From Rhodococcus jostii RHA1 (GTDB taxonomy: Bacteria; Actinomycetota; Actinomycetes; Mycobacteriales; Mycobacteriaceae), in NCBI RefSeq assembly GCF_000014565.1, contig NC_008271.1, positions 248,001 to 312,000 of the forward strand: 64,000 nt of DNA, read 5' to 3'. The notes under the pieces are model-generated. The model made no database searches. It had not been told where the DNA came from and was given only the letters and a program-made list of their open reading frames with translations. A program made the position numbers and the translations under genes. Position 1 is the stretch's first letter, and every line of letters starts with the position of its first letter. This document shows, in pieces, positions 1 through 64,000 of this stretch.

Positions 1-371
1 GACCGCCCGATCTTCGCCGCCACCGCGTCGACGCCGCCGAGGCGTTCGATCGCCGCACGCCGCTGGGCACGCTCGAGAACATCGGCATGCGGGATCCGGC
101 CCTGCTGCGCCCACCGGCGCAACGTACGAGCCGACGGCGGGGTGCGGCCGGCATCGATCGCCGCCTGCCGCAGGCCCTCGTTGCCGAGCTCCTTGCGTAA
201 CTGCTTGACCGAGACCTTGCTGGTCAGCCCCGCCAGCCCCCCGGACTTGACCTGCTTCGACTTCTCCACACCGCTGGTCGCGGCGTTGGCAACGGACACC
301 TTGAGGCCGTCGAGACCGACCGCCTCCTGCGCCGGTTTCGTGGTGCGCGGTTTGGGAAGATGCAGGGCCAT
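1..371 (-). CDS. Helix-turn-helix protein, N-terminal part (runs off window)
   Basis: The reading frame opens at ATG 371-369, which overlaps the TGA of the polymerase-like gene (ATGA), and stays open to the window edge. About 123 residues are visible. The N-terminus is basic and low in complexity. A segment reading ARTLRRWAQQGRIP is followed by GGVDAVAAKIGR, which resembles the first helices of a DNA-binding helix-turn-helix. It is the third gene of a tightly coupled operon (RHH protein, polymerase-like protein, this gene), so a role in plasmid DNA replication or end maintenance is possible. A resemblance to actinomycete terminal proteins (Tpg) is only an impression. The C-terminus lies outside the window. 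Confidence 0.6.
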   Translation of the reverse strand, partial: MALHLPKPRTTKPAQEAVGLDGLKVSVANAATSGVEKSKQVKSGGLAGLTSKVSVKQLRKELGNEGLRQAAIDAGRTPPSARTLRRWAQQGRIPHADVLERAQRRAAIERLGGVDAVAAKIGR

Positions 372-2290
372 CAGAGATCCCCCTCTTCGTCGTCGGCGAA
401 CGCCGCCTTGATCGCGAGGTTCACATCGTGCACATCCTCCGCCGAAGCGAAGGCGGACAGGAGTGTGTCGGTGAGGACCACGTCCTTCTCCACCGACATC
501 TTCCCCAACGCCTCGCTCGCGTCGGCGATGTCCTCGCTGTCAGCGAGGAGGTACACCCAGGAGTCGGTGACCGTGCGGACCGGCCAGCGGCCGTGCTCGC
601 GGGCAATCCGCATCGCCACCCGGCGGCCCCGCCACCGGCAGTGCGCGATGATCGACGCACGCCACAGCGGTTGGTGGTGATGTTGCATCCGTGTCGCGGT
701 CCACATGTCCGGGTTGACCATTCGCCCGATATAGCCCTTGTAGCAGGTGCTGAGGAACCGTTTCGTCGCTTCGTCGTCGGTGTCTACCGCGGCCTTGCGG
801 GCCTCGCGCAGGATCTTCGCCCACTTGTCGAGGGCGCGGCCCTGTTGTGGGTAGACCCAGGCCTCGGTGATGTCGAGGTCGTCGAGTTCGGCGCCGATTC
901 CGCCGTCCGCCACTGGTGAGCACAGCCCGTCGAGGCTCACGGTGGTCACCCAGGTCTGCACCGGTTGGTCCGCGAGCATGTGCGGGTGCGGCAACGGGAG
1001 TTTCTCGGGCAGCGACAGCGCCTGCCCCGCGGGCAGGGTGATCCGCCACAGCCCGAACGGGGCACCCTTCTCCCCCACCGCCGCCGCGGCCGCTGCGTTA
1101 CCGGTCAGGTGTGTGGGTTGCCCGTAGCCGAATTCGAGCATGCCCGCAGAGGCGAGGTAAGCGGCGCGCTGATCGATGGACACCAACCGGCCCGTCCCGT
1201 CCAAATCCTGCGCGTCGGGGACGCGTGTCCAGCCGACGGCGGGTTCGAGATCTCCCCGCGGCGGGCCGTCCAGCGGTGGGACCGAGCCCGGTGTGGTGAC
1301 AACGATGCCTTTGCCGCTGCGGGTGCGTTCACGCTTGATTTTGTCGACGATCGCTGCGCCGGTGCGCGCGGGCGTTGGTCCCGGGAGCACCCCGAGGTGC
1401 TGGGCGCACCAGGCCAGTCGGCGACCGAGTTCCCGTGCTGCCGGGAGGTCGTCGTCGGGGAGATACGTTCCGGCCGTCGGTGAGCCGAGGATGCCCATGT
1501 CGCCGACCCGGTTGTGCCAACCGAAGTCCTTGTTCCAGTAGGTCCATACGTACGGTTCGATCACCACATCGACCATGGAGGTGAAGTTCCCGATCGAGCG
1601 GGACAGGTGCACCACGTGCCCGGGATCGCCGCGCAGTTCCCACCCTGCGTTCAGCAGTGGGGTGAGGGTGGCGTGGAGGACTGCGGTCAGTTCTTGGGCG
1701 GCGCGGTTGCGGAGGGCTTCCATGTCGTCGACGTCGTCCTCGCTGCCTGGGTCGATGATCCACCCGAGCAGCTCGCATGCGCCCTGTCCGACGATCCAGA
1801 TCTGTGCGGGGGCGCCCAACGGTGTCAGCGCGGCCCAGCGGATCAGTTTGTCCAGCTTCTCGACTGAATCGACGGGACCGGTCAGCTCCCGCCCGGACGG
1901 TGTGTACGTCCCCGCAGCGGTCACGATCAGCGCATGACCATCGGCTTCCTCACCGGCCGGAAGCGTCTCCCACACCGGCGGGTCGACGGCCACCTCGTCG
2001 CTGCCGGCCGCGTCGTCGTCCACCTCGTCGCCGTCCACCGCAGCGCCATCCACCTCGGGAGACGGCGGCGTCGGGGCGTCGTCGGCTTCGGCGGCGTCCC
2101 GCTGCTCGGACGATTCACGGTGTGCTGCAACGGCTGGCTCCGAGCCCGCCTGATCGGCTGCGACGAAGACACCAGCATCGACGGAGGCAGCGTCGTCGTC
2201 GGGGAGAACGTCATCGGTGAAATCGGGAGACGCCGTTAAGGTTCCCTCGGGCAGTGCGAACAAGGGTATCTGTTCCCACGGACCGCTCAT
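371..2290 (-). CDS. Family-B DNA polymerase-like palm-domain protein
   Basis: 639 residues from ATG 2290, which overlaps the upstream TGA by ATGA. The open frame extends further upstream but only as low-complexity Arg/Gly sequence inside the previous gene. Residues 1-115 are acidic and probably disordered. The rest carries three motifs in the order and spacing of protein-primed family-B polymerases. Motif A is DQRAAYLAS (Asp373, Tyr378). Motif B is KRFLSTCYKG (Lys510, Tyr517). Motif C is TVTDSW (Asp576), where the first Asp of the usual DTDS is Val. Spacing between motifs (137 and 66 residues) is close to phi29-type enzymes. No clear exonuclease motif was found. It may be a divergent polymerase, or a binding protein derived from one. 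Most annotation pipelines would probably call it hypothetical. Confidence 0.6.
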   Translation of the reverse strand: MSGPWEQIPLFALPEGTLTASPDFTDDVLPDDDAASVDAGVFVAADQAGSEPAVAAHRESSEQRDAAEADDAPTPPSPEVDGAAVDGDEVDDDAAGSDEVAVDPPVWETLPAGEEADGHALIVTAAGTYTPSGRELTGPVDSVEKLDKLIRWAALTPLGAPAQIWIVGQGACELLGWIIDPGSEDDVDDMEALRNRAAQELTAVLHATLTPLLNAGWELRGDPGHVVHLSRSIGNFTSMVDVVIEPYVWTYWNKDFGWHNRVGDMGILGSPTAGTYLPDDDLPAARELGRRLAWCAQHLGVLPGPTPARTGAAIVDKIKRERTRSGKGIVVTTPGSVPPLDGPPRGDLEPAVGWTRVPDAQDLDGTGRLVSIDQRAAYLASAGMLEFGYGQPTHLTGNAAAAAAVGEKGAPFGLWRITLPAGQALSLPEKLPLPHPHMLADQPVQTWVTTVSLDGLCSPVADGGIGAELDDLDITEAWVYPQQGRALDKWAKILREARKAAVDTDDEATKRFLSTCYKGYIGRMVNPDMWTATRMQHHHQPLWRASIIAHCRWRGRRVAMRIAREHGRWPVRTVTDSWVYLLADSEDIADASEALGKMSVEKDVVLTDTLLSAFASAEDVHDVNLAIKAAFADDEEGDL

Positions 2291-2634
2291 GACTCCTGCT
2301 CGGCGATCCGGCCGTCGAGATCTGCCGGAGGGACGCTGTAGCGGTCGAAGAACTCCTGCAGGGCCACGTCCACGACGTTGGTCACCGTGGATTGACGGTT
2401 GTTCACCAGCCAGTTCAGCCGGGCTTCCGTCGAGGCCAGGACCCGGGTATTGAGCGGAACCTTCGTCGGTCCCTTCCGCGGTTCCAACTTCGCCGTCAAC
2501 TCCGCACTCGGCGTTCCCGCACCACCGGAGCCTCCCGCACCGGGACCGCGTTTCCCCGACCCCGCGGCGCCTGCGCGTCCACCCCCGGTCGGGCGGCGGC
2601 GGGCGCTGCCTTGGGAATTTCCTACCTTCGCCAT
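2287..2634 (-). CDS. RHH (CopG/ParB-like) DNA-binding protein
   Basis: 115 residues from ATG 2634. A start at 2727 is possible, but the extra residues look non-native. Residues 1-55 are Gly/Arg/Ala-rich and flexible. The C-terminal half (TKVPLNTRVL, then ARLNWL and NVVDVALQEFFDRY) has the strand-helix-helix pattern of a ribbon-helix-helix domain. It is first in an operon and overlaps the polymerase-like gene by 4 nt, so the two are likely translated in a coupled way. A role as autoregulator or as DNA-binding partner of the next gene is inferred. It resembles the RHH parB-like gene at 7545-7916 in layout (basic or flexible N-terminus, RHH C-terminus) but not closely in sequence. Confidence 0.65.
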   Translation of the reverse strand: MAKVGNSQGSARRRPTGGGRAGAAGSGKRGPGAGGSGGAGTPSAELTAKLEPRKGPTKVPLNTRVLASTEARLNWLVNNRQSTVTNVVDVALQEFFDRYSVPPADLDGRIAEQES

Positions 2635-2863
2635 ACCCACCCACTCGTGTTCCGCGTGCCGTCCGTGTAGTTCCGCGGAGTTCACCTTACCCACCACATG
2701 CCTTCTCGCACGTATCTTCGCGGGCATGTTTGCATGCAGATTTGCGCCCAGGATGTGAGTGTTACGGCCGACGGCTTCGACGCCGCTGGCGACGACCTAG
2801 TCGGACACACAGCTCGGGTACGTCAGCGCAGGGAACCGTCGTGACCCGACCACCTCGGATTCG
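2635..2863. other. Intergenic, promoter region of the RHH operon
   Basis: This stretch holds no convincing gene. It should contain the promoter of the minus-strand RHH/polymerase-like operon and the 3' flank of the next small gene. No clear hairpin or promoter motif was recognised. Confidence 0.4.
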
Positions 2864-3055
2864 TCATTCCACCAGCGTGATCGGCGCCCCGGGCGTGATG
2901 AACAGGTGGTGTTGAGCGCCGCCGTCATGGGTGAGGGACATTGCCACTCCGGTGGTGCGTCCCTCGGCGAACCGTACGAGCAGCTCGCGGGTGGCCTCGA
3001 ATCTGGTGTGGCTGATGTCGTAGGTGACACCCGCCCTAAAGATGAGGCCGGGCAC
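2864..3055 (-). CDS. Small conserved-looking protein, paralogue of the gene at 3175-3402
   Basis: 63 residues from GTG 3055, chosen because AAGGAGG lies just upstream; ATG starts further out lack such a site. Function is unknown. The C-terminus reads HHLFITPGAPITLVE, and the 75-residue neighbour ends with LLITPATPVAIRG. The two also share an aromatic/Tyr-rich start and a Thr/Ser-rich middle. They look like diverged tandem duplicates that fold as a small beta-rich domain. No signal peptide, metal motif or DNA-binding motif is visible. Confidence 0.6.
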   Translation of the reverse strand: MPGLIFRAGVTYDISHTRFEATRELLVRFAEGRTTGVAMSLTHDGGAQHHLFITPGAPITLVE

Positions 3056-3174
3056 CGTACCCTCCTTCTGCTGACGGTGGATCGTTGCCGAACGTCTCGC
3101 TGACACCTGGTCATCGTCATCGGCGACGGCGGACACACCGTCGCGGTCCGACGAAGGTATCGGTTGTGGGCGGG

Positions 3175-3402
3175 CTACCAGCGGTGGACGACGCTCGGGT
3201 CCGGTTCGTCGCTGCCCCGAATCGCGACCGGAGTCGCTGGCGTAATCAGCAGGCGTACCGTCGAGTTCTGGCTGACAAAGCCGACGAATCCGCCGTTGCC
3301 GTTGTCTTCGAAGATGCCCCTGATAGCTTCCTCGAGGCGGTGGGCGGCGGCCGCATCGGCGAGCGGATAGCGGACCCCGTCGTAGATCGCTTCGTAACTC
3401 AT
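3175..3402 (-). CDS. Small conserved-looking protein, paralogue of the gene at 2864-3055
   Basis: 75 residues from ATG 3402, preceded by GGGAGAAGG at good spacing. It begins MSYEAIYDGVRYPLADA, has an alpha-helical middle (AHRLEEAIRGIFED) and ends with the ITPATPVAI segment shared with its downstream neighbour. The family is not recognised. The pair sits in the same orientation about 120 bp apart, suggesting tandem duplication. Third-position GC is high and the ribosome site is strong, so the frame is very likely real. Confidence 0.65.
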   Translation of the reverse strand: MSYEAIYDGVRYPLADAAAAHRLEEAIRGIFEDNGNGGFVGFVSQNSTVRLLITPATPVAIRGSDEPDPSVVHRW

Positions 3403-3745
3403 GATCCTTCTCCCGCTGGTGTCGTGGTGCTCACAGCGTACGAGCGCCGGGCTTTCACTTGTGGCCGATGCCGACGCATTTCCGCCACCGCGTGATCCGG
3501 CCGCATGAAGGACGGGGAGATGCTGTGACCGCCAAGAGTCGTGCCCAACTACTGCACCACCCACGGCGAGGGCCTGGCCCGCGTGGAGATCACTGCACCG
3601 CGGGCGACCGCGGTCAGCCCGTCACACACGCCACCGTCGGCTGTGCCGGGAGAGACGGCCCGAGGCCGATGGCGCCCTTTCAGCTTCTTTCAGCGTTGTC
3701 GGGGACCGGCACCACCCGCGGGCGGGCAGGCTACCGTCTGTCGGT

Positions 3746-4690
3746 ATGGGGACCACCTTCCACGGGCCGAGCCCGTGGCCACACATCACCCGCGCCATCC
3801 GCACCCGCGGCGCCCGGCACGCCGCGATCGCGTATCTCGGACAGGACGCACCCGAGCTGCTCCCGCTGCGCGCCGGGGACCTGTTGGTCGTCAACGCCTC
3901 CAAAGCCGCTATCCGGGCACACGCCACCTCCCCCGCCGCCCTCGCGTACTACGTGAACAAGGGGGTGCGGGTGCTGTCGTCACCGACCCTGCACGCCAAA
4001 GTGATCGCGACCAACACCCGGGCCGTAATCGGGTCGGCGAACGCGTCCGAGAACTCCGCCTTCGCAGACGATGCCGTCATCATCACCGACGACCCCGAGG
4101 TCATTGCCTCGGTGCGGACGTTCATCGACCGCCTCGACGAGATCACCGAGGTCGATCAGGTGTTCCTCGACGACGCGATCCTCGAGTGGGAGATCGGCCG
4201 CGCCGTCCCCCTGCCCGGGGTCACCGGCCGCGTCCGCACCGAGACGGACTTTCTGCCGACGCCGGTGACCCGGATGTTCGTCAAACACGCCGTCGACTAT
4301 GAACCCACCCGCACCGAACAACAGGTCCTCGATGAGCAGCGGGGCCGGCACCGCAGCCGCGGCGGCCCGGCGGCGAAATACCAGGTCGAATCGCTTCGCC
4401 TCGACAAGCCCAGTGGCGTTCGGCGCGGCGACGTGATCGTCTTCGTCTCCGCCGACGACGCATGGTTTTACCCACCGGCCGTCGTGGTGTCCGACCCCAT
4501 GAAGATCCCGCGGTCCGGCGGGGCGGTGTTGTACTTCCTCCGTATCCGCGCCGACCTGCCGCCGCTCCCTCTTACCGAGGCGGAGAAGTTGCTCACCGAC
4601 CTCGGGCACCCCGGCTCACGGCTGCGGACCGACCACTACGTCCGCTCCCCCAGCCTCCGGACCGCGCTGCTGGGACTGTGGGACCTCTGA
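3746..4690 (+). CDS. Phospholipase D-like protein with one HKD motif
   Basis: 314 residues. The segment LHAKVIATN (His83, Lys85) followed by AVIGSANAS (residues 93-101) is the HxK...GSxNxS signature of the phospholipase D superfamily. Only one copy is present, as in single-domain PLD-type nucleases that act as dimers. The C-terminal half (from about residue 170) has a Tyr/Arg-rich stretch and a beta-rich domain (GDVIVFVSADDAW) with no recognised function. Single-HKD proteins on mobile elements are often nucleases in restriction or defence loci, so a DNA-cleaving role is inferred rather than lipid hydrolysis. Its 3' end overlaps the antisense Lsr2 remnant. Confidence 0.75.
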   Translation: MGTTFHGPSPWPHITRAIRTRGARHAAIAYLGQDAPELLPLRAGDLLVVNASKAAIRAHATSPAALAYYVNKGVRVLSSPTLHAKVIATNTRAVIGSANASENSAFADDAVIITDDPEVIASVRTFIDRLDEITEVDQVFLDDAILEWEIGRAVPLPGVTGRVRTETDFLPTPVTRMFVKHAVDYEPTRTEQQVLDEQRGRHRSRGGPAAKYQVESLRLDKPSGVRRGDVIVFVSADDAWFYPPAVVVSDPMKIPRSGGAVLYFLRIRADLPPLPLTEAEKLLTDLGHPGSRLRTDHYVRSPSLRTALLGLWDL

Positions 4691-4883
4691 GCAGCTGCGG
4701 CCATAAATGAGCGGCGCACACCACCACCGAGCCGCCTCGAATGCGTCGAGGTCTGCGTGGACCTCGCTGGCGTTCTCGTCCTCGAGATCGATCTGGTATT
4801 CGACGTTGTCGAGCGCGTAGCTGATGCTTTCGCCCTCATCGCCGAACACGGTCTCCGTCGATGTCATCGACCAGTTCCGCCAC
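4616..4883 (-). pseudogene. lsr2: Lsr2 remnant (frameshifted, C-terminal domain lost)
   Basis: Reading leftward from GTG 4883, one frame gives ELVDDIDGD, matching the first strand of the Lsr2 dimerisation domain. A different frame from about 4850 gives ISYALDNVEYQIDL and then ENASEVHADLDAF, matching the rest of that domain. Joining them needs a one-base shift. After AARWW the sequence no longer resembles Lsr2 and there is no AT-hook-like DNA-binding domain. The downstream part lies antisense to the 3' end of the PLD-like gene. Lsr2 is the actinobacterial H-NS analogue. A dimerisation-only product from ATG 4867 (83 residues) could still be made. Confidence 0.7.
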
Positions 4884-4971
4884 AGCCCGCTCGCCACGAG
4901 AATGACTGCCGGGGTGGTCGATAGACACGAACCACACGACGGGCGCGGTGCGTTGCACACTCGCGCCGTAG

Positions 4972-5007
4972 CGATGCTAGCTACCCTAGCGGAGTTAGCT
5001 AGCATCG
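4972..5007. promoter_or_regulatory. Perfect 12-bp inverted repeat with three CTAG (operator-like)
   Basis: Arms CGATGCTAGCTA (4972-4983) and TAGCTAGCATCG (4996-5007) are exact complements around a 12-bp spacer. The spacer holds a third CTAG, so CTAG starts fall at 4977, 4986 and 4999 (offsets 0, 9, 22). The same offsets occur at 11396-11421 and, mirrored, at 8828-8853. It lies about 90 bp upstream of the Lsr2 remnant. Confidence 0.6.
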
Positions 5008-6040
5008 CCGTGCAATCAGGTCGCGGTCGCGGAGATTCTCGGCGCACGGTTGCTGACTATGCCCATTTCCGCGACGATCCGCTCGGGGCACGAGAATGGA
5101 CAACCGGCTCACCGCTCGGGCACTTACGTCACCGTGATGAAATTGCGTCCTGCTCTCCCCCGCCACCAGAGCGCACGAGATGGGTTCCTCAACCGTTCAG
5201 CAACTCAACGAAGCGTCGACACGCGCACTGATACGCCCGGCGCACGGTCGAACCACCTGAGCGGCCGCAATGGCGTCTGCCGACACCGTACTCGACTTCG
5301 TGGCGCGATCGACCGCAGCCACCCCGCCCCCATCGTCAAGCCCTGCGACGGGAGTAAAGACGAAGTGGGCGAACCGGCGATCGGGAAGGCCGGTACGGGC
5401 TGTCCGCACTCCGCACGCCATCCAGGCTCTCGACAGGTGACCTGAGTGTGCCGCGCCGACGGCGCTGACGGACGAGACGGCTTTGGCCCAAGCGTCGAGG
5501 TGAAACGCGACCAGGGTCCGGCCATCGACTGGGATCCGGGGCAACGGGGTCGTCGCCGACACCCGGCGCGAGGGCACCAACGGTTCGCACTGGATCTCGC
5601 CACCGGATCTACTTGCCCGCTTCGGGATCGAGTGACGGGATGTGCCCCTCACCTTTCTCGAGTGAACTGGATGAGTCATCCGCGTCCGGCATGCAACGTG
5701 ACGTCCGCCCAGCTGCAATCCGCAGATGCTCGTCGACGTTGCAATGGTGTTGTGTCTGCTTCGCGGTCCACACGACCGATTGTTCGTTGCATCCGAATCG
5801 GGCGTTGCGTTGCGTTGCGTTTCACACCTCGTGCCGTCGGCGTTGCGTTTCCGCACCCCGGCGTTGCATTGCCACCCTTCTGGTTGGTCTGCAACGTCTG
5901 TCTGCGTTGCGGTCAGAGTCGCTGAGTGTTGCGGAGATTCGGGGGATTCTTGTGGGGCGAGATTCGTTCTATTTGGTCGGGTGGTCTTCCCGGTCAAGAC
6001 GCGGAGTACGAACTGGCCGTCGCCGCCTTCCCTCGGGTGA
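5008..6040. other. About 1 kb without a convincing gene
   Basis: Open frames exist on both strands, the longest minus 5197-6087, but their compositions look like translated noise: Arg/Ser/Thr-rich, no domain, poor third-position GC. Part of a decayed gene may lie at 5200-5600. From 5690 to 5940 the pentamer GTTGC/GCAAC is dense, including three overlapping copies at 5804-5818. The same pentamer is dense in the neighbouring DUF2637 gene. Confidence 0.5.
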
Positions 6041-7387
6041 TCAGGGTGCCCCGACCAATGTGTACTGCGGATCGAGCGTTGCCGCATTGCGTCCGTCCGC
6101 CGCGTCCTCGAGTTCCGGCAACGGGGGCGTCCGGAACCCGGCGTCGACGGCGCGTTGCGCCACCTTGTCGAACCGGCGCATTGCGGTGCTGGCTGCCTTG
6201 GCCCGCGTGAGCGTGGCGATCTCCGCGTAGCTGTGCTGTTCGATGATTCGCAGTCGGGCCGTCTCCTTCACTACAGGCTCGAAGTCGGCGCACGTGTCGA
6301 TGAAGTCGAGGAGGTTCTCGATGGTCTGCGCCTCGTCCGGCAACACGAAGGGCTCTTGCGAGTCCTCCAGCGCATTGCGTGCAACGCGCTCCTCGGTGAG
6401 GGTTGCAACGTCGGTGACGTCATCTGGGTTCGCTTCGGTCGGCTGTACGGCATCTGCAACGTCAGTGGCATCCTCGGGTCCGGCCGCGGCGGCCTCACGG
6501 CTGTCGTCGAGTGTCGAGGAGCCGTCTGCTGTTGCGGTGTCGGCGACCTGCGGATCGGGATGAGCGAAGCGCTGCACAACGTCGGGGGCCGATGCAACAG
6601 GCTGCGCAATGCGCGGCGCAACGTCGGAGTCCGATGCAACGCCGGGGTCCGGCGCAACGTTAGGGACGTGTGCAACGTGGGAGTCCGGCGCAACGCTCGG
6701 GACGTGTGCAACGTGGGAGTCCGACGCAACGTTGGGGACCTGCGCAACGCTCGGAGCAACGAGACCCGCAATTTCGCCGCTGTTGCGTTCGGATGCCGGC
6801 ATCGACTCCGCCACCGCCGTCCGGTAGTCGGTGATGTCCTCGTCTCGCTGTTCGCGGTCGCGGGTGTTTCGAACGACCGCTATGTATTCGGTGTGGGCGG
6901 TGCCGATGGCTTTGATGAGGATTCCGACACCGTGAGTGAAAGCCAAGACCAAGAGTGGCGGGATGACTGCAATGAGCGATGCGCCGGTCGGAGTTAATGG
7001 GGTGTATCCCAGTTCGATGCCCGCCGCAACACTCCGCGCAGCGGCTTCCCCGGCGCGGTAGGCGTGGTAGGCGTTGCCGAAGACGCTGATGAAGACGACG
7101 ACCACTGCGAGCCAGAGAAAGAAATGCTTCCCCGTTGCGCTGCCGTTGATCTTGCTCAGCGCAACGATGGCAATCGTTGCGCCGAGGATTGCGCCGTCGA
7201 CGATGGCGGGGAAGATCCAGGTGAGGTAGTGCGGGATGCCGGCCTGCAATGCGAGGTCGCGTTGCACGGCGAACGACAGCACAAATGCTCCGGTGGTGAT
7301 GCCGACCGCAATGGCGATCGCAACGATTAGGGCGGCAATCAGGGCGCGGAGCTGGATTCGTGCTGCTCGGATACTAAGGTCGTTCAT
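6041..7387 (-). CDS. DUF2637 membrane protein with hexapeptide repeats
   Basis: 448 residues from ATG 7387, preceded by GGAAGGAAA. The first 170 residues hold about four hydrophobic helices, with TGAFVLSFAVQRDLALQAG and an Ala/Val-rich third helix, typical of the actinobacterial DUF2637 family found on plasmids and in Spd (spread) loci. The middle is a Pro/Val/Asp/Ser-rich linker with at least seven hexapeptides starting Val-Ala, encoded by 18-bp tandem repeats. The C-terminal 90 residues contain a sigma-region-4-like helix-turn-helix (ARLRIIEQHSYAEIATLTRA). A membrane-anchored DNA-binding role, perhaps in plasmid maintenance or transfer, is inferred. It lies downstream of parA-parB behind a hairpin. 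Confidence 0.7.
   Translation of the reverse strand: MNDLSIRAARIQLRALIAALIVAIAIAVGITTGAFVLSFAVQRDLALQAGIPHYLTWIFPAIVDGAILGATIAIVALSKINGSATGKHFFLWLAVVVVFISVFGNAYHAYRAGEAAARSVAAGIELGYTPLTPTGASLIAVIPPLLVLAFTHGVGILIKAIGTAHTEYIAVVRNTRDREQRDEDITDYRTAVAESMPASERNSGEIAGLVAPSVAQVPNVASDSHVAHVPSVAPDSHVAHVPNVAPDPGVASDSDVAPRIAQPVASAPDVVQRFAHPDPQVADTATADGSSTLDDSREAAAAGPEDATDVADAVQPTEANPDDVTDVATLTEERVARNALEDSQEPFVLPDEAQTIENLLDFIDTCADFEPVVKETARLRIIEQHSYAEIATLTRAKAASTAMRRFDKVAQRAVDAGFRTPPLPELEDAADGRNAATLDPQYTLVGAP
6618..6761. repeat. 18-bp tandem repeats starting GCAACG
   Basis: GCAAC starts at 6618, 6636, 6654, 6672, 6690, 6708, 6726 and 6744, exactly 18 bp apart, with one more at 6756. Alternate units are more alike (GTGGGAGTCCG versus GGGACGTGT types), giving a 36-bp higher order. 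They encode Val-Ala-x4 hexapeptides of the DUF2637 protein on the minus strand. Confidence 0.9.
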
Positions 7388-7421
7388 GATCGGGGTTTCC
7401 TTCCACGGGGTCCCGGTCCAC

Positions 7422-7454
7422 GAGGCCCCCGCCGGTGCAATCGGCGGGGGCCTC
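7422..7454. terminator. Strong hairpin between parB-like gene and DUF2637 gene
   Basis: A perfect inverted repeat with 13-bp arms (GAGGCCCCCGCCG / CGGCGGGGGCCTC) and a 7-nt loop. It has no clear T-run. It sits about 90 bp after the parB-like stop and 35 bp before the DUF2637 start, so it probably ends the parA-parB transcript. Confidence 0.7.
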
Positions 7455-7513
7455 CTTATGTCGGCTCGGCAAGATGCGTTGCGGTGGGCATATCTCGAAC
7501 CACGATCGCTCAC

Positions 7514-7551
7514 CTAGCCCTGCTAGCTAGTGTCGCAATTAGTGCTAGCAG
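7514..7551. promoter_or_regulatory. CTAG-rich inverted repeat downstream of the parB-like gene
   Basis: CTAG starts at 7514, 7523, 7527 and 7545. CTGCTAGC (7520-7527) and GCTAGCAG (7544-7551) are perfect inverted arms with a 16-bp spacer. The 9- and 22-bp separations match the other operator-like sites. It overlaps the 3' end of the parB-like gene and lies upstream of the DUF2637 gene. Confidence 0.5.
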
Positions 7552-7916
7552 CCGTTTTTGGTTAGGTATTCGATGAGCGCGGCGTCGGTGACTGACGAGA
7601 TGGTGATGCTGCGATCCCCGGTCTCGTAGCGCAGCTTGTCCACACCGCGCGTTAGGCGGGCCTTTGTCGAGGGCCGCAGTCGTACGTTGTGTTGTTCGCT
7701 GAGCTTCTCGACCGGCGATGCCGCCTCGGGTGCAGGGGACAAGACCGGTGTGACGGGCACGTCGGCGACAGACCTGATGGTCGATTCGGTCGGAAGTTGC
7801 GTCGGCTGCTCGTCGACGGCGGCCGGGGTGGGGTCTTTGACGACCCGGGGGCGCTCAGGAAGATCTGCGGCAGGGTGCGCCGGCCTGCGGATAGCGGGTT
7901 CACGTTGGACGCTCAT
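7545..7916 (-). CDS. RHH centromere-binding protein (ParB-like)
   Basis: 123 residues from ATG 7916, overlapping the parA TGA (ATGA). Residues 1-70 are Pro/Ala-rich and flexible. Residues 75-120 (NVRLRPSTKARLTRGV, then ITISSVTDAALIEYLTKNG) fit a ribbon-helix-helix domain. Position directly after parA identifies it as the partner of a type Ib-style partition ATPase. Such RHH proteins bind arrays of short repeats upstream of parA and repress the operon. The 9-bp-periodic DNA at 8820-9455 is the obvious candidate target. Confidence 0.75.
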   Translation of the reverse strand: MSVQREPAIRRPAHPAADLPERPRVVKDPTPAAVDEQPTQLPTESTIRSVADVPVTPVLSPAPEAASPVEKLSEQHNVRLRPSTKARLTRGVDKLRYETGDRSITISSVTDAALIEYLTKNGC

Positions 7917-8695
7917 ACGGTCGCTCCTGCGGTCTTGATGGGTAGTTCGTTGAGAAGGTCGGTGTAGGCGAGCTGCAATGACAGCGATTTTCCGCCGGTG
8001 AATTTGTGGATCGGGGTGCGCGCGCTGTGTGCGTCCTGCCGGGTGGCGTATTCCGGGATGGTGGTGCGCGCGACGAGGTCGCCGTAGACCTCGCGCAGTT
8101 CGCTCTCCCGGAATCGGTGTTCGCCTGTCCCCCGCTGTCGGCTGAGGACGATCTTGTCGATAGCCAGGTTCGGGTTGGGGCGTCGCTGGACATTCTCGAC
8201 GGTTTCGAAGAGCTTGGTGACGCCTTGAACGCTGTCGATGGTGGGCTCGGTTACTGCGATGACCCCGTCCACTGCACAGAAGACGGCGAAGAGGAGTTTG
8301 CCGAGCGACGGTGGGCAGTCGAAGAGGACGGCGTCGTAGGCGGAAAGGTCGAGGCCTTCGAAGGCGATGTCGAGGCGGAAGATGAGATCGTTGGCCCCAT
8401 CCGATTCGATGTTCGCGAGCGTCTGGTCGGCCGGGATCAGATCGACGCCGTCCCATGGGGTGGCAATGACGGCGTCGATCGCCGTGCCCGATTCGGTTCG
8501 GCTCATCAGGTCGTAGGTTGTCAGCATCTCGTCGGTGATGGTGACGCCTACGCCGTTGGTGGCGTTGCCCTGGGGGTCGACGTCGACAATGAGGACGTGT
8601 CCGCCGGCGTTGCTTATTGCGCTCGCGAGACCGAGGGTCGTGGCGGTCTTGCCCACTCCCCCCTTCTGATTGCAGATCGCGCATTTGCGTGTCAT
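7913..8695 (-). CDS. parA: ParA partition ATPase
   Basis: 260 residues from ATG 8695. An upstream ATG at 8767 adds residues unlike the family. The deviant Walker A motif KGGVGKTATT is at residues 11-20. DVDPQGNATN is the A' motif and VLFDCPPSLG the Walker B region. It moves plasmid copies apart by ATP-dependent cycling on nucleoid DNA with its RHH partner, encoded with a 4-nt overlap. It lacks an N-terminal helix-turn-helix, as in small type Ib ParA proteins, so repression of the operon probably falls to the RHH protein. Confidence 0.9.
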   Translation of the reverse strand: MTRKCAICNQKGGVGKTATTLGLASAISNAGGHVLIVDVDPQGNATNGVGVTITDEMLTTYDLMSRTESGTAIDAVIATPWDGVDLIPADQTLANIESDGANDLIFRLDIAFEGLDLSAYDAVLFDCPPSLGKLLFAVFCAVDGVIAVTEPTIDSVQGVTKLFETVENVQRRPNPNLAIDKIVLSRQRGTGEHRFRESELREVYGDLVARTTIPEYATRQDAHSARTPIHKFTGGKSLSLQLAYTDLLNELPIKTAGATV

Positions 8696-8819
8696 GACTT
8701 GGTTTCCGTTCCGTCGAGGCCAGGAGACTTCCAGATGCGCGCGATGAGCGTTAGTGCAACTCCGCACGCTCGCGTAGGGAGCATAGCCAGGCTTGGCCGC
8801 TGAACTAGCCCGACACGCC

Positions 8820-9455
8820 GAGCAACGCTAGCGCCCTTTGCTAGGTGAGCTAGCGTGAATAGCTTAACTAGTGTCTCTAGTTTGGCTTTCGTAGCAATCG
8901 ACGCTTACGACGCAAACATAGCTAGGACCTCTATGGTTGCGCACCTATCTACAGTCTCTGTAATAGATTTGCTCACAACAGTTACTGCACTAGTTTTCAT
9001 AGCGACGTTAGATACGACTGCGCTTATAGCGATAACAGCAACGATCGATAGCCAAACTTCCCTCGCAAGCATCGCGCTCATAGCTCTGTTCGCACTCATA
9101 GCTCTGCAAGCACCCCTACAACCCCTAGACTGCATAGCCAGCCTATTAAGGCTAGAACGCCTAGAAAGGCTCGAAAGGCAAGTCGGACTAGACATGCAAG
9201 CGACCATAGAAAGCGGCGCAACTATAGCGCTCATACGGCGTCTAGCTCCGGTAGATATCGTTGCTGATGTCTCTCTGATAGCGACGATTGCGGGAATTGC
9301 TGCGCTACAACGAGTAGCTGCGATCGTCGCCATAGCAGAACTATCCGCGCTATGAAGACTAGAGCCGATAGCCCAGTTAGACCGGATATTTGCGCTTTCC
9401 CTCCCTGCTACCAAAGCGGATCCCGTCAATGCTATCGGAGCTAGCGTTGATATTT
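8820..9455. repeat. 9-bp-periodic (A/C)TAG repeat array upstream of parA (candidate centromere)
   Basis: TAG trinucleotides recur almost only at multiples of 9 bp. From 8892 to 9378 they fall at 8892, 8919, 8964, 8991, 9000, 9009, 9027, 9081, 9099, 9126, 9135, 9153, 9162, 9189, 9207, 9225, 9243, 9252, 9279, 9315, 9333, 9360, 9369 and 9378, all in one phase; only 8923 and 9049 are off phase. A second phase holds 8842, 8851, 8860, 8869 and 8878. The unit is a degenerate nonamer such as ATAGCGACG, ATAGCTCTG or CTAGACTGC. About 60 units cover 8841-9394, and CTAG/CTAT recur 9 bp apart again at 9432-9441. It is AT-richer than its surroundings. Open frames here on both strands follow from the 9-bp period. 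Confidence 0.85.
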
Positions 9456-9647
9456 CAGCAGGTCAGGAAGTCGTCGGCCGCAACTATGCCACGAGGCACC
9501 GTCACGCAAAACGCGCCCCTCCACCAGATCGCCTCCGCCTAGGCACGGGCGGAACCCGGGGAAACAGAACAGGCCGGCTTCGAGTCTTCACAGCTCAACA
9601 TGCCGCCCGAGCGGACCTCGCCCCGGATCCACCAAGTACGATTCTCG
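9456..9647. other. Spacer between the two repeat blocks
   Basis: No gene, hairpin or periodic signal was seen, apart from a single CTAG at 9540-9543. Composition returns to high GC. Confidence 0.4.
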
Positions 9648-9878
9648 AGCTAGCGGCGCTCCGCTAGCTAGGCTAGCGGTCCAATCCCTGTGAGCGAGAA
9701 CTGCTATTTCCGCCAGCGGCGTAAGTGCAACGGTCGCTATACCGCTAGCTACTATGTCGCTCCTAGCAGCCGTCGGCACGCGAGCAATCAACGCTCGCAT
9801 AGCTAATCGAGATCTCTGCAATAGCGTTACATTGCTATCTAGCGTCTCTAGCAACGCTACGTAGCATGACTAGCATCG
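9648..9878. repeat. Second CTAG/ATAG block
   Basis: A perfect inverted repeat AGCTAGCGG / CCGCTAGCT (9648-9656, 9661-9669) is followed by CTAG or ATAG at 9673, 9745, 9763, 9799, 9821, 9839, 9848 and 9870. Separations of 18, 36, 18, 9 and 22 bp repeat the 9-bp rule with the occasional 13-bp step. It is non-coding, about 1 kb upstream of parA and just past the 3' end of the hypothetical gene at 10006. Confidence 0.65.
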
Positions 9879-10005
9879 CACCGTGGGTTACATCGCTTTC
9901 GCAACGAGCACACATTCGCTGGACAGCGCGTCGCAGGGAAGCATTCCCCCGGGTTAAGAAGGAAGCGGCAGGACGTGTGAATCAGGTGTGCACAGAGCCG
10001 ACGGT

Positions 10006-11241
10006 TCAGGGCAGTAATCGGTGGGCGAGTTGTTCGGCGTTGAGTTGCCGAATGCCGTCGTCGACGGCTTGGCGGTCGGTGAGGTCGACGCCTCGCTCGG
10101 TGAGCGCTGCGGCCACCTGTTTGGCCGGGCCCCAGGTAGTTTCATCGTCGAATGCGTCATGGAACTCGGGTAGGAAGGTGTCCACAGCATCAACGACGCG
10201 GCTGATCCATTGGCGGTCGATCTCCTGTTGGGTCAGCGCGAAGGTCAGCCATCGGCGCAACACGAAGGGCAGTGCGTTGCGTTGGTCGGCGTCGAGGACT
10301 GCTTTGCGGGGAAGCCAATCGGTGAGCAGCAGCATCACCTCGCCCGGGCTCCAGCACAGCGGTCCGGCGCCTATGTAGCCGTCGCCGTAGTCCAGGAACA
10401 GCTCGGCCAGCGACCGGCTCACCTCGTCGTCGCTTCCGATGTCGTTGAGGAAGTCCTCGACCAGTTGGCGGCGCCTTTGCTCGGGAAGTCCGACGTGTTC
10501 GGGCCATTCTGGCAGGTAGTTCCGGCAGCGGGACCATGCCAGCGCCCGGTGATCGCAAAAGTCCTCGTCGGCGGTGCGGGGCCAGGTCATGTCGGTGGTG
10601 CGTAACGCGTGCGCGAGATCGGCGAGCACCTCGGCGACCGGGACCGACTGGAGCGGCATCGGTGCCTCATCGGGCTCGCGCAGCTGGTCCCACGTGGTGG
10701 CTGCGCCAGCATTCAGGAGAGCAAGCTTGTCGATCATCAGCCCGCCGACCTGGTAGATATTCGCCATCAATGTGTGTGGGTGCGGTCCGTCGTAGTCAAT
10801 GAACAGGACCCGTTCGCTCTCGTACACGTCGACCGCGCGCCACGCTGCGGTCGGAGTCCACGCCGCGACGGTGTGCCAGGCCGGCAGTGGTTGGGTTTCG
10901 GCCAAGATGCCGAGGGTGTCGGTCAGCATCGAAAGGTCGGCCGCAGGTGCGACCCGCGCGAGCGCGTCGACCGCGGCCAGCGAGTGCGGGGACGGTGTGG
11001 AGCATGCTCGGCCGGTGACCTGCATGCACAGTAGGTGCTCGGGTTCGTGTTCGGTCAGTGCCGCCGTCGACCACGCCTCGCCGAGCCACCCGCTGGCCCA
11101 GGTCTCGGCGGTGAGCACATCGTCGATTTCGAGGAGTTGCCGGGCGTCGAGCAGCAGAAGATCGGCTGGGTGAAGTTGCCGAGGAGCACGGCGAACGGGT
11201 CGGCTTTTGCCGCCCTTGCGGCGGCCACGGCTCTTGGGCAT
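10006..11241 (-). CDS. Conserved hypothetical protein, 411 residues
   Basis: It starts with a basic tail (MPKSRGRRKGGKSR) and continues as a mostly helical, acidic, Trp-rich protein with no recognised motif. Codon use and length support a real gene. Similar proteins with this N-terminus appear in actinobacteria, but no function is known to me. A CTAG triplet operator (11391-11430) lies about 150 bp upstream of its start and the second CTAG block lies beyond its stop, so its expression may be tied to the partition system. No signal peptide or membrane segment is present. Confidence 0.6.
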   Translation of the reverse strand: MPKSRGRRKGGKSRPVRRAPRQLHPADLLLLDARQLLEIDDVLTAETWASGWLGEAWSTAALTEHEPEHLLCMQVTGRACSTPSPHSLAAVDALARVAPAADLSMLTDTLGILAETQPLPAWHTVAAWTPTAAWRAVDVYESERVLFIDYDGPHPHTLMANIYQVGGLMIDKLALLNAGAATTWDQLREPDEAPMPLQSVPVAEVLADLAHALRTTDMTWPRTADEDFCDHRALAWSRCRNYLPEWPEHVGLPEQRRRQLVEDFLNDIGSDDEVSRSLAELFLDYGDGYIGAGPLCWSPGEVMLLLTDWLPRKAVLDADQRNALPFVLRRWLTFALTQQEIDRQWISRVVDAVDTFLPEFHDAFDDETTWGPAKQVAAALTERGVDLTDRQAVDDGIRQLNAEQLAHRLLP

Positions 11242-11651
11242 ATCCGCAGTCCACCACAGACATCGACCAAGGCGCCATCACGACGCGCCGTCCGGTGAGA
11301 TTCCGGCGACGTCCATATCTGCCGTCACGTGACAGAAACCGTAGGTAGCCCCGGGTATCAACGCTCGCCAAACTATTCGCAATAGCCAGAACTACCTAGC
11401 GTTGCTAGCTCGCATTGCTAGCAACGGTAGGTCAGCGTTATTTGGCTGCCTAATAGCCGGGAAGGACGCGGTGCCCGTTGAGCGCGACCGCTGGTGTCGT
11501 GCGCCGTTGAAAAGTCTTCATCCACGAAGATGGGGTGAACCGTCTGCTGTGTGAGAGGGTCGACTTCGATTACCAGGCGTACGAGGCGTTCTCGGAACTG
11601 CTGGTGGGCAGGTGGTGCGGTGTCAGAGTTGCGTCTGCCCACGCTCAGGCA
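11242..11651. other. Intergenic with operator-like site
   Basis: Short open frames on both strands lack support. The only clear structure is the CTAG inverted repeat at 11391-11430. The region probably carries the promoter of the 411-residue gene and the 3' flank of the beta-helix gene. Confidence 0.4.
11391..11430. promoter_or_regulatory. CTAG triplet operator-like site
   Basis: CTAG starts at 11396, 11405 and 11418 (offsets 0, 9, 22), the same geometry as 4977/4986/4999. CGTTGCTAGC (11400-11409) and GCTAGCAACG (11417-11426) form a perfect 10-bp inverted repeat with a 7-bp spacer. It lies upstream of the 411-residue gene. Confidence 0.6.
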
Positions 11652-12236
11652 TCATGTGTCCCTCATAGTGACGTTCTTGCGAGCTGGACCGCGAACCACG
11701 ACTGCGGTTTCCACGACTGCGCGTGCCTCATCGGAAAGGGCGAGAATCGCGTGATCTCTAGCCTGGACCGTGGCCTCGTCGTAGGCGTGGACAACGACGT
11801 TGTCGTCGGCCCACACAACCGAGTGGTCACACGCTCTGATGAATGCGTGATTATGAGCTACAACGCGGCACTGGTCGAAGGCAGTAACCGTCGCGTGTGT
11901 GTAGGCCCAGACATGAACTTGCCCGGTGACTTCCACGGTCGTCGCGTCAGTGGCGACGATGTGCGCGGTCGCGGGTAGTGGTGAGTCGAGATGAATCCGT
12001 GCCTGCGATCCAGCGGTAAACCGCAAGGTCCACTCGTCGCCGGCCGATGCGAAGGTTTTGTCGTCGAGTTCGATTAGCTGACCTGCAGTGTCAACCACGA
12101 CTGTTTTGGCGCCGTTGCGGAGACGCTCGCGGATCGAGTCTGCGTTGCGGCTGATGCGGGGAGGCGCCTGGACTCGGCTGACATAGACCCGTGGGTGGCG
12201 TTGGGTCGATCGGGACACGGTGTTCTTCTTACCCAC
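11652..12236 (-). CDS. Repeat protein with predicted beta-helix
   Basis: 194 residues. After a basic N-terminus, residues 85-175 show a short periodic pattern: HVWAYTHATVTAFDQ, CRVVAHNHAFIRACDH, SVVWADDNVVVHAYDE, ATVQARDHAILALSDE. Short hydrophobic strands alternate with Ala-Tyr/His-Asp turns, as in beta-helical proteins built from short repeats. Similar repeat proteins occur in actinobacterial phages and mobile elements without known function. The start at 12236 is plausible, with a basic MGKKN leader. It may act as a scaffold or DNA mimic; that is speculation. Confidence 0.6.
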   Translation of the reverse strand: MGKKNTVSRSTQRHPRVYVSRVQAPPRISRNADSIRERLRNGAKTVVVDTAGQLIELDDKTFASAGDEWTLRFTAGSQARIHLDSPLPATAHIVATDATTVEVTGQVHVWAYTHATVTAFDQCRVVAHNHAFIRACDHSVVWADDNVVVHAYDEATVQARDHAILALSDEARAVVETAVVVRGPARKNVTMRDT

Positions 12237-12398
12237 GAGCGCACTCCGTTCTGTGCGAGTCGGCCACGATGATTGCCGCAGTATATGGCCGAGACTCGGT
12301 GGGGAGTGGTACCTCGCTCGGCGCGGTGGTGATCGTCCGCGGCCGGTCCGACCAGCGTTGCCCTATGTGCATGGTGCGCCGAGGATCGATGGGCATGG

Positions 12399-13733
12399 TT
12401 ACGCCGCCTGCCTTTGGGGTGCCAGGGTGGCGCGGATCTGTTCCATGAGCGCTTTTCGGTGCTCAGGCGACGCCGCTGCGCGACGGGATCGTTCGCGTTC
12501 GGCGTCACGCTCAGCCCTGCGCTGTGCGCTGTGTGCAGCCTCTGCGGCGCGTTGCTCGCTGGGGGAGAGGCCCGACCAGTCGATTCTGGACAAACGCCAG
12601 GTCAGATATCCGATCGGCGAGCGAACAGTGTCTGGCCAGAGCTCACCTCGCGATACGGTGTCAGCGGTCAAAGCTTGGGCGATATCCCGTCCTGTCCAGC
12701 GCGTGGTGTCGATTCCTGCGCGATCGATGACGTCGCACACGGCGCCGATGTGGCCGCTGGGTGCGATGACTGGAGCTGCGGCGATCAGGGTGGAGGCGGC
12801 TCGTTGGAGATTTATCGGGCGCGGGTTCGTCTGATTCGAGGATGAGGGTTGGTTCTCGCGCGCGCACGCGCGTTTGGTGATTACTTCTCTACAAGAGATC
12901 CCCTTCGGGGAAAAACCACTCAAAGATAGGGGGTCACGGTCGCGGGCTTGGGGATTGGGATTCGATCCCGTCGGGGTGGTGGGGTGAGTGTGCTTTGCCG
13001 CGCGGTGTGTCCTGCAGTGGGAGCTGCCGCGCTTTTTTGCTTGTGGGGGAGCGGGGGTGGCTGCGACGAGGTCAGGTGGGGAGGATAGAGCCCATACGCT
13101 GGCAGCGCGGTGCTGACGTCCACCGTGGTGGACTTCTGCGGCTTGGAATTCACGCGTAGTCAGGGTACGGCCCCGTACCAGCTCGAAGCCGAGGTGTAGT
13201 GCTTTCAGCACGCGGCGACCCCGTTTGACCACCGATTCAGACACACCAGCGCGGGCGGCGAGATTCTGGACGGTGGCAGTAACGCGGCGCCCAGTTTTCG
13301 AGTCGGCTGACGACGCGTGCGCGCCAGCGATGGCGACCATACTTTCGACGCCGATCCTGTGTCGGGCGGCTGCGGCGCGGCCGGCGGCGGTCTTGGTGAT
13401 CGCGTACCGGACCTGTCGCATCCATCCGTCGCGACTTGTCCAGATCGGGATGCTTGCTTCTTGGCCGGGATTGACGGGCAGCGTCCAAGATTTGCCGCGC
13501 TGATCGGTATCCGTATTGAGCTGTCGCAGCTCGTCAATCCACGGCGTCTGAAGTGGTTGCGTCGCCGGTTGCGTGGTTTGGGGAACCGGCGAGTGTGATT
13601 TATCCCACGACACGCCGAGATCGGAATGTTCAACCGTGGAAAGGGCATCAGGGTATGCGTTACCCTGGGACGTACCTAGTAGCACAGGTAATCCCTTCGG
13701 GGAATGCAGTACCGAGTCGAAGAGGCTGCACAC
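12399..13733 (-). CDS. Putative plasmid replication initiator with helix-turn-helix
   Basis: 444 residues from GTG 13733 with GAGGTG upstream. Residues 130-180 (VQNLAARAGVSESVVKRGRRVLKAL) form a helix-turn-helix. Residues 330-385 contain RWTGRDIAQALTADT and RSPIGYLTWRLSRIDW, a segment I associate with replication (Rep) proteins of Rhodococcus and Gordonia plasmids. The C-terminus is rich in Arg/Glu/Ala and probably coiled coil. It lies near parA-parB, as expected for a replicon core, and two hairpins precede it. The call rests on pattern memory, not on a search. Confidence 0.6.
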   Translation of the reverse strand: MCSLFDSVLHSPKGLPVLLGTSQGNAYPDALSTVEHSDLGVSWDKSHSPVPQTTQPATQPLQTPWIDELRQLNTDTDQRGKSWTLPVNPGQEASIPIWTSRDGWMRQVRYAITKTAAGRAAAARHRIGVESMVAIAGAHASSADSKTGRRVTATVQNLAARAGVSESVVKRGRRVLKALHLGFELVRGRTLTTREFQAAEVHHGGRQHRAASVWALSSPPDLVAATPAPPQAKKRGSSHCRTHRAAKHTHPTTPTGSNPNPQARDRDPLSLSGFSPKGISCREVITKRACARENQPSSSNQTNPRPINLQRAASTLIAAAPVIAPSGHIGAVCDVIDRAGIDTTRWTGRDIAQALTADTVSRGELWPDTVRSPIGYLTWRLSRIDWSGLSPSEQRAAEAAHSAQRRAERDAERERSRRAAASPEHRKALMEQIRATLAPQRQAA

Positions 13734-14223
13734 TTCTTCTTCTCACCTCAGGGAATGACCGTCCTGCCAGACGATCGCCCTAGACGGGAGGACCTGCCAG
13801 TCCTCCCAGCGGGATTCATTGACTAAACCCACCCCCGCCCGGGGGTCCCTTTTGGGTGGTACCGCTGCTCTTGAATTAGCTATCGAGGTAGTTCCGATCC
13901 GCTAGTCGCCAGGCCCACCGCCCTCCTCAGTTAGAAGGGCCGGTACGCGCATACGCAGCACCGGAAGTCGCAGATCAGAACCCGCAGATTCCGTCGCGTA
14001 ATAGGCTCCCTGGTAGGCCAACACAGGTGTAGCGCCATCGAAAGGGTCTCGCCCGAGCGGGAGTGTCGTAGCCGGCACGTGGTCTCGTTGAGACAGACAC
14101 GTGACTGACTGGAAGTTCGCAGGCAGGGCAGAGTTGCGGCCGTGCGTTATCATGGAGTAAGCACCGCCTCTTCCTTTCGAGGTAGTGGTGGTCAGGGAGC
14201 TGGTAAGGTCCCGAAATTTCATA
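13734..14223. other. Rep upstream region with inverted repeats (possible origin)
   Basis: No gene is supported. Two perfect inverted repeats are present: GGGAGGAC / GTCCTCCC (13786-13793 and 13800-13807, 6-nt loop) and ACCCCCG / CGGGGGT (13831-13846, 2-nt loop) followed by CCCTTTT. They lie within 115 bp of the putative rep start and may be leader hairpins, terminators or origin elements. Confidence 0.45.
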
Positions 14224-14268
14224 CACGGACAACCCCCGACGCCGCCAAGCCCTGGGGGTTGTTCCGTG
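14224..14268. terminator. Hairpin terminator of the 85-residue gene
   Basis: CACGGACAACCCCC pairs with GGGGGTTGTTCCGTG with one bulged base; loop about 16 nt. It begins 13 bp past the stop of the minus-strand gene at 14281. Confidence 0.7.
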
Positions 14269-14280
14269 TTCAGGTGTCGT

Positions 14281-14538
14281 TCATGCGCCCATCGCCAATT
14301 GCTCGATGCGATGCAGTGACCCTGCAGCTTCGATTTCAAGTAGCCGGAGTTGTTCCGGTCGAATTTTCTCGCTGATGTAGTCCGGGATGTCCAGTCCGTG
14401 CGTGATGGCGAGGATAAGCACGGAGTAGTCGCCAGCAGGGATGCCGAGTTCGGCTGCCCGACTCTCGTAAACCTTGTGGTGTCTGAGGGGCGCGCGGGTA
14501 GCGATTTGCCCGCGGGGCCCCTTGTTGTGCTGTGCCAT
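14281..14538 (-). CDS. Small hypothetical protein, 85 residues
   Basis: It begins MAQHNKGPRGQIATRAPLRH and continues with a compact helical segment (ESRAAELGIPAGDYSVLILAITHGLD). The layout, a basic extended N-terminus and two helices with an Ile/Leu-rich core, resembles small plasmid RHH regulators, but the match is weak. It has its own terminator. Codon use is good. Confidence 0.6.
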   Translation of the reverse strand: MAQHNKGPRGQIATRAPLRHHKVYESRAAELGIPAGDYSVLILAITHGLDIPDYISEKIRPEQLRLLEIEAAGSLHRIEQLAMGA

Positions 14539-14765
14539 GAGGAAACCCTAGATCGAATCTGTAACCGATACGGGTAACCGGCGCTCTTCGGTGTGTCGCA
14601 TGTGACTGAAGTGGCCATCGGAGGGGCTGCCTTTCATGAACGATTCGGCGTGTCAGGACTGAACGGACTTGGCCTGGGGTTTCAACGAGCCCGCTTACAG
14701 GGAGGCGCGACAAGATTGGTGATCGGGACCGATCTGCCCTGGAGAAGCGCGCTGTATCTGTACTG
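14539..14765. other. Intergenic
   Basis: No gene or repeat was recognised. It should hold the promoter of the 85-residue gene and the end of the WhiB operon. Confidence 0.35.
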
Positions 14766-15071
14766 CTACGCGGGATGTCGGTGGAGAAGTAGGCGGACGA
14801 GCGAAGCGACCTCACGGATCTGCTCAATGGAAGCCGTCTCAGGGTCAGTAACGACCAAGTCGATGACATTGGCGAGCCTCTCTCGGGCGCCGACACTCAG
14901 GGTCGGCGCCTCAGCAGAGATCACCAAAAGGCCGCATTCGGCGAGAAGCTGTTCGGAAAGCACGGTAAGTGTCGTGACGCCGTCCGCAACGTTCCTGGCG
15001 TGGATGACATCCTCGATTGGGACGAGTTCCCACTGGCGCCCGTGGAAGTCGAGAGCATTGACGGTGGTCAT
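14766..15071 (-). CDS. Hypothetical protein, last gene of WhiB-like operon
   Basis: 101 residues from ATG 15071, overlapping the upstream TGA (ATGA). It is a soluble, mixed alpha/beta protein: an N-terminal segment with Trp (FHGRQWELVPIEDV), a strand GLLVISAEAP, and a helical, Leu/Arg-rich C-terminus. The first part resembles a small beta sheet of the kind found in plasmid-encoded immunity or regulatory proteins, without a named family. Tight coupling to the two genes upstream suggests a shared role under WhiB-like control. Confidence 0.65.
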   Translation of the reverse strand: MTTVNALDFHGRQWELVPIEDVIHARNVADGVTTLTVLSEQLLAECGLLVISAEAPTLSVGARERLANVIDLVVTDPETASIEQIREVASLVRLLLHRHPA

Positions 15072-15592
15072 GCTGCGACCCCTGTCGCACCCTGACGACG
15101 ACTTGACGCCCAGGCGTTGGTAGCTGCGTTGATACGGACCACGGCGGCGTTGGCGGGTTGGGTGACGAGTTGTCCCCAGAAGGCGGAGGAGACGGTCTCG
15201 GTACCGCTGAACTCGATGCCGGCCAGGTAGTCGTACGCGTCGACTGCGGAGGCGGCGACTGCAGCCCATGCGTAGTCGGCGGCCTCGGATTGTGCACGGC
15301 CACCTTTGATTGCGGCAAGTCGATCGATGGCCTGCCAGCGTGCTTTGAGAGCGGTGACCCGGTCTGCAATTACGTCAGCATCCGCTGTCGGATCGATAGA
15401 TGTTGCCCGACAGAGTTCGGCCACAGTGTGGGCGGCCGATGCGGTGAAGCCCGGGATGGTACAGAGGCCCCAGCGTGGGTTGTCGTATAGATCTGCGAAC
15501 CAGTTCCAGCGAATCTCCATGGGACCTTCGGCGGCGGGAGGCGCTATCTGTCCGCTGGCCATCAGATAGACCCTGTCGGCGAGTGACGTCAT
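15068..15592 (-). CDS. Hypothetical protein, middle gene of WhiB-like operon
   Basis: 174 residues from ATG 15592, with ATGA overlaps at both ends. It has a Trp-rich N-terminal third (MEIRWNWFADLYDNPRWG) and an Ala-rich helical remainder (ADYAWAAVAASAVDAYDYLAG). No transmembrane segment or catalytic motif is evident. The family is unknown to me. Confidence 0.65.
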   Translation of the reverse strand: MTSLADRVYLMASGQIAPPAAEGPMEIRWNWFADLYDNPRWGLCTIPGFTASAAHTVAELCRATSIDPTADADVIADRVTALKARWQAIDRLAAIKGGRAQSEAADYAWAAVAASAVDAYDYLAGIEFSGTETVSSAFWGQLVTQPANAAVVRINAATNAWASSRRQGATGVAA

Positions 15593-16008
15593 GCCGCGAC
15601 CTCGCGAGCTGTGCCGCCCCGGGGCTTCTGCTGCTTCTTCTTCGTCCGTCCCCGGGCAACTGCGAACGCATCGACCTCAGCGGCTTCGATCTCGCGGCCG
15701 GTGACGGTGAACAATCGTCCGGCCATAATCTGCTCACGGACTTTGACACCGGCAGCGAGCCGCTCCTCCAGTTGTGCCTCGCACTGTGCGAGCAGCGGGC
15801 ATACCGAGCAGGTGGCCATCGCACGCTTCCAGGCCGCCGCCTTTGTGCTGGTGACGGTCCAGCCGGAGCCCTTACCTATGCACAGCCCCTGACCTATGTG
15901 GGACTGGGTCGCGGGCGCCTTGCCGCGGGTCTCGAGTTCGGCGGCGATCCGCCGCGACGTCGGGCATAGACGCACGTGACCGGCGTAGACGAACCCGGTC
16001 AAGTCCAT
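15589..16008 (-). CDS. Divergent WhiB-like iron-sulfur regulator
   Basis: 139 residues. Cys43, Cys67, Cys70 and Cys76 follow the WhiB spacing (C-x23-C-x2-C-x5-C) that binds a [4Fe-4S] cluster. The usual Gly-Val-Trp-Gly-Gly turn is absent; GRLFTVTGREI stands in its place. The C-terminus is basic (RTKKKQQKPRGG), as needed for DNA binding. It heads a three-gene coupled operon. ATG 16008 lies only 16 bp from the end of an IS256-family insertion and has no Shine-Dalgarno sequence, so the element may have removed the native leader, promoter or even some N-terminal codons. Confidence 0.75.
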   Translation of the reverse strand: MDLTGFVYAGHVRLCPTSRRIAAELETRGKAPATQSHIGQGLCIGKGSGWTVTSTKAAAWKRAMATCSVCPLLAQCEAQLEERLAAGVKVREQIMAGRLFTVTGREIEAAEVDAFAVARGRTKKKQQKPRGGTAREVAA

Positions 16009-16024
16009 GGGGGTGGTGTACGAG

Positions 16025-17354
16025 GGTCATCGCGTGACTCCTCGTTGGTGAGTCAGGCAGTCAAGGCCGGTGTCACCTCCTCGGTGGACTCGGTGCTGCT
16101 GTCGGTGGGCTTGTCGTTGCGGGAACGGGCCAGAACGTCCAGGCCGAGATAGCGGCGCCCTTCGATCCACTCGTCGTGTTGTTCGGCCAAGACCGCACCG
16201 ACGAGCCGGATCAGGGCGGTACGATCCGGGAAGATTCCGACCACATCGGTTCTCCTGCGGATTTCCTTATTGAGGCGCTCCTGCGGATTGTTGCTCCAGA
16301 TCTGTTTCCAAATCTGCTTGGGAAATGCGGTGAACGCCAACAGGTCCGGTCGTGCTGCGTCGAGGTGGTCAGCGACCCTCGGCAACTTCTCCGACAGTGC
16401 GCCGATGATTCGATCATATTGGGCATGAACAGAATCCGCGTCGGGTTGGTCGTAGACCGAGTGCAGCAACGTCTTCACCCAAGGCCACGATGCCTTCGGG
16501 GTCACCGCCATCAGGTTTGTCGAGTAATGGGTTCGGCACCTCTGCCACGAGGCGCCCGGCAGGGTCCCACCGATCGCCGCCACCAGCCCGGCGTGCGCAT
16601 CGGAGGTCACCAACCGCACCCCGCCCAAACCGCGGGCGACGAGCGATCGGAAGAACGCCAGCCAGCCGGCACCGTCCTCGGACGAGGTCACATCCACGCC
16701 CAGGATCTCGCGGTAGCCCTCGGCGTTGACGCCGACCGCGACCAGGGTGTGTACATTCACCACCCGACCGTTTTCCCGCACCTTGAGCACCAGGGCGTCG
16801 GCGGCGACGAAGGTGTACGGCCCGGTATCGAGCGGGCGGCTGCGGAACGCCTCGACCTGGGTGTCGAGGTCCTTGGCCATCACGGACACCTGCGACTTGG
16901 ACAGGCCGGTGATGCCCAACGTGTCGACGAGCCGGTCCATCCGCCGGGTGGAGACCCCGAGCAGGTAGCAGGTGGCAACCACGGTAGTCAGGGCCTTTTC
17001 GGCGCGTTTGCGACGCTCGAGCAACCAATCGGGGAAGTACGAACCGGACCGCAGCTTCGGGATCGCCACGTCGAGGGTGCCGACGCGGGTGTCGAAGTCG
17101 CGGTGCCGGTATCCGTTACGCGAGTTGGTGCGCTCCTCGGAGCGTTGTCCGTAGCCGGCGCCGCACAGTGCGTCGGCCTCGGCGCCCATCAGGGTGTGAA
17201 TGAACATCGTCAGCAGCTCGCGCAGCAGGTCGGGGCTTGCCCCGGTGAGTCGGTCGGTCAGGATCTGCTGCAGGTCGATATCGTGGGCACTGGTCATCGC
17301 GTGGTCCTTCATCGAGTGACTTTGGTAGGTCTCTCGAAGAGTCACGCGATGGCC
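16025..17354. mobile_element. IS256-family insertion sequence
   Basis: About 1,330 bp bounded by 16-bp inverted repeats with one mismatch: GGTCATCGCGTGACTC at 16025-16040 and the complement of GGCCATCGCGTGACTC at 17339-17354. It holds one transposase gene. No 8- or 9-bp direct repeat is visible in the flanks, so the original duplication has decayed or the ends recombined. It sits between the zinc-ribbon gene (17366) and the WhiB-like gene (16008). Confidence 0.85.
16053..17297 (-). CDS. IS256-family transposase
   Basis: 414 residues from ATG 17297, preceded by GAAGGA at 7 nt. Earlier in-frame starts at 17312 and 17345 are less likely. It shows the family layout: N-terminal RNGYRHRDFDTRVG, central YTFVAADALVLKVRE with the first catalytic Asp, RLVTSDAHAGL with the second, and the C-terminal NNPQERLNKEIRRRTDVVGIF segment with the catalytic Glu. 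It appears full length and intact. Confidence 0.95.
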   Translation of the reverse strand: MTSAHDIDLQQILTDRLTGASPDLLRELLTMFIHTLMGAEADALCGAGYGQRSEERTNSRNGYRHRDFDTRVGTLDVAIPKLRSGSYFPDWLLERRKRAEKALTTVVATCYLLGVSTRRMDRLVDTLGITGLSKSQVSVMAKDLDTQVEAFRSRPLDTGPYTFVAADALVLKVRENGRVVNVHTLVAVGVNAEGYREILGVDVTSSEDGAGWLAFFRSLVARGLGGVRLVTSDAHAGLVAAIGGTLPGASWQRCRTHYSTNLMAVTPKASWPWVKTLLHSVYDQPDADSVHAQYDRIIGALSEKLPRVADHLDAARPDLLAFTAFPKQIWKQIWSNNPQERLNKEIRRRTDVVGIFPDRTALIRLVGAVLAEQHDEWIEGRRYLGLDVLARSRNDKPTDSSTESTEEVTPALTA

Positions 17355-17365
17355 ACCTTCGTTGG

Positions 17366-17764
17366 CTACGACACGCCGGTCAGATGCGGAACCGCTTCAT
17401 ACACCATCTTCATGGACGCAACCCCGAACCCGCACCGCCGGCACCGGCCCTCGCCGGTGTGCTCGCGTGCCATCGCACGGAGTCGACCGCTTGTGTAGCG
17501 GCCTAGAGACAGGTCCTGGGGCCGGACGGCGCCCGTGGATAGTTCGCGCAGAGCGTCAGCGACGGGCGGGCACAACGGGAGATCAGGGGTGTAGGTGAAT
17601 CCGCAGGCCGTGCACGACGTGTGGTCATGGTTCGGACGATGCCTGGCCAGGATCTCGCGGAGAGGGCCGTTGGTCACGCGATCGTGTCCGTCGACCTTCT
17701 CCCGCCCAGCATGAGAACTTGCAGTCGCTAGGCGTAGAGCACCAGCGCCATCTAACGTGTTCAT
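17366..17764 (-). CDS. Small protein with paired Cys motifs
   Basis: 132 residues from ATG 17764 (GGAG 7 nt upstream). TSCTACGFTY and GRCRRCGFG give two CxxC pairs about 53 residues apart, probably a zinc ribbon, and PLCPPVADAL is a segment seen in small actinobacterial mobile-element proteins. Its stop is 11 bp from the right end of the IS256-family element. The WhiB-like operon lies directly beyond the element in the same orientation, so this was probably the first gene of that operon before the insertion. Confidence 0.65.
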   Translation of the reverse strand: MNTLDGAGALRLATASSHAGREKVDGHDRVTNGPLREILARHRPNHDHTSCTACGFTYTPDLPLCPPVADALRELSTGAVRPQDLSLGRYTSGRLRAMAREHTGEGRCRRCGFGVASMKMVYEAVPHLTGVS

Positions 17765-17827
17765 TTGCAGGCTCCGATCTGCATTCGAGGCCGCGGGTCG
17801 CTAACCCGCTGGTCTTATGGCTTGTCC

Positions 17828-17891
17828 GACTGCGCTAACAGTCGACTTGCTGTTCTGACGGTCCCCTGGCTGCGCTAACAGCCAGGGGACC
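17828..17891. promoter_or_regulatory. Two hairpins with the same loop in a divergent promoter region
   Basis: GACTG-cgctaa-CAGTC (17828-17843) and GGTCCCCTGGCTG-cgctaa-CAGCCAGGGGACC (17860-17891) share the loop and inner stem bases, so CTGCGCTAACAG occurs at 17830 and 17870, 40 bp apart. They lie between the minus-strand Cys-motif gene and the plus-strand XRE gene and could be XRE operators or attenuators. Confidence 0.6.
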
Positions 17892-17979
17892 GCTCACGTT
17901 TAGTGAGACCTCCATCCGAATCTATACCTATTGATTCATGAGTACCGTTATGTGCGCATCGTAACGAGGGGATTGCACA

Positions 17980-18465
17980 GTGTCTAGTGATGACGACTTT
18001 TCTGGTAGGGCTCAGTCTGTGAGCCGTCGAGTTATGCGCGGATTCCAGCCTGATCAACTGGAGAAAGCCCGCCGATCTGCTGGTGTATCGCAGCGCGAAC
18101 TCGCGCGCCTGGCGCGGCTCAATGCCGACACGATTCGACGATGGGAACTTGGCGACTCGTCGCCCCAGGTTGATTTGCTCGCCCGTGTCACCGCCGCGAT
18201 TGGGGTGTCCATTTCCGACCTCGTCAAGGTTCCGGAGAGTGAGCGCTACCCTGGCGATTGGCGGATTCTGCGAGGGCTTACCCAGCCACAGCTCGGTGCC
18301 GCTGCCGGCGTCACCACCCAAATCGTCGGAAGTGTCGAACGAGGCGAGATTTCGCTGTCTGACAACGTGGCCAGGAAGCTCTCTGCAGCGCTTCGAATCC
18401 CTGAAAGCGAACTGCGGGCGAGCTACGAGCGGGTACGAACCCGCCCCGCCGGCACTCCCGCGTAG
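17980..18465 (+). CDS. XRE-family regulator with two helix-turn-helix domains
   Basis: 161 residues from GTG 17980 with CGAGGGGA upstream. The first helix-turn-helix (RRSAGVSQRELARLARLNADTI) is at residues 31-55 and the second (LRGLTQPQLGAAAGVTTQIVG) at about 98-120. Two tandem Cro/C1-type domains in one chain suggest binding to two adjacent half sites. The twin hairpins upstream are spaced by 40 bp and are candidate targets. It is a transcriptional regulator without an added sensor domain. Confidence 0.85.
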   Translation: MSSDDDFSGRAQSVSRRVMRGFQPDQLEKARRSAGVSQRELARLARLNADTIRRWELGDSSPQVDLLARVTAAIGVSISDLVKVPESERYPGDWRILRGLTQPQLGAAAGVTTQIVGSVERGEISLSDNVARKLSAALRIPESELRASYERVRTRPAGTPA

Positions 18466-18585
18466 CCCTCGGGCGTCTCGGATGCGAAGAAGACGGTTCC
18501 AGTCGTATTGGACGTGGGTGTTCGCGATCGTGGTTGTGCAGTAAGCAAAGTGAGTAATCATTCGACCTTCTCGCGAGCATGACGA

Positions 18586-18609
18586 AAAGCCCCTTCGAGG
18601 AGGGGCTTT
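18586..18609 (+). terminator. Rho-independent terminator after XRE gene
   Basis: AAAGCCCCT / AGGGGCTTT, 9-bp arms with a 6-nt loop, followed by C-T-rich sequence; 120 bp after the XRE stop. Confidence 0.75.
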
Positions 18610-18757
18610 CTGCGTGCTGCGCGGGCAACGCGAAAAGGTCGCGCCGCAACCTCGGGTGAGGTGCGCTGACGTCGGCCGACCGGGCACGTGCCAGAGGGGG
18701 CATCGCGCAGTCAGTCCGCTTGGCGAACTCTATGTCGAACCAACGTCGGAGGGGATA

Positions 18758-19321
18758 TTACATAGCTTCCTCGGATTGGTGGGCGCGCCATGCCGTGAGG
18801 ATGTAGTTGCGATGCCAGGTGGCTTGGGCGAGAGCGAGGGCCAAGAGACTTCCGGGTGCGACGAAGACGCGCCAATTGACCCAGGTGTCCGTGGACATCG
18901 TGTAGGCGACCACGATATTGACGGCGCCGACCGCAACCAGTGCCACGAACCAACTCCAGCTCAGGAAGCGCCAGACAGCGTCCGGTGCGCTCACCCATCG
19001 GCCGATGATGACACGCACCGGGTCACGCTTCGCGACCATCAACGACGTCAGGAAAGCGCCGGCGATTAGCCAGTACACACCTGTGGGACGCCACTTTATG
19101 AAGGTCTCGTTGTGGAACAACAGAGTCGAACCGCCGAGGACGAGCACAAGGCATAGACCGATCCACTGCAGTTTGTCGACTCGTTGGCGCCGGGCCAGCG
19201 TCACGATGATCTCGCCGACGACGCCGGCCATGACCACGACCGTCGCCGCGAAGATTCCGGCCGCCTTGTAGGTCGCCATGAATGCAACAACCAACGCGGC
19301 GTTGTAAAACACTCTCCACAC
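18758..19321 (-). CDS. YciB/septation protein A family membrane protein
   Basis: 187 residues from GTG 19321 with GGAGGAC upstream. It has five hydrophobic helices. The opening FYNAALVVAFMATYKAAGIF followed by a VVMAGVVGEIIV helix, and WLIAGAFLTSLM later, match the inner-membrane protein family whose E. coli member affects cell envelope and septation. In this window it neighbours a P450 and a DUF3068 protein, genes more usual on chromosomes. Confidence 0.8.
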   Translation of the reverse strand: MWRVFYNAALVVAFMATYKAAGIFAATVVVMAGVVGEIIVTLARRQRVDKLQWIGLCLVLVLGGSTLLFHNETFIKWRPTGVYWLIAGAFLTSLMVAKRDPVRVIIGRWVSAPDAVWRFLSWSWFVALVAVGAVNIVVAYTMSTDTWVNWRVFVAPGSLLALALAQATWHRNYILTAWRAHQSEEAM

Positions 19322-19349
19322 GAGCTTTGTCCTCCGAAAATTTTCTCCG

Positions 19350-20435
19350 TCAGGAGGTTTCGTCAGGGATGGTTTCGATCTCGGGGGAGATCACCGCGAC
19401 ACCGATCGAGTCGCTGACGAGGGGATCGAGAAGGAAGCCCCGGAATTCGGCCTTCAGCCAGCCGCCACCGCCGCGTCGTGCCCGCACCGTGCCGGAGACC
19501 GGCCCCTTACGCACCTGCTGGACCCACTCGATGATCTTCGGCCAGTCTTCCTCATGGAGCGCGAAGGTCTGTCCGGTGCTCACGCCGTGTCCGAGGCCGG
19601 GGACGTGCTCGGTCACCCACTTCAGCCAATACGGGTACTGGTACGACAGATCCCCGACCGCGATGTACATCCCCGATGTCGATGCCAACATCGTCGACAA
19701 CCATGCGTCGAGCATCGATTCATGGACAAGGGCTTCGTCGGTGCCCGCATCCCAGCAGATCCCGCGCACGCGTCTACCCGCCGGGCCCTCCACACACCGC
19801 TCGGCGTAGCGCAGCTCGCGGGTGACGTCGGCTTCCGCCCGGATGGTGAACGTGCCGTCAAACCTGTCCTTTACCTGGCAGTCTCGGATTTGGCGCACAT
19901 GCCGCAAGGTGTCGGACAGGCGGGCCGAACGGGTGTAGAGATCTGCAGGACCGAAAACCGATCGATCCTGATGCCGGGTGGACATCCCGATGAGCTCGAT
20001 AGCTCCGGGGTCCAACTGCAGCTGCGGTGGGGGCGGGTTGTCCTCCGAGCTCAGAACCCACTCCCAGGCCCCGACATTGGGGCGGTCCGGCGGGTTCTTC
20101 TTCGGGTCACCGCTCCAGATCTGAACTGCTACGACCACGCTCTTGTCGGGAGTCAGGATGGGGTGGGCTGCCGCGACCGGGCCCAGGGCGTCGGCGACCT
20201 TGCCCTCGAACGTCTCGATCTTGAGCTCGCGATCGGCGATGCACGTACGGATCAAACCCAGGACAGCGGTGCGTGCAGGTTCGCGAAAGACATTGCCGAT
20301 CTTTCGCCAGTCGCGGTGTTTGGGGCCTTCGGCGACGACAAGGTGCTCGTCGCCGGTGCCGACGAAGACGGTCGTCCATTCGCGGATCGGGTGGGTGGGT
20401 TCGGCGGGGGCGCGCACGAGGGCATCAGCTGTCAT
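19350..20435 (-). CDS. Actinobacterial PAS/GAF-like domain protein
   Basis: 361 residues from ATG 20435. The C-terminal half (TSGMYIAVGDLSYQYPYW, EEDWPKIIEWVQQVRKGP) reads like a ligand-binding PAS or GAF fold found in actinobacterial DUF5593-type proteins. The N-terminal part (TTVFVGTGDEHLVVAEGP) is another beta-rich domain. No kinase, cyclase or DNA-binding motif is seen. It follows the P450 gene after 37 bp in the same direction, so the two probably form an operon. Family name is uncertain. Confidence 0.6.
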   Translation of the reverse strand: MTADALVRAPAEPTHPIREWTTVFVGTGDEHLVVAEGPKHRDWRKIGNVFREPARTAVLGLIRTCIADRELKIETFEGKVADALGPVAAAHPILTPDKSVVVAVQIWSGDPKKNPPDRPNVGAWEWVLSSEDNPPPPQLQLDPGAIELIGMSTRHQDRSVFGPADLYTRSARLSDTLRHVRQIRDCQVKDRFDGTFTIRAEADVTRELRYAERCVEGPAGRRVRGICWDAGTDEALVHESMLDAWLSTMLASTSGMYIAVGDLSYQYPYWLKWVTEHVPGLGHGVSTGQTFALHEEDWPKIIEWVQQVRKGPVSGTVRARRGGGGWLKAEFRGFLLDPLVSDSIGVAVISPEIETIPDETS

Positions 20436-20472
20436 CGGTTTATCCGTTTCTCCCGTACTGGCTTTCGGGTGG

Positions 20473-21639
20473 TCAGATCAGGTTTACTGGCATCTCAGTG
20501 GGGCCGTGAGTGCGCCAGGTATGTCGCCGGTCGAGTGTTTCCCATGGCTTCACCAGGGACAGGCCCGGGTGGCGTTGGAACAGGTGGCGAGTAGCGATGT
20601 CGAGCTGCATCACGGCGAGATCGGCGCCGAGACAGTAATGAGGTCCGCGGCCGAAGGCCAGGTCCGGGCGCTCGCCGCGGGCGGGGTCGTTTGTCGCCGC
20701 GCGTAGGGAGAGATACAGAGGACTGCCGGCGGGGATGCGGGTGCCGCCGACGGTGATGTCGTCAATCGGGAATCGCCGTATCGCATAGGACCCGGGCGCG
20801 GCGTCGAGGACAAGCTGCTTCACTCGGGCGCGCCAGAGCTGGTCGTCGGCGATTTCGACGAGTAGTTGGTCTCGATCGAGTCCGGCGAGAATGCCGATGG
20901 CGTTGGCGATCTGGTAGACGGAGTTCTCGAATCCGGCGAGGAACGTCAGGAACGCCAGGGAGATGAGTTCCTCTTCGGTCAGCCGGTCTTCGGCGTCGCG
21001 GGCGGTGATCCAATCGGTGATGACGTCGTCACCGGGAGATTTCCGTTTGGCCGCGATCACACGCATGAGTACGAGAACGATCGTGGTCATGGCCGGGATA
21101 CGGGGGTCGTCCGCGGTGGGTTCGCCAGGATTCATTGCCATCACGGTCGCCGCGGCGGTACGGAACTCGTCGGCGTCCGTATCGGTCACGCCGAGGATCT
21201 CGGCGATGATGTCAGCAGGCAGGGGAGAAGCGTAGGCAGGGAAGAGGTCCACAACACCGGTTTCGTTCGGGTCGAGCTCGTCCAGGAGTCCGTCGACACG
21301 GGCGGTCACCATCTGCCTCACCGCTCCGATTCGTCGCCGTGAGAACGCGGGCGCTGCGAGAGCGCGGACGCGCCGGTGATCATCGGGGACCATATTGAGC
21401 AGGTTGCGGGCCAGTGCCGGTGGCAGGGGAAGACCCGGGCTGCCTGATGGGCCGCCGGGCCGGACATTGACGATTCCGGGGTCAGCGAGCAGTCGAGAGA
21501 CGTCGTCGTACCGGGTGATGATCCAGACGCGCAGTCCGTCGGCGTCGGTGGCCTCGACAACTGGGCCGGCGGCGCGAAGGCGCTCATGCAAGCGATCGGC
21601 CTCCGCGACACTCAGGCCGGGCGCAAACGGATCGAGCAC
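20473..21639 (-). CDS. Cytochrome P450 lacking the EXXR motif
   Basis: 388 residues from GTG 21639 (AAGGGA at 6 nt). The haem-binding loop AFGRGPHYCLGADLA places the thiolate at Cys336. The I-helix reads LAGFENS instead of the usual AGx(D/E)T. The K-helix EXXR, nearly universal in P450s, is replaced by QLVL at residues 275-278, fixed by the downstream Pro and the IRRF segment. P450s without EXXR are known (Streptomyces CYP157 group). Substrate is unknown. It is transcribed divergently from the DUF3068 gene. Confidence 0.85.
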   Translation of the reverse strand: MLDPFAPGLSVAEADRLHERLRAAGPVVEATDADGLRVWIITRYDDVSRLLADPGIVNVRPGGPSGSPGLPLPPALARNLLNMVPDDHRRVRALAAPAFSRRRIGAVRQMVTARVDGLLDELDPNETGVVDLFPAYASPLPADIIAEILGVTDTDADEFRTAAATVMAMNPGEPTADDPRIPAMTTIVLVLMRVIAAKRKSPGDDVITDWITARDAEDRLTEEELISLAFLTFLAGFENSVYQIANAIGILAGLDRDQLLVEIADDQLWRARVKQLVLDAAPGSYAIRRFPIDDITVGGTRIPAGSPLYLSLRAATNDPARGERPDLAFGRGPHYCLGADLAVMQLDIATRHLFQRHPGLSLVKPWETLDRRHTWRTHGPTEMPVNLI

Positions 21640-21730
21640 CAGGTTCCCTTCTGCGATGTGGCAAATACCTCAGGACGAAGATACCGGCTGACCGGGATTC
21701 TGCAGTGCTCCGGCGGCTAGGGTGCGCTAC

Positions 21731-22786
21731 GTGAGTGCTCAGGTCGACACCGTACTGGATGAAAACGTGCACAAGGCGGATGCCGCCGACCGTCGGGGTT
21801 GGAGGAGATCCGCAGCGGTCTGCACTCTCCTCGCGCTCGGCTCGTGCCTGCTCGCCGTCGCTGTCTTGGTCCCCACCTACGGTGCCGCCAGGTTGAAGAT
21901 CATCCCGCTCGATGTGCAGTCGGCGACAGTGTCGGTTGCGGAGGACGCGGCGGTGCTCAAGGCCACCTCGGTGGCTATGAAGGGTCCGCTGAAGACCGAC
22001 CGGGGTGTCCCGCTGCGGATTCAGGTATACGTGACGACAGAGGATCCAGTTTCGGCCGATTCGACAACTCTGCAAGCGGCACAGAAGACGGTCCGGACCG
22101 ACTGGGGCGAGGGGTTGGGCCTGGTCTCGGCAATGGTCGATCGAGTCACGATCGACCGACGATCGGGCATGCCGCTCGCCGAGCCCGTCCCGACCACTCA
22201 AGCCGAGCAGGGCAAGCCCCCAGCGGAGACGCCTCGCGAGGGAATTCAGTACAAGTTTCCGTTCGACGTCGAGAAGGTCAGCTACCCGTACTACGACGGG
22301 ACGGCACGTGAGACGCATCCGATCGAGTACGTCGACGACGATCGCGTGGTCGAAGGCATGCGGCTGTATCACTTTCAGCAGAAGATCGGCCCTGTGAACC
22401 TTGGGAAATCGATCGGAAGTGTCGCGACGACGACCTTGCCCGCTGAAAAGTGGGGGCTACCTGGTGCGGAGCCGACCACGATGGATCTGCACTACTCCAC
22501 GACGCGCGATGTGTGGGTCGAGCCTGCTTCTGGTGCGATCGTTGCTGTGGAGGAGCAGCCGAGGCGATGGCTGGCGCGGTCGGTTGACGACCCGAATGCC
22601 GTGACCACGCTGGAAGCGCACACCCACTTCGACGACGAGACGATCAACGGCCTTGCTCAACAAGCGAAGGACGCCCGTACCGCGATCCTGTGGGGAACCC
22701 GCTATGTGCCCGCCCTCAGTGCTGTGGTCGGCATTGTGTTGGTGGGGACCGCGCTCATCCTCGCGCGCCGCTGGTCACGCCGCTAG
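21731..22786 (+). CDS. DUF3068 exported membrane protein
   Basis: 351 residues from GTG 21731; a GTG at 21722 is an alternative. An N-terminal transmembrane helix (residues 30-50) leads to a large extracytoplasmic region with YKFPFDVEKVSYPYYD and HPIEYVDDDRVVEG, segments characteristic of the DUF3068 (PorA-related) family. A second helix lies near the C-terminus (ALSAVVGIVLVGTALILA). The family is common in mycolic-acid actinobacteria. The function is not established. Confidence 0.8.
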   Translation: MSAQVDTVLDENVHKADAADRRGWRRSAAVCTLLALGSCLLAVAVLVPTYGAARLKIIPLDVQSATVSVAEDAAVLKATSVAMKGPLKTDRGVPLRIQVYVTTEDPVSADSTTLQAAQKTVRTDWGEGLGLVSAMVDRVTIDRRSGMPLAEPVPTTQAEQGKPPAETPREGIQYKFPFDVEKVSYPYYDGTARETHPIEYVDDDRVVEGMRLYHFQQKIGPVNLGKSIGSVATTTLPAEKWGLPGAEPTTMDLHYSTTRDVWVEPASGAIVAVEEQPRRWLARSVDDPNAVTTLEAHTHFDDETINGLAQQAKDARTAILWGTRYVPALSAVVGIVLVGTALILARRWSRR

Positions 22787-22906
22787 CCGAACTGGTCGAA
22801 AGTCGCCTACAACACCTCCGGACACGTCATTAATATCGACGGCACTAGCGGTTTCGCAGCATGCCAATGATCTGCGCAAACGGCACGTCTCCGCTCGGAG
22901 CTTTCC

Positions 22907-23494
22907 CTACTGCGAATCGCGCAGCTCGGCGTACGCAGACTGGGCCTTGGGCAGGGCGACGGCGTACTCGGTGGCTGCGGTCTCACCGTTTTTGTAGAAG
23001 TGTTCCTTTTCGTTGTAGCCACGGGGGTCTACGGTCTGGACGGCAAGCGCGTAGACAGCCGGGTCGTCGGCGCTGACGGTGATGGTGGCGGCGTTGTCCA
23101 TGAATGTGTTCGTCGCGGCTTTGACCGCATCCATGGAGTCAGCAGCGATGTTGTACCCGAAGCGCCAGCCGTAGATGTCCCGGATGTCTACCGATGGCGG
23201 GGCCATCGAAAGTCCCGATCTCCATCCGGTTTCCGCTTCTGCCGCGAGGAGGGCCGCGAGTGCCTGGTCAGGAGAGCCGCTACGTGCCTCCACGGTCTCG
23301 ACAATCGCTGTCGCGTTGTCACGGTGAATCTTGGCGATGAGGGCACTACTCGCCTCAGACCCGAACGGAGATGCCGCTGCGGCGGTACTCGGGACAGTGT
23401 GGGTGGTGCTGGGCGATTCGTCCTGGCTGCATGCGGTCAGGACGACGGCGAGAGTAGCAGTGATTAGTGCTGCGGTAATGCTCTTGCGGGTCAC
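22907..23494 (-). CDS. Putative lipoprotein, last gene of leftward conjugation operon
   Basis: 195 residues from GTG 23494 with GGAGGG close upstream. The signal VLTACS ends in a lipobox with Cys at about residue 21. The mature part is helical (AIVETVEARSGSPDQALAALLAAEAETGW) and ends with a Tyr-rich segment. Some lytic-transglycosylase-like feel is present but no catalytic Glu can be assigned. It follows the preceding gene by 11 bp, so it should belong to the surface part of the transfer machine. Confidence 0.7.
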   Translation of the reverse strand: MTRKSITAALITATLAVVLTACSQDESPSTTHTVPSTAAAASPFGSEASSALIAKIHRDNATAIVETVEARSGSPDQALAALLAAEAETGWRSGLSMAPPSVDIRDIYGWRFGYNIAADSMDAVKAATNTFMDNAATITVSADDPAVYALAVQTVDPRGYNEKEHFYKNGETAATEYAVALPKAQSAYAELRDSQ

Positions 23495-23505
23495 GGGCCC
23501 TCCGG

Positions 23506-24093
23506 TCAGTAGCGGATGTTGTCGATGAGCCAGCGGTCGCCCTCGCGGACGAGAATGACCCACACGGTGGTGTCCGGTTTAACCGTATCGGTGCTGCTGC
23601 CGGAGATCACGGTCTGTTTGATGGTAGCCACGCGGTGGACGAGGGTGTCTGTGTCCGCGGGACACCCGGAGCATTCGATGCTGACATCTGCGATGACCTT
23701 CGCCTGCTGCTGCGCCCACTCGTCCCACTGCACACCCGGTCCGCGCTCGGTGCGGGCGTCGACGATCATACGGTCAGCGAGCTTGGCGGTCAGCCAGTTC
23801 CGGGCCCGCCTGTACGCGTCATTCTGGGTGATGTCGGTGGCTGGGTACCAGGTGAACGCCACGGTCAGGCCCTGTCGGGCGGCCTGTTCTGCGGCGCGGG
23901 AGGCTGTCTGCAGCTCTGTGGCCTCCACGTCGACTGGTGGCGCCGCGGGCGCGGCGGTCGAGCGCGCGCTGATCGTCGACGTCGCCATGCTCGCCGAGTC
24001 CTCATCATGGTTGGTTCGGAAGAGGTACGTGTAGGTCAGGAACCCGACGACAGCGACCACCAACACCACGATGACGAGCTTTCGTGTCTTCAC
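23506..24093 (-). CDS. Membrane-anchored conjugation protein (VirB8/TcpC-like)
   Basis: 195 residues. The basic start MKTRK is followed by a single transmembrane helix (residues 6-26). The extracytoplasmic part has TVAFTWYPATD, an intramembrane-side helix region and a C-terminal strand WVILVREGDRWLIDNIRY, similar in plan to the NTF2-like domain of VirB8/TcpC proteins. It was separated from the rest of its operon by the Tn7-like element. Confidence 0.6.
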   Translation of the reverse strand: MKTRKLVIVVLVVAVVGFLTYTYLFRTNHDEDSASMATSTISARSTAAPAAPPVDVEATELQTASRAAEQAARQGLTVAFTWYPATDITQNDAYRRARNWLTAKLADRMIVDARTERGPGVQWDEWAQQQAKVIADVSIECSGCPADTDTLVHRVATIKQTVISGSSTDTVKPDTTVWVILVREGDRWLIDNIRY

Positions 24094-24314
24094 ACCACCC
24101 TCCCTTCCGTCACCGAATTGGGCTGTTTAGCAGGATAAGTGAATCGTCCCCGGGTTCCGAAGGGGTGGTCCGGCACGAGGCGGGGCGGACCGATTCCCAG
24201 AGACACGCCCCGTAAGTTGGCGCGGAAGTACCGTTTGAGCTGACAACATTCGTTGCGCAAAACCAAGATTGACGAAAATCGGCGAGAATGCGAAAAGTCA
24301 CTTAAGAATCTGCA
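24094..24314. other. Short flank between conjugation gene and transposon
   Basis: No gene is recognised. It is the pre-insertion spacer between the cell-wall hydrolase gene (31378) and the VirB8-like gene, now cut off by the transposon. Confidence 0.4.
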
Positions 24315-24319
24315 CCTGC
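24315..24319. repeat. Target site duplication CCTGC, left copy
   Basis: CCTGC directly precedes the terminal TGTAGG. The same five bases follow the other end at 31356-31360. Five bases is the Tn7-type duplication length. Confidence 0.9.
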
Positions 24320-24338
24320 TGTAGGTTCTCGTCCTTCT

Positions 24339-24421
24339 TGTCGTCCTGGTTGTGGCCGGCCTGGGCGGATGGTGCGTTTTCTCATAGGTTTGTCGCTCCT
24401 GGTTTCTCACTGTTCTGTCGC
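24339..24421 (+). repeat. TnsB-binding-like repeats, left end
   Basis: TGTCG at 24339 and TGTCGC at 24391 and 24416 occur in the same orientation within 100 bp of the end; the last one begins inside the 3' end of tniQ. The matching copies at the other end are inverted. Confidence 0.6.
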
Positions 24422-27354
24422 TTTCTTGGCGTGTTGAGTTCGCGGAGGGCGGCGCGGCGCCCGTCTGGGGTGAGTCGGTAGTAGGTGCGGCGTCGTCCTG
24501 GTCCGCATCCGGGTGGGGCGCCCGCGAGCCAGTCGGCCTCGTCTTCGTCTCGGCTGGTGAGCCATCGGGCTTGTTCGAGGCTTCTCAGGAGTGGGTGAAG
24601 GGTGCTGTGGTGGATGCCTGTGCAGTCGTGCAGGCCGTGGCCATAGAACTCCTCGGCATCGGTTGTGGTGAGGTGGCGTAGCAGGGTGAGTGTGGTGTGG
24701 GTCATCCGCAGCCGCTCGACGGCGATGTCACCGAAGGGATTGAGCGGTCTAGGTTTTCGTGGTGGTGTCATTGCTTCGCGCATCGCGTGTGCGAGGGTCT
24801 TCGCGTCGGGCATGGTGGGGGCGTTGCAGCCATGCAGGGCGGCGGTCATCAGTGGGTGAACGTGTTCGTTGTCGAGTTCGCGGAGCAGGGCGTGTCCGTG
24901 TGGGGTGGGCTGGTGCGCGGTGCCGCGGCGGGATCGGTGGAACAGGGGTGTGCCTGCGTGGCGTTCGAGGAGTTGGAGTTGGCGGACCAGGCTGGATTGC
25001 GTGATGCCGAGGTAGTCGGCGGCGGTGTCCAGGGAAGGGAACGCCATCGTGATCCGGAAGCGGTGCAGCCGGATCCAGCCGTGCAGGGTGCCCTCGACGG
25101 CTGCGCGGATGTTCGGTGGGAGGTGGTCGTAGGTGATGAGCATTTCGGTGCGGCTGGCGACGCCTTGCGGCCGGACCGGGATGCCGTGCCGGTGCAGGGC
25201 ATTGTTGACGAGCATCTGTTCGGTGCCGAGTTCGACGGCGATGTCGGCGGTCGAACGAAGCTGGGTGCAGTATTGCTCGCGCAGCCAGGCCGGGTCGATG
25301 TGGAAGGGCGCGCGGGTCTTGCGCAGCGTGATCCCGGATTGTTTGGCGAATCGGGCGATGATGTGGCGTCCGATGCCGGTGTCGGCTGCGATGTCGTTCA
25401 GACTGCGTCCGGCTTGGATGTATTCGCGGTCGAAGAACTCGCGGGTGAACAATTGGGCGGCGTGTTGTTCACGCAACCATGCGGCGGGTGCCGCATGGGG
25501 CGCCCACTGCCGTTGTGGCTGGTCGAGACGTTCCATCGCGATGCGGACGTGTTCGGGGCGGACGCCGAGAACCTCGGCGGCCTCCCGCGAGGAACGGTTT
25601 TCGTCGACGACCAGGCGGCTGACCTTGTCGGTATCGAGGTTGCCGGTGTCGATGCCCGGCAGAGCGAGCCCGTCGGCGAGGTCGGTTGGTGGCGACCAGG
25701 TCAGTGGTTCGTCGATGCCGAGGTTAACCAGCAGGGATTCGGCGTGTTCGTGCAGGGCCCGGCGCAGCGGCGCTGCCATGGAGGTGGTGAACTCGACGAA
25801 GGTGCCGCGGTCAGCGGGACTGTTGAACGCCAGTGGGTGGCGGCGGTCGGCGAGGTCGGCGCCGGACAGCAGTTGATGCAGGTGTCGTTGGGCGTGCCGC
25901 AGCCGGCCTTGGCGATGCTTGCCGAGGTGCGCTCCGACCGAACAGGCGAGGTCACGCCACTGGGCCCAGGTGAGGGTTTCGGCGGGGATCTGCTCGCGTC
26001 GCCGCTGGTAGTCGATCGGTGTGCCGTGTTGGTCGAGGTGGTCGGTGATGCGGCAGAGCAGCGCGAGAACATCGGTCAGCGCCGATCCGGTGGGAAGCTT
26101 GTCGAATCCTTGCAGGGGGACGGTCAGGTTGGCGGCTGTGACGCGGGGGTTCAACAATCGGGTGTGGGTGTCCATCCGCTGCGAGGGATCACCGGGGACG
26201 GTCAGCAGGACGCTGAGAGTTGCTCGGAACAGGTCGGTGTGGAAGCCGCCCGCGACGGGCAGCAGGCGGCCGGTCCAGTCGGGCCAGAACAGTTGCGGCA
26301 GCATCCGGATCCGCACCGCTCCATTGGCGCGCGGTGGTGAGGCCGAGGGTGTGACGGTCCGCATGCGCAGCCGCACGGCTCCGGGTAGGTGGGCGTCAAC
26401 GGCACGCAGGTAGCGGTTGGGGAACCGGCTGGGCATGGAGGCAAAGCGGCGATCGGTGAATTCCGGCGGCGGGATTCGTTGCGGACTTGGGGTTTTCGTG
26501 ATCAGTGTGCGCAGCTCGTCGATCGCGGTGGCCTCGTCGTCGCCGAGAACAACTCGTGCGCGAGTCAGCAGTGCCGCGGTCAGTGCCGCATCGAGGTTGG
26601 GCGGGCTGCCGTTGCGTGGTGGCGGCGGAGTCGCGTGCCGACGCGGGTTGATCGCCCGGGCCGCAGCGATCGCGGCCGTGCCGTCCAGACGCAGCAACCA
26701 GGCCACCACCAGGTGCAAATCGGTCAGCGTCGCATGGGCGGGGGCGGGGCCCGGTTCGCGGGCCGAGGCCATCAGTTGATCGATCCACGACTGGACATCG
26801 AGGACTTCGTCGGCGGCGGGTAGGTCCGCGGCGGTGAACAGCTCGGCGCCGCAGCGCAGCCGGGACCGGTCGATGAGACGGATGCAGGTCCCCGCAGACG
26901 GTGGGGTGGCGCCGCCGACGATCTGCACTCGGGGTGCCGCGCGGCAGTTCGGTTCCGCGCAGGTGTCGTGCAGCAGCAGTCGGTGCCGCTTGCAGGCCAT
27001 CGCCCAACTCGACCGCCATGACAGTTGCCAGCGCCCGTCGGTCTCGGCCAAACAGCGCGGGCAGAACCGTGAACAATTCATCGACAACCGTTCGATCCCG
27101 GGGACGGCGGGGCCGGTCGCGGCGTCGAGACGATGGGGCGCCAGCCCGGTCGCGGCTTCGATGCGGCGCAGCTGCGGGGAATCAGTTTCATCGACCAGCT
27201 GGCGGATCGACTGACCGGGGTAATCGATGCCCAAGGCGCGCAGCACTTCCAGCGGGGAGGTGTCGTTGCGGCGGGCGAGTGCGTCGATCCAGGAATCGAG
27301 GCTCTCGCCGGCGGCGATCGGCGTCCGCAACGGCAGTGTGGTGACCGCGGTCAT
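24382..27354 (-). CDS. tniQ: TniQ/TnsD-type protein fused to LysR-like and PadR-like winged helices
   Basis: 990 residues; ATG 27354 overlaps the tnsC stop (ATGA). The N-terminal TniQ domain has its zinc ligands CPRC (98-101), Cys121, His124 and Cys132. The middle holds several helix-turn-helices (SREAAEVLGVRPEHVR, SLNDIAADTGIGRHIIARF). Further on is a LysR-like unit (DTAADYLGITQSSLVRQLQL). The last 110 residues look like a PadR winged helix (HHSTLHPLLRSLEQARWL, then RTYYRLTPDGRRAALREL). TniQ proteins pick the target and contact the TnsC ATPase. The PadR-like C-terminus is an unusual addition and may bind the target or regulate. Confidence 0.88.
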   Translation of the reverse strand: MTAVTTLPLRTPIAAGESLDSWIDALARRNDTSPLEVLRALGIDYPGQSIRQLVDETDSPQLRRIEAATGLAPHRLDAATGPAVPGIERLSMNCSRFCPRCLAETDGRWQLSWRSSWAMACKRHRLLLHDTCAEPNCRAAPRVQIVGGATPPSAGTCIRLIDRSRLRCGAELFTAADLPAADEVLDVQSWIDQLMASAREPGPAPAHATLTDLHLVVAWLLRLDGTAAIAAARAINPRRHATPPPPRNGSPPNLDAALTAALLTRARVVLGDDEATAIDELRTLITKTPSPQRIPPPEFTDRRFASMPSRFPNRYLRAVDAHLPGAVRLRMRTVTPSASPPRANGAVRIRMLPQLFWPDWTGRLLPVAGGFHTDLFRATLSVLLTVPGDPSQRMDTHTRLLNPRVTAANLTVPLQGFDKLPTGSALTDVLALLCRITDHLDQHGTPIDYQRRREQIPAETLTWAQWRDLACSVGAHLGKHRQGRLRHAQRHLHQLLSGADLADRRHPLAFNSPADRGTFVEFTTSMAAPLRRALHEHAESLLVNLGIDEPLTWSPPTDLADGLALPGIDTGNLDTDKVSRLVVDENRSSREAAEVLGVRPEHVRIAMERLDQPQRQWAPHAAPAAWLREQHAAQLFTREFFDREYIQAGRSLNDIAADTGIGRHIIARFAKQSGITLRKTRAPFHIDPAWLREQYCTQLRSTADIAVELGTEQMLVNNALHRHGIPVRPQGVASRTEMLITYDHLPPNIRAAVEGTLHGWIRLHRFRITMAFPSLDTAADYLGITQSSLVRQLQLLERHAGTPLFHRSRRGTAHQPTPHGHALLRELDNEHVHPLMTAALHGCNAPTMPDAKTLAHAMREAMTPPRKPRPLNPFGDIAVERLRMTHTTLTLLRHLTTTDAEEFYGHGLHDCTGIHHSTLHPLLRSLEQARWLTSRDEDEADWLAGAPPGCGPGRRRTYYRLTPDGRRAALRELNTPRKRQNSEKPGATNL

Positions 27355-28412
27355 CGCCTCACCCGCTTGCGTTCGCCGCTCGTGCGGGTCGCGGCTTCGA
27401 GCCGGTGGCGGGCCTTTTCGGAGGCTTCATCGATGCGGATAGTGTCGAGCAGCTCTTGTGACATCGCCTCGGCTCCGGTGCGGATCGCTTTGAAGCAGCC
27501 GCGGTTGATCAGCGTCATCAGCGACCCGATGTGCCCGCCGGTGCGAGCGAACAGGTAGTCGGCCAGGCCGGCGAGCTGTCCGGGCTGCCCGCAGGCGAGC
27601 ACCAACTGTTTGTCGACCGCCTTGATCAGGGACTTCCAGTGCCGGTCGCGGGCGAAGGTCCCGACTTCGAGGCGGGTCCAGCGCCTCGCGCTCTGCGCCA
27701 ACGCGGCCGAGGGCCCGGACAATCCCTCCTCGAAGAACCTCCGTTCCCCGAGACCGACACCGGCGTAAATGAACGTCACCGGCAGCTCGTTCGCCAGCCA
27801 TTTCAGGTGATTGCTGACGGCGAGCCCGTCTCGGCTGTTCTGGTCGATGAAATGAATATCATCGATGATCCCGACCCGCGAATCACACGAGAGGACACAG
27901 TCCAGGGCGTAGCCGGCCAACTGGGCGGCGCTGCCGCGATCGGCTCCGGGATGCCCGTAGAACTGGCAGATCATCTTGTTCAACGTCCGCAGTGTGGTGT
28001 TCGAGGTCAGACCGACCCGGAACACCGGAATGTGCTCGTCACCGGACTCGGTGACCGGACCGCGGCGACGCAGCGCCTGGCGGTGATAGTCGCGGCCGAA
28101 CAGGTTGACGATGGTCGTCTTGCCCAGACCGGGGAATCCGTCGATGACCGCCGCGCCCCGAACACGGTCGGGGTCTTGACGATTCGAGGCGACGATCAGC
28201 TCCAGTTCGTCGCGCACGGCCTTGAGCTGCGGGGTGGCGATGGTGCCGAAGTTGGCGTGCCAGTCGTGGCGTGCGTCGTCGTAGTCCTCGCGGGCGTCGC
28301 TCCCCAAGGTGGACAACGCCGTAGCGGTGAGGGTGTCGGGTCGGGTGCGGGCCGGGGTGTCGACGAACCGGCGCCACCCGTCCTTGCGGGAGAGGCTGTA
28401 GGCGCTGCTCAC
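27351..28412 (-). CDS. tnsC: TnsC/TniB-type AAA+ ATPase
   Basis: 353 residues from ATG 28412, overlapping tnsB's stop by ATGA. Walker A GFPGLGKTT is at residues 92-100 and Walker B VGIIDDIHF at 179-187. A later GVGLGERRF segment fits sensor 1. It is the regulator that carries target choice from TniQ to the transposase, forming ATP-dependent filaments on DNA. Overlaps with both neighbours indicate a fixed stoichiometry operon. Confidence 0.93.
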   Translation of the reverse strand: MSSAYSLSRKDGWRRFVDTPARTRPDTLTATALSTLGSDAREDYDDARHDWHANFGTIATPQLKAVRDELELIVASNRQDPDRVRGAAVIDGFPGLGKTTIVNLFGRDYHRQALRRRGPVTESGDEHIPVFRVGLTSNTTLRTLNKMICQFYGHPGADRGSAAQLAGYALDCVLSCDSRVGIIDDIHFIDQNSRDGLAVSNHLKWLANELPVTFIYAGVGLGERRFFEEGLSGPSAALAQSARRWTRLEVGTFARDRHWKSLIKAVDKQLVLACGQPGQLAGLADYLFARTGGHIGSLMTLINRGCFKAIRTGAEAMSQELLDTIRIDEASEKARHRLEAATRTSGERKRVRR

Positions 28413-30454
28413 TCGAGCACCTCCAGCGCGTCGGCGTAGAAGTCGTCGACGTCGTCGAGGATCTCGCTGTCGTCATCGTCGTCGCCGACCACCGGAGGGC
28501 CCGAGCTGGTGGTGGCAACGCTCAGCGCCGGAACAGGGTCGGCGGCCAGTTCGAGCTCGGCTGCCGCGGCCAGGCCGCTGCGCTCGGCCGCCAGCCGGGC
28601 GGCCATGCGCCGTTCGCGCCGGTCGAGAACCTCACCGGCATCCCATCGGCTCAGCAGTGTGGCCAGCGTCTCGGCGGGGTCGGTGAAACGGTCGGTGCGG
28701 CGGGCGAGGATGCGGGCGTAGCGGGCGGCCTCGTCGGAGAACGGTGTGCCCAGCATCGGGGCGTGTTCCCAGTCGAGCTGATGCCACTGCCCATCGCCCG
28801 GGTCTTGAAAGTAGATGTGGCGGACATCGTCGTCGTTGACGCGGAACGGCCATTTCCCGGCGTCGAGTCCGCCGTAGGGGCTGGTCGCGTTGCGGTAGCC
28901 GTCCAGTGCAGGACCGTTGTAGCGGCGGCCGTCGATTTCGACGCCGTAATGCTGGATGGTGCGTTTGACCACCCGCAGGAACTCCAAGGCGAGCTCCGGT
29001 GCGGCCGGGATCCGCAGCACTCCCGCCTTGGCGATGCCCAGGGCGAACATGTCGTTCGGCGACATCGACAGGTTCGGCCACTCGGCGACCGCGATCCCGT
29101 CATGATCACTCGGGTGATAGACCGTCACGATCCAGTCGCGGATCACGTCCTCGAGCTCGTGCAGGAACAAGAACGCCTGCTCCTCGAGACCTTCGCCGCG
29201 GCTGTGCAGATCCGGGCCCTTGTAGGCCGGCAGATGCTGAATCAGGCCCTGACGCAGTGATCTGAAGAACCTCTCGACCGTGGGCTTGTCGGTTGGCTTT
29301 CGCGGCTGGGCCGGCTGGATCGAGATCCCCAATCGGGCGCAGACCCCGATCACGTGCGCCGACAGGAACGCTTTTCCGCGGTCGATCACCAGGGTCTCGG
29401 GCGGGCACCAGATCTCGGCATCGGCGCCGGTGTTCTCCTCGGTGAACACCAGATGCTTCGGCAACCCGTGCACCGGCCCCAGCGCCGGGCGCCCCGCGCT
29501 GCGGCCGGTGACCGACTCGAACAACACACTCGCGACATCAACCGATTTCGTGGACACCGGGGTCACCTTCAACCCCAGGATTTGTCGGTCGAACAGATCC
29601 TGCGCGACCGTGAGCTGCGCCCGCACCCACCGACAGGTCACCGGCTCCATCGCGAACACGTCCAGATCCTGGGTATCCAGAATCAGATACTCACCCGGAC
29701 GCGTGGCGCGCAGGCGGCCGTAAACCCCCTTCGGGCGTTGGGCGATCGATCGCCGCGCCTTCGCTGACCCGCTCACCGCGTTCGTGCCCTTGACCAGCTC
29801 CGCCAGCCGCCGATAGGCGGTCGCCTGCGACGGCAGCGCTACCACCCCCACCCCGTGCTCGCGCTCCAGCCGCTCGGCCGCTCGCATCAGCACCGCCGAG
29901 CGGGTCGGTGTCGACGCCGACACCCCCGCAGCCAGTTCCGCGGCCACCGCCGCCTCCCAGCGCGGATCCACCGTCGATCCGCGGCCACGGCGGCGCCGGT
30001 CATTGACCAGCCCCGCCTCACCGGCATCCCGGTAGGCGGCCACCCACCGCTCGACGGTGCGCGACGCCACCCCCAACTCCGCGGCCTTGGCCTCGCAGCG
30101 TGCCTTCAATCCCACCGCCGGCGCATAGTCGGGGCGGGGCTCACCTGTTCGCGCGGCCTCGGCGTAACCGGACCTGTAGCCGGTCAATACCTCCCGGACA
30201 TGCTCGCCCCGCGCTGCGGCCTGCTCCCGCTCGGCCGGCGACAGCCCCGCCAGCACCAGCCCCGGGTCCAGACCTTCTTCGACCGGCTCCAAACCGCGAG
30301 CCCGCGAGACGAACTCCGCCAAAGCAAAGCTTCCGTAGCGGCCGTCCGCGTACTCAACGACCACCTTGCGGCCGTCGAACTCCACGACCCGCGCCGCGTC
30401 GCCGTCGACCATCAGCCCCGCCCCGACCGCGACCGTCACCGTGCGCGCGTTCAC
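28409..30454 (-). CDS. tnsB: TnsB/TniA-type DDE transposase
   Basis: 681 residues from GTG 30454, which overlaps tnsA's TGA (GTGA). An upstream ATG at 30562 lies inside tnsA. N-terminal helix-turn-helices (KAAELGVASRTVERWVAAYRD) precede the RNase H-fold core. LILDTQDLDVF holds the first Asp, TLVIDRGKAFLS the second and KPTVERFFRSL the Glu. The C-terminal beta domain and tail follow, the tail being acidic and likely to contact TnsC. It breaks and joins the 3' strands at the ends and needs the TnsA subunit for the 5' strands. Confidence 0.95.
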   Translation of the reverse strand: MNARTVTVAVGAGLMVDGDAARVVEFDGRKVVVEYADGRYGSFALAEFVSRARGLEPVEEGLDPGLVLAGLSPAEREQAAARGEHVREVLTGYRSGYAEAARTGEPRPDYAPAVGLKARCEAKAAELGVASRTVERWVAAYRDAGEAGLVNDRRRRGRGSTVDPRWEAAVAAELAAGVSASTPTRSAVLMRAAERLEREHGVGVVALPSQATAYRRLAELVKGTNAVSGSAKARRSIAQRPKGVYGRLRATRPGEYLILDTQDLDVFAMEPVTCRWVRAQLTVAQDLFDRQILGLKVTPVSTKSVDVASVLFESVTGRSAGRPALGPVHGLPKHLVFTEENTGADAEIWCPPETLVIDRGKAFLSAHVIGVCARLGISIQPAQPRKPTDKPTVERFFRSLRQGLIQHLPAYKGPDLHSRGEGLEEQAFLFLHELEDVIRDWIVTVYHPSDHDGIAVAEWPNLSMSPNDMFALGIAKAGVLRIPAAPELALEFLRVVKRTIQHYGVEIDGRRYNGPALDGYRNATSPYGGLDAGKWPFRVNDDDVRHIYFQDPGDGQWHQLDWEHAPMLGTPFSDEAARYARILARRTDRFTDPAETLATLLSRWDAGEVLDRRERRMAARLAAERSGLAAAAELELAADPVPALSVATTSSGPPVVGDDDDDSEILDDVDDFYADALEVLE

Positions 30455-31224
30455 GCCACCACCTCCGCCGACACCAGCGTGTCGCCGCCGAGAACCCGCG
30501 ACAGATCCGTCACCAGCCACGATCGCCACAACAGGTGCAGGATCACCGGTCGCACCAGCCACTGCGGCACCGACAGGCCCAGCCGCCGTTCCAAAGTGGA
30601 GATCGTCACCGGCACGACCGCCGCATCGATCACCGCCGGCACCAGTTTGGTCGCGACCGTGGCAGGCCGCCTATACCCGGCCAGGAAGCGCACGTTCTCC
30701 ACCAGCACCGCATCGGCGCCCGTCCATACCTCGAACCCGAAATCGTGTCGCTCACACACCGCCCTTGTCCACGCGAACTGAGCCGCAACCTTCGGATCGG
30801 CAACGCGGGCAGCTGCCTTCACGTCCACCACCGTCAGCGCTCCATCCTTGTGTGCGAGCAACAGATCCGGCACATGCCGTCGTTTCCGATCGCCATCGAT
30901 ACCTTCGAGCAGAAACGGTTGCGCCGCGATAGCCACCACGTTCCGGTCCTGTTCCGCTAGAAGGATTCTCGCCAGCTCCAGACGGCTCTCGTAGACCACG
31001 TGACCACCCGTAGTCGCCGACCAGTACCAGCCCGAATAGTGCCGCCGCCCCTGCCACGACCGGAACTCCCGCACCGGACGGCCCGCCAGCACATCCTCCA
31101 CCGGTAACCGCCGCAACGTCGTATCGACGAACGCTCCGTCGTCTCCCCGGAACCGCACGGCCACTTCCGACCCCGGCACAACTCCCGCCAAACCAGTCCA
31201 CATCAGGCTGCTCTCATCAGTCAT
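30451..31224 (-). CDS. tnsA: TnsA-like endonuclease subunit
   Basis: 257 residues from ATG 31224, the most likely start; the frame extends to 31344 but into the transposon end. The segment VYESRLELARILLAEQ gives the catalytic Glu, RHVPDLLLAHKDG the Asp and LTVVDVKAAARV the Lys of a restriction-enzyme-type (PD-ExK) nuclease. TnsA cuts the 5' strands so that the element moves by cut and paste. The C-terminal domain probably contacts TnsB or TnsC. Confidence 0.88.
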   Translation of the reverse strand: MTDESSLMWTGLAGVVPGSEVAVRFRGDDGAFVDTTLRRLPVEDVLAGRPVREFRSWQGRRHYSGWYWSATTGGHVVYESRLELARILLAEQDRNVVAIAAQPFLLEGIDGDRKRRHVPDLLLAHKDGALTVVDVKAAARVADPKVAAQFAWTRAVCERHDFGFEVWTGADAVLVENVRFLAGYRRPATVATKLVPAVIDAAVVPVTISTLERRLGLSVPQWLVRPVILHLLWRSWLVTDLSRVLGGDTLVSAEVVA

Positions 31225-31299
31225 GGCGGACACCCAACCGCCCAAGCCCAGGATCAGGCCGCAGACACGCCGAGAACGATTCTCACTAAAATGTCGGAA

Positions 31300-31337
31300 G
31301 CGACATCTGGGCGACAGATCGATGAGAAGAGCGACAT
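31300..31337 (-). repeat. TnsB-binding-like repeats, right end
   Basis: GCGACA at 31300, 31311 and 31331 (TGTCGC on the minus strand) lies within 60 bp of the element end and mirrors the repeats at the other end. Confidence 0.6.
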
Positions 31338-31355
31338 CAATCATGAGAACCTACA

Positions 31356-31360
31356 CCTGC
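31356..31360. repeat. Target site duplication CCTGC, right copy
   Basis: Identical to 24315-24319; it starts right after the terminal ACA. Confidence 0.9.
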
Positions 31361-31377
31361 GGAGATTGCACGTTCCC

Positions 31378-33000
31378 CTACATCACGCGGCGGGCCTTCA
31401 TCCCTTCCTGGAGTGGAGCTTCCTTGACGACCTCGCCCGGCGTCGGAGCGTGGACCATCTGGCCGTTGCCCGCGGCGATGCCGACGTGTCCTGGCCCGTT
31501 CGGCCCCCAGCTGCCGAAGACGAGGTCGCCGGGCTTGGCCTGGTCGATCGGGATCTCGGTGCCGACACCCCACTGCTGCTCCGAGGTGCGGGGGAGTGCG
31601 ATCTTGCCTGCGCTGGCCGCGTGGACGGCGTACGAGGTCAGGCCAGAGCAGTCGAAGCCACCGCCGGATGGGCCGCCGGTGCCGCCGCCACCCCACACGT
31701 ACGGGGTGCCGAGGTATTCGCGGGCGGCCGTGACGACTTGGCTGCGGTCGCCGGACGCGTGGGGGATGAACCTGCCCCGGGCATTGGGATTGGTGAACCC
31801 GGTCCGGGCCTGCATGATTTTCGGGACGTAATTCTCGGTCTGAGCGTAGGGCGGGATTCCGCCGTACTGCTGCACGGCGCCTGGTCCGGCGTTGTAGGCC
31901 GCGAGTGTCAGTTCGATGGGATCGCCGGAGGCCTGGCCGCTGGCGATGTAGCCGGAAACGTTCTGGTATAGGGCGCACATGAAGTGTGCCTGCGACATCA
32001 CCGCGTCGCCGATGGAGTTCGGGTCGGCCTTTCCGTCCCCGTCGTAGTCCTTACCCCACGTTGCCCAGGTGCCGGGCATGAACTGCGCGGGACCCAGCGC
32101 TCCGGTCGACGACACCGGCGCAGTGGAGCCGTGCCGGAATCCGTTCTCCTGCTGGAGCTGAGCGGCGAGCAACGGAGCGTCGATCTCCGGGCAGACACTG
32201 CCGGCGCGGCGTAGCCACGGCTCGAACTCGGCCGGCACGATCCCGAACGCCAGCTCCCCGCCGCCGGCCATCCCGAAGCCAGAGCAGTCAGCCGTCGACC
32301 GGGACGCGGCCACGAGTTGGATGGGGCTGTTGCTGTTGCTGGTGGTGTTGGGGTTGGGGTCGTCGCTGCTGGTGCCGTTCTGTTTGGCGATGTCGGGTAG
32401 GACGGTGAGGGGGTCGAGGGCTGTTCCGCCTTGAAGTCGGCCGCCCTGCCAGTACTCGAAGTGCAGGTGCGGGCCGGTCGATCCGCCGGCGTTGCCGATG
32501 TCGGCGATGTGGTCGCCGGCCTTGACCTGTTGGCCTGGTTTGACGTGAATTCCGGTGGCGAACATGTGGCCGTAGACGGTGCTCACGGGCCTGCCGTCGA
32601 CGTTCGAGTCGATGACCACCCAGTTCTCGAACCCGACCCCGGGCCCTTCGCCGGAGTCCCCGGCCTTGACGACGTTGCCGTCGAGTGCGGCGAGGATCTT
32701 CGTGCCGACCGGTCCGGCAAGGTCCACGCCTTGGTGCTGGGCTCCCCAGCGCTCACCGAATCCGGACGTGAACGTGGCGGTCCCGGGCTCGACCGGCAGG
32801 CGAATTGGTCCTGACACGGTCAGCGTCTGCTCGGCGGTCGACGCCGGCCCGCGTTCGCCGCCGTCATTGCTGTCGATGGTGACGGTCCGGCACGGGTCAC
32901 GCGGAATGACCGGCGTGCCGAGTGAGCACGCGGAGGTGCCGATGACGATGCCGATGGCGCCGCTCATCAGCAGCGTCCGCCGGACGCCGCCGATCCTCAC
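31378..33000 (-). CDS. Three-domain cell-wall hydrolase (M23, SLT, NlpC/P60)
   Basis: 540 residues from GTG 33000, overlapping the previous stop (GTGA). A hydrophobic N-terminus with SACS may be a lipobox. An M23 peptidase domain follows: HQGVDLAGP gives H and D, and TGPHLHFEYW the HLH. Next is a lytic transglycosylase-like domain (QLQQENGFRHGS, ALGPAQFMPGTW, LTLAAYNAGPGAV). The last 130 residues are NlpC/P60 (FDCSGLTSYAV with catalytic Cys, GHVGIAAGNGQMVHA with His). It opens peptidoglycan for the transfer apparatus. It is the last gene before the Tn7-like insertion. Confidence 0.92.
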   Translation of the reverse strand: MRIGGVRRTLLMSGAIGIVIGTSACSLGTPVIPRDPCRTVTIDSNDGGERGPASTAEQTLTVSGPIRLPVEPGTATFTSGFGERWGAQHQGVDLAGPVGTKILAALDGNVVKAGDSGEGPGVGFENWVVIDSNVDGRPVSTVYGHMFATGIHVKPGQQVKAGDHIADIGNAGGSTGPHLHFEYWQGGRLQGGTALDPLTVLPDIAKQNGTSSDDPNPNTTSNSNSPIQLVAASRSTADCSGFGMAGGGELAFGIVPAEFEPWLRRAGSVCPEIDAPLLAAQLQQENGFRHGSTAPVSSTGALGPAQFMPGTWATWGKDYDGDGKADPNSIGDAVMSQAHFMCALYQNVSGYIASGQASGDPIELTLAAYNAGPGAVQQYGGIPPYAQTENYVPKIMQARTGFTNPNARGRFIPHASGDRSQVVTAAREYLGTPYVWGGGGTGGPSGGGFDCSGLTSYAVHAASAGKIALPRTSEQQWGVGTEIPIDQAKPGDLVFGSWGPNGPGHVGIAAGNGQMVHAPTPGEVVKEAPLQEGMKARRVM

Positions 33001-33833
33001 AGTCCCCCCGGGATCGGGGTGTCGAGGTCCGGGATCGGGATCGGTCCGGGAATCGGTGTCGGGTCGTTGCCCCGGTTCGGGGCGGTTGCTGGTTCGTCGA
33101 GATCGGACGTGGGCTGCGGCGCCGTCGACGATGGGCTCGGGGTCGATGTCGGCTGCGGCGTCGTTGTGTCGGCCGCGGTGGTGGTCGGTGTCGTCGACGT
33201 GCGCGTCGTGGCCGTGGTGGTCGTTGGGGCGGTCTTCTCGACCTCGGACAGGTTGAGGGTCGGTAGGGGAGTGTCGACCACCCACCGCTTCTTTCCGTCG
33301 ACGTCATCGACGGAGAGCGTGATCCGCAGGTCACCGGCCTGCGTCGGAACAGTCACTCGTGCGGTTCGCGCGCCGTCTGGCCCGTCGGCGAGGGTGCTGA
33401 CTGTGGGGCCGGTGATGACCACCGGGGTCCGCGGGCGGGCCGCTACGACGTACTCTCCCGGCTTGTCGGCGGTGTGGCGGCCGATGGTGCTGGCCCACAC
33501 CGCATCTGACTGTATGGCGTCGACGAACGCGTGCGCGTAGGCCATCGCGGTGGCCGGCGCGCTCGACGCTGCCCAGGTTGCGGTTTTGGCGGCGACCAGG
33601 GACTCGCTCACTTCGTCGAGGTCGTAGCTGATCGTCTCCGCGGGTGTGACCGATTCGACGGTGGTGTCGGCCTGATGGGCGACTGCCCGCGGCGGCGGGT
33701 TCTCTCCGAAGACCGCGCCGGCGGCGAACAGCAACGCCGCAGCGCCGACCACCGTAAGCGCCAGATGGGTGCGGGAGTAGAGCACCCATCGGCGAATCGG
33801 TGCGAGAACAGGGTTGGGTCCAGATGGCGACAT
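32997..33833 (-). CDS. Single-pass membrane protein of the conjugation operon
   Basis: 278 residues; ATG 33833 overlaps the preceding stop by 1 nt (TGATG). One transmembrane helix at residues 22-44 is followed by an extracytoplasmic domain with GKKRWVVDTPLPTL, then a Thr/Pro/Ser-rich tail. The plan fits TcpC/VirB8-like assembly factors. Its Pro/Thr tail probably spans the wall. Confidence 0.7.
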   Translation of the reverse strand: MSPSGPNPVLAPIRRWVLYSRTHLALTVVGAAALLFAAGAVFGENPPPRAVAHQADTTVESVTPAETISYDLDEVSESLVAAKTATWAASSAPATAMAYAHAFVDAIQSDAVWASTIGRHTADKPGEYVVAARPRTPVVITGPTVSTLADGPDGARTARVTVPTQAGDLRITLSVDDVDGKKRWVVDTPLPTLNLSEVEKTAPTTTTATTRTSTTPTTTAADTTTPQPTSTPSPSSTAPQPTSDLDEPATAPNRGNDPTPIPGPIPIPDLDTPIPGGL

Positions 33834-36091
33834 CAGATGTACCGGTCCTCAGGTGTCGTGCGGGCCGGGGCGTCGGCGTCCCACGCCTTCGCCGGTGAGC
33901 GATGCGGCGTGGACACCGTGGCGTGATCTGCCCGCCGCTGGCCGCGGGTGGGGGTGTAGACCTTCATCGGCGCGATGGCCGAGCGGTCGCCGCCGTCCCA
34001 CCGCGGTCCGACGCTGGCGGTCAGCAGTTCCTTGCGGGCCCGGCTTTCCTGAACGAGGCTGTCGGCCTCGTTCTGGTCGAAGAACTTCCACGCCGCGGCC
34101 CCGGAGCGGACCGCGCGATCGGCGTCCTTGCCGTCGACCCCACCCTTGCCCCTAGCGATGTCGCGGCTGGCCACGGCAGCGATCCCCGCGATCCGTGCAT
34201 CGCGCTCGATCGCGGCATCGGAGGTCTGGCCCAGGCGTGCGCCCCGGCCCACCCCCTGCGCCTTGCGGGCATCGGCACGGGACTGCGTGAGCGCCTGCTG
34301 GCGGCGGTTGCCCAGCGCGCGACCTTCGGGCCGAGTGATCGTGGCCGCCCCGTCGTCGTCCGCGTGTCCGTCGCGGCCGCGACGGGCGAAGCGCTCGGCG
34401 GCCTTCTCCGCGATCGCCTGCGCCGGCCCCCCGACCGTGAAGCTCGCAGCGTCGAATGCCTTGCGTTTGATGGACTTCTTCGCGCTTCGCGCTTTGCGGT
34501 TGACCATGCTCGCGCTGTTCTGGGTGAACGTCTGGCTCATCCGTTTGAACGGCCGCATGATCGCCCAGCACACGACGGTCAGCAACGCCATGAACCACAG
34601 TCGCCAGGAGCCGTCGACGGCCCCGTTCGAATCGACGTAGAGCTGGACCAGCGCCATCAGATAGAGCGCGACGATCACCGAACCGGCCACGCCCCACATG
34701 TAGGCCGAGGCGAGCATGCGCATCACTCGGGCTAGCCATCCGCCGTAGGCGATCGCGACCGGAACCCAGATCGGCGCGAACAGGACCGCGAACCGAATCG
34801 CCAGCAGCGCGGTCAGTTTCAGCAGGGACGCGCCGATCCACAGCAATGACGGCATGGCTAGCTTGATCATGCCCATGAAACCGGTGGATGTGCGGCCCGA
34901 GTCCTTGCCCTGGAACTGGTAGTAGGAGAGCTGGTAGTCGGTTTCGAGATCGGTGACGATCTCCCGGAACTGGTCGGCTTTCTCCTCGGCGAGCTGCGCC
35001 TGCGCCTTCGGATCGTCCTTCACCGCGTGCTGCTGGTCATAGGTGAACGCCAGTGAGTCTCGGAGCTTCACACCGAGGCCAGCTGTGTCCTCAGGGTCGT
35101 AGTTGGTGCCGAACCATCCCTTGCGCCAGTCTGGAAGGAAAATTTTGTCAATCAGCACGTTGCGTGGGTCAGTGCCGCCGGCAGCGAGCGTGCCATCGTC
35201 GTCGCCGAACTGCACCGTGAAAATCTGGTCTTGCGTCTCGGTGATCAGCGACCCAAACGTCTCGTCGGCCACCTGCAGCGCCTTCTGCGGAGCCCCGACC
35301 ATCAACGCTCCGAGGGCGAGTCCCGCCGCCGCGATCGCTGAGGTCTTCGTGACCCCGGCCGTGTCGGCTTTCATGGCTTTCCACAGGACGATGGCGGCCA
35401 CGATGACCAGGGCGATGCCGACCCACTGTCCGTAGAGGAACCGCATGCCCTCGGTGATAGAGAAGACGATCTGGTCGAACCGCTCCAGCGCAGGAGTTAC
35501 CCCGGCCTTCGTGGCGTCCTGGCCGGTCTTGGTCTGGTCGTCGAGCCAGAACGCGGCCGCCGCCATTGACTTGCCGATGGTCAAGAACGTGTTGCCCAGG
35601 GTGGTGTCGCCGACCGCACCCGGTGCCTTGACCAGGTCCGCGCCGCAGCCGAGGTCGTAGGTGTGCCACTCGAGCCCGGCCCACCCGTAGGTCTGATAAC
35701 CCGTGCCGCCGGTGGTCGGCCGGTCGGCGCTGGTTGAGTCGAAGGTGGTCTCGATGACTTCGTTCGGGAACTCCGGCGGCGGGACGTCCTGGCAGTCGAA
35801 CCCGCCGGCGGACGCGACAGTTCCACCCAGTCCGATCAGCGACACCGCGGCCAGCATCAGCACCACCAGAACACGCCCTACGAGCCCCGTACGCCACCCA
35901 AAACGGCGCGGGAAAGGGAAACGGTCCATCCGTGCGGCTCTGAGGGTGAGAAGCCGGATCATTTGGTGCTGACGTCCCGCTCGCAGCAGGCTGCGGACGC
36001 CGTGGCCGCGCTCCGGTGGGCGAGCTTGGAGGGCGCCGGTGCGGAAAACGTGATCGGAGTTGCGGCGCATGCCGGGCTGCGACGGGCTCAT
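33833..36091 (-). CDS. VirB6/TrbL-like polytopic membrane protein
   Basis: 752 residues from ATG 36091, which overlaps the VirB4-like stop (ATGA). An alternative start at the Met before DRFPFPRRFGW would leave a cleaner signal peptide ending in ASAGG. After an extracytoplasmic Cys-containing region come several transmembrane helices (WVGIALVIVAAIVLW, ALGALMVGAPQ, LLWIGASLLKLTALLAIRFAVLF, WGVAGSVIVALYLMAL, LWFMALLTVVCWAIM). The C-terminal 250 residues are cytoplasmic, Arg/Ala/Asp-rich. It likely forms the inner-membrane channel of the type IV-like system. Confidence 0.8.
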   Translation of the reverse strand: MSPSQPGMRRNSDHVFRTGALQARPPERGHGVRSLLRAGRQHQMIRLLTLRAARMDRFPFPRRFGWRTGLVGRVLVVLMLAAVSLIGLGGTVASAGGFDCQDVPPPEFPNEVIETTFDSTSADRPTTGGTGYQTYGWAGLEWHTYDLGCGADLVKAPGAVGDTTLGNTFLTIGKSMAAAAFWLDDQTKTGQDATKAGVTPALERFDQIVFSITEGMRFLYGQWVGIALVIVAAIVLWKAMKADTAGVTKTSAIAAAGLALGALMVGAPQKALQVADETFGSLITETQDQIFTVQFGDDDGTLAAGGTDPRNVLIDKIFLPDWRKGWFGTNYDPEDTAGLGVKLRDSLAFTYDQQHAVKDDPKAQAQLAEEKADQFREIVTDLETDYQLSYYQFQGKDSGRTSTGFMGMIKLAMPSLLWIGASLLKLTALLAIRFAVLFAPIWVPVAIAYGGWLARVMRMLASAYMWGVAGSVIVALYLMALVQLYVDSNGAVDGSWRLWFMALLTVVCWAIMRPFKRMSQTFTQNSASMVNRKARSAKKSIKRKAFDAASFTVGGPAQAIAEKAAERFARRGRDGHADDDGAATITRPEGRALGNRRQQALTQSRADARKAQGVGRGARLGQTSDAAIERDARIAGIAAVASRDIARGKGGVDGKDADRAVRSGAAAWKFFDQNEADSLVQESRARKELLTASVGPRWDGGDRSAIAPMKVYTPTRGQRRADHATVSTPHRSPAKAWDADAPARTTPEDRYI

Positions 36092-39000
36092 GCCGCACCC
36101 CGGATCGCCGCGCGGGTGGCTCGCGAGTCCAGGGCGTCGAACACGTGGGCCAGGTGCACGTAATGCGTCCAGTCCGAACGGATCAGCTCGATGTCGTCGG
36201 CCATCTTCACGATGAATCGGCGGGCCTGGTCCAGGTGTTCGGTGTCGGTGTCCTCGTCGAGGGTGTCCTCCCCGCCGCCGCCGAGACCGGCCAGGAGTGA
36301 CTCGTAGCCCTCGCCGAGGGGAAGGTTCAGCAGCTTGAGCGCGCCCTCGATTGCGTGGGCGTTGCCGCCGAGGTCACCGATGATCACCTCGTACGTCAGC
36401 GCGGACTTGTCGTCGGTGCCGTCGACTCCGAGGTAGTCGTCGGGCAGCTGTGAGCACACCAGCGCGCGGACCTTGTACTTGCGGCTGTCGCGGGCGATCC
36501 GCAGGTTCAGGGTGCGTCCGGCGCCGGTCTGCTCGAGGTACTTGTTCTCGTCGAGGAAGAGAACCTTGCGTTCGTAACGCGGCAGCTCGTAGACGAGCCG
36601 GTTCGCCATCCACGCCGCCATATGCATGAGAGGGCCGGCCATCCGCTGCTGCGGGGTCCACTGAGCCGGGTCGGTGCCCTCGGGGGGTAGTTGCAGGCCC
36701 GGCATCGTCAGAACCGTCAGGCGCACGTTGCGATCGACGTCCTCGCCGTCGCCGATGGTTCCCTCCTCCGGGAAGAGCACACGGGCCTCGGCAAGCTTTG
36801 ACATCATCGCCAGGTCCTGGTGGATGGACCGCGCGCAGGAAATCAGGTCGACGTTGGTTTCGTCCTTGCCGTCGCCGATCGCGGCGATGGCGGCAAGGAC
36901 TTCGCTCAGGTTGTGGTTGCGGTCGCCGCCGACCATGTTCGCCGCGGTCTGAAGGACCGTCTCGGTCCATGGGTGTTCGAGCCGCGACGGCGTGAGCATC
37001 ATCTTCAGCACCGACACCGCTACCGAGATCCGCTCCGCCTCCGCGGCCCGCAGATCCGCCTCGTACTGCGACTGTGCGGCGGCGACCGGATCGGCGTCGT
37101 CGGCGTAGTCGGGATTGGACGAGTCGTACTCCGGGTCGCCGCGCCGGGGGTCGACGATCACCCGGTACGGGTTGAGCGATCCCGGACGCGAGGTGCGCCC
37201 GGTCAGCGCCTGCACCTCGGCGATACCCCGGAACTCGGGTAGCTGCGCAAGCTTCTTCAGCGGCCCCGACGGGTCGAGCACCACACCGTAGGCACCGGCA
37301 CGCACCGCCTGGTAGACGAGCATCCCGGCGAGGAACGTCTTACCCGAGCCGGGCACCGCGACGATCGGTGTCAGACCCGACTTGTGCTTCTTCTCGTGCG
37401 CGGCGAACAGATCCCACACCGCGGGCCGCGGGGCGATCGACGCGGTCTGTCCGACCACCACGCCGGTGCGGTCACCGATCCGGTCACCGACCGCGGCCAT
37501 CCCGGCCGAGAGGGCTTCGACGTTCATCCGCCGGCAGTGCGCGATGTTCGCCAGCGGCTCCCCCGGGACGAACTCGCGCAGCAGCTGGTACTGGCCGTGT
37601 TCCTGTTCCAGGCGAATCCGCGGCGCATACATCTCCTGCAGCAACGCGACCTTCTCCTTGGCCTCCTTCGGCGACGAACCGACGACGAGGACGCGGTACC
37701 AGCCCTCGGTGCGTATCGACAGGCCCGAGTGGTCCTCCTCGATGTCGGAGATCACCCGTTGGGCGAGTGCGTGCTGTTCGGCCAGTTCCTGCGGCGGGGA
37801 CTGGTCGTGTTCGACGGTGTAGTGGTCGAACTGGGCCTCGATCTTCGATGTCAGCCGGCGCAGGCTGCGCAGCGTCTGCCCCTTGGTCTTGAGCGATATG
37901 CGCTCGGACCATTCGAGGGGTTCGCCGGACGGGTCACCGATCACCTGCCACGGCAGCATCTTCTCCGGGATCGGCAGCGGCGCCATGCGCCCGACCGTCA
38001 GGACGATCGCGTAGCCGGTGTAGTCCCGGCCGCCGACCTGCCCGCGCACCGTGGTGTAGCCGTCGCCGGGGGTCAGCTCGAGGTTGGTGAGGTCTTCGAG
38101 TGCGGCGACATCGGATTCCTCCCAGTCGCCGGCACCGGAGATCACACCGTCCGCATCGAGCGGCAGCCCGAGTGTCGCCGAGCGCAACAGCAGGTAGTCC
38201 ATCTGCGCTGCGGTTGCGGGTTTGGCGTTCACACCCTGCCCGGACAGGTGCCGCTCGATCGTGGCGAGGTGATCGGCGATCGCCTTCTGCTCGCCCAGAA
38301 ATGCATCGCGCGCCCACGTGCGCCACAGCCGGGCGAACCTGCCGATCAGTGGCCAGTCGACGACCGGAAGAAGCCACTGCCCGACCGTGTCGAGACCCTG
38401 CGCGCCCGCCGAGCGCGGCGGCAGTTCCACACCCCAGTAGCGGCCCTTCTGGGTCGGGTTGCCCCACAGCATCGCGTGCTGTTGCCCGCGTAGGTAATCC
38501 GCCCACGACAACGCCCCCGGCACGTCCGGGATCGGATCGGCCCACCCGTCATGCGCCTGCGCCCACTGCCGCACCGGCCACGGTGTGCGCACCAGCCGCC
38601 GGTGCAGCCCCGTCACCCCGGCCTCGGCAAGATTCGCCACGACCAAGCCCTCGTTCTGGATGTAGCGGCGCTGCTTGCCGACCGGACGCATGTTCCACGG
38701 CCCCGGCGGCTGCACGAACCACGCCGTCGACTGCCGGCGCGTGCGGGTGATGTTGCCCTCCACCCCGACCAGCGCGAGACGCACCGCCTTGCGTTCGCGG
38801 TCCGCGCGCCTTTTCGCCGCCGCGGCCTGCCGGGTGAACTCCGCCTCCGGGTCGGCGCGGCGGCGGCGCTTCTTCCCGCGTCGCTTGCCCTGTCCGGTGG
38901 GTTCTGCCGCCGCGTCCGGTGCGGGGGAGGAGGCCGCGACCGGTGCGGGGGCTGCGATGCTGTTGTTCGGGGCCTTCGACCAGGCCAATTCCTGGGCCGG

Positions 39001-39144
39001 GGCCGGTGTGGCGGCCGATCGGTTCGCCGCCATCGCCGCCGCCCACGAGGGCGGTAACGCCCCGGGCGGCACGATGGCCGGATCGGGCTCGCCGAAGTTC
39101 GGATCGAACAGTGCGGCGATCTCGTTGTCGGGCTGCAAAGTCAT
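36088..39144 (-). CDS. VirB4-like conjugation ATPase
   Basis: 1,018 residues. Residues 1-115 are low-complexity with a Lys/Arg-rich patch. The ATPase part has Walker A VPGSGKT at 597-603 and Walker B RKVLFLDENKY. The N-terminal domain of about 400 residues fits VirB4 partners. A SLNPYRVI segment marks the linker after the first strand. It powers assembly or substrate transfer. It overlaps both neighbours by 4 nt. Confidence 0.88.
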   Translation of the reverse strand: MTLQPDNEIAALFDPNFGEPDPAIVPPGALPPSWAAAMAANRSAATPAPAQELAWSKAPNNSIAAPAPVAASSPAPDAAAEPTGQGKRRGKKRRRRADPEAEFTRQAAAAKRRADRERKAVRLALVGVEGNITRTRRQSTAWFVQPPGPWNMRPVGKQRRYIQNEGLVVANLAEAGVTGLHRRLVRTPWPVRQWAQAHDGWADPIPDVPGALSWADYLRGQQHAMLWGNPTQKGRYWGVELPPRSAGAQGLDTVGQWLLPVVDWPLIGRFARLWRTWARDAFLGEQKAIADHLATIERHLSGQGVNAKPATAAQMDYLLLRSATLGLPLDADGVISGAGDWEESDVAALEDLTNLELTPGDGYTTVRGQVGGRDYTGYAIVLTVGRMAPLPIPEKMLPWQVIGDPSGEPLEWSERISLKTKGQTLRSLRRLTSKIEAQFDHYTVEHDQSPPQELAEQHALAQRVISDIEEDHSGLSIRTEGWYRVLVVGSSPKEAKEKVALLQEMYAPRIRLEQEHGQYQLLREFVPGEPLANIAHCRRMNVEALSAGMAAVGDRIGDRTGVVVGQTASIAPRPAVWDLFAAHEKKHKSGLTPIVAVPGSGKTFLAGMLVYQAVRAGAYGVVLDPSGPLKKLAQLPEFRGIAEVQALTGRTSRPGSLNPYRVIVDPRRGDPEYDSSNPDYADDADPVAAAQSQYEADLRAAEAERISVAVSVLKMMLTPSRLEHPWTETVLQTAANMVGGDRNHNLSEVLAAIAAIGDGKDETNVDLISCARSIHQDLAMMSKLAEARVLFPEEGTIGDGEDVDRNVRLTVLTMPGLQLPPEGTDPAQWTPQQRMAGPLMHMAAWMANRLVYELPRYERKVLFLDENKYLEQTGAGRTLNLRIARDSRKYKVRALVCSQLPDDYLGVDGTDDKSALTYEVIIGDLGGNAHAIEGALKLLNLPLGEGYESLLAGLGGGGEDTLDEDTDTEHLDQARRFIVKMADDIELIRSDWTHYVHLAHVFDALDSRATRAAIRGAA

Positions 39145-39539
39145 CGGGAGGACTCACCTTCGATCGGTGTAACGGCATCCGCGCTGCCGGCAGCGCGGGA
39201 CAGGGCGGGAATGCGGAGCACGACGGTCTGGCCGGGCTTCGGCGGGCGCGGTGCGATCAGGTCATTCCACGCGGCCCGGATCACCGACCGGACCGGGCGG
39301 TCGGCGTTGACGAACTTCGTCACCCGCGCGGTGAGCGCGACGGTGATGACGATCATCACGACGAGGGACTTGAACCCCAGCGGCACGTGCACGACGGCGC
39401 GGGCGATGACGAAGACGGTGACCAGGAATGCGGACCCGAGCCCGAGCGCCGCATACCGAATCCGGACCGGCAGCGTGAACCCGGTCGGACCGAGATAGTG
39501 CTGATCCACCCGGTGCAGCAGGTCGTCGTTGTCGATCAC
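39141..39539 (-). CDS. Small membrane protein (TcpE/VirB3-like)
   Basis: 132 residues with two adjacent transmembrane helices (residues 25-70) and a cytoplasmic C-terminus. Position directly before a VirB4-like gene and the overlap match the VirB3/TcpE-VirB4 pairs in other transfer systems. No catalytic motif. Confidence 0.7.
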   Translation of the reverse strand: MIDNDDLLHRVDQHYLGPTGFTLPVRIRYAALGLGSAFLVTVFVIARAVVHVPLGFKSLVVMIVITVALTARVTKFVNADRPVRSVIRAAWNDLIAPRPPKPGQTVVLRIPALSRAAGSADAVTPIEGESSR

Positions 39540-39583
39540 GGTCGGCTCCCTTCGAACGTCGATTGGTGATCGGGCACGGCAGG

Positions 39584-39895
39584 TCAGACCACCCGGATAC
39601 CGAACAGGCCGAGAATCCAGTTGCCGATGCCGGTCGCGGCACTCTCACTGCTCGCGAGGGAAAAGAACGCGATACCGACGAGCGAGAGGCCACCGACGGT
39701 GAAGACCTTCGACAGGTTGCCGCGCAGACCACCGACGAGGACCACGCACGCGATCAGCGCGAGGATCGTGAAGATGATGTTGTCGCCGATCCAGGCACGC
39801 AGGCCGCCGGTGGAGACTTCGGTGTCCTGGGCGAGTACGTCGACGGTTCCATGCGGGGTGGTCGCCAGTTCGACGACTGCGGACGAAAGGGACAT
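39584..39895 (-). CDS. Small membrane protein, first gene of leftward conjugation operon
   Basis: 103 residues from ATG 39895 (GGAG 7 nt upstream); GTG 39901 is possible. Two hydrophobic helices (IIFTILALIACVVLVGGL and LSLVGIAFFSLASS) are joined by a short positively charged loop, the plan of VirB2-like pilins. The N-terminal 35 residues are probably exported. It heads the operon, as do pilin-like genes in related systems. Confidence 0.65.
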   Translation of the reverse strand: MSLSSAVVELATTPHGTVDVLAQDTEVSTGGLRAWIGDNIIFTILALIACVVLVGGLRGNLSKVFTVGGLSLVGIAFFSLASSESAATGIGNWILGLFGIRVV

Positions 39896-40923
39896 GAGCA
39901 CACTCCATCGCTGAGATTCGGTGCAACCTGAATGTGGATGCGCACGACCGTAAGTCGATCTCGCTTTTCATCTCAACGGGGTGTCCGCGGCGGGATCGGG
40001 TCATCGGCGCAGGTGAACGAAACAGTGCGGCATCGGGAATGTCGCTTCCAGCGACGACCGCGCAACGCGGGGATTCGCAGCGGTGAACCGCACAACGGTG
40101 ACGGCCCATGGACGGTCGCGACGCCAAGGGGTCCAGGGGTGTAGCGGATATGGGTGCACACCCTGGCTGGACAAGCGCGAGACTGGGGTGCGCGCACGCG
40201 GTGCAGACGGCCACACCCAAACGGGTCAGTCGAGGGCGGTTCACAGCGAGCGGATCGAGCGAACAGGAAGGCGTGCGTCGAAGAAACGCTCAGATGCGCG
40301 GTGAAAACGGGACCGGATTCGGCGATGGATTTCGGCGGTGGATTCGAGCGCTCGAAAAAGCGCCTCCCACGCCCACCCCCTCCGGGGGCCACTCCCCCCC
40401 GGCGTTCCTTGGGGGGGAGTGTAATCCAGAATTACGCTCAGCGCCAACGCTATTCGGAACGCCCACGTCGAACGCAATCCGCAGTGCTCGAACCACCTTC
40501 ATGCCGAGCACTCATCGCCCACGCGTGCAAGCTGTGTTCCACAGCGCTCACAACACCGCTCGATCGACCACGCGAACCCACTCACCGAGGCGCGCGGCGA
40601 AGCGCTCGAGAGAGCACTCGAACGAGCATTGAAAGCCGCGCTGAAACACAGCCCGTAGAGCACTCGGTGAACGCCCCGCAGAGCGCTCGAACGAGCGTGC
40701 CGAACAATGGCCTGCAGAGCGCCCGTCAGGTGCGAGTCGAGCACTTGGAGGGTTCGGCAATACGGCCTGGAGATCGAGTGCGAGAGCGGTGTTCGCCACA
40801 CCGGCGGGAGTGCTCCGCTCGAGGGGGACACCCCGTTGAGGAAAATCGCGGGTTTCTGTCACTGTGCTCAAAGACGCCTCAGCGGACGGCGTTCAGGCTC
40901 GACACGATCGAAAGGCACAGGCG
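39896..40923. other. Repeat-rich divergent control region of the two conjugation operons
   Basis: About 1 kb without a gene on either strand. It holds promoters for the two divergent operons. At 40340-40750 the motif AGCGCTCGAACGAGC and variants (AGCACTCG, AGTGCTCGAA) occurs about eleven times, with the longest copies at 40613 and 40682. A C/G hairpin lies at 40390-40421. It is the likely place for a transfer origin or FtsK-recognition locus. Confidence 0.6.
40390..40421. repeat. Perfect 11-bp inverted repeat in the transfer control region
   Basis: CACTCCCCCCC pairs with GGGGGGGAGTG around a 10-nt loop. Directly adjoining is GTAAT-ccaga-ATTAC (40421-40435). Either a bidirectional terminator or part of an origin of transfer. 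Confidence 0.7.
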
Positions 40924-43068
40924 GTGAGCGGAAATCACGACCCACTCAAGGACTGGGTGGTCTCGGCGTGGCGCGATACTTTCGGCGATTCCGGCGGTCG
41001 CGCCGGCCAGGTCGGCGAGAACGGCCCGCCGACGCGCATCCGCCGTTTCACCCCGCTCTCGCCGATCGTCGTCGTCGCCGCGGGCGTTGCTGGGTCCTCC
41101 CCGCGTCTGATGTCGATGGCCGCCGACAACGAGACGGTCGTCGAGGTATTGACGAGGTTGCACGACTACCGGGTGCTGCTTGTCGCCGCCGCGGCCCTGC
41201 TCGTCGTCGTCGACGTCCTGCGCCACCGCAGGCACAGGTGGTCGCAGATGCTCGAATCGATGGTCCGGCAGGGCACCGGACACCTGCCGAAGAAGGTCGC
41301 CGTCTCGTTCCCGTCGGGGTGGCGTGTGATCCGCCGCGCGAGGATCACACTGCACCGCGGCACCATCATTCGGCCCAAGCAGCTCGAAGAGGTCTCCCGC
41401 GCAATCGAGGCCGCGTTCCCCGCCACCGTACAGAGCGAGACCAAAGTGCGGCACGTGGCGCACCGCGACCGCATCGTCATCACCCGCGAGTCGATCGCCC
41501 CGGACACGCGTTCCGTCCGTCAGCGGACACTACAGTCCGCGCTCGATGCAGCGTCGATGTTCACTGACCCGAAGGTGTCGGTCGAGAGCGTTGACGAGGA
41601 CGGCATCGAGACCGGCTACCGGATCGCGTTCGAGAAGTCGATGAATACCGGTGTGAAGGGCTTCCAGTTCAAGGTCGAAGAAGCCCTCGCCTCGCTGGCG
41701 GGCCCGCACGAGTCCGGTCGCAACTGGACCACCGACTGGTACCCCGAAGGGGGCTATCTGGTGATGCGTCTGGTCACCGCGATGCCCGCGCGCGTCGACC
41801 ACCCGCTCGAGTTGGTCGACGAGAACCTGCGGCACCTGCCGTATGCGACCGGTGCCGCGGACCGAATCATGTACTGGGACGTCTCCACCAGTTCCAACAA
41901 GCCGCACTGCCTGATCGTCGGCCCGACCGGTGGTGGCAAGACATCGGTGATCCGCACCCTGTTGACCGAGGCCGCCCGCCGCGGGGTTCCGTTCGTCGGA
42001 GTCGATCCGAAGATGATCGAACTCGACGGTCTCGAGGGTTACCCCGGCTGCGGCGCGATCATCTACGACGCACTGCGCGCGGCGATGTTCGTGCGCGTAC
42101 TGCATGCCGAGATGATGGCCCGCAACGCCTACATCCATCAGATGAAGATCGAGGGCTCGCAGCTACCGCTGATGATCGCGGTGCTCGATGAGTTCTTCAT
42201 TCTCTCTGGCAAGTGGCAGCGTTTGGCCAAGACCGGTGACGACGAGACCCGCGCACTGCTCAAAGAACTCGACCCTCTCGGTGCGTGGGCCGACCTCGCT
42301 GTTCTGGCCCGGTCGGCCGGTATCCGTCTGTTGCTCGGTGTGCAGCGCCCCGACGCCTCTCTGTTCGGTGGTGCCTCCGGTAACGCACGCGACAACTTCG
42401 GTACCCGCATCAGCCTCGGCAACCTCTCGCAGGACGGTGCGCTGATGATGTGGGGCGATTCGACCGTGGGCCGCGAGGTCGACACCTCCGTCAAGGGCCG
42501 CGGCATCGCGCTCGGCGACGACGGCAACCCGGTCGATGCGCAGATGTGGTGGACCCCGAACGTCGACCGCCACCCCAACAAGTGGAACCAGCTCGCCGAG
42601 CGCGAGAAGGCGATCATCGACGGCCTCATGCCCACCGAGGCCCCGCGGTTCACCTGCTACTCGCAGGAGCTGGCCTCGTTCATCGAGTCCGAGCGCGCCC
42701 TGGCCACGCGGGCACGCAGGCACGGCCGTGCTCCCGAGCCGATCGTTATCGGCGCGACCGCCGCCACCGACGGCGACACGTCCGCCGAGTCGCCGACTGT
42801 GGACGCCGCGCCCACCGGCGATGACGACTTCTCGGACGTCATTCCGGCCTCCGCGGTCGAGGCCGGCCAGACCGTCCTCGTCGATGACGACCACGGCGAG
42901 CTCGTCCCGGTCACCGTCGACTCGGTCGACGTCCGCTGCGGCGCCGAGGGCGATGTCGTCGAGACCGTACTCACCGTGGGCACCGGCCGCGTGAAGACCC
43001 GCATCACCTACGACGCCACTGGCGTCGTCGTCCTCCCAGAACCCGACCTCGTCGGAGCGCCTGTATGA
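40924..43068 (+). CDS. FtsK/SpoIIIE-TraB-like DNA translocase
   Basis: 714 residues from GTG 40924. Two hydrophobic helices near residues 35-85 anchor it in the membrane. Walker A VGPTGGGKTS lies near residue 335 and Walker B MIAVLDEFFIL near 420; FGGASGNARDNFGTR and ALMMWGD follow as in FtsK motors. The C-terminus is acidic. It should deliver DNA to the transfer channel, as coupling protein or double-strand pump. No relaxase gene is present in the window. Confidence 0.9.
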   Translation: MSGNHDPLKDWVVSAWRDTFGDSGGRAGQVGENGPPTRIRRFTPLSPIVVVAAGVAGSSPRLMSMAADNETVVEVLTRLHDYRVLLVAAAALLVVVDVLRHRRHRWSQMLESMVRQGTGHLPKKVAVSFPSGWRVIRRARITLHRGTIIRPKQLEEVSRAIEAAFPATVQSETKVRHVAHRDRIVITRESIAPDTRSVRQRTLQSALDAASMFTDPKVSVESVDEDGIETGYRIAFEKSMNTGVKGFQFKVEEALASLAGPHESGRNWTTDWYPEGGYLVMRLVTAMPARVDHPLELVDENLRHLPYATGAADRIMYWDVSTSSNKPHCLIVGPTGGGKTSVIRTLLTEAARRGVPFVGVDPKMIELDGLEGYPGCGAIIYDALRAAMFVRVLHAEMMARNAYIHQMKIEGSQLPLMIAVLDEFFILSGKWQRLAKTGDDETRALLKELDPLGAWADLAVLARSAGIRLLLGVQRPDASLFGGASGNARDNFGTRISLGNLSQDGALMMWGDSTVGREVDTSVKGRGIALGDDGNPVDAQMWWTPNVDRHPNKWNQLAEREKAIIDGLMPTEAPRFTCYSQELASFIESERALATRARRHGRAPEPIVIGATAATDGDTSAESPTVDAAPTGDDDFSDVIPASAVEAGQTVLVDDDHGELVPVTVDSVDVRCGAEGDVVETVLTVGTGRVKTRITYDATGVVVLPEPDLVGAPV

Positions 43069-43156
43069 CCACTCGCGGTAACTCCAAATTTCCTCGAGGA
43101 CACCTCCCGAGACTGACCCCCAGCTACACCAACACCATCACCGAAAGGGAACACCC

Positions 43157-43504
43157 ATGAGCCGCCGTATCTCCCAGTCGATCACCCCGACGACCGAGGA
43201 CGTGGCCGCGCTGCGCGGTCCGTTCGTCGCCAAGGGTGCGAACGACCCTGTCATCAAGTCGCTTCGGGAATACTTCAAGAGTTCGGTCCCCACGTGGCTG
43301 GCCAAGCTCAGCGAGGAGCAGGAGCTGACCCGCGACCGGCTCGCAGAGATCCGAGCCGCCTCGTCGAAGCGCCGCGTCGTTATCGAAGCGCTGCCTGAGG
43401 GAAGCGCCCGTGACAAGGCCCTTACCGAGCTGGAGACGGCCGAGGCCGTCGTCGACGACATGGACAACGCGCTGTCCGGAGCCAGCGCCTTCGGGGTCAG
43501 CTAG
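43157..43504 (+). CDS. Small coiled-coil protein of the rightward conjugation operon
   Basis: 115 residues, with GAAAGGGAA upstream of the ATG. A short N-terminus leads to a long helical segment (LAKLSEEQELTRDRLAEIRAA) and an acidic C-terminus. No recognised family. It lies 88 bp after the FtsK-like gene and 2 bp before the ATPase gene. Confidence 0.7.
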   Translation: MSRRISQSITPTTEDVAALRGPFVAKGANDPVIKSLREYFKSSVPTWLAKLSEEQELTRDRLAEIRAASSKRRVVIEALPEGSARDKALTELETAEAVVDDMDNALSGASAFGVS

Positions 43505-43506
43505 AG

Positions 43507-45000
43507 ATGACGCCGACTGTCGATGTCGAGATCACCTCCAAGACTACTGCCCGCGCCACCCTGGCGGACGCCAACGTGCCTCCAATGAATCTGGAGGCGC
43601 ACGAAAGCAAGACGCTCTCCACTGTTGTGCACGAGTTTTTGCACAACATGGCGCAGGCCCAGGGCGTTGATGTCGAGGTGGTCTACCGGACAGCCAAGGA
43701 CACTCGGTTCCTGACCGTCGGCCCGGACGGGAAGGCAGAGGAACGTGCTCCGAGCATGCCCCTGCCGATCATCACCGAGGCCCCACCTGGACCGGTTGTG
43801 GAGCCTGTCTCCACGCCTAGGGGTGGGCCGGTGGTGGTGGCGGCCGAACAGATGGCCTACGAGGCTGCCCCGCAACCCGTCGATGCCTCTACACCATCCC
43901 GGGTGGGGCAGCGGCCGACCGGGCCGGTCACAGGCCCGATCAAGGGTCCACTGGATGTGCGCCCGCAGCTCTCCGCGCCGCACGTAACCCCCGACGACTC
44001 ACCCGACGTGGTTTCGCCCGCCCGCAAAGGACTGCGCGGCACCCTCAACACGCTCGGTTTCAAGCTCCCCCCAAAATCGGGATCCTCCGAGGAACGCGCA
44101 CGCCGCACCGCCGCTGTGACAGGTCGGTATATCGCTACCATCGGCCGGCAGGTGGACGCCGACGCGACGATTGTGGTACTCAACCCCAAAGGAGGCGTTG
44201 GAAAGACACCGCTGTTGCTCGGCATCGCCGACACCCTCGCGATGTACCGGCCGGCGACCTCGATTGTCGCCTTCGACGTCAGCGACTCCGGCGGCGGCCT
44301 CGCTGACAGGGCCGCAGTCGGCGCCGACCACGGACCCGACGTATGGGATGTCCTCGAACACGCCGAAGAGCTGACAGCCCCCGGAGTGCGGGCCAGCGCG
44401 CTGGGAAGGTTCACGATCCGACAGCCCACCGGCGTCGAGATCGTGCCCGGCTACCGGCGGATCGCTGCCGCGGCTATCGACCGCCACGCCTGTGAGATCC
44501 TCGCCTCGGTCCTGCGCCGGCACCGACAGTTGCTGCTCGTCGACACCGGCAACAACACAAACTCCTCGGCATGGCAGTGGGCCACCGAAGCCGATGTCGT
44601 CGTCATTCCTGTCCCCCTGCGCGGCACGATTCCCGGCACGGTCGCCGAGATGATCGATGACTTGGCGGGTGTGGCACCAGAGGTCCTCGACCGAGTGCTG
44701 ATGCTGATCACCGAAGGTCCCGACGATGACCCGGAAACCGAATTCGACGACGTGGAGAACTTCATCAGGGGCGGCATCGCGCCGGACAGGTTCGTGCGCA
44801 TTCCCTACGACCGGCTGCTGCACAGCGGCCGCATCAATTACCCGCAACTCCAGCCGAAGACCCGAACAGCGCTGATCGCCGCCGCCGCGAAGGTCGTCGA
44901 GCTGCTGAGCACCATCGACCCCACCGCCGGGGGACTGATCGACACCACCAAATTGCACTCGATCGCCCGCCCACAGCCCATCACCCGTATCCGCTCGTAA
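43507..45000 (+). CDS. ParA/MinD-like ATPase of the conjugation operon
   Basis: 497 residues. The N-terminal 200 are a Pro-rich linker after a small domain. The C-terminal 290 residues carry the deviant Walker A NPKGGVGKTPLLLG near residue 227 and LLLVDTGNNTNSS as Walker B. Similar long ParA-like proteins occur in actinobacterial secretion and transfer loci. It probably positions the transfer machinery or secreted substrate instead of segregating plasmids. Confidence 0.8.
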   Translation: MTPTVDVEITSKTTARATLADANVPPMNLEAHESKTLSTVVHEFLHNMAQAQGVDVEVVYRTAKDTRFLTVGPDGKAEERAPSMPLPIITEAPPGPVVEPVSTPRGGPVVVAAEQMAYEAAPQPVDASTPSRVGQRPTGPVTGPIKGPLDVRPQLSAPHVTPDDSPDVVSPARKGLRGTLNTLGFKLPPKSGSSEERARRTAAVTGRYIATIGRQVDADATIVVLNPKGGVGKTPLLLGIADTLAMYRPATSIVAFDVSDSGGGLADRAAVGADHGPDVWDVLEHAEELTAPGVRASALGRFTIRQPTGVEIVPGYRRIAAAAIDRHACEILASVLRRHRQLLLVDTGNNTNSSAWQWATEADVVVIPVPLRGTIPGTVAEMIDDLAGVAPEVLDRVLMLITEGPDDDPETEFDDVENFIRGGIAPDRFVRIPYDRLLHSGRINYPQLQPKTRTALIAAAAKVVELLSTIDPTAGGLIDTTKLHSIARPQPITRIRS

Positions 45001-45049
45001 TCCTTCGCTCACGTCGGTCTCTCGAGCACCACAGAACAGGAGCTACACC

Positions 45050-46264
45050 ATGCCCGTCACCAACCGCGCTACCCGCCGCCATGGCCGGCACCGCCGCCAG
45101 AGCGCCACCCAGGCCGCGACCGTGCTCGCGGTTATCACCGCAGCCCTCGCCTCCGGTCTCACACTCACCCCGTCCGCGGTCGCGGAACCGATCCAGGGCG
45201 GCGTCACCGGCGACAGCAACCAGGAAGGGGTCACCGGCGGTGACACCCAGACTGGAACCACCACCCCGACGCCTGCACCCGAGCCCGCGAACGCGCCCGC
45301 GACCCCGGCGGAGCCGGTGTACTGGGTCGACCCGCCCGCCGCATACCAAAACATCGAGTACCAGCCCCTCCCGAACTATGACTACGAGACCAACGCGTAT
45401 GTGGCGCCGGAGGACTACTACGTCGCACCGGTGCAGTGGGAGCAGTTGCATCTTCCGACTCCGGTGGAGCCGACGAAGCCCTTCATCGCACCCCGGGACA
45501 CCCTTCGTCTGGGTGAGCTGCACATCAAGCAACCAAACTGGGTGTCCGACATGGACCGGGACCGCACGAACAACACGATGGCCGTTGTGCAGGCAGGGGT
45601 CTCGACGGGTTGGCGGTCGATTGGTGTGGAAACCTCGCGGGCCGACCGGATCGCCGCCGCGCAGGTCGGTGCCGGAGCAGCCGGAGCAGCACTCGGCGCA
45701 GTCACCGCAGGCGGGGCGGCGGCCACCGCAGGCGCACTGGTCGGTGGCACCATCGGCGGCCTCGCCGGAATGACCGCGGGCAACGTCTTCCTTCCCGGAC
45801 TCGGGTGGGTGCCCGCCGGGATCGTCGGCACCGCCGCCGGGGCGGGAATCGGTGCCGCCGCAGCGGGCATCCCCGCCGCCGCTGCCGGCGCCTTGGTCGG
45901 CGGCGGAATCGCGGTGGCCGCAGTCACACCGATCGCTGCAGGCGACAAGGGCGAACCGAAGGAGATCGAAGTCCCGGACATCGACTCCGAAGCCGTGACC
46001 GCACAGACCGCGACGGTCCTCACGGACTGGGAGAACTCCGGCCAGATCGGACAGGCAGCCGCCTCCGCAGTGCAGGACACCGTCGAGTCCGCGCCCGCGA
46101 TCGACCACCAAGCCCGCGACTTCGTCGCTGCACAGCCCGGCGGGCAGCAGATCATCGAGCAGGTCGACAACACCCTGACCTCGTTCTTCAACGACGCCAC
46201 GCCCGGCCTGGCCGCAAACCTGTTGTCGGGCGCCGTCGGCGGCGGCATTCCGGCCGCGAACTGA
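45050..46264 (+). CDS. Exported protein with Gly/Ala-rich hydrophobic segment
   Basis: 404 residues. A twin-basic signal peptide ends near SAVAEP. The mature protein starts with Pro/Thr-rich and Tyr/Pro-rich stretches. Residues 200-300 are a long Gly-Ala hydrophobic stretch with GxxxG spacing (GGTIGGLAGMTAGN), like glycine-zipper proteins that insert into envelope membranes. It may form part of an outer-envelope channel. Confidence 0.75.
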   Translation: MPVTNRATRRHGRHRRQSATQAATVLAVITAALASGLTLTPSAVAEPIQGGVTGDSNQEGVTGGDTQTGTTTPTPAPEPANAPATPAEPVYWVDPPAAYQNIEYQPLPNYDYETNAYVAPEDYYVAPVQWEQLHLPTPVEPTKPFIAPRDTLRLGELHIKQPNWVSDMDRDRTNNTMAVVQAGVSTGWRSIGVETSRADRIAAAQVGAGAAGAALGAVTAGGAAATAGALVGGTIGGLAGMTAGNVFLPGLGWVPAGIVGTAAGAGIGAAAAGIPAAAAGALVGGGIAVAAVTPIAAGDKGEPKEIEVPDIDSEAVTAQTATVLTDWENSGQIGQAAASAVQDTVESAPAIDHQARDFVAAQPGGQQIIEQVDNTLTSFFNDATPGLAANLLSGAVGGGIPAAN

Positions 46265-46287
46265 CACCACGAAGGCGGGTGAACACC

Positions 46288-47001
46288 ATGAAGAAGACGA
46301 CCCTCGGCCGATCGACGCCGCGACACCCCGCGGTACTCGACCTTCTCGGTAGCCCATCCACCATCGACCATCCGCCGGGCGCCCGCACCATGGCGCCCGG
46401 CGGCCCGGCCACACCACTGCCCCCACCCCGGTCTCCTCTACCGTCCCCACGCGGCCGCCGCCTTGGAAAGAACGCGGTGGCCGACATTGCAGCGGTCGCC
46501 GTCGTGGTGGCCGGCGGTGTGGCCATCAGCCACCTGCGTAGCGGAGATAGTGAAACCGCCTCTCCGGCGGCCACAACCACCCCCACCGCCACCGTTGCAG
46601 TTGACGAGAATGGGCTGCCGATCCTCAACTTGCCCGAACCCGAGCAGACCGAAAACGCATCCGCGTCGGACGGGGATTGCCGGGCAGACCGCGGTGATCA
46701 GACGAGCGGCGCAGGCGTGATCGCAGCCTTCAACCACGCGTACTACAGCCTGCGCAACGGCGAAGCTGCCCGGGGCCTCGCCACCTCCACCTCATCGGTG
46801 CTGCCAGGTCCCGAACTGCAGAAGGTCATTGACGCGGTCCCGATCGGCACCAACTATTGCCTCCGCACCGCCGAGCTGGCCGACGGGGTCTACCTGGTCG
46901 ATCTGTCGGTAATGCAGCCGGCTCAGCCAGCCAAACGCGGCACCCAGACCGTCACCACCCAGGAGGTCGACGGCAAATGGTACGTCGACGTCTTCAACTG
47001 A
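46288..47001 (+). CDS. Membrane-anchored extracytoplasmic conjugation protein
   Basis: 237 residues from ATG 46288. One helix at about 63-80, then a Pro/Thr linker and a domain of about 120 residues with two Cys (SDGDC, NYCLRT) and the strands TVTTQEVDGKWYVDVF, a fold seen in NTF2-like extracytoplasmic domains. It follows the exported protein by 23 bp. Confidence 0.7.
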   Translation: MKKTTLGRSTPRHPAVLDLLGSPSTIDHPPGARTMAPGGPATPLPPPRSPLPSPRGRRLGKNAVADIAAVAVVVAGGVAISHLRSGDSETASPAATTTPTATVAVDENGLPILNLPEPEQTENASASDGDCRADRGDQTSGAGVIAAFNHAYYSLRNGEAARGLATSTSSVLPGPELQKVIDAVPIGTNYCLRTAELADGVYLVDLSVMQPAQPAKRGTQTVTTQEVDGKWYVDVFN

Positions 47002-47154
47002 GCACCCCCCCGCAAGGACTTCAGCGAAAGATGCCCGTGTCCTGCACACGGCCGCGATGTGCGGCCACCATCGCAGCAGAGACCGAAAAAGGAGCCTGGG
47101 TCACGCCGACACCCCGTTGAGGTGAAACGCCGAAATGGGTGAAGGTAGGCGTCA

Positions 47155-49167
47155 GTGTCCGTTCCGGTAATCGAGGTGCCAATGCCCGCCAGACGTTCGA
47201 GAACGCGTCGCACCGTCGCGCTGATCGCCACTGCGACCGTCGCCGGCGGCGGCGTCGCGCTTACCGCACCCGCGATCGTCAACGCCGCCCCGATGAACTG
47301 CGCGACGGCGTTCAACCTGTTCATCCCCGGCACATGGGAGACCAACGAGCACGCCGACCCAAACCGGCCGGTGGGCATGCTGGCTCCCATCGCGGAGGCG
47401 ATCAAGGCGAAGAACGGTGCCCGCGCGCAGGTATACACGCTGCCGTACATGGCGCGCGCGTTCGACAACGGCCACACCTACGCCGACAGCAAAGCCAACG
47501 CGGTCAGCAAGGCCACCGCCGTGCTGAAGAATTACACCGACAAATGCCCGGACGCGAAGATCACCATCACCGGATACTCCCAAGGTTCCGACGCCGCAGG
47601 TGATCTCGCGTCAGCAATCGGAAACGATCAAGGACCCGTCGATGCCGACCGGGTCCTCGGTGTGGCCCTGCTCGCCGATCCCGGTGCCGGTACGAAGGGC
47701 GCCGCGACGGTTGGGCCGAAGACCTCCGGGCAGGGGATCGCCGGTCCCCGGGAACAGGGCATGGGCAAGTTGTCGGGGCGGGTCGCCTCGATCTGTGACC
47801 CGAAAGACCTGTACTGCTCGATCCAAAAGGGTGCCAACCCGTTCCTCGGATCGCTCGGGTCGATTCTGTCGAAGACCACAGGCGCCGCCGATGGCGGAGA
47901 TGGCAACGCGGCGGTCGCCACCGCGCTGACGTCGGATTTCACTGGCGCCGACCTGCCCGGTCTCGGCTCGAATCTGGACGCTCTCGGAAAGCAACTGCGC
48001 GACACCGGCGGCTCCGTCGACGTGAACCAGATCGCCGACACTGCGACCGCGCTGTCGAAGACCCTCAGTCCCCTGGCCGAGCTGCTCCAGTCCGGGGCCG
48101 CAAACAGTGCCGCCACCGGCAACCTCGCCGCAGCCCTGGCAGGCACGCCGGAAAACGCCGCCGCGCAGGTCCTCACCACAGCCAGCCACGCGGACCTGAC
48201 TGGTGCGCTGGACTCGGTGGCCACAATCGCGAACACCGCGGCCAAGCTTTCGACTAGTGGCACCACCACGCTTTCCTCCACCGACCCTCAGATCTCGCAG
48301 CTCTCCACGACCGCCGCGTCACTCGGTAGCCAGATCGCCCCTGTGGCAACCACACCCGCAGATGCCCTATCGACCGCGTCGAGCGTGTTATCGGTCCTCA
48401 AACCGACAGTCGTCGTCGAGCAGGCCCTTAACGTGGTCACCGGCATCACCGCCCTCGACATCCCGAAGATCTTGCACAGCCTGATCGTGCTCCCACAGAA
48501 GATCGCCGCCGGCGATGTCCGCGGCGCCCGGGACGCCGCCCGGGAGCTGAACGTGCAGTTCGCGCCGTTGGTGAAGATGGCCGCTGCTGCCGATTTGAAG
48601 TGGGTCTCCCAAATACTCTCGATCATCCCAGACCCGACCGGCTACACCCAGATCGCAGCGCTGGTCACCAGCATTCTCGGCAACGTCGACGTGATCAAGC
48701 TGGCCAATATCGCCGGCCAGGCCCAGGAAATCGCCTGGGCCGCCGCGGACAAACTCTTCCCACCGCCCGGAGTGCTACCCGACCCGCTCGGTGCCGCGGC
48801 GCAGACCGCGGCGTTGATCCCCCTCGGCCTCGAACTCGCCTCGGTGGCCGCGAACATGCTCACCGGCAAAGCCAGCAAGACCGACCCCGCGCTACTGGGC
48901 AAGCAGGCCAACCCGGTGGGCAACGCGATCACCACGCAGGCCCAAACTCTCGACCTCGCAGGCCTGGCCGGATCAGTGTCCACGATGGCGCGCTCGCAGG
49001 GGGCCGAGGATCTCGCCGCGGTCGTCGGCGAGGGCCTGAACGCAGCCAGCTTCTTCGCCTCCGGTGCCCACCAGAGCTACCAAACCCTGGTCGTCGACAA
49101 CGCCGGCCGCAATGCCATCCAGTGGGTCTCCGATTGGCTGAACCTGCAAATCACCCGCGCCGTCTGA
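47155..49167 (+). CDS. Cutinase-family hydrolase with long C-terminal extension
   Basis: 670 residues from GTG 47155; ATG 47182 is an alternative. A signal peptide ends at VNAAP. The cutinase domain runs to about residue 245 with the nucleophile motif GYSQGSDAA and the ICDPKDLYC region with the catalytic Asp and Cys; the usual His could not be placed with certainty. The remaining 420 residues are Ala/Thr-rich helical repeats (LGSQIAPVATTPADA, TASSVLSVLK) of unknown role. Mycolic-acid actinobacteria use cutinase-like enzymes on envelope lipids, so it may help breach the outer membrane layer. Confidence 0.8.
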   Translation: MSVPVIEVPMPARRSRTRRTVALIATATVAGGGVALTAPAIVNAAPMNCATAFNLFIPGTWETNEHADPNRPVGMLAPIAEAIKAKNGARAQVYTLPYMARAFDNGHTYADSKANAVSKATAVLKNYTDKCPDAKITITGYSQGSDAAGDLASAIGNDQGPVDADRVLGVALLADPGAGTKGAATVGPKTSGQGIAGPREQGMGKLSGRVASICDPKDLYCSIQKGANPFLGSLGSILSKTTGAADGGDGNAAVATALTSDFTGADLPGLGSNLDALGKQLRDTGGSVDVNQIADTATALSKTLSPLAELLQSGAANSAATGNLAAALAGTPENAAAQVLTTASHADLTGALDSVATIANTAAKLSTSGTTTLSSTDPQISQLSTTAASLGSQIAPVATTPADALSTASSVLSVLKPTVVVEQALNVVTGITALDIPKILHSLIVLPQKIAAGDVRGARDAARELNVQFAPLVKMAAAADLKWVSQILSIIPDPTGYTQIAALVTSILGNVDVIKLANIAGQAQEIAWAAADKLFPPPGVLPDPLGAAAQTAALIPLGLELASVAANMLTGKASKTDPALLGKQANPVGNAITTQAQTLDLAGLAGSVSTMARSQGAEDLAAVVGEGLNAASFFASGAHQSYQTLVVDNAGRNAIQWVSDWLNLQITRAV

Positions 49168-49214
49168 CGACCCGGCGGCGTCAGTCCACGAGCGCACGAG
49201 AAGAGGCACACGCG

Positions 49215-49391
49215 ATGACAACCCACCGATCACACAACCCGTCCGCACGCTGGACCTGGTGCAGGCGCTGCAAACAACGCGGTTACTTCCTCAGATCCGA
49301 CGCCAAGACAGTCCGCAAACGTCTCCACACCACCAGAGGCCTGGCAGTCTTTCCCTGCCCGCACAACAACGACCTGTATCACGTCGGCTAA
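49215..49391 (+). CDS. Small Cys/His protein, possible zinc ribbon
   Basis: 58 residues from ATG 49215. WCRRCKQRGYFL and VFPCPHNNDLYHV give CxxC and CxH, a likely single zinc site. It fits between the cutinase-like and amidohydrolase-like genes. Too short for most gene finders. Confidence 0.65.
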   Translation: MTTHRSHNPSARWTWCRRCKQRGYFLRSDAKTVRKRLHTTRGLAVFPCPHNNDLYHVG

Positions 49392-49603
49392 CGCCCCACC
49401 GCACTCAGTCGAGGCATCATCACCAGACGCCAATTACGCAGACAGACAGGCCAAGGCCCAACGTGACGACGGCAGGCAACCGTCGCACGCGTGAAACATG
49501 CCCTCGAGCTGGGACCGTTTACGACCACGGTTCGGCCGACCCACCACAGACTCTCAGAACTACCGCCGAAGCACACCGACTGTCGCTTCCACGAAAGGCG
49601 CGC

Positions 49604-50404
49604 GTGAACAGCTTCTCGATCCTGCCAGGATGCCCGTCATCGCCGGTGATCCTGCACGTACCGCACGCCTCCCGCACGATTCCCCCGCAGGTCCGCGCAC
49701 AGCTGCTGCTCGACGACGCGGCACTCGACGCCGAACTGGACGAGGCCACCGATACCGATACCGACCTGATCGCCACGCTCGGTGCCGACCACGCACGCAC
49801 CCATCCGTGGATCGTGAAGAACGCCTTGTCCCGACTGGTCGTCGACCCCGAACGGTTCCCCGACGCAGCCGAACCCGCCACAGTCTTTGGCCGCGGTGCC
49901 GTTTACACCCGCGCATGCGACGGAAGGCGGCTCAGGGACGAACCATTCGCCGACACCGAGGGGCTCCTCGACGAGTACTTCCGTCCGTACGCCCGCGCTG
50001 TCGCCGAACTCGTCACCGACCGCATCGTCGCATGCGGACGAGCAGTGATCATCGATGTCCACTCCTACCCCGAACGCCCCTCCGGATTCGAGAACCCGGC
50101 CGCGGCACGACCAGCCCTGTGCATCGGCACGGATCCCCTCCACACCCCGGACTGGTTGACGAGCGCAACCCGCCGGGCCTTCCTGCCACTTGGGGAGATC
50201 GCTGAGAACACCCCCTACACAGGGTGTTACGTGCCGCTTAACCGCTACGGCCACGACGAACGCGTATCCGCCGTGATGGTCGAGCTGCGCCGGGACACCT
50301 ACCTGCCCGACGATGGTCGCCCAGGAAAACAATCGGTCGCGCAGCTCGGCACGTGCCTTGCCGCACTCATCGACACGGCAACCGAGGTCGGCGCCGATGT
50401 GTAA
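49604..50404 (+). CDS. N-formylglutamate amidohydrolase-family protein
   Basis: 266 residues from GTG 49604 (GAAAGG upstream). VILHVPHASRTIP gives the N-terminal metal-binding His pair region, VIIDVHSYP the DVHS motif, and the C-terminal VELRRDTYL a catalytic segment. The family hydrolyses N-formylglutamate or related amides; here it may act on cell-wall or amino-acid amides. Its stop overlaps the next start by 8 nt. Confidence 0.8.
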   Translation: MNSFSILPGCPSSPVILHVPHASRTIPPQVRAQLLLDDAALDAELDEATDTDTDLIATLGADHARTHPWIVKNALSRLVVDPERFPDAAEPATVFGRGAVYTRACDGRRLRDEPFADTEGLLDEYFRPYARAVAELVTDRIVACGRAVIIDVHSYPERPSGFENPAAARPALCIGTDPLHTPDWLTSATRRAFLPLGEIAENTPYTGCYVPLNRYGHDERVSAVMVELRRDTYLPDDGRPGKQSVAQLGTCLAALIDTATEVGADV

Positions 50405-51536
50405 ACCCAAGCCCGGACCACGCTGCACCCCGCACATGCGCAACCGTCTCCACCGCGCTGCGACGCGGTTGACCGAAGCCCGCCGCGACCTCGAAACCCA
50501 TCCGGACGCCGTCCATCTCCAGCACCGGCTCAGCAAGGCCGAATCCAACCACGCCGAGATCCAAGCCCTCTACGACGCCACACCGGGTGGCCAACAAGAC
50601 CTGCGGTCGGCGATCAAGAGCGAAGCCGGGCCCGCACGAAGCGACCTCGAGCGCCGCTTGGCGGCAGGTGACAGACTGCGTGCGAACCAAATCGAAGCAC
50701 TGAGCCGCGCCCGAAACATTGGGGAAGATGTTCGAACCGAAGGAGCTGACAGCAATGAATCACGAGCAGATGACGCAGGAGCGCAGGGAGGCGTTCTGGC
50801 GGAAGTACCGGTGGACGCCCGAACTGCCGCCGGAGCAGCGCAAGGCGATCGAGCAGGTCTGGACGGACGAGAAGATCGAGGAAGCCGAAGCCCTCGGCTT
50901 CTGATCGGTGGACGCCGAGTCGACCCGCTCGCCGCGCATCGCCGGCCAGAGTCCGAGCGAGCCGACTTCGCGGCGCGTGGGCTATCGAGCCCGACCCTGT
51001 ACGAGCTGCCGTCGTCGGATGCTGATCTGTACCGCACACAAATGCTGGAACTGACCCGCAACAACCGGTACGCATCCTCGGTCTACGTCTATGACGAGGG
51101 CGAATACGCCGAGATGAGGATACTGGTCACCGACGATGGAAAAGCCGGCGTTGCTCTGAAGGACGATGAAGTCGTCTCGGTGTTCTCCCATGCCTACGGC
51201 GCGCATCCCAACGCGGCACCGTCGATGCTGCGCCAGGCCACCGTCCTCGGAGGGCGGCGACTCGACTGCTTCGACACGGTTCTGCCGAACATCTATGCCG
51301 ACGCCGGCTTCGTCCCCGTCGCCCGGCTGGCATGGAACGACGACTACGCGCCCGACGGCTGGGACTACGACACCTACCGTCGCTACAACAATGGACGGCC
51401 AGACGTCGTGTTCATGGCCCACGATCGGGCAGCGGTCGGCTCACTGTATGACCGAGCGGCCGGTGAGTATGTCAGCGACTACGACGACGGTATCGCTGCG
51501 GCGAAGGCCTACCGGACCACACAAACGGGGCCGTAG
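50397..51536 (+). CDS. Two-part protein with GNAT-like C-terminus (frame continuity doubtful)
   Basis: A single open frame of 379 residues from ATG 50397. The N-terminal part (MCKPKPGPRCTPHMRNRL) is a Cys/Pro start followed by helices. The C-terminal part (MLELTRNNRYASSVYVYDE, GVALKDDEVVSVFSHAYGAH, LGGRRLDCFDTVLPNIYADAG) looks like a GNAT-type acyltransferase fold. Between about 50720 and 50905 the frame has low third-position GC and Arg/Gly-rich sequence, while another frame holds a well-formed ORF with its own ribosome site. The locus may be two genes or contain frameshifts. Confidence 0.6.
   Translation: MCKPKPGPRCTPHMRNRLHRAATRLTEARRDLETHPDAVHLQHRLSKAESNHAEIQALYDATPGGQQDLRSAIKSEAGPARSDLERRLAAGDRLRANQIEALSRARNIGEDVRTEGADSNESRADDAGAQGGVLAEVPVDARTAAGAAQGDRAGLDGREDRGSRSPRLLIGGRRVDPLAAHRRPESERADFAARGLSSPTLYELPSSDADLYRTQMLELTRNNRYASSVYVYDEGEYAEMRILVTDDGKAGVALKDDEVVSVFSHAYGAHPNAAPSMLRQATVLGGRRLDCFDTVLPNIYADAGFVPVARLAWNDDYAPDGWDYDTYRRYNNGRPDVVFMAHDRAAVGSLYDRAAGEYVSDYDDGIAAAKAYRTTQTGP
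50755..50904 (+). CDS. Nested 49-residue ORF
   Basis: ATG 50755 follows AAGGAG closely. The product (MNHEQMTQERREAFWRKYRW, then QRKAIEQVWTDEKIEEAEAL) is charged and helical with high third-position GC. It lies inside the 379-residue frame in a different phase. It could be an antitoxin-like or regulatory partner. An in-frame TTG start at 50719 is also possible. Confidence 0.5.
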   Translation: MNHEQMTQERREAFWRKYRWTPELPPEQRKAIEQVWTDEKIEEAEALGF

Positions 51537-51852
51537 ATGCTGTTCCTTCAGAAGCCGTTCGCGGCCCCTGGCGAGCTTCCGGGGGCCAGTTCGGCTGGGA
51601 TCGTCCATATCGATCTGCCGTCATGCGTCCCCCTCGAATGCCCCCGCCCGCCCCGTTAGCGGAGGATCGAGGGTGACGCTACTTCCCTGGGACTCCGTGT
51701 GCGCCGTCGGGTGCGGAAACACGCCCTCTTGGCCAGTGCAGCCGAGAACATCGGTGCCCCTGTGTCGTTCACGTGAACTACAATCCAGAAACGTCGGTGG
51801 CAACCGACTCGGGGTGACGGTCGGGCGCGCGGGGGCGGTGCCGGATCGTGGG
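51537..51852. other. Intergenic, nothing recognised
   Basis: Convergent ends of the rightward operon and the gene at 51853. No terminator hairpin stands out. Confidence 0.35.
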
Positions 51853-52440
51853 TTATGAGACGAGGTCCGGGGTGAGGGACAGGGCCGCCTGCGCCAGCCA
51901 CGGGTTGTGGTAGCGGGCGTAGGTGCACGGACCTGCTGCGGTGAGCCTATCCGCGAGGTCCCTCGCTGCGGTATCCAACGGCAGCTCAGCGAACTGGTCC
52001 AAGCTGATGTCGTAGCTGATCCAGCTGACTGCAACGGCGTCACCGCCGGCGGCGCGATGCACCGGTGTCACGAAGTCGAGGGCGTCGTACTGATCCTTCA
52101 GCACTGCGACCGGACGTCCGGCAGCTTTTTCCAGGACCGATTGTGTGACGAAGACGGTGCCGCTCAGGAGCGGTCCGTCGTCGTCCGTCAACAGACGCAG
52201 GTAGTAGGTCTCGATGGCGCCGACGTTGACCGTGAACAATCGGCGGTCCTCGGCGGTCCTGTTGGTGGTCGGCAGGCAGCTGACCGACCAGGTGTCCTGC
52301 TGCGTGGCAGCGGCGTTCGGCACGGCGGTGTCGAGGTATTCGCGCAGGATCTCCACGGCGGCGTCGTATTCGGGCATGGACTCGAGTTGGCGGAAGTTCT
52401 CTTCGGAGGCCGAGGGGTACCGCTGACCTGTGGTGTGCAT
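51853..52440 (-). CDS. Hypothetical soluble protein, 195 residues
   Basis: From ATG 52440 with AGGAG upstream. It reads as a mixed alpha/beta protein with Trp/Tyr-rich strands (TWSVSCLPTTNRT, YYLRLLTDDDGP). No signal peptide or recognised domain. Codon use supports expression. It stands alone between transfer genes and a decayed helicase. Confidence 0.65.
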   Translation of the reverse strand: MHTTGQRYPSASEENFRQLESMPEYDAAVEILREYLDTAVPNAAATQQDTWSVSCLPTTNRTAEDRRLFTVNVGAIETYYLRLLTDDDGPLLSGTVFVTQSVLEKAAGRPVAVLKDQYDALDFVTPVHRAAGGDAVAVSWISYDISLDQFAELPLDTAARDLADRLTAAGPCTYARYHNPWLAQAALSLTPDLVS

Positions 52441-52762
52441 GTGGCTCCTGAAGATTCTGTTTGACAACGTTAGTGAGATGTCGTGCTCGGATCGCATGAC
52501 ACCGTCGACGCCGCCGACACGATGACCCGATCGCACAGTCTGGCATGCACGCAGGTGCGCCGAGACCGTGCAGGCTGGGAGGACTGGACTTCTGCCTTGT
52601 CGCCCTGCGGCCGTTACCGGCCGGCTACAGCCCGATCACCCAGGCGTCGGCCACCGGCACACCGACCGTACGCCGCGCCGGCAACGACGCGTCCCATGAC
52701 TCAAAGACCCAACTTCCACACCTCGACATCGGACCCGCCCGCGACGCCTCGGATGAATGCGA
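52441..52762. other. Intergenic, nothing recognised
   Basis: Contains the promoter of the preceding minus-strand gene and the region where the helicase C-terminus should have been. No further helicase motifs in any frame. Confidence 0.35.
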
Positions 52763-54494
52763 CTACTCGGTGTACGGACGGGAAGGCAGCGACAGTTCCG
52801 CGGCGACCGCGTCCTCCGCGGGGGAGGGCTGGACCAGCCGGTGCACCGGTTCGGCGCGTTCGGCCCAGTCGCCACCGACCTCGGCGGCGACCTCCGGGTG
52901 GTGCCGGTGTCGGCGGATCAGCAGCGTCTCCACGTCCTGCTTGGTGAACGTGCCGTCCGGCGCCACCATGGTCGGGTCCAGCAGCCGCAGCAGTTCGGCG
53001 AACGACTCTTCCCTACCGTTGTGCGGGGTCGCCGAGGCGAGGATCAGGGCTTCGGTGTTCGGGGCCAAGACCCGCGCGAGCTCGTTGTTCTGGGTGCCCA
53101 CGTTGGTGAGGTTGTGCGACTCATCGATCACCACCGCATCCCAGTGCTGGCGCTCGAGGTGAGCCTTGTTAGCGGGGGCTTTTGAGGGTGTCGATCGAGA
53201 TGATCGCCCGCTTGAAGTAGGTGAACGGGTTCCGCGTCGCGGGCAGCTTCTGCCGCACCTTCTGGATGCCGGCCGAGTCCAGCCGTACGAACGGCAACGC
53301 GAACCGGCACCACAGTTCGTGCTGCATCTGCTCGAGCACGTGCTTCGGGGTGACGACGAGAATCCGCTCGCCGCGCCCGCGCCGCACCAGCTCCGACAGG
53401 ATCATCCCGATCTCGAGGGTCTTGCCCAGGCCCACGGCGTCGGCGATGAGGATGCGCGGGCGGATGTGCTGCGGATCGAGTGCCTTCGCCACCGCGGTGC
53501 GCTGGTAGGCGAGCGAATCGGCGAGCATGTGCGTCGATACCGTCAGCGACTGGTCGCCGTACGGTACCGGGGTCTTGCGGAGAAGGGCCTCGAGCCACAG
53601 CCGGCTATTGCGGTAACCGGCGGACGCGTCTGCGACTACTTGGGCCTGGGCCGGGTCGAGGACCTCGATGTCGTCCAGGCTTGAGTAGAACGCCGCAGTG
53701 GTATCCGCCACCAGCTCGGAGAGACCACGAACCCGGACCAACCAACCATCCGACCCCTGCTCGGCCTGGGTGACCAGCCACTCCTCGTCACGCACGACAA
53801 CGATCGAGCCGGGGGCGACGTTGAGTTCGGCTGCTGGTCTCAGCACGGGCAACTCGGCGGAATTCAACGTGGTGCTCACGTCGGCTACCCACTTTCTGGT
53901 GTGTTCGTCGAGCCGCGGCCCGTTGCGGGAAATGATGCCGGCAGCGTCCTTAGCGTCGCGTTCCTCGGGTCGGCATTGAGGCGTGTCCTTCTCGCGCGGT
54001 CTGGCAGGGGCTTGGGTTGGAGGCTTCTCAATCGTTCCTGCATGGTCCTGCTCGTCTTGCCGGTCCATCTCGCCGATGGCGACCAGTTCCGCCCACACAA
54101 TTTCGCGGAGCGTTCTTGAGTTTCTCAGATCTCTGAGGTACGCCAATTGAGCTCTGCTGCCTTTCAGAAGGCCCCTCTCGTGACGAGCCTCTTGAAGCGC
54201 CTCCACGATCCAGTCACGGGACTCCTTGGCGGTCCTGAGCCACGATTCCCGGAGAGTTGGCCACGCCTCCCGAACGAACTCGACGGTGGGGCGGGCACCG
54301 TAGACCGTTTGCAGCGCGACAGCCGCGCCTACTTCCTGGTCGTATGCGTCCAGTAGTTCACGGCACAGGTCATGTAGAAGCGATGGCGGTAGGTTCGACC
54401 ACTTGAACTTGTACCTCGGCACCGCAATCCTCAAGCTTCCACGTGAACCGGTGTCGGTCTTCAGTCCGGCCTCAGACGACCCCGAGTTGAACAT
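52763..54494 (-). pseudogene. SNF2-type helicase, frameshifted and truncated
   Basis: The first part (53169-54494, 441 residues) has an N-terminal helical domain, then LIADAVGLGKTLEIGM (motif I). It stops after SIDTLKSPR. The continuation in another frame (52763-53160) holds HWDAVVIDESHN (motif II, DESH) and LILASATPHNG (motif III). A run of five C at 53174-53178 joins them if one base is removed. The frame then ends at 52763 before any helicase C-terminal lobe, so the gene is also truncated. Relatives act in DNA restriction and defence (DrmD of DISARM has this layout), but that link is inference. Confidence 0.8.
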
Positions 54495-54673
54495 AGTTCT
54501 TATCGCAAAAAGCGTAGGCCACGTTAACCAGACCGCCCGACAGCTATACCGCTATCGGTTCAGTGGCTGAGCGCCTCTTTCGACGTGGAGGAACCCTCAC
54601 CGGGGTCGGATACTGACACCACTGGGCAGTCGAGGACAGCGCCGGTGCAGACCGAGGCGGCGTTGGGGGCTGT
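54495..54673. other. Short intergenic region
   Basis: Nothing recognised between the helicase start and the DUF932 remnant. Confidence 0.3.
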
Positions 54674-55039
54674 CAGGTGCCGGCGGTGGTGTCTGCGTTT
54701 GGAAGGGCTCTGGGTAAGTTCCACACCTTGATGGAGGAGACGGCTGACCAGTTCACCGAGACGTTGCGGCAGTGGTTCGCGTTTCCTGGACGCCTGGTAC
54801 CCGATGCCGGAGGAGGGAGGGCGCTCGCGCACGATCGTGGCCCGGGTGCGCGAGGAGCTGGTGGCGATGTACCGGTACGATGTCTGCCGGTCAGCATGTG
54901 GCAGGGAGCCGCGTTCGGGGTGGTTCAGGCGGTGAACACCTGGGCTCATCACAAGCATCCGTGAAAGGGCGCCCCGCGCGCCGAGCGGAACCAGGAGGGG
55001 GCGATCTCGGGCCGCTTCGACAAGCTCGTCGCGGGCTGA
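54674..55039 (+). pseudogene. DUF932 protein remnant, C-terminal part with frameshifts
   Basis: In consecutive frames the sequence reads FGRALGKFHTLMEETADQFT, then REELVAMYRYD, then GAAFGVVQAVNTWAHHKH, a stop, and APRAERNQEGAISGRFDKL. Together these match the C-terminus of DUF932 (phage/plasmid-related) proteins. At least two frameshifts and one stop interrupt it and no N-terminal half is present. Confidence 0.65.
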
Positions 55040-55264
55040 CCAGGCCCCACAGACAGCGGCCAGCTTCCCCTGCCGGTAGCCACAGGTGTCGAATCGTCCC
55101 TCCCGAATGGAGGGCTTTCTTGCCTATCAGTAAAGTTGATTTTGCCCCACCCGCCGCGTCAGTCGTGTTCCGCGGCGGTGGGATCCATTGTCCCACCGCG
55201 CGGCTCGCCGTTCCGGGTAGCAAATTAACATGCATCGTCTACCATAGCAAGGTAACTTGTAGTC
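55040..55264. other. Intergenic, promoter of the toxin-antitoxin-like pair
   Basis: No gene. AT-richer than the surroundings near 55205-55260, where the promoter of the pair is expected. Confidence 0.35.
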
Positions 55265-55498
55265 ATGCACGCGGAGCCGGTCATCGCAGAGAGCGCCTAC
55301 AAGCATGGGATCGACTCCGAGGACATGGTCCACGCCTTCAACAACGCGATCAAGGCGTACTCCGTGGACGAGGGATTCGCCATGCTGATCGGTCCCGGAC
55401 GCGACGCGTCCCTCATCGAGGTCGGTTACGTCACGTCGTCGGACGGCGCCCACGTCATCGTCCACGCCATGAAGGCCCGAGGAAAGTACCTGAGGTGA
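55265..55498 (+). CDS. Toxin-like small protein
   Basis: 77 residues. SAYKHGIDSEDMVHAF and MLIGPGRDASLIEVGYV with a final VIVHAMKARGKYLR follow the pattern of small RelE/BrnT-like or DUF4258-like toxins: His and Asp early, Arg/Lys-rich end. It overlaps the next gene by 1 nt (TGATG), as in toxin-antitoxin pairs with the toxin first. Assignment by pattern only. Confidence 0.65.
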   Translation: MHAEPVIAESAYKHGIDSEDMVHAFNNAIKAYSVDEGFAMLIGPGRDASLIEVGYVTSSDGAHVIVHAMKARGKYLR

Positions 55499-56001
55499 TG
55501 AACATGCCACGCACAACCGAAGAGATCCTCGCGCACGCCGACGAGCTGGCGAAGCGATTCGAGGACTACGAACCCAAGCAGGAGGACGAGCGCGACCCCC
55601 GCGCCCTCGCCGCCATCCGCACCGCCGTCGTCGCCCGCGCCAAGGCCGAGCGCATCCTCACCAAGAGCATCGAGGAAGCCAAGGCCGATGGATGGTCGTG
55701 GGCATCGATCGGCACGGAACTCGGCACCTCCGGTGAGGCGGCCCGCCAGAAATACGGCACGTCGCCCACGGCGCCCACGAAGAAGGAAGGGGTACGGAAG
55801 GCCGCGTCCAAGGGCAAGATGCCAGCGAAAACCCCGGCTAAATCCGCGGGGAAGATGCCGGCCAAGGAGGCGAAGAAGACCAGCGCCGCCACCAAGAAGG
55901 CCCGCAAAGCGCAGCACCAGTCGATCGAGGACATGCTCAAGAACAGCGAGGGCCGCACCTCCAAGCGGGCACCGAGGAAGGCATCAAACGCGAAGATCTG
56001 A
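55498..56001 (+). CDS. Antitoxin-like protein with helix-turn-helix and Lys/Ala/Pro tail
   Basis: 167 residues from ATG 55498; ATG 55504 is an alternative. Residues 1-50 are helical and acidic (TTEEILAHADELAKRFEDYE). Residues 65-90 hold a helix-turn-helix-like DGWSWASIGTELGTSGEAARQ. From 95 on, the chain is rich in KMPAKTPAKSAGK-type repeats like a histone H1 tail. It probably neutralises the preceding toxin-like protein and binds DNA. Confidence 0.65.
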   Translation: MNMPRTTEEILAHADELAKRFEDYEPKQEDERDPRALAAIRTAVVARAKAERILTKSIEEAKADGWSWASIGTELGTSGEAARQKYGTSPTAPTKKEGVRKAASKGKMPAKTPAKSAGKMPAKEAKKTSAATKKARKAQHQSIEDMLKNSEGRTSKRAPRKASNAKI

Positions 56002-56908
56002 CGTCAGACACGACAATGCGCCCCACCCTCCCAGCATCGGGAAGGTGGGGCGCATTTGTGTCGGTAGGCGGTGTAATTTGCCCGGTGGGCGATCTGGTCG
56101 GAGAGGGAAGCTCCGGTCGGGCCGCCCATTTGCTCCGCCGACCGGGGCCGATCCGCGGTTCTCGGAGGTCGGGTGTCGGGGTGGTCGTGATGCGCACGAA
56201 CTGCGCGATGACGCCCTCACCGGCCCGCCGCTCGAAGGCGGCATGCCCGGTCAGCAGGCAGAACAACGTCGCGCCCAGACCGTACACATCCGATGCGGCG
56301 GTCGACGGTGCGCCATCGAGGACCTCCGGTGCGGTGAAGGCCGGGGACCCCGCGATAGTGCCGGTCGTGGTCTGGAACGCACCCCCTACCCGGGCGATCC
56401 CGAAGTCGGTCAATTGTGGTTCGCCGTAGTCGGTGATCAGGATGTTGGCGGGTTTCACATCGCGATGCAGGATGCCGAGACGGTGGGCGGTCTCGAGCGC
56501 CCCCGCAAGCTTCACTCCGATCGCCAGGACATCCGGCCAGGGCAGCGGGCCGTGGCGGCGAACCTCGGCGTCGAAGGAGTCGCGCGAATGGTAGGGCATC
56601 ACGATGAAGGGGCGACCGGCGTCGGTGATCCCGACCTGGAGCACGGGCACGATGTTCGGGTGGCCGGATAGTTTGCCCATCGCCCGTTGTTCGCGGACGA
56701 ACCGATCGCGATCGTCACGATCGACCTCGGTGGTCAACACCTTGATGGCGACGGTCCGCTCCAGTGCCGGCTGCGCGCACCGATACACCACACCGAAGCC
56801 TCCGCGGCCGATCTCCTGTGCGTCGTCGAACCCCTCGGCCGCCAACTCGCAGGCGATCCCGCGCCGCCCGAGGTCGCGTTGCGTACCTTCTGGTTCGATA
56901 TCCGACAT
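55937..56908 (-). CDS. Ser/Thr protein kinase, truncated (PknK-like N-terminus)
   Basis: 323 residues. The kinase fold is recognisable: GRGGFGVVYRC (P-loop), VAIKVL (Lys), ILHRDVKPANIL (HRD, Asn), LTDFGIARV (DFG), AFTAPEVLDG (APE). The opening resembles PknK-type kinases that continue into a regulatory ATPase part. Here the frame leaves the family at about residue 250, then runs through a terminator hairpin and over the antitoxin gene's end. The C-terminal 75 residues are therefore probably not native and the gene is a truncated remnant or a bare kinase. Confidence 0.75.
   Translation of the reverse strand: MSDIEPEGTQRDLGRRGIACELAAEGFDDAQEIGRGGFGVVYRCAQPALERTVAIKVLTTEVDRDDRDRFVREQRAMGKLSGHPNIVPVLQVGITDAGRPFIVMPYHSRDSFDAEVRRHGPLPWPDVLAIGVKLAGALETAHRLGILHRDVKPANILITDYGEPQLTDFGIARVGGAFQTTTGTIAGSPAFTAPEVLDGAPSTAASDVYGLGATLFCLLTGHAAFERRAGEGVIAQFVRITTTPTPDLREPRIGPGRRSKWAARPELPSPTRSPTGQITPPTDTNAPHLPDAGRVGRIVVSDVRSSRLMPSSVPAWRCGPRCS
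56013..56059. terminator. Bidirectional hairpin between antitoxin-like and kinase genes
   Basis: ATGCGCCCCACC pairs with GGTGGGGCGCAT, extended by CTCCC/GGGAA and ACA/TGT with small mismatches; loop about 6 nt. It lies 12 bp after the antitoxin-like stop, and the truncated kinase frame runs through it. Confidence 0.8.
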
Positions 56909-56977
56909 TGCAGGTCTCGATCCGCGTGCAGCTTCATCGGCTGACCGCCCGAGTGGCTGGCCCCGGATCGGCCTCAG

Positions 56978-57619
56978 TCAAGGATACGTCGCCCATACAT
57001 CACCCATGCCGATACTCAGATGATGTGCGTCGGCGAACAGGAATGCCTCATTCCTGTCCGCCATGTCGTGGGGACGTGTGCTATCGACGAGATCGGCGAA
57101 GAGGAGACCGTTGCGACCGAAGTCCGCCAGCCGTAGGGCAAGGTGGGGAACGGGACACCGGCCGCGGTATCCGGGGTCGACGGCGACGACGACGAGATGG
57201 CCGGGCCGGGTCAGATCACCGGGTGGCGTGCGGAGGTCGGCAAGAGTACGTGCCGTGTGTGTTCGGTCGGCGGCCGATATTCCGGTGGTGACCCCGTAGG
57301 CTGCATCGACCCCGATGCACTGCCGGTAACCCACCCCCGGTGGTCCGGCAAACATGGTCGGGGCGGCGGGAAGGAGAAGCCGGTCGCACCGCGGAGCGGG
57401 CAGGGCAATCTGCAGGAAGCCGGACGTGTGGCGGATGACGAACGCGGTCTGCTCGACGGTGGCCGTGGCGGCCGAATAGGCCAGCATGGTTCGGTCTCCG
57501 TCACACAATACGATCGTCTCCCCGAGTGCGAGGCGAGAGACCGTCTCAGATAGGGCCGCGGCGGTTCCGGCCGGTCGACCGGACCTGCGGACGGGGGGTG
57601 CTTCGAGTTCGATGGTCAT
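56978..57619 (-). CDS. RibB-like (DHBP synthase) protein without catalytic acidic motif
   Basis: 213 residues from ATG 57619. VIRHTSGFLQIAL, RCDRLLLP, GVTTGISAADRTHTAR and LTRPGHLVVV follow 3,4-dihydroxy-2-butanone-4-phosphate synthase. The N-terminal DRENEGD-type metal/substrate motif is replaced by DGDRTMLAYS, and the C-terminal HTEAAVDL by PHLALRLAD. It therefore probably lacks the normal activity. Last gene of the hydroxyquinol operon, 12 bp after the Dabb-domain gene. Its role with a flavin-dependent monooxygenase is unknown. Confidence 0.8.
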   Translation of the reverse strand: MTIELEAPPVRRSGRPAGTAAALSETVSRLALGETIVLCDGDRTMLAYSAATATVEQTAFVIRHTSGFLQIALPAPRCDRLLLPAAPTMFAGPPGVGYRQCIGVDAAYGVTTGISAADRTHTARTLADLRTPPGDLTRPGHLVVVAVDPGYRGRCPVPHLALRLADFGRNGLLFADLVDSTRPHDMADRNEAFLFADAHHLSIGMGDVWATYP

Positions 57620-57631
57620 GATGCTCCACGC

Positions 57632-58003
57632 TTAGGTGTTGACCGGAGTGCTTGGGCTGAGAGGGAGTGAGCCGCTGAAAGCTGCTTGGGCGGAGATCCT
57701 TTCCCGGGCGTTCGGTGCGACGAGTTCGGCGATGATGGCCTGATGCTGCGCATCGCGGGCATAGGTCACGTAGTTGTCGCGATTGTCGAACAACGCGACG
57801 ATGCCGAAGTCCGCAGTGTTTTCCCGCAACCCGAGATCGGGTCCGGCATGATAGAACAGCAGGCCGGGCACCGTGACCGCGTAGCTGTTCAAGGCGGCCG
57901 CGACCCGGACCCCGTGGTCCGGACCGACCCCGTCCTTCCAGCTGATGGTGACGCTGTGTACCACCGCACTCGGCGGAAGGGTGATGGTGGGGTGATCGCT
58001 CAC
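57632..58003 (-). CDS. Dabb-domain (stress-responsive A/B barrel) protein
   Basis: 123 residues from GTG 58003 (AAGGAG 6 nt upstream). VVHSVTISWKDG, an early His strand, FYHAGPDLGLR and FGIVALFDNRDNYVTYARD, with HQAIIAEL late, follow the Dabb family, dimeric ferredoxin-like proteins. Such proteins often accompany aromatic or polyketide pathways and may bind or isomerise an intermediate. Confidence 0.75.
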   Translation of the reverse strand: MSDHPTITLPPSAVVHSVTISWKDGVGPDHGVRVAAALNSYAVTVPGLLFYHAGPDLGLRENTADFGIVALFDNRDNYVTYARDAQHQAIIAELVAPNARERISAQAAFSGSLPLSPSTPVNT

Positions 58004-58017
58004 ATTCTGCTCCTTGC

Positions 58018-59112
58018 TCAGGACTGACTCGGGACGGGCATATCGGTCGACGGGTGCGGTGCGTGCCCGACAAGGGCGCGCTGCAACAGCACTCGAACGT
58101 CGTCTTCGGTGACGGGACGGGGATTGGCGTACGGACTCGCGGTGACCTGGCGTGCGACCTCGCCGATCTCGGTTGCGGAGAATCCGATATCGGCCAGGGC
58201 CGTCGGCATCGGCAGTGAGCGTTGCAGATTCCACAGTGCCGTCCACGGCTCGCCGTCACCGAAGACATCGGTCAACGCCACGACCATGTCGGCGGCGAAC
58301 GGTGCGTTGAAGGCCAGCACGTGCGGCAGCACGATCGCGTGGGTGTGCGCGTGCGGCAGGTTGAATGTGCCGCCGAGAACATGACACAGCTTGTGGTGCA
58401 GCGACATCGTGGTGGTGCCCAGCACCGCCCCGCAGAGCCATGCGCCGTACAGTGCTTCGCCCCTCGACGGCAGGTCGTGGGGGTCGTCGACGACGCGTGG
58501 CAGGGCGGCGGCCAAGGCCCGGGCCCCTTCACGGGCCATCAGGGACACGATGGGGGAGCGATCGGGGGCATACAGCCCCTCCACGGCGTGGGCGATGGCA
58601 TTCATCCCACTCGCGACCGAAATGTCCACCGGCAGGTCGGTGGACAGGGCCGGGTCGTAGACCACCGCCCGGGGAAGGACAGCCTGGTCCCGGCCGGTGC
58701 GTTTGATCCGGTTGTCGGTAATTCCCCAGACCGGGGTCATCTCCGACCCCGCATACGTGGTCGGGACAGCGATGATTGGTAAGCCCGTGCGCAAGGCAAG
58801 GGCTTTCGCCAACCCGATCGCGGAGCCGCCTCCCACCGCGATGTAGCCGTCGGCGTCCAGGTCCCCGCTGACCTGGACGCACCGGTCGACGACCTCGACC
58901 GGAACATGCATCACGGCCTCGGCGAGCACCCCGACGACCGCCTCGCCGACAATCCGGGTCACGGCCGCGACGACCGGTTTGGGTCCGGGGGTGGAGATGA
59001 TCACCGCCCTGCGGATCCCCAGATGCTCGACCTCGGCGGCGAGTGGCTCGAGTCCGCGTCCGAACACCACACGCATCGGCAGAGCGGTGTAGGAGAAGGG
59101 GTCAGGGAGCAT
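58018..59112 (-). CDS. Maleylacetate reductase
   Basis: 364 residues from ATG 59112, overlapping the dioxygenase stop by 11 nt. Longer frames upstream lack family sequence. VAVGGGSAIGLAKAL is the NAD(P)H-binding loop and VPTTYAGSEMTPVWG the family signature of maleylacetate reductases (iron-containing alcohol dehydrogenase fold); SLHHKLCHVLGG and LPHAHTHAIVLPH carry the conserved His. It reduces maleylacetate to 3-oxoadipate, the step after ring cleavage of hydroxyquinol. Confidence 0.93.
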   Translation of the reverse strand: MLPDPFSYTALPMRVVFGRGLEPLAAEVEHLGIRRAVIISTPGPKPVVAAVTRIVGEAVVGVLAEAVMHVPVEVVDRCVQVSGDLDADGYIAVGGGSAIGLAKALALRTGLPIIAVPTTYAGSEMTPVWGITDNRIKRTGRDQAVLPRAVVYDPALSTDLPVDISVASGMNAIAHAVEGLYAPDRSPIVSLMAREGARALAAALPRVVDDPHDLPSRGEALYGAWLCGAVLGTTTMSLHHKLCHVLGGTFNLPHAHTHAIVLPHVLAFNAPFAADMVVALTDVFGDGEPWTALWNLQRSLPMPTALADIGFSATEIGEVARQVTASPYANPRPVTEDDVRVLLQRALVGHAPHPSTDMPVPSQS

Positions 59113-60001
59113 CGGTGCCCCCAGGCGCGGCGGGGGCCAGCACCAAATCGACTGTGGCCAAAGGGGAGCCGATCTCGACCCCGAACTGTGCCGCGTGCTC
59201 GGCATCGGCTGTGCCCATGTCCCCGACGAGGGAGTGTTTGACCGCGAAGACGGCATCGGAGTCCAGGTATGGGCTGCCGGGCATGAAGATGTGGGTGGTC
59301 AGCGGGCGGTGCTGGGGGGCCGCGGCGATGAAGTGAATGTGCGCCGGCCGGTACGGATGCCGGCCGGTGGCGTGGAGCAGTTCCCCCACGGGCCCATCGG
59401 TGGGAATGGGGTAGTGGCTCGGAGTCACGGTGCGGAACCAGAACCGTCCCTGCTGGTCTGTGGTGAACAGGCCGCGCCCGTTGCCGGCCGGCTGGAGATC
59501 GGGTTGCTGGACGTCGTAGAAGCCCTCCTCGTTGCACTGCCACACATCGACCGTGGCGTGCGGGAGAGGTTCCCCCTGCGTGCTGCGCACTGTTCCCGTC
59601 ACCAGTAGGTGCTGCGGGGCACCGACCTCATCGATGGTGTCACCGAGTTGTCGGGCCGGGGATTCGGTCATGTGGAAGGGGCCGAGCACGGTGCTGTCCG
59701 TCGCGCCGGGTGCCTGCTGATCGTTGATCGTTTCGACGAGCATCGAGACGCCGAGGACGTCGGAGAGCAGGACGAATTCCTGCCGTACCGGGTCGCATTT
59801 TTTCCCGACCGCGGTCAGGAACTCGATCGCGGTTTCCCACTCGGGGAGGGACGGCTCGATTTCTCGGACGAAGTTGTGCAGGTGGCGCACCAGGGCCGTC
59901 ACGATGGCCTTGGTCCGGACATTGGGGGTGCCGTCGAACGACCGGATCACTTCATCGGTGAGGGTCGCGATGTCGACGTCGCCGGTGTGCGTCGATGTCA
60001 T
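59102..60001 (-). CDS. Hydroxyquinol 1,2-dioxygenase (intradiol)
   Basis: 299 residues. The Fe(III) ligands are visible: Tyr162 (EGFYDVQ), Tyr197 (SHYPIP), His221 and His223 (PAHIHF), at positions typical of the family. VLGPFHMTESP and DVWQCNEEGFYD are standard. Pairing with a maleylacetate reductase points to hydroxyquinol (1,2,4-trihydroxybenzene), not catechol, as substrate, giving maleylacetate. It overlaps both neighbours. Confidence 0.92.
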   Translation of the reverse strand: MTSTHTGDVDIATLTDEVIRSFDGTPNVRTKAIVTALVRHLHNFVREIEPSLPEWETAIEFLTAVGKKCDPVRQEFVLLSDVLGVSMLVETINDQQAPGATDSTVLGPFHMTESPARQLGDTIDEVGAPQHLLVTGTVRSTQGEPLPHATVDVWQCNEEGFYDVQQPDLQPAGNGRGLFTTDQQGRFWFRTVTPSHYPIPTDGPVGELLHATGRHPYRPAHIHFIAAAPQHRPLTTHIFMPGSPYLDSDAVFAVKHSLVGDMGTADAEHAAQFGVEIGSPLATVDLVLAPAAPGGTDAP

Positions 60002-60291
60002 ATCGTGGTGTCCTCGAAGTGGATGACGTGGGGGATCTTGACGAAGTAGTGGCCGATCGCCTCACCGAGCAACTTCCCGTTCGTCGACGACGCGAACACT
60101 TCGGTGTGGGCTTCGACGGAGTCCCAGCCGACGCGCAGCAAATAGAGACCAGGATGGTCTACACTGCGCACGAGCTCGACAGTCTTGCCGCCGTTGGCGT
60201 CGAGAAGGTACTTCTTCGCCCGAGCGAAGGCCTCTTCGAACTCGGCGCTCTTGTCGGCATCGGTTGTGACGTAGGCGTGTTCGTAGATCAT
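59998..60291 (-). CDS. ABM-type (antibiotic biosynthesis monooxygenase) domain protein
   Basis: 97 residues; its stop overlaps the dioxygenase start (ATGA). YEHAYVTTDADKSAEFEEAF, LVRSVDHPGLYLLRVGWDS and HYFVKIPHVIHFED fit the ABM ferredoxin-like fold. Members include small cofactor-free oxygenases and binding proteins. In this operon it may protect or hand on quinol intermediates. Confidence 0.75.
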   Translation of the reverse strand: MIYEHAYVTTDADKSAEFEEAFARAKKYLLDANGGKTVELVRSVDHPGLYLLRVGWDSVEAHTEVFASSTNGKLLGEAIGHYFVKIPHVIHFEDTTI

Positions 60292-60332
60292 GGCTGCTCC
60301 GTAACTATCATGGCGGGTGGCCTCGGCGGCAC

Positions 60333-60851
60333 TCAGGCGCTGACGAGGTGGTCGAGGTTGAGGAAGGTGCCCTGGTGGTACACCAGCGGCAGTTCCTCGC
60401 GCAGAACGTGCAGCTTGCTCACCTCGCCCACGACCTGGAGGTGGTCACCGAGCAAGCGGCTGGAGTGCTTGACGCATTCGAAGACAACCGACGCCTCGGC
60501 GAGAATCGGGTCGCCGTTGTCCGAGGGAGTCCACTCGACGCCGGCGAAGCGGTCGACTCCCTTGCCGGAGAAGGATCGGCACCGTTCGCCGCCGCCGTGG
60601 CCGAGGATGTTGATAGCGAAGGTATCCGAGTCTTCCATCCGCGGCCACGTGGTCGACTGCGTGTCCACGAAAAAGGTGACCAGCGCCGGCTCGAGCGACA
60701 CGGATGTGAACGACCCGACGGTCAAGCCGACCGGATTACCATCGGAGGTGGTGGCCACGATGGCAACCGGTGTGGGCACGTGCCGCATGGAGCGGCGGAA
60801 CATCATCGGATCAATCTGTGCCGGCGCGACTCGGGAAGTGTTCTGGTTCAT
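60333..60851 (-). CDS. Flavin reductase of a two-component monooxygenase
   Basis: 172 residues. MMFRRSMRHVPTPVAIVATT, GLTVGSFTSVSLEPALVTFFVD and FAINILG are the flavin-binding strands of the HpaC/short-chain flavin reductase family. It should use NAD(P)H to supply reduced flavin to the oxygenase encoded 2 bp upstream in the same operon. Comparable to GraA of resorcinol hydroxylase. Confidence 0.9.
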   Translation of the reverse strand: MNQNTSRVAPAQIDPMMFRRSMRHVPTPVAIVATTSDGNPVGLTVGSFTSVSLEPALVTFFVDTQSTTWPRMEDSDTFAINILGHGGGERCRSFSGKGVDRFAGVEWTPSDNGDPILAEASVVFECVKHSSRLLGDHLQVVGEVSKLHVLREELPLVYHQGTFLNLDHLVSA

Positions 60852-60853
60852 CG

Positions 60854-62077
60854 CTATACATCCATCGTGAGTGCGTCGTCCGCGCCGATCAACAGGCGCC
60901 CGTAGACCTCTTTGCCGACCTCGGGGGTGACGTAGGCGTGCCGCCCCGCGATCTCTGCATCGCGCCAGATCTGGTTGAGGACGTTCGCGTCGGCGAACGA
61001 GCCGGCCCCGTTGGTGGTCATCAGGATGTCGATCCCGTCCTTGACGAGCTCCGCGATGATCCCGGTGTTGTTCCGGATCCGCCCGCGGGTGATCAGGTCG
61101 GGCAACTCACCACGTGCGGCGGCGTTGTCGATGTCGGCGGTGGCCTGCTGCATCAGGAGCTCGGCCATGTTGAACTTCGTTGCGGCCGCCGCCACGCCGA
61201 GCTGATGCGTCGGCGAGTTCTTCGCCGCCGTGTACCTGGTGTAGGCCACCCGCTTGTTCGGCAGTTTCTCCAGTGTCAGCTCCATCGCATGCCGAGCCAG
61301 ACCGAGCTGCGCGCCGACGAGAATCAGCGCGGCGACCGGGATGAACGCCATGTTGGAGTTGCGTTCGGTGCTCTTGTACGGGGTGGCGAAGTCCGCCTCG
61401 CGCATTGCGACGAACCGCTGAATTCGGTGGTCCGGGACGAAGTGGTCTTCCACGACGATGGTGTCACTGCCCGATCCCTTCATCCCCGCCACGAACCAGG
61501 TCGGCTTAATCGTCCACGCATCCTTGGGGATGAGCGCGAGCGCACGCGGGTCCTCGCCTTCCTCGACGTCGAGGGCGATACCCAGGGTGCCCCAGTCCGC
61601 GGCGAACGATCCGGACGAATACGGCCACTGGCCACTGACGATGTAACCGCCTTCGACCCGCTCGGCCTTGCTACCGGGCGTGAAGATGCCGCAGCATTTG
61701 GCGTCGGGATTCGCGCCGAACACGTCGTCTTGCGCCTGCTGCGAGAACGTGGTGCCGAACCAGGTGCACACGTTGAGCAGTGCGACCGCCCATGCCGTGG
61801 AACCGTCGCCCTTCGCGACCTCGGCGACCGTCTCCATCGCGGTCCGAAGGTTTTCCTCGTAGCCGCCGTAGCGGCGGGGCACGAACAGCTTGAACAGGCC
61901 CTCGGCCTCCAGCGCGGCCATCACCTCCGGCGCGGCACGCCGGTCAGCGGACCCCTGGTCGGCGTACTGGCGGATCAGCGGGATGAGCGCGGTCGCCTTG
62001 CCGATGACCTCCCGGTTCGGACGCGAGGCGTCGACGTCGGCGGTCTCCGTGCTGGTGGGTTCGAGCGTCTGAGTCAT
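60854..62077 (-). CDS. Flavin-dependent monooxygenase, acyl-CoA-dehydrogenase fold (resorcinol hydroxylase-like)
   Basis: 407 residues from ATG 62077. FKLFVPRRYGGYEENL, GSTAWAVALLNVCTWFG, SGQWPYSSGS, WFVAGMKGSGSDTIVVED and GIDILMTTNGAGSF follow the acyl-CoA-dehydrogenase-like group D monooxygenases (HsaA, GraD). With the reductase, a hydroxyquinol dioxygenase and maleylacetate reductase in one operon, it most likely ortho-hydroxylates resorcinol or a similar phenol to hydroxyquinol. Substrate is inferred from context. Confidence 0.87.
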   Translation of the reverse strand: MTQTLEPTSTETADVDASRPNREVIGKATALIPLIRQYADQGSADRRAAPEVMAALEAEGLFKLFVPRRYGGYEENLRTAMETVAEVAKGDGSTAWAVALLNVCTWFGTTFSQQAQDDVFGANPDAKCCGIFTPGSKAERVEGGYIVSGQWPYSSGSFAADWGTLGIALDVEEGEDPRALALIPKDAWTIKPTWFVAGMKGSGSDTIVVEDHFVPDHRIQRFVAMREADFATPYKSTERNSNMAFIPVAALILVGAQLGLARHAMELTLEKLPNKRVAYTRYTAAKNSPTHQLGVAAAATKFNMAELLMQQATADIDNAAARGELPDLITRGRIRNNTGIIAELVKDGIDILMTTNGAGSFADANVLNQIWRDAEIAGRHAYVTPEVGKEVYGRLLIGADDALTMDV

Positions 62078-62248
62078 CGAAGGTCTCCTCTACACTGATG
62101 AATGTGACCGGTGCCACGTTGTTATCGAAGATAATGAGCAATCGCGGCCGTCGAAATCCTCATAACGCGATCGCGTATCCACTTCGCGACTTTCTTCCGT
62201 AATCGAGGACTTCGGCAGGGCGCAGCACCGTTAGTGAAGAGGTCCACA
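62078..62248. promoter_or_regulatory. Divergent promoter region, hydroxyquinol operon and AraC gene
   Basis: It separates two divergent starts. It is AT-richer at 62115-62160 and contains the perfect 12-bp palindrome ACGCGATCGCGT (62165-62176), a candidate operator, though AraC proteins usually bind direct repeats. Confidence 0.55.
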
Positions 62249-63307
62249 ATGAAGCACAACGAGACAGCACACACTGGGCGGCAACAGAGATCGGATGCCG
62301 AGGTGGCGGCGATCCCCAAGATCGGGGAAAGCAGCATCCTCTGCGTCACCAACGACTTGGATGAGTTCCGAGCCAGCCTGAACACCGTCTTCTACCCCGC
62401 CGATATCGGTTTCGTCGGGAGTCGAACGCGGGTGTCGAGCGCCGAACTCTCCGCCGTCCGGCTGAATTACCTCACCATCGGCCGCGCCAGGTTCGGCAGT
62501 GAAGCGCGAGTCGATCCCGGGGATCTCGGCACCTACCACGTCAATGTTCCGCTCGAAGGTTCAGTGGTTTCGGTGTGCGGTTCCCAGCAGATGACCGCCA
62601 CACCGCAACACGCCGCGGTCTTCAGCCCGAACGAGCACACAATCTTGCCGCGGTGGGATGCCGACGCCACTCAAATCTGCATCAAGATCGACCGGGCGGG
62701 CCTGCAGGGGGAGTTGGCGCAACTACTCGGGCGCCCGATCGACCAGCGGATCCGCTTCGACCTCGCCCTCGATCTGACGACCCCCGCCGGCGCCCGATGG
62801 CTGTCTCTGCTCAATCTCCTGCTCTCCACCCTCGACGACCCCGGCCTCGTCCCGACCCCCGGCCTCGCCGCCCACGTGAACTACCTCGAGCGGGCCCTCA
62901 TCGCGGGTCTGCTCGTCCACCACACCCATTCGATGAGCGCCGAACTGAACGCACCCCAGCCGGTCCGCAGCCCCCACGCCGTGCAAAAGGTCCTCGACCA
63001 GTTCGAGTCCGTCCCCGGCGCCCAATACACCATCGGCGATCTTGCCGCCATCGCCGGAATAGGTGCCCGTCAGCTGCAGAAACTCTTCCAGGACCAGTTC
63101 GGAATGCCCCCATCGGTCTACCTACGACACCTCCGCCTCGACGGTGTCCGACACGACCTCCTCCTCGGCGACGAGAACACCACCGTCGGTCACACCGCCT
63201 TCAAATGGGGCTTCAATCACCTGGGCCGATTCGCCAACAGTTACGAGGACAAGTTCGGAGAATCGCCGTCTCACACGCTGCGTGCGGCGATCAGGAAAAC
63301 ACATTGA
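62249..63307 (+). CDS. AraC-family transcriptional regulator
   Basis: 352 residues from ATG 62249 (AGAGG upstream); GTG 62234 is possible. The N-terminal half is the AraC-binding-like-2 type domain (RVSSAELSAVRLNYLTIG, YHVNVPLEGSV). The C-terminal 100 residues carry two helix-turn-helices (IGDLAAIAGIGARQLQKLFQ and TVGHTAFKWGFNHLGRFANSYEDKFGESPS). It is placed divergently from the hydroxyquinol operon and should activate it in response to the aromatic substrate. Confidence 0.9.
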   Translation: MKHNETAHTGRQQRSDAEVAAIPKIGESSILCVTNDLDEFRASLNTVFYPADIGFVGSRTRVSSAELSAVRLNYLTIGRARFGSEARVDPGDLGTYHVNVPLEGSVVSVCGSQQMTATPQHAAVFSPNEHTILPRWDADATQICIKIDRAGLQGELAQLLGRPIDQRIRFDLALDLTTPAGARWLSLLNLLLSTLDDPGLVPTPGLAAHVNYLERALIAGLLVHHTHSMSAELNAPQPVRSPHAVQKVLDQFESVPGAQYTIGDLAAIAGIGARQLQKLFQDQFGMPPSVYLRHLRLDGVRHDLLLGDENTTVGHTAFKWGFNHLGRFANSYEDKFGESPSHTLRAAIRKTH

Positions 63308-63620
63308 GCGCGGTGCTCGGGTCCGGCTTGATCGTCTTCTCAGGTGAACACGGGGCCTGTGTGCACGCACCGGCCACGACGACCGCTGGCCGATGCAGCT
63401 GGGGATGGCGTCCGATTCGCAAAGTGGACGAACCGCCTCGCGAAGTGGATTTCCACGGACCAGTCTGTAGCCTATCGTCACATTCGATGACGAACACACC
63501 ACGGCCGGACTGAGAATCAGTCGGACCGGCCGGACCGACCTGCAGGGGCGCTCCACCTTCCGTCCGGCCGCCGATTCCACCTGTGTCGGAAAGTAAATGG
63601 CCGGCGCCCGGGAGATGCCG
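63308..63620. other. Intergenic, promoter of the WhiB gene
   Basis: No gene supported on either strand. No strong hairpin noted. Confidence 0.4.
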
Positions 63621-63917
63621 ATGGAACAGACACCACGAAGTGCCGTGACGCTGGCACCCACCCTGGACACATGGTCTTGGCAGCTGCGTGCTCGATGCCG
63701 ATCGATGGACACCGAGTTCTTCTTCCCTCGGGTGGGAGAACCACACGGAGCACGCGTGCGCCGAGAACGGGCAGCCAAGACCATCTGCAGTATGTGTCCT
63801 GTGCAAGAGAACTGTCGCGAGCACGCGCTCGCGACAGGAGAGTACGGAGTGTGGGGCGGTACGTCGGACACCGATCGGCGACGAACACGGCCGGCGCCCG
63901 TTTTGCGGAAACACTGA
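63621..63917 (+). CDS. WhiB-family regulator
   Basis: 98 residues from ATG 63621 (GGGAG 7 nt upstream); ATG 63597 is an alternative. Cys26, Cys56, Cys59 and Cys65 bind the iron-sulfur cluster and GVWGGTS (76-82) is the WhiB turn. The C-terminus DRRRTRPAPVLRKH is the basic DNA-binding tail. A typical WhiB, unlike the divergent one at 15589. Nothing is recognised in the last 80 bases of the window. Confidence 0.92.
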   Translation: MEQTPRSAVTLAPTLDTWSWQLRARCRSMDTEFFFPRVGEPHGARVRRERAAKTICSMCPVQENCREHALATGEYGVWGGTSDTDRRRTRPAPVLRKH

Positions 63918-64000
63918 GATCTTGCCCCATTGCAGGCGGACGAGCACCACTGTCCACGACGGAACAAGTGCCCATGTTCCCACTGCTCGATCGCCCGAAG

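Follow-up and report, generated by a model that had tools for sequence, protein, structure and literature searches.

Contiguous nonamer arrays before parA as a candidate centromere of Rhodococcus jostii plasmid pRHL3 and of related plasmids

The closest described counterparts of the locus presented here are partition systems with short repeated words. The omega protein of pSM19035 binds heptads that adjoin one another and may face either way, both at the par genes and at a number of other promoters, and full activation of the ATPase in that system needs four contiguous heptads (excerpts of PMC5016525 and PMC9499535); its sites hold 9, 7 and 10 heptads (excerpt of PMC5016525). The centromere of pCXC100 from Leifsonia xyli subsp. 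cynodontis is described in that same excerpt as made of direct repeats only (PMC5016525). A further point of comparison is the repressor Arc of phage P22, in which Q9, N11 and R13 contact the TAGA box (excerpt of PMC12645479).

On pRHL3 of R. jostii RHA1, an array of 9-bp units precedes parA, within a stretch of 64,000 nucleotides that was analysed as a whole (the window). As in pSM19035, contiguous short units stand at the par genes and before other genes and are accompanied by a small protein (RHH in omega, putatively so here); unlike the heptads of pSM19035, the units are of 9 bp, with about 6 to 100 per site across the loci that we compared. With pCXC100 the locus shares a type Ib ParA and a small ParB, which is RHH in pCXC100; it differs in that its ParB has no profile sequence match to that of pCXC100, and in its phase changes, arrays of up to about 700 bp and two recognition types. 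The centromere repeats of pCXC100 are reportedly 9 bp long, and the nonamer itself may therefore not be new. The likeness to Arc consists of a strand triad Q-x-N-x-R and a word TAG(A/C); Arc itself is a phage repressor that acts on a 21-bp operator and is not a centromere protein. Among the ParA matches listed are relatives from Enterococcus plasmids, at 32-35% identity. One of these plasmids is presumably pAD1, whose partition repeats are said to be contiguous TAG-bearing units, as here, but of 8 bp (TAGTARRR) rather than 9. The word TAGTARRR was not found among the best-matching open-licence literature, and a look through open-licence titles found no report of these Rhodococcus nonamer arrays.

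The phasing of TAG in the window is exactly as the first-pass annotation had counted it: of the 26 occurrences in 8892-9378, 24 lie in one phase (0 mod 9) and two, at 8923 and 9049, are off phase, and the second phase that it placed at 8842-8878 is present (8842, 8851, 8860, 8869 and 8878). Over 8820-9455, one phase is common to 25 of 33 TAG, against a maximum of 8 in 500 dinucleotide shuffles. The autocorrelation proposed as a check gives the expected 9-bp peak, with identity at lags 9, 18, 27, 36 and 45 exceeding dinucleotide shuffles by 8.3-11.5 SD in the same interval; a heptad period can be rejected for this array (lag 7 at -1.3 SD). In sliding 400-bp windows, the array gives the strongest joint lag-9 and lag-18 signal of the whole 64 kb (z about 10 for each lag in its best windows, compared with a sum of about 9 for the best elsewhere). 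The unit, taken over 55 consecutive rows, is NNN-TAGC-NN, with core counts of T 45, A 36, G 42 and C 35 of 55; the core columns carry 0.63-1.08 bits and the nearly free flanks 0.08-0.25 bits. In the direction of parA, the core reads GCTA. The unit, earlier rendered as (A/C)TAGCxxxx, is better described as a degenerate 9-bp word around a 4-bp core (TAGC/GCTA), which probably occurs in both orientations; offsets of 9n+4/5, in the window as in relatives, would fit units that face the opposite way. CTAG is rare on pRHL3, as had been pointed out (188 observed, 332 expected by a Markov estimate and 1,077 from base composition), and 29 of the 188 fall in the 2.4 kb around parAB, where any other 2.4 kb has at most 7.

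The extent of the array was determined by scanning all 332 kb of pRHL3 with a unit model trained on 33 loci of the V-type (defined below), the window included. Seven runs score at least 20, where one shuffled version of the plasmid reaches no more than 17.8; six of them lie within 6.5 kb of parAB and the seventh (C4:45369) is weak, at 21.4. The main array, which is the centromere candidate, occupies 8735-9417 on the minus strand and scores 281; its 683 bp correspond to the length of about 76 units, its core is GCTA when read towards parA, and 40 bp separate it from the parA start codon. A block of the second phase at 8838-8886 (minus strand) is offset by 4-5 bp from the main phase, and we infer that it runs in the opposite orientation; such offsets recur in relatives. 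Beyond the main array there are a short run at 9426-9459 (plus strand, score 26.4) and, further upstream, a second block at 9648-9859 (plus strand, score 71.4; lags 9, 18 and 27 at 3.2-3.7 SD). Another block, at 7498-7550 (minus strand, score 30.8), covers the parB stop codon and precedes a DUF2637 gene. Satellite clusters are found at 4969-5018 (minus strand, score 35.1, with four contiguous mismatch-free GCTA units at 4969-4999) and at 11356-11444 (plus strand, score 32.0, 115 bp upstream of the minus-strand ORF 10006-11241). The repeats reach well past the range first given, 8820-9455. Blocks precede two other genes as well, that for DUF2637 and the ORF 5' of parA, and to judge by their placement the suggested omega-like spread to several promoters is likely to apply here. 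A promoter scan of 7400-9900 returned no sigma-70 match and one terminator-like site, not above shuffle level. The DUF2637 ORF next to parB itself holds an 18/36-bp tandem repeat (window 6614-6756). Pattern matches with three mismatches were not used alone as evidence, the reversed control being far commoner than the pattern. On pRHL1 (C2), five short nonamer runs with scores of 22-32 (at 739072, 711342, 109471, 718378 and 557262) were seen in the 400 kb scanned out of 1,123 kb, in stretches picked to include pattern-search matches; on a plasmid that does not have this ParB, they may be either targets in trans or targets of another protein.

The parA gene (7913-8695, minus strand) encodes a 260-aa ATPase of the AAA_31/CbiA ParA family with a deviant Walker A motif, KGGVGKT. 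AAA_31 begins at residue 3 and there is no N-terminal DNA-binding domain; the size falls within the type Ib range of 192-308 aa (excerpt of PMC3235114). A ParA query has six matches in the RHA1 genome (9,702,737 bases in four contigs), of which only that of the window is on pRHL3 and the other five have at most 38% identity. The parB-like gene (7545-7916, minus strand, 123 aa) overlaps the end of parA by 4 bp, and parB is directly 3' of parA in relatives too; the ParB alignment matches once in the RHA1 genome, at the window's own gene. The protein has a conserved N-terminal motif (RxPAIRR-HPA-LPERP), a proline-rich linker and a C-terminal RHH-like domain (residues 66-123, 7548-7721, minus strand), which is modelled with a strand region at E74-QHNVRLR and helices at 82-99 and 106-120. 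In the register that appears most plausible, the recognition triad would be Q75-N77-R79. Among PDB structures, the C-domain model comes closest to pCXC100 ParB (3NO7), with a TM score of 0.56 over 43 columns, 26% identity and a weak E of 2.7. Neither Pfam nor NCBIfam gives an RHH match; Pfam has nothing above cut-off for the 123 aa (VP9, at E 0.03, is below it), Foldseek finds one match to the full-length model at E 8.2, and VIA-align finds none. PDB sequence matches of the protein or its alignments to '003-102 Heavy' (E 0.05-0.1) and 'Scone-E' (E 3) were set aside as chance. Assignment to the HTH-ParB class (type Ia, CTPase) was rejected, given 123 aa and no Pfam domain above cut-off. The first-pass annotation had named an RHH parB-like gene directly after parA; the small gene is there, and the sequence pattern, the two-helix model and the pCXC100 match point weakly to the RHH fold.

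For comparison we assembled 49 loci: the window, 18 plasmid loci hand-chosen for spread from 72 records with a ParB match, and 30 from genome contigs (all those found there). Near-copies are present among them (L033/L034 and L026/L027/L028). Detection models were trained for the V-type on the 55 units of the window only and for the T-type on L017 only, and each locus was compared with 100 shuffles of its own. An array before parA beats all 100 shuffles in 44 of the 47 loci with upstream DNA (L042 and L045 have none and are outside this count); without the training loci, the figures are 33 of 36 for the V-type, four of the positives (L005, L006, L009 and L023) being close kin of the window, and 9 of 9 for the T-type. 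No array above shuffles was found before parA in three of the 47, L007, L008 and L047. V-type loci with an array range from Rhodococcus to Mycobacterium, and in all 47 loci the 9-bp form of the window model scores higher than 8- and 10-bp forms. The arrays of Mycobacterium and Nocardia measure about 50-80 bp and those of Rhodococcus up to more than 600 bp; five T-type loci have over 600 bp. Of the 44 arrays detected, 39 stop no more than 63 bp short of parA. In 40 of 48 loci there is a further block that starts at, or no more than 40 bp from, the parB stop codon, with a score that 2 or fewer of 200 shuffles reach (L032 was left out because its sequence ends too soon); the eight in which no such block was found are seven Dietzia-type loci and L047. 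Array and parA remain together across several genera, whether the plasmid is circular or linear, and beside differing neighbours.

Some neighbouring observations concern individual plasmids. L007 (pUSK13_1) and L008 (pRZP2) have very similar ParA and ParB, no array before parA, and short nonamer clusters after parB and elsewhere on the plasmid; strain ZPP carries pRZP2 together with a second plasmid that has an array, which bears on incompatibility. In L008, the opposite strand has an annotated 'SUMF1/EgtB' gene (2497-2961) in the interval that separates parA from the upstream gene; 7 bp at its start are shared with the conserved 42-bp leader of parA, and the gene is probably a spurious call. 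In pDK1 (L097), 11906-13182 holds another gene of the ParA family and, after it, a hypothetical gene, at a distance of a few kb from parAB. No array of this strength was seen at six more remotely related ParA loci, taken from the best 60 of 1,356 records. The Pseudarthrobacter sp. LT1 plasmid (L103) has a weak 9/18-bp periodicity at 1886-2482, of 4.9-5.0 at lags 9 and 18; the units there are TATA-like and precede a different ParA, whose small ParB is also different, and this system is possibly nearer to pCXC100.

The repeated word changes together with the ParB strand. Two strand forms occur, (E/D/A)QHNVR (V-type) and (M/S/A/T)THNTR (T-type), the former with the word GCTA and the latter with YGCA. 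In 121 ParB-family sequences (that of the window and the 120 best of 403 matches), there are 66 QHNVR, 46 THNTR and one SHNTR; the other eight have the same two forms with PT for PS, and none of the 121 is mixed. In the 900 bp before parA, V-type loci have 2-17 CTAG and 1-9 TGCA, apart from L007 with no CTAG, while the ten T-type loci with upstream DNA have 0-2 CTAG and 16-50 TGCA. CTAG alone does not part the two forms because V-type L008, L019, L047 and L048 have only 2 each. The trained units are.AGCTA... (V-type, 33 loci) and YGCA.G (T-type, 10 loci): GC is kept, and the base that most often follows it is T (0.67) in the former and A (0.66) in the latter. That the two words are related is seen from cross-scoring: with the model from the window, each of the ten T-type arrays exceeds shuffles, as do some V-type arrays with the T-type model. 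In a midpoint-rooted ParA tree, the T form occupies one side of a branch (99/94) and the V form its other sides; one switch suffices, and strand and word may have changed in a single event.

The array is open over 166 codons at 8855-9355 (plus strand) and 174 at 8905-9429 (minus strand), and long open frames are found in the arrays of relatives as well, so that it could in principle encode a repeat protein, with TAG phased by stop avoidance. Third codon positions are no more variable than the others (invariant 88/144, 99/144 and 98/145), GC3 is 0.43 compared with 0.80 in parA, ATA or CTA makes up 25 of 167 codons, Pfam has no match and pDK1 has no annotated gene at its array; from codon position, GC3 and codon use, we reject the coding reading and give it practically no credence. 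A neutral remnant of tandem duplication, without function, is hardly more credible. Such DNA does duplicate, as seen from higher-order tandem blocks of 63, 36 and 399 bp, but place and period are kept in 44 of 47 loci, the word changes with the protein, and the cores are better conserved: in a comparison of five close relatives (82-95% identical), the four core columns show no variation in 163 of 212 cases, as against 154 of 265 for the remaining five columns (p 1.7e-5); the difference is strong over 9150-9383 and falls short of significance over 8889-9150. In the aligned stretch, gaps within the array are multiples of nine (18 bp in two relatives, 9 bp in one); other gaps, of 1-5 and 15 bp, are mostly outside the main array.

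Replication-origin iterons bound by a Rep protein would be an improbable identity for these repeats. The array does have a GC content of 50%, compared with 66% in the window, iteron regions are often poorer in GC, and a 411-aa ORF without assigned function lies upstream; against this, the array follows parA across genera, circular and linear plasmids and different neighbours, and its word follows the ParB strand type. It is unlikely, though less so, that the array is mainly an operator at which ParB represses parAB and its neighbours, with the true centromere elsewhere. The promoter-sized arrays of Mycobacterium and Nocardia, the ending of most arrays close to parA, and L007 and L008, which retain near the genes only the block after parB, speak for it. 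The lengths on pRHL3 and in the five long T-type loci are far beyond what an operator needs, and pRHL3 has no other cluster of such size. A centromere of nonamers in place of the omega heptads, as the first-pass annotation had proposed, is supported by the comparison of loci, and three features of a type Ib system are present: a ParA-type Walker ATPase of 260 aa, a small protein gene directly after parA, and repeats upstream of the operon. On these sequence grounds, the array, with its contiguous nonamers, very probably serves a type Ib ParA/RHH system both as parS centromere and as operator.

In the centromere system that we propose, dimers of the protein from 7545-7916 would sit side by side, one per nonamer, each reading the TAG/GCTA core with a two-stranded ribbon through its Q75-N77-R79 triad. 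The filled array before parA would be the partition complex, whose conserved N-terminal ParB tails would stimulate the ParA ATPase, and ParA would move the complex over the nucleoid. ParB on the units near the start of parA and 3' of parB would act as a repressor of parAB and of the DUF2637 gene, and the two satellites would extend this control. Binding, stoichiometry, repression and segregation by ParB are all predictions of this model. At 10.5 bp per turn, a 9-bp step places successive dimers about -51 degrees apart, and seven dimers take up 63 bp, or six DNA turns. Tandem blocks of 63 bp are in fact present in two plasmids that are sister rows in the tree (9.6 and 13 copies), which suggests a match to such a seven-dimer turn; blocks of 36 bp or 399 bp occur in other loci. 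Tentatively, and with slightly more doubt than confidence, we suggest that Mycobacteriales plasmids hold a separate RHH centromere class of contiguous nonamers, in which seven dimers make one superhelical turn (63 bp), the change at positions 75/78 from Q/V to T/T re-addressed an array of about 80 units from GCTA to YGCA, and satellites make ParB a regulator of maintenance genes.

A centromere dense in CTAG would also explain a transposon hot spot. TnRErm46 of R. equi targets NCTAGN, and 2 of 3 copies on pRErm46 and 4 of 7 on pVAPA are in the replication/partition module, where the TAG is the parB stop (excerpt of PMC6794481). In the window, the parB stop codon TAG likewise sits within a CTAG unit (7541-7550), and P0029 and P0099, two ParBs of R. 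equi (hoagii), belong to the V-type. In an excerpt of the WAY2 genome paper, parB is placed only on the chromosome and pRWAY01, which is taken to suggest dependence on other replicons, and RHA1 is described as similar (PMC7276702). We would argue that pRWAY02, which is L009 among the loci examined, and pRHL3 have a ParB of another kind. The V and T forms would offer a natural pair of recognition states for work on RHH-DNA specificity and plasmid incompatibility, and plasmids thought to have neither centromere nor ParB would gain a candidate for each.
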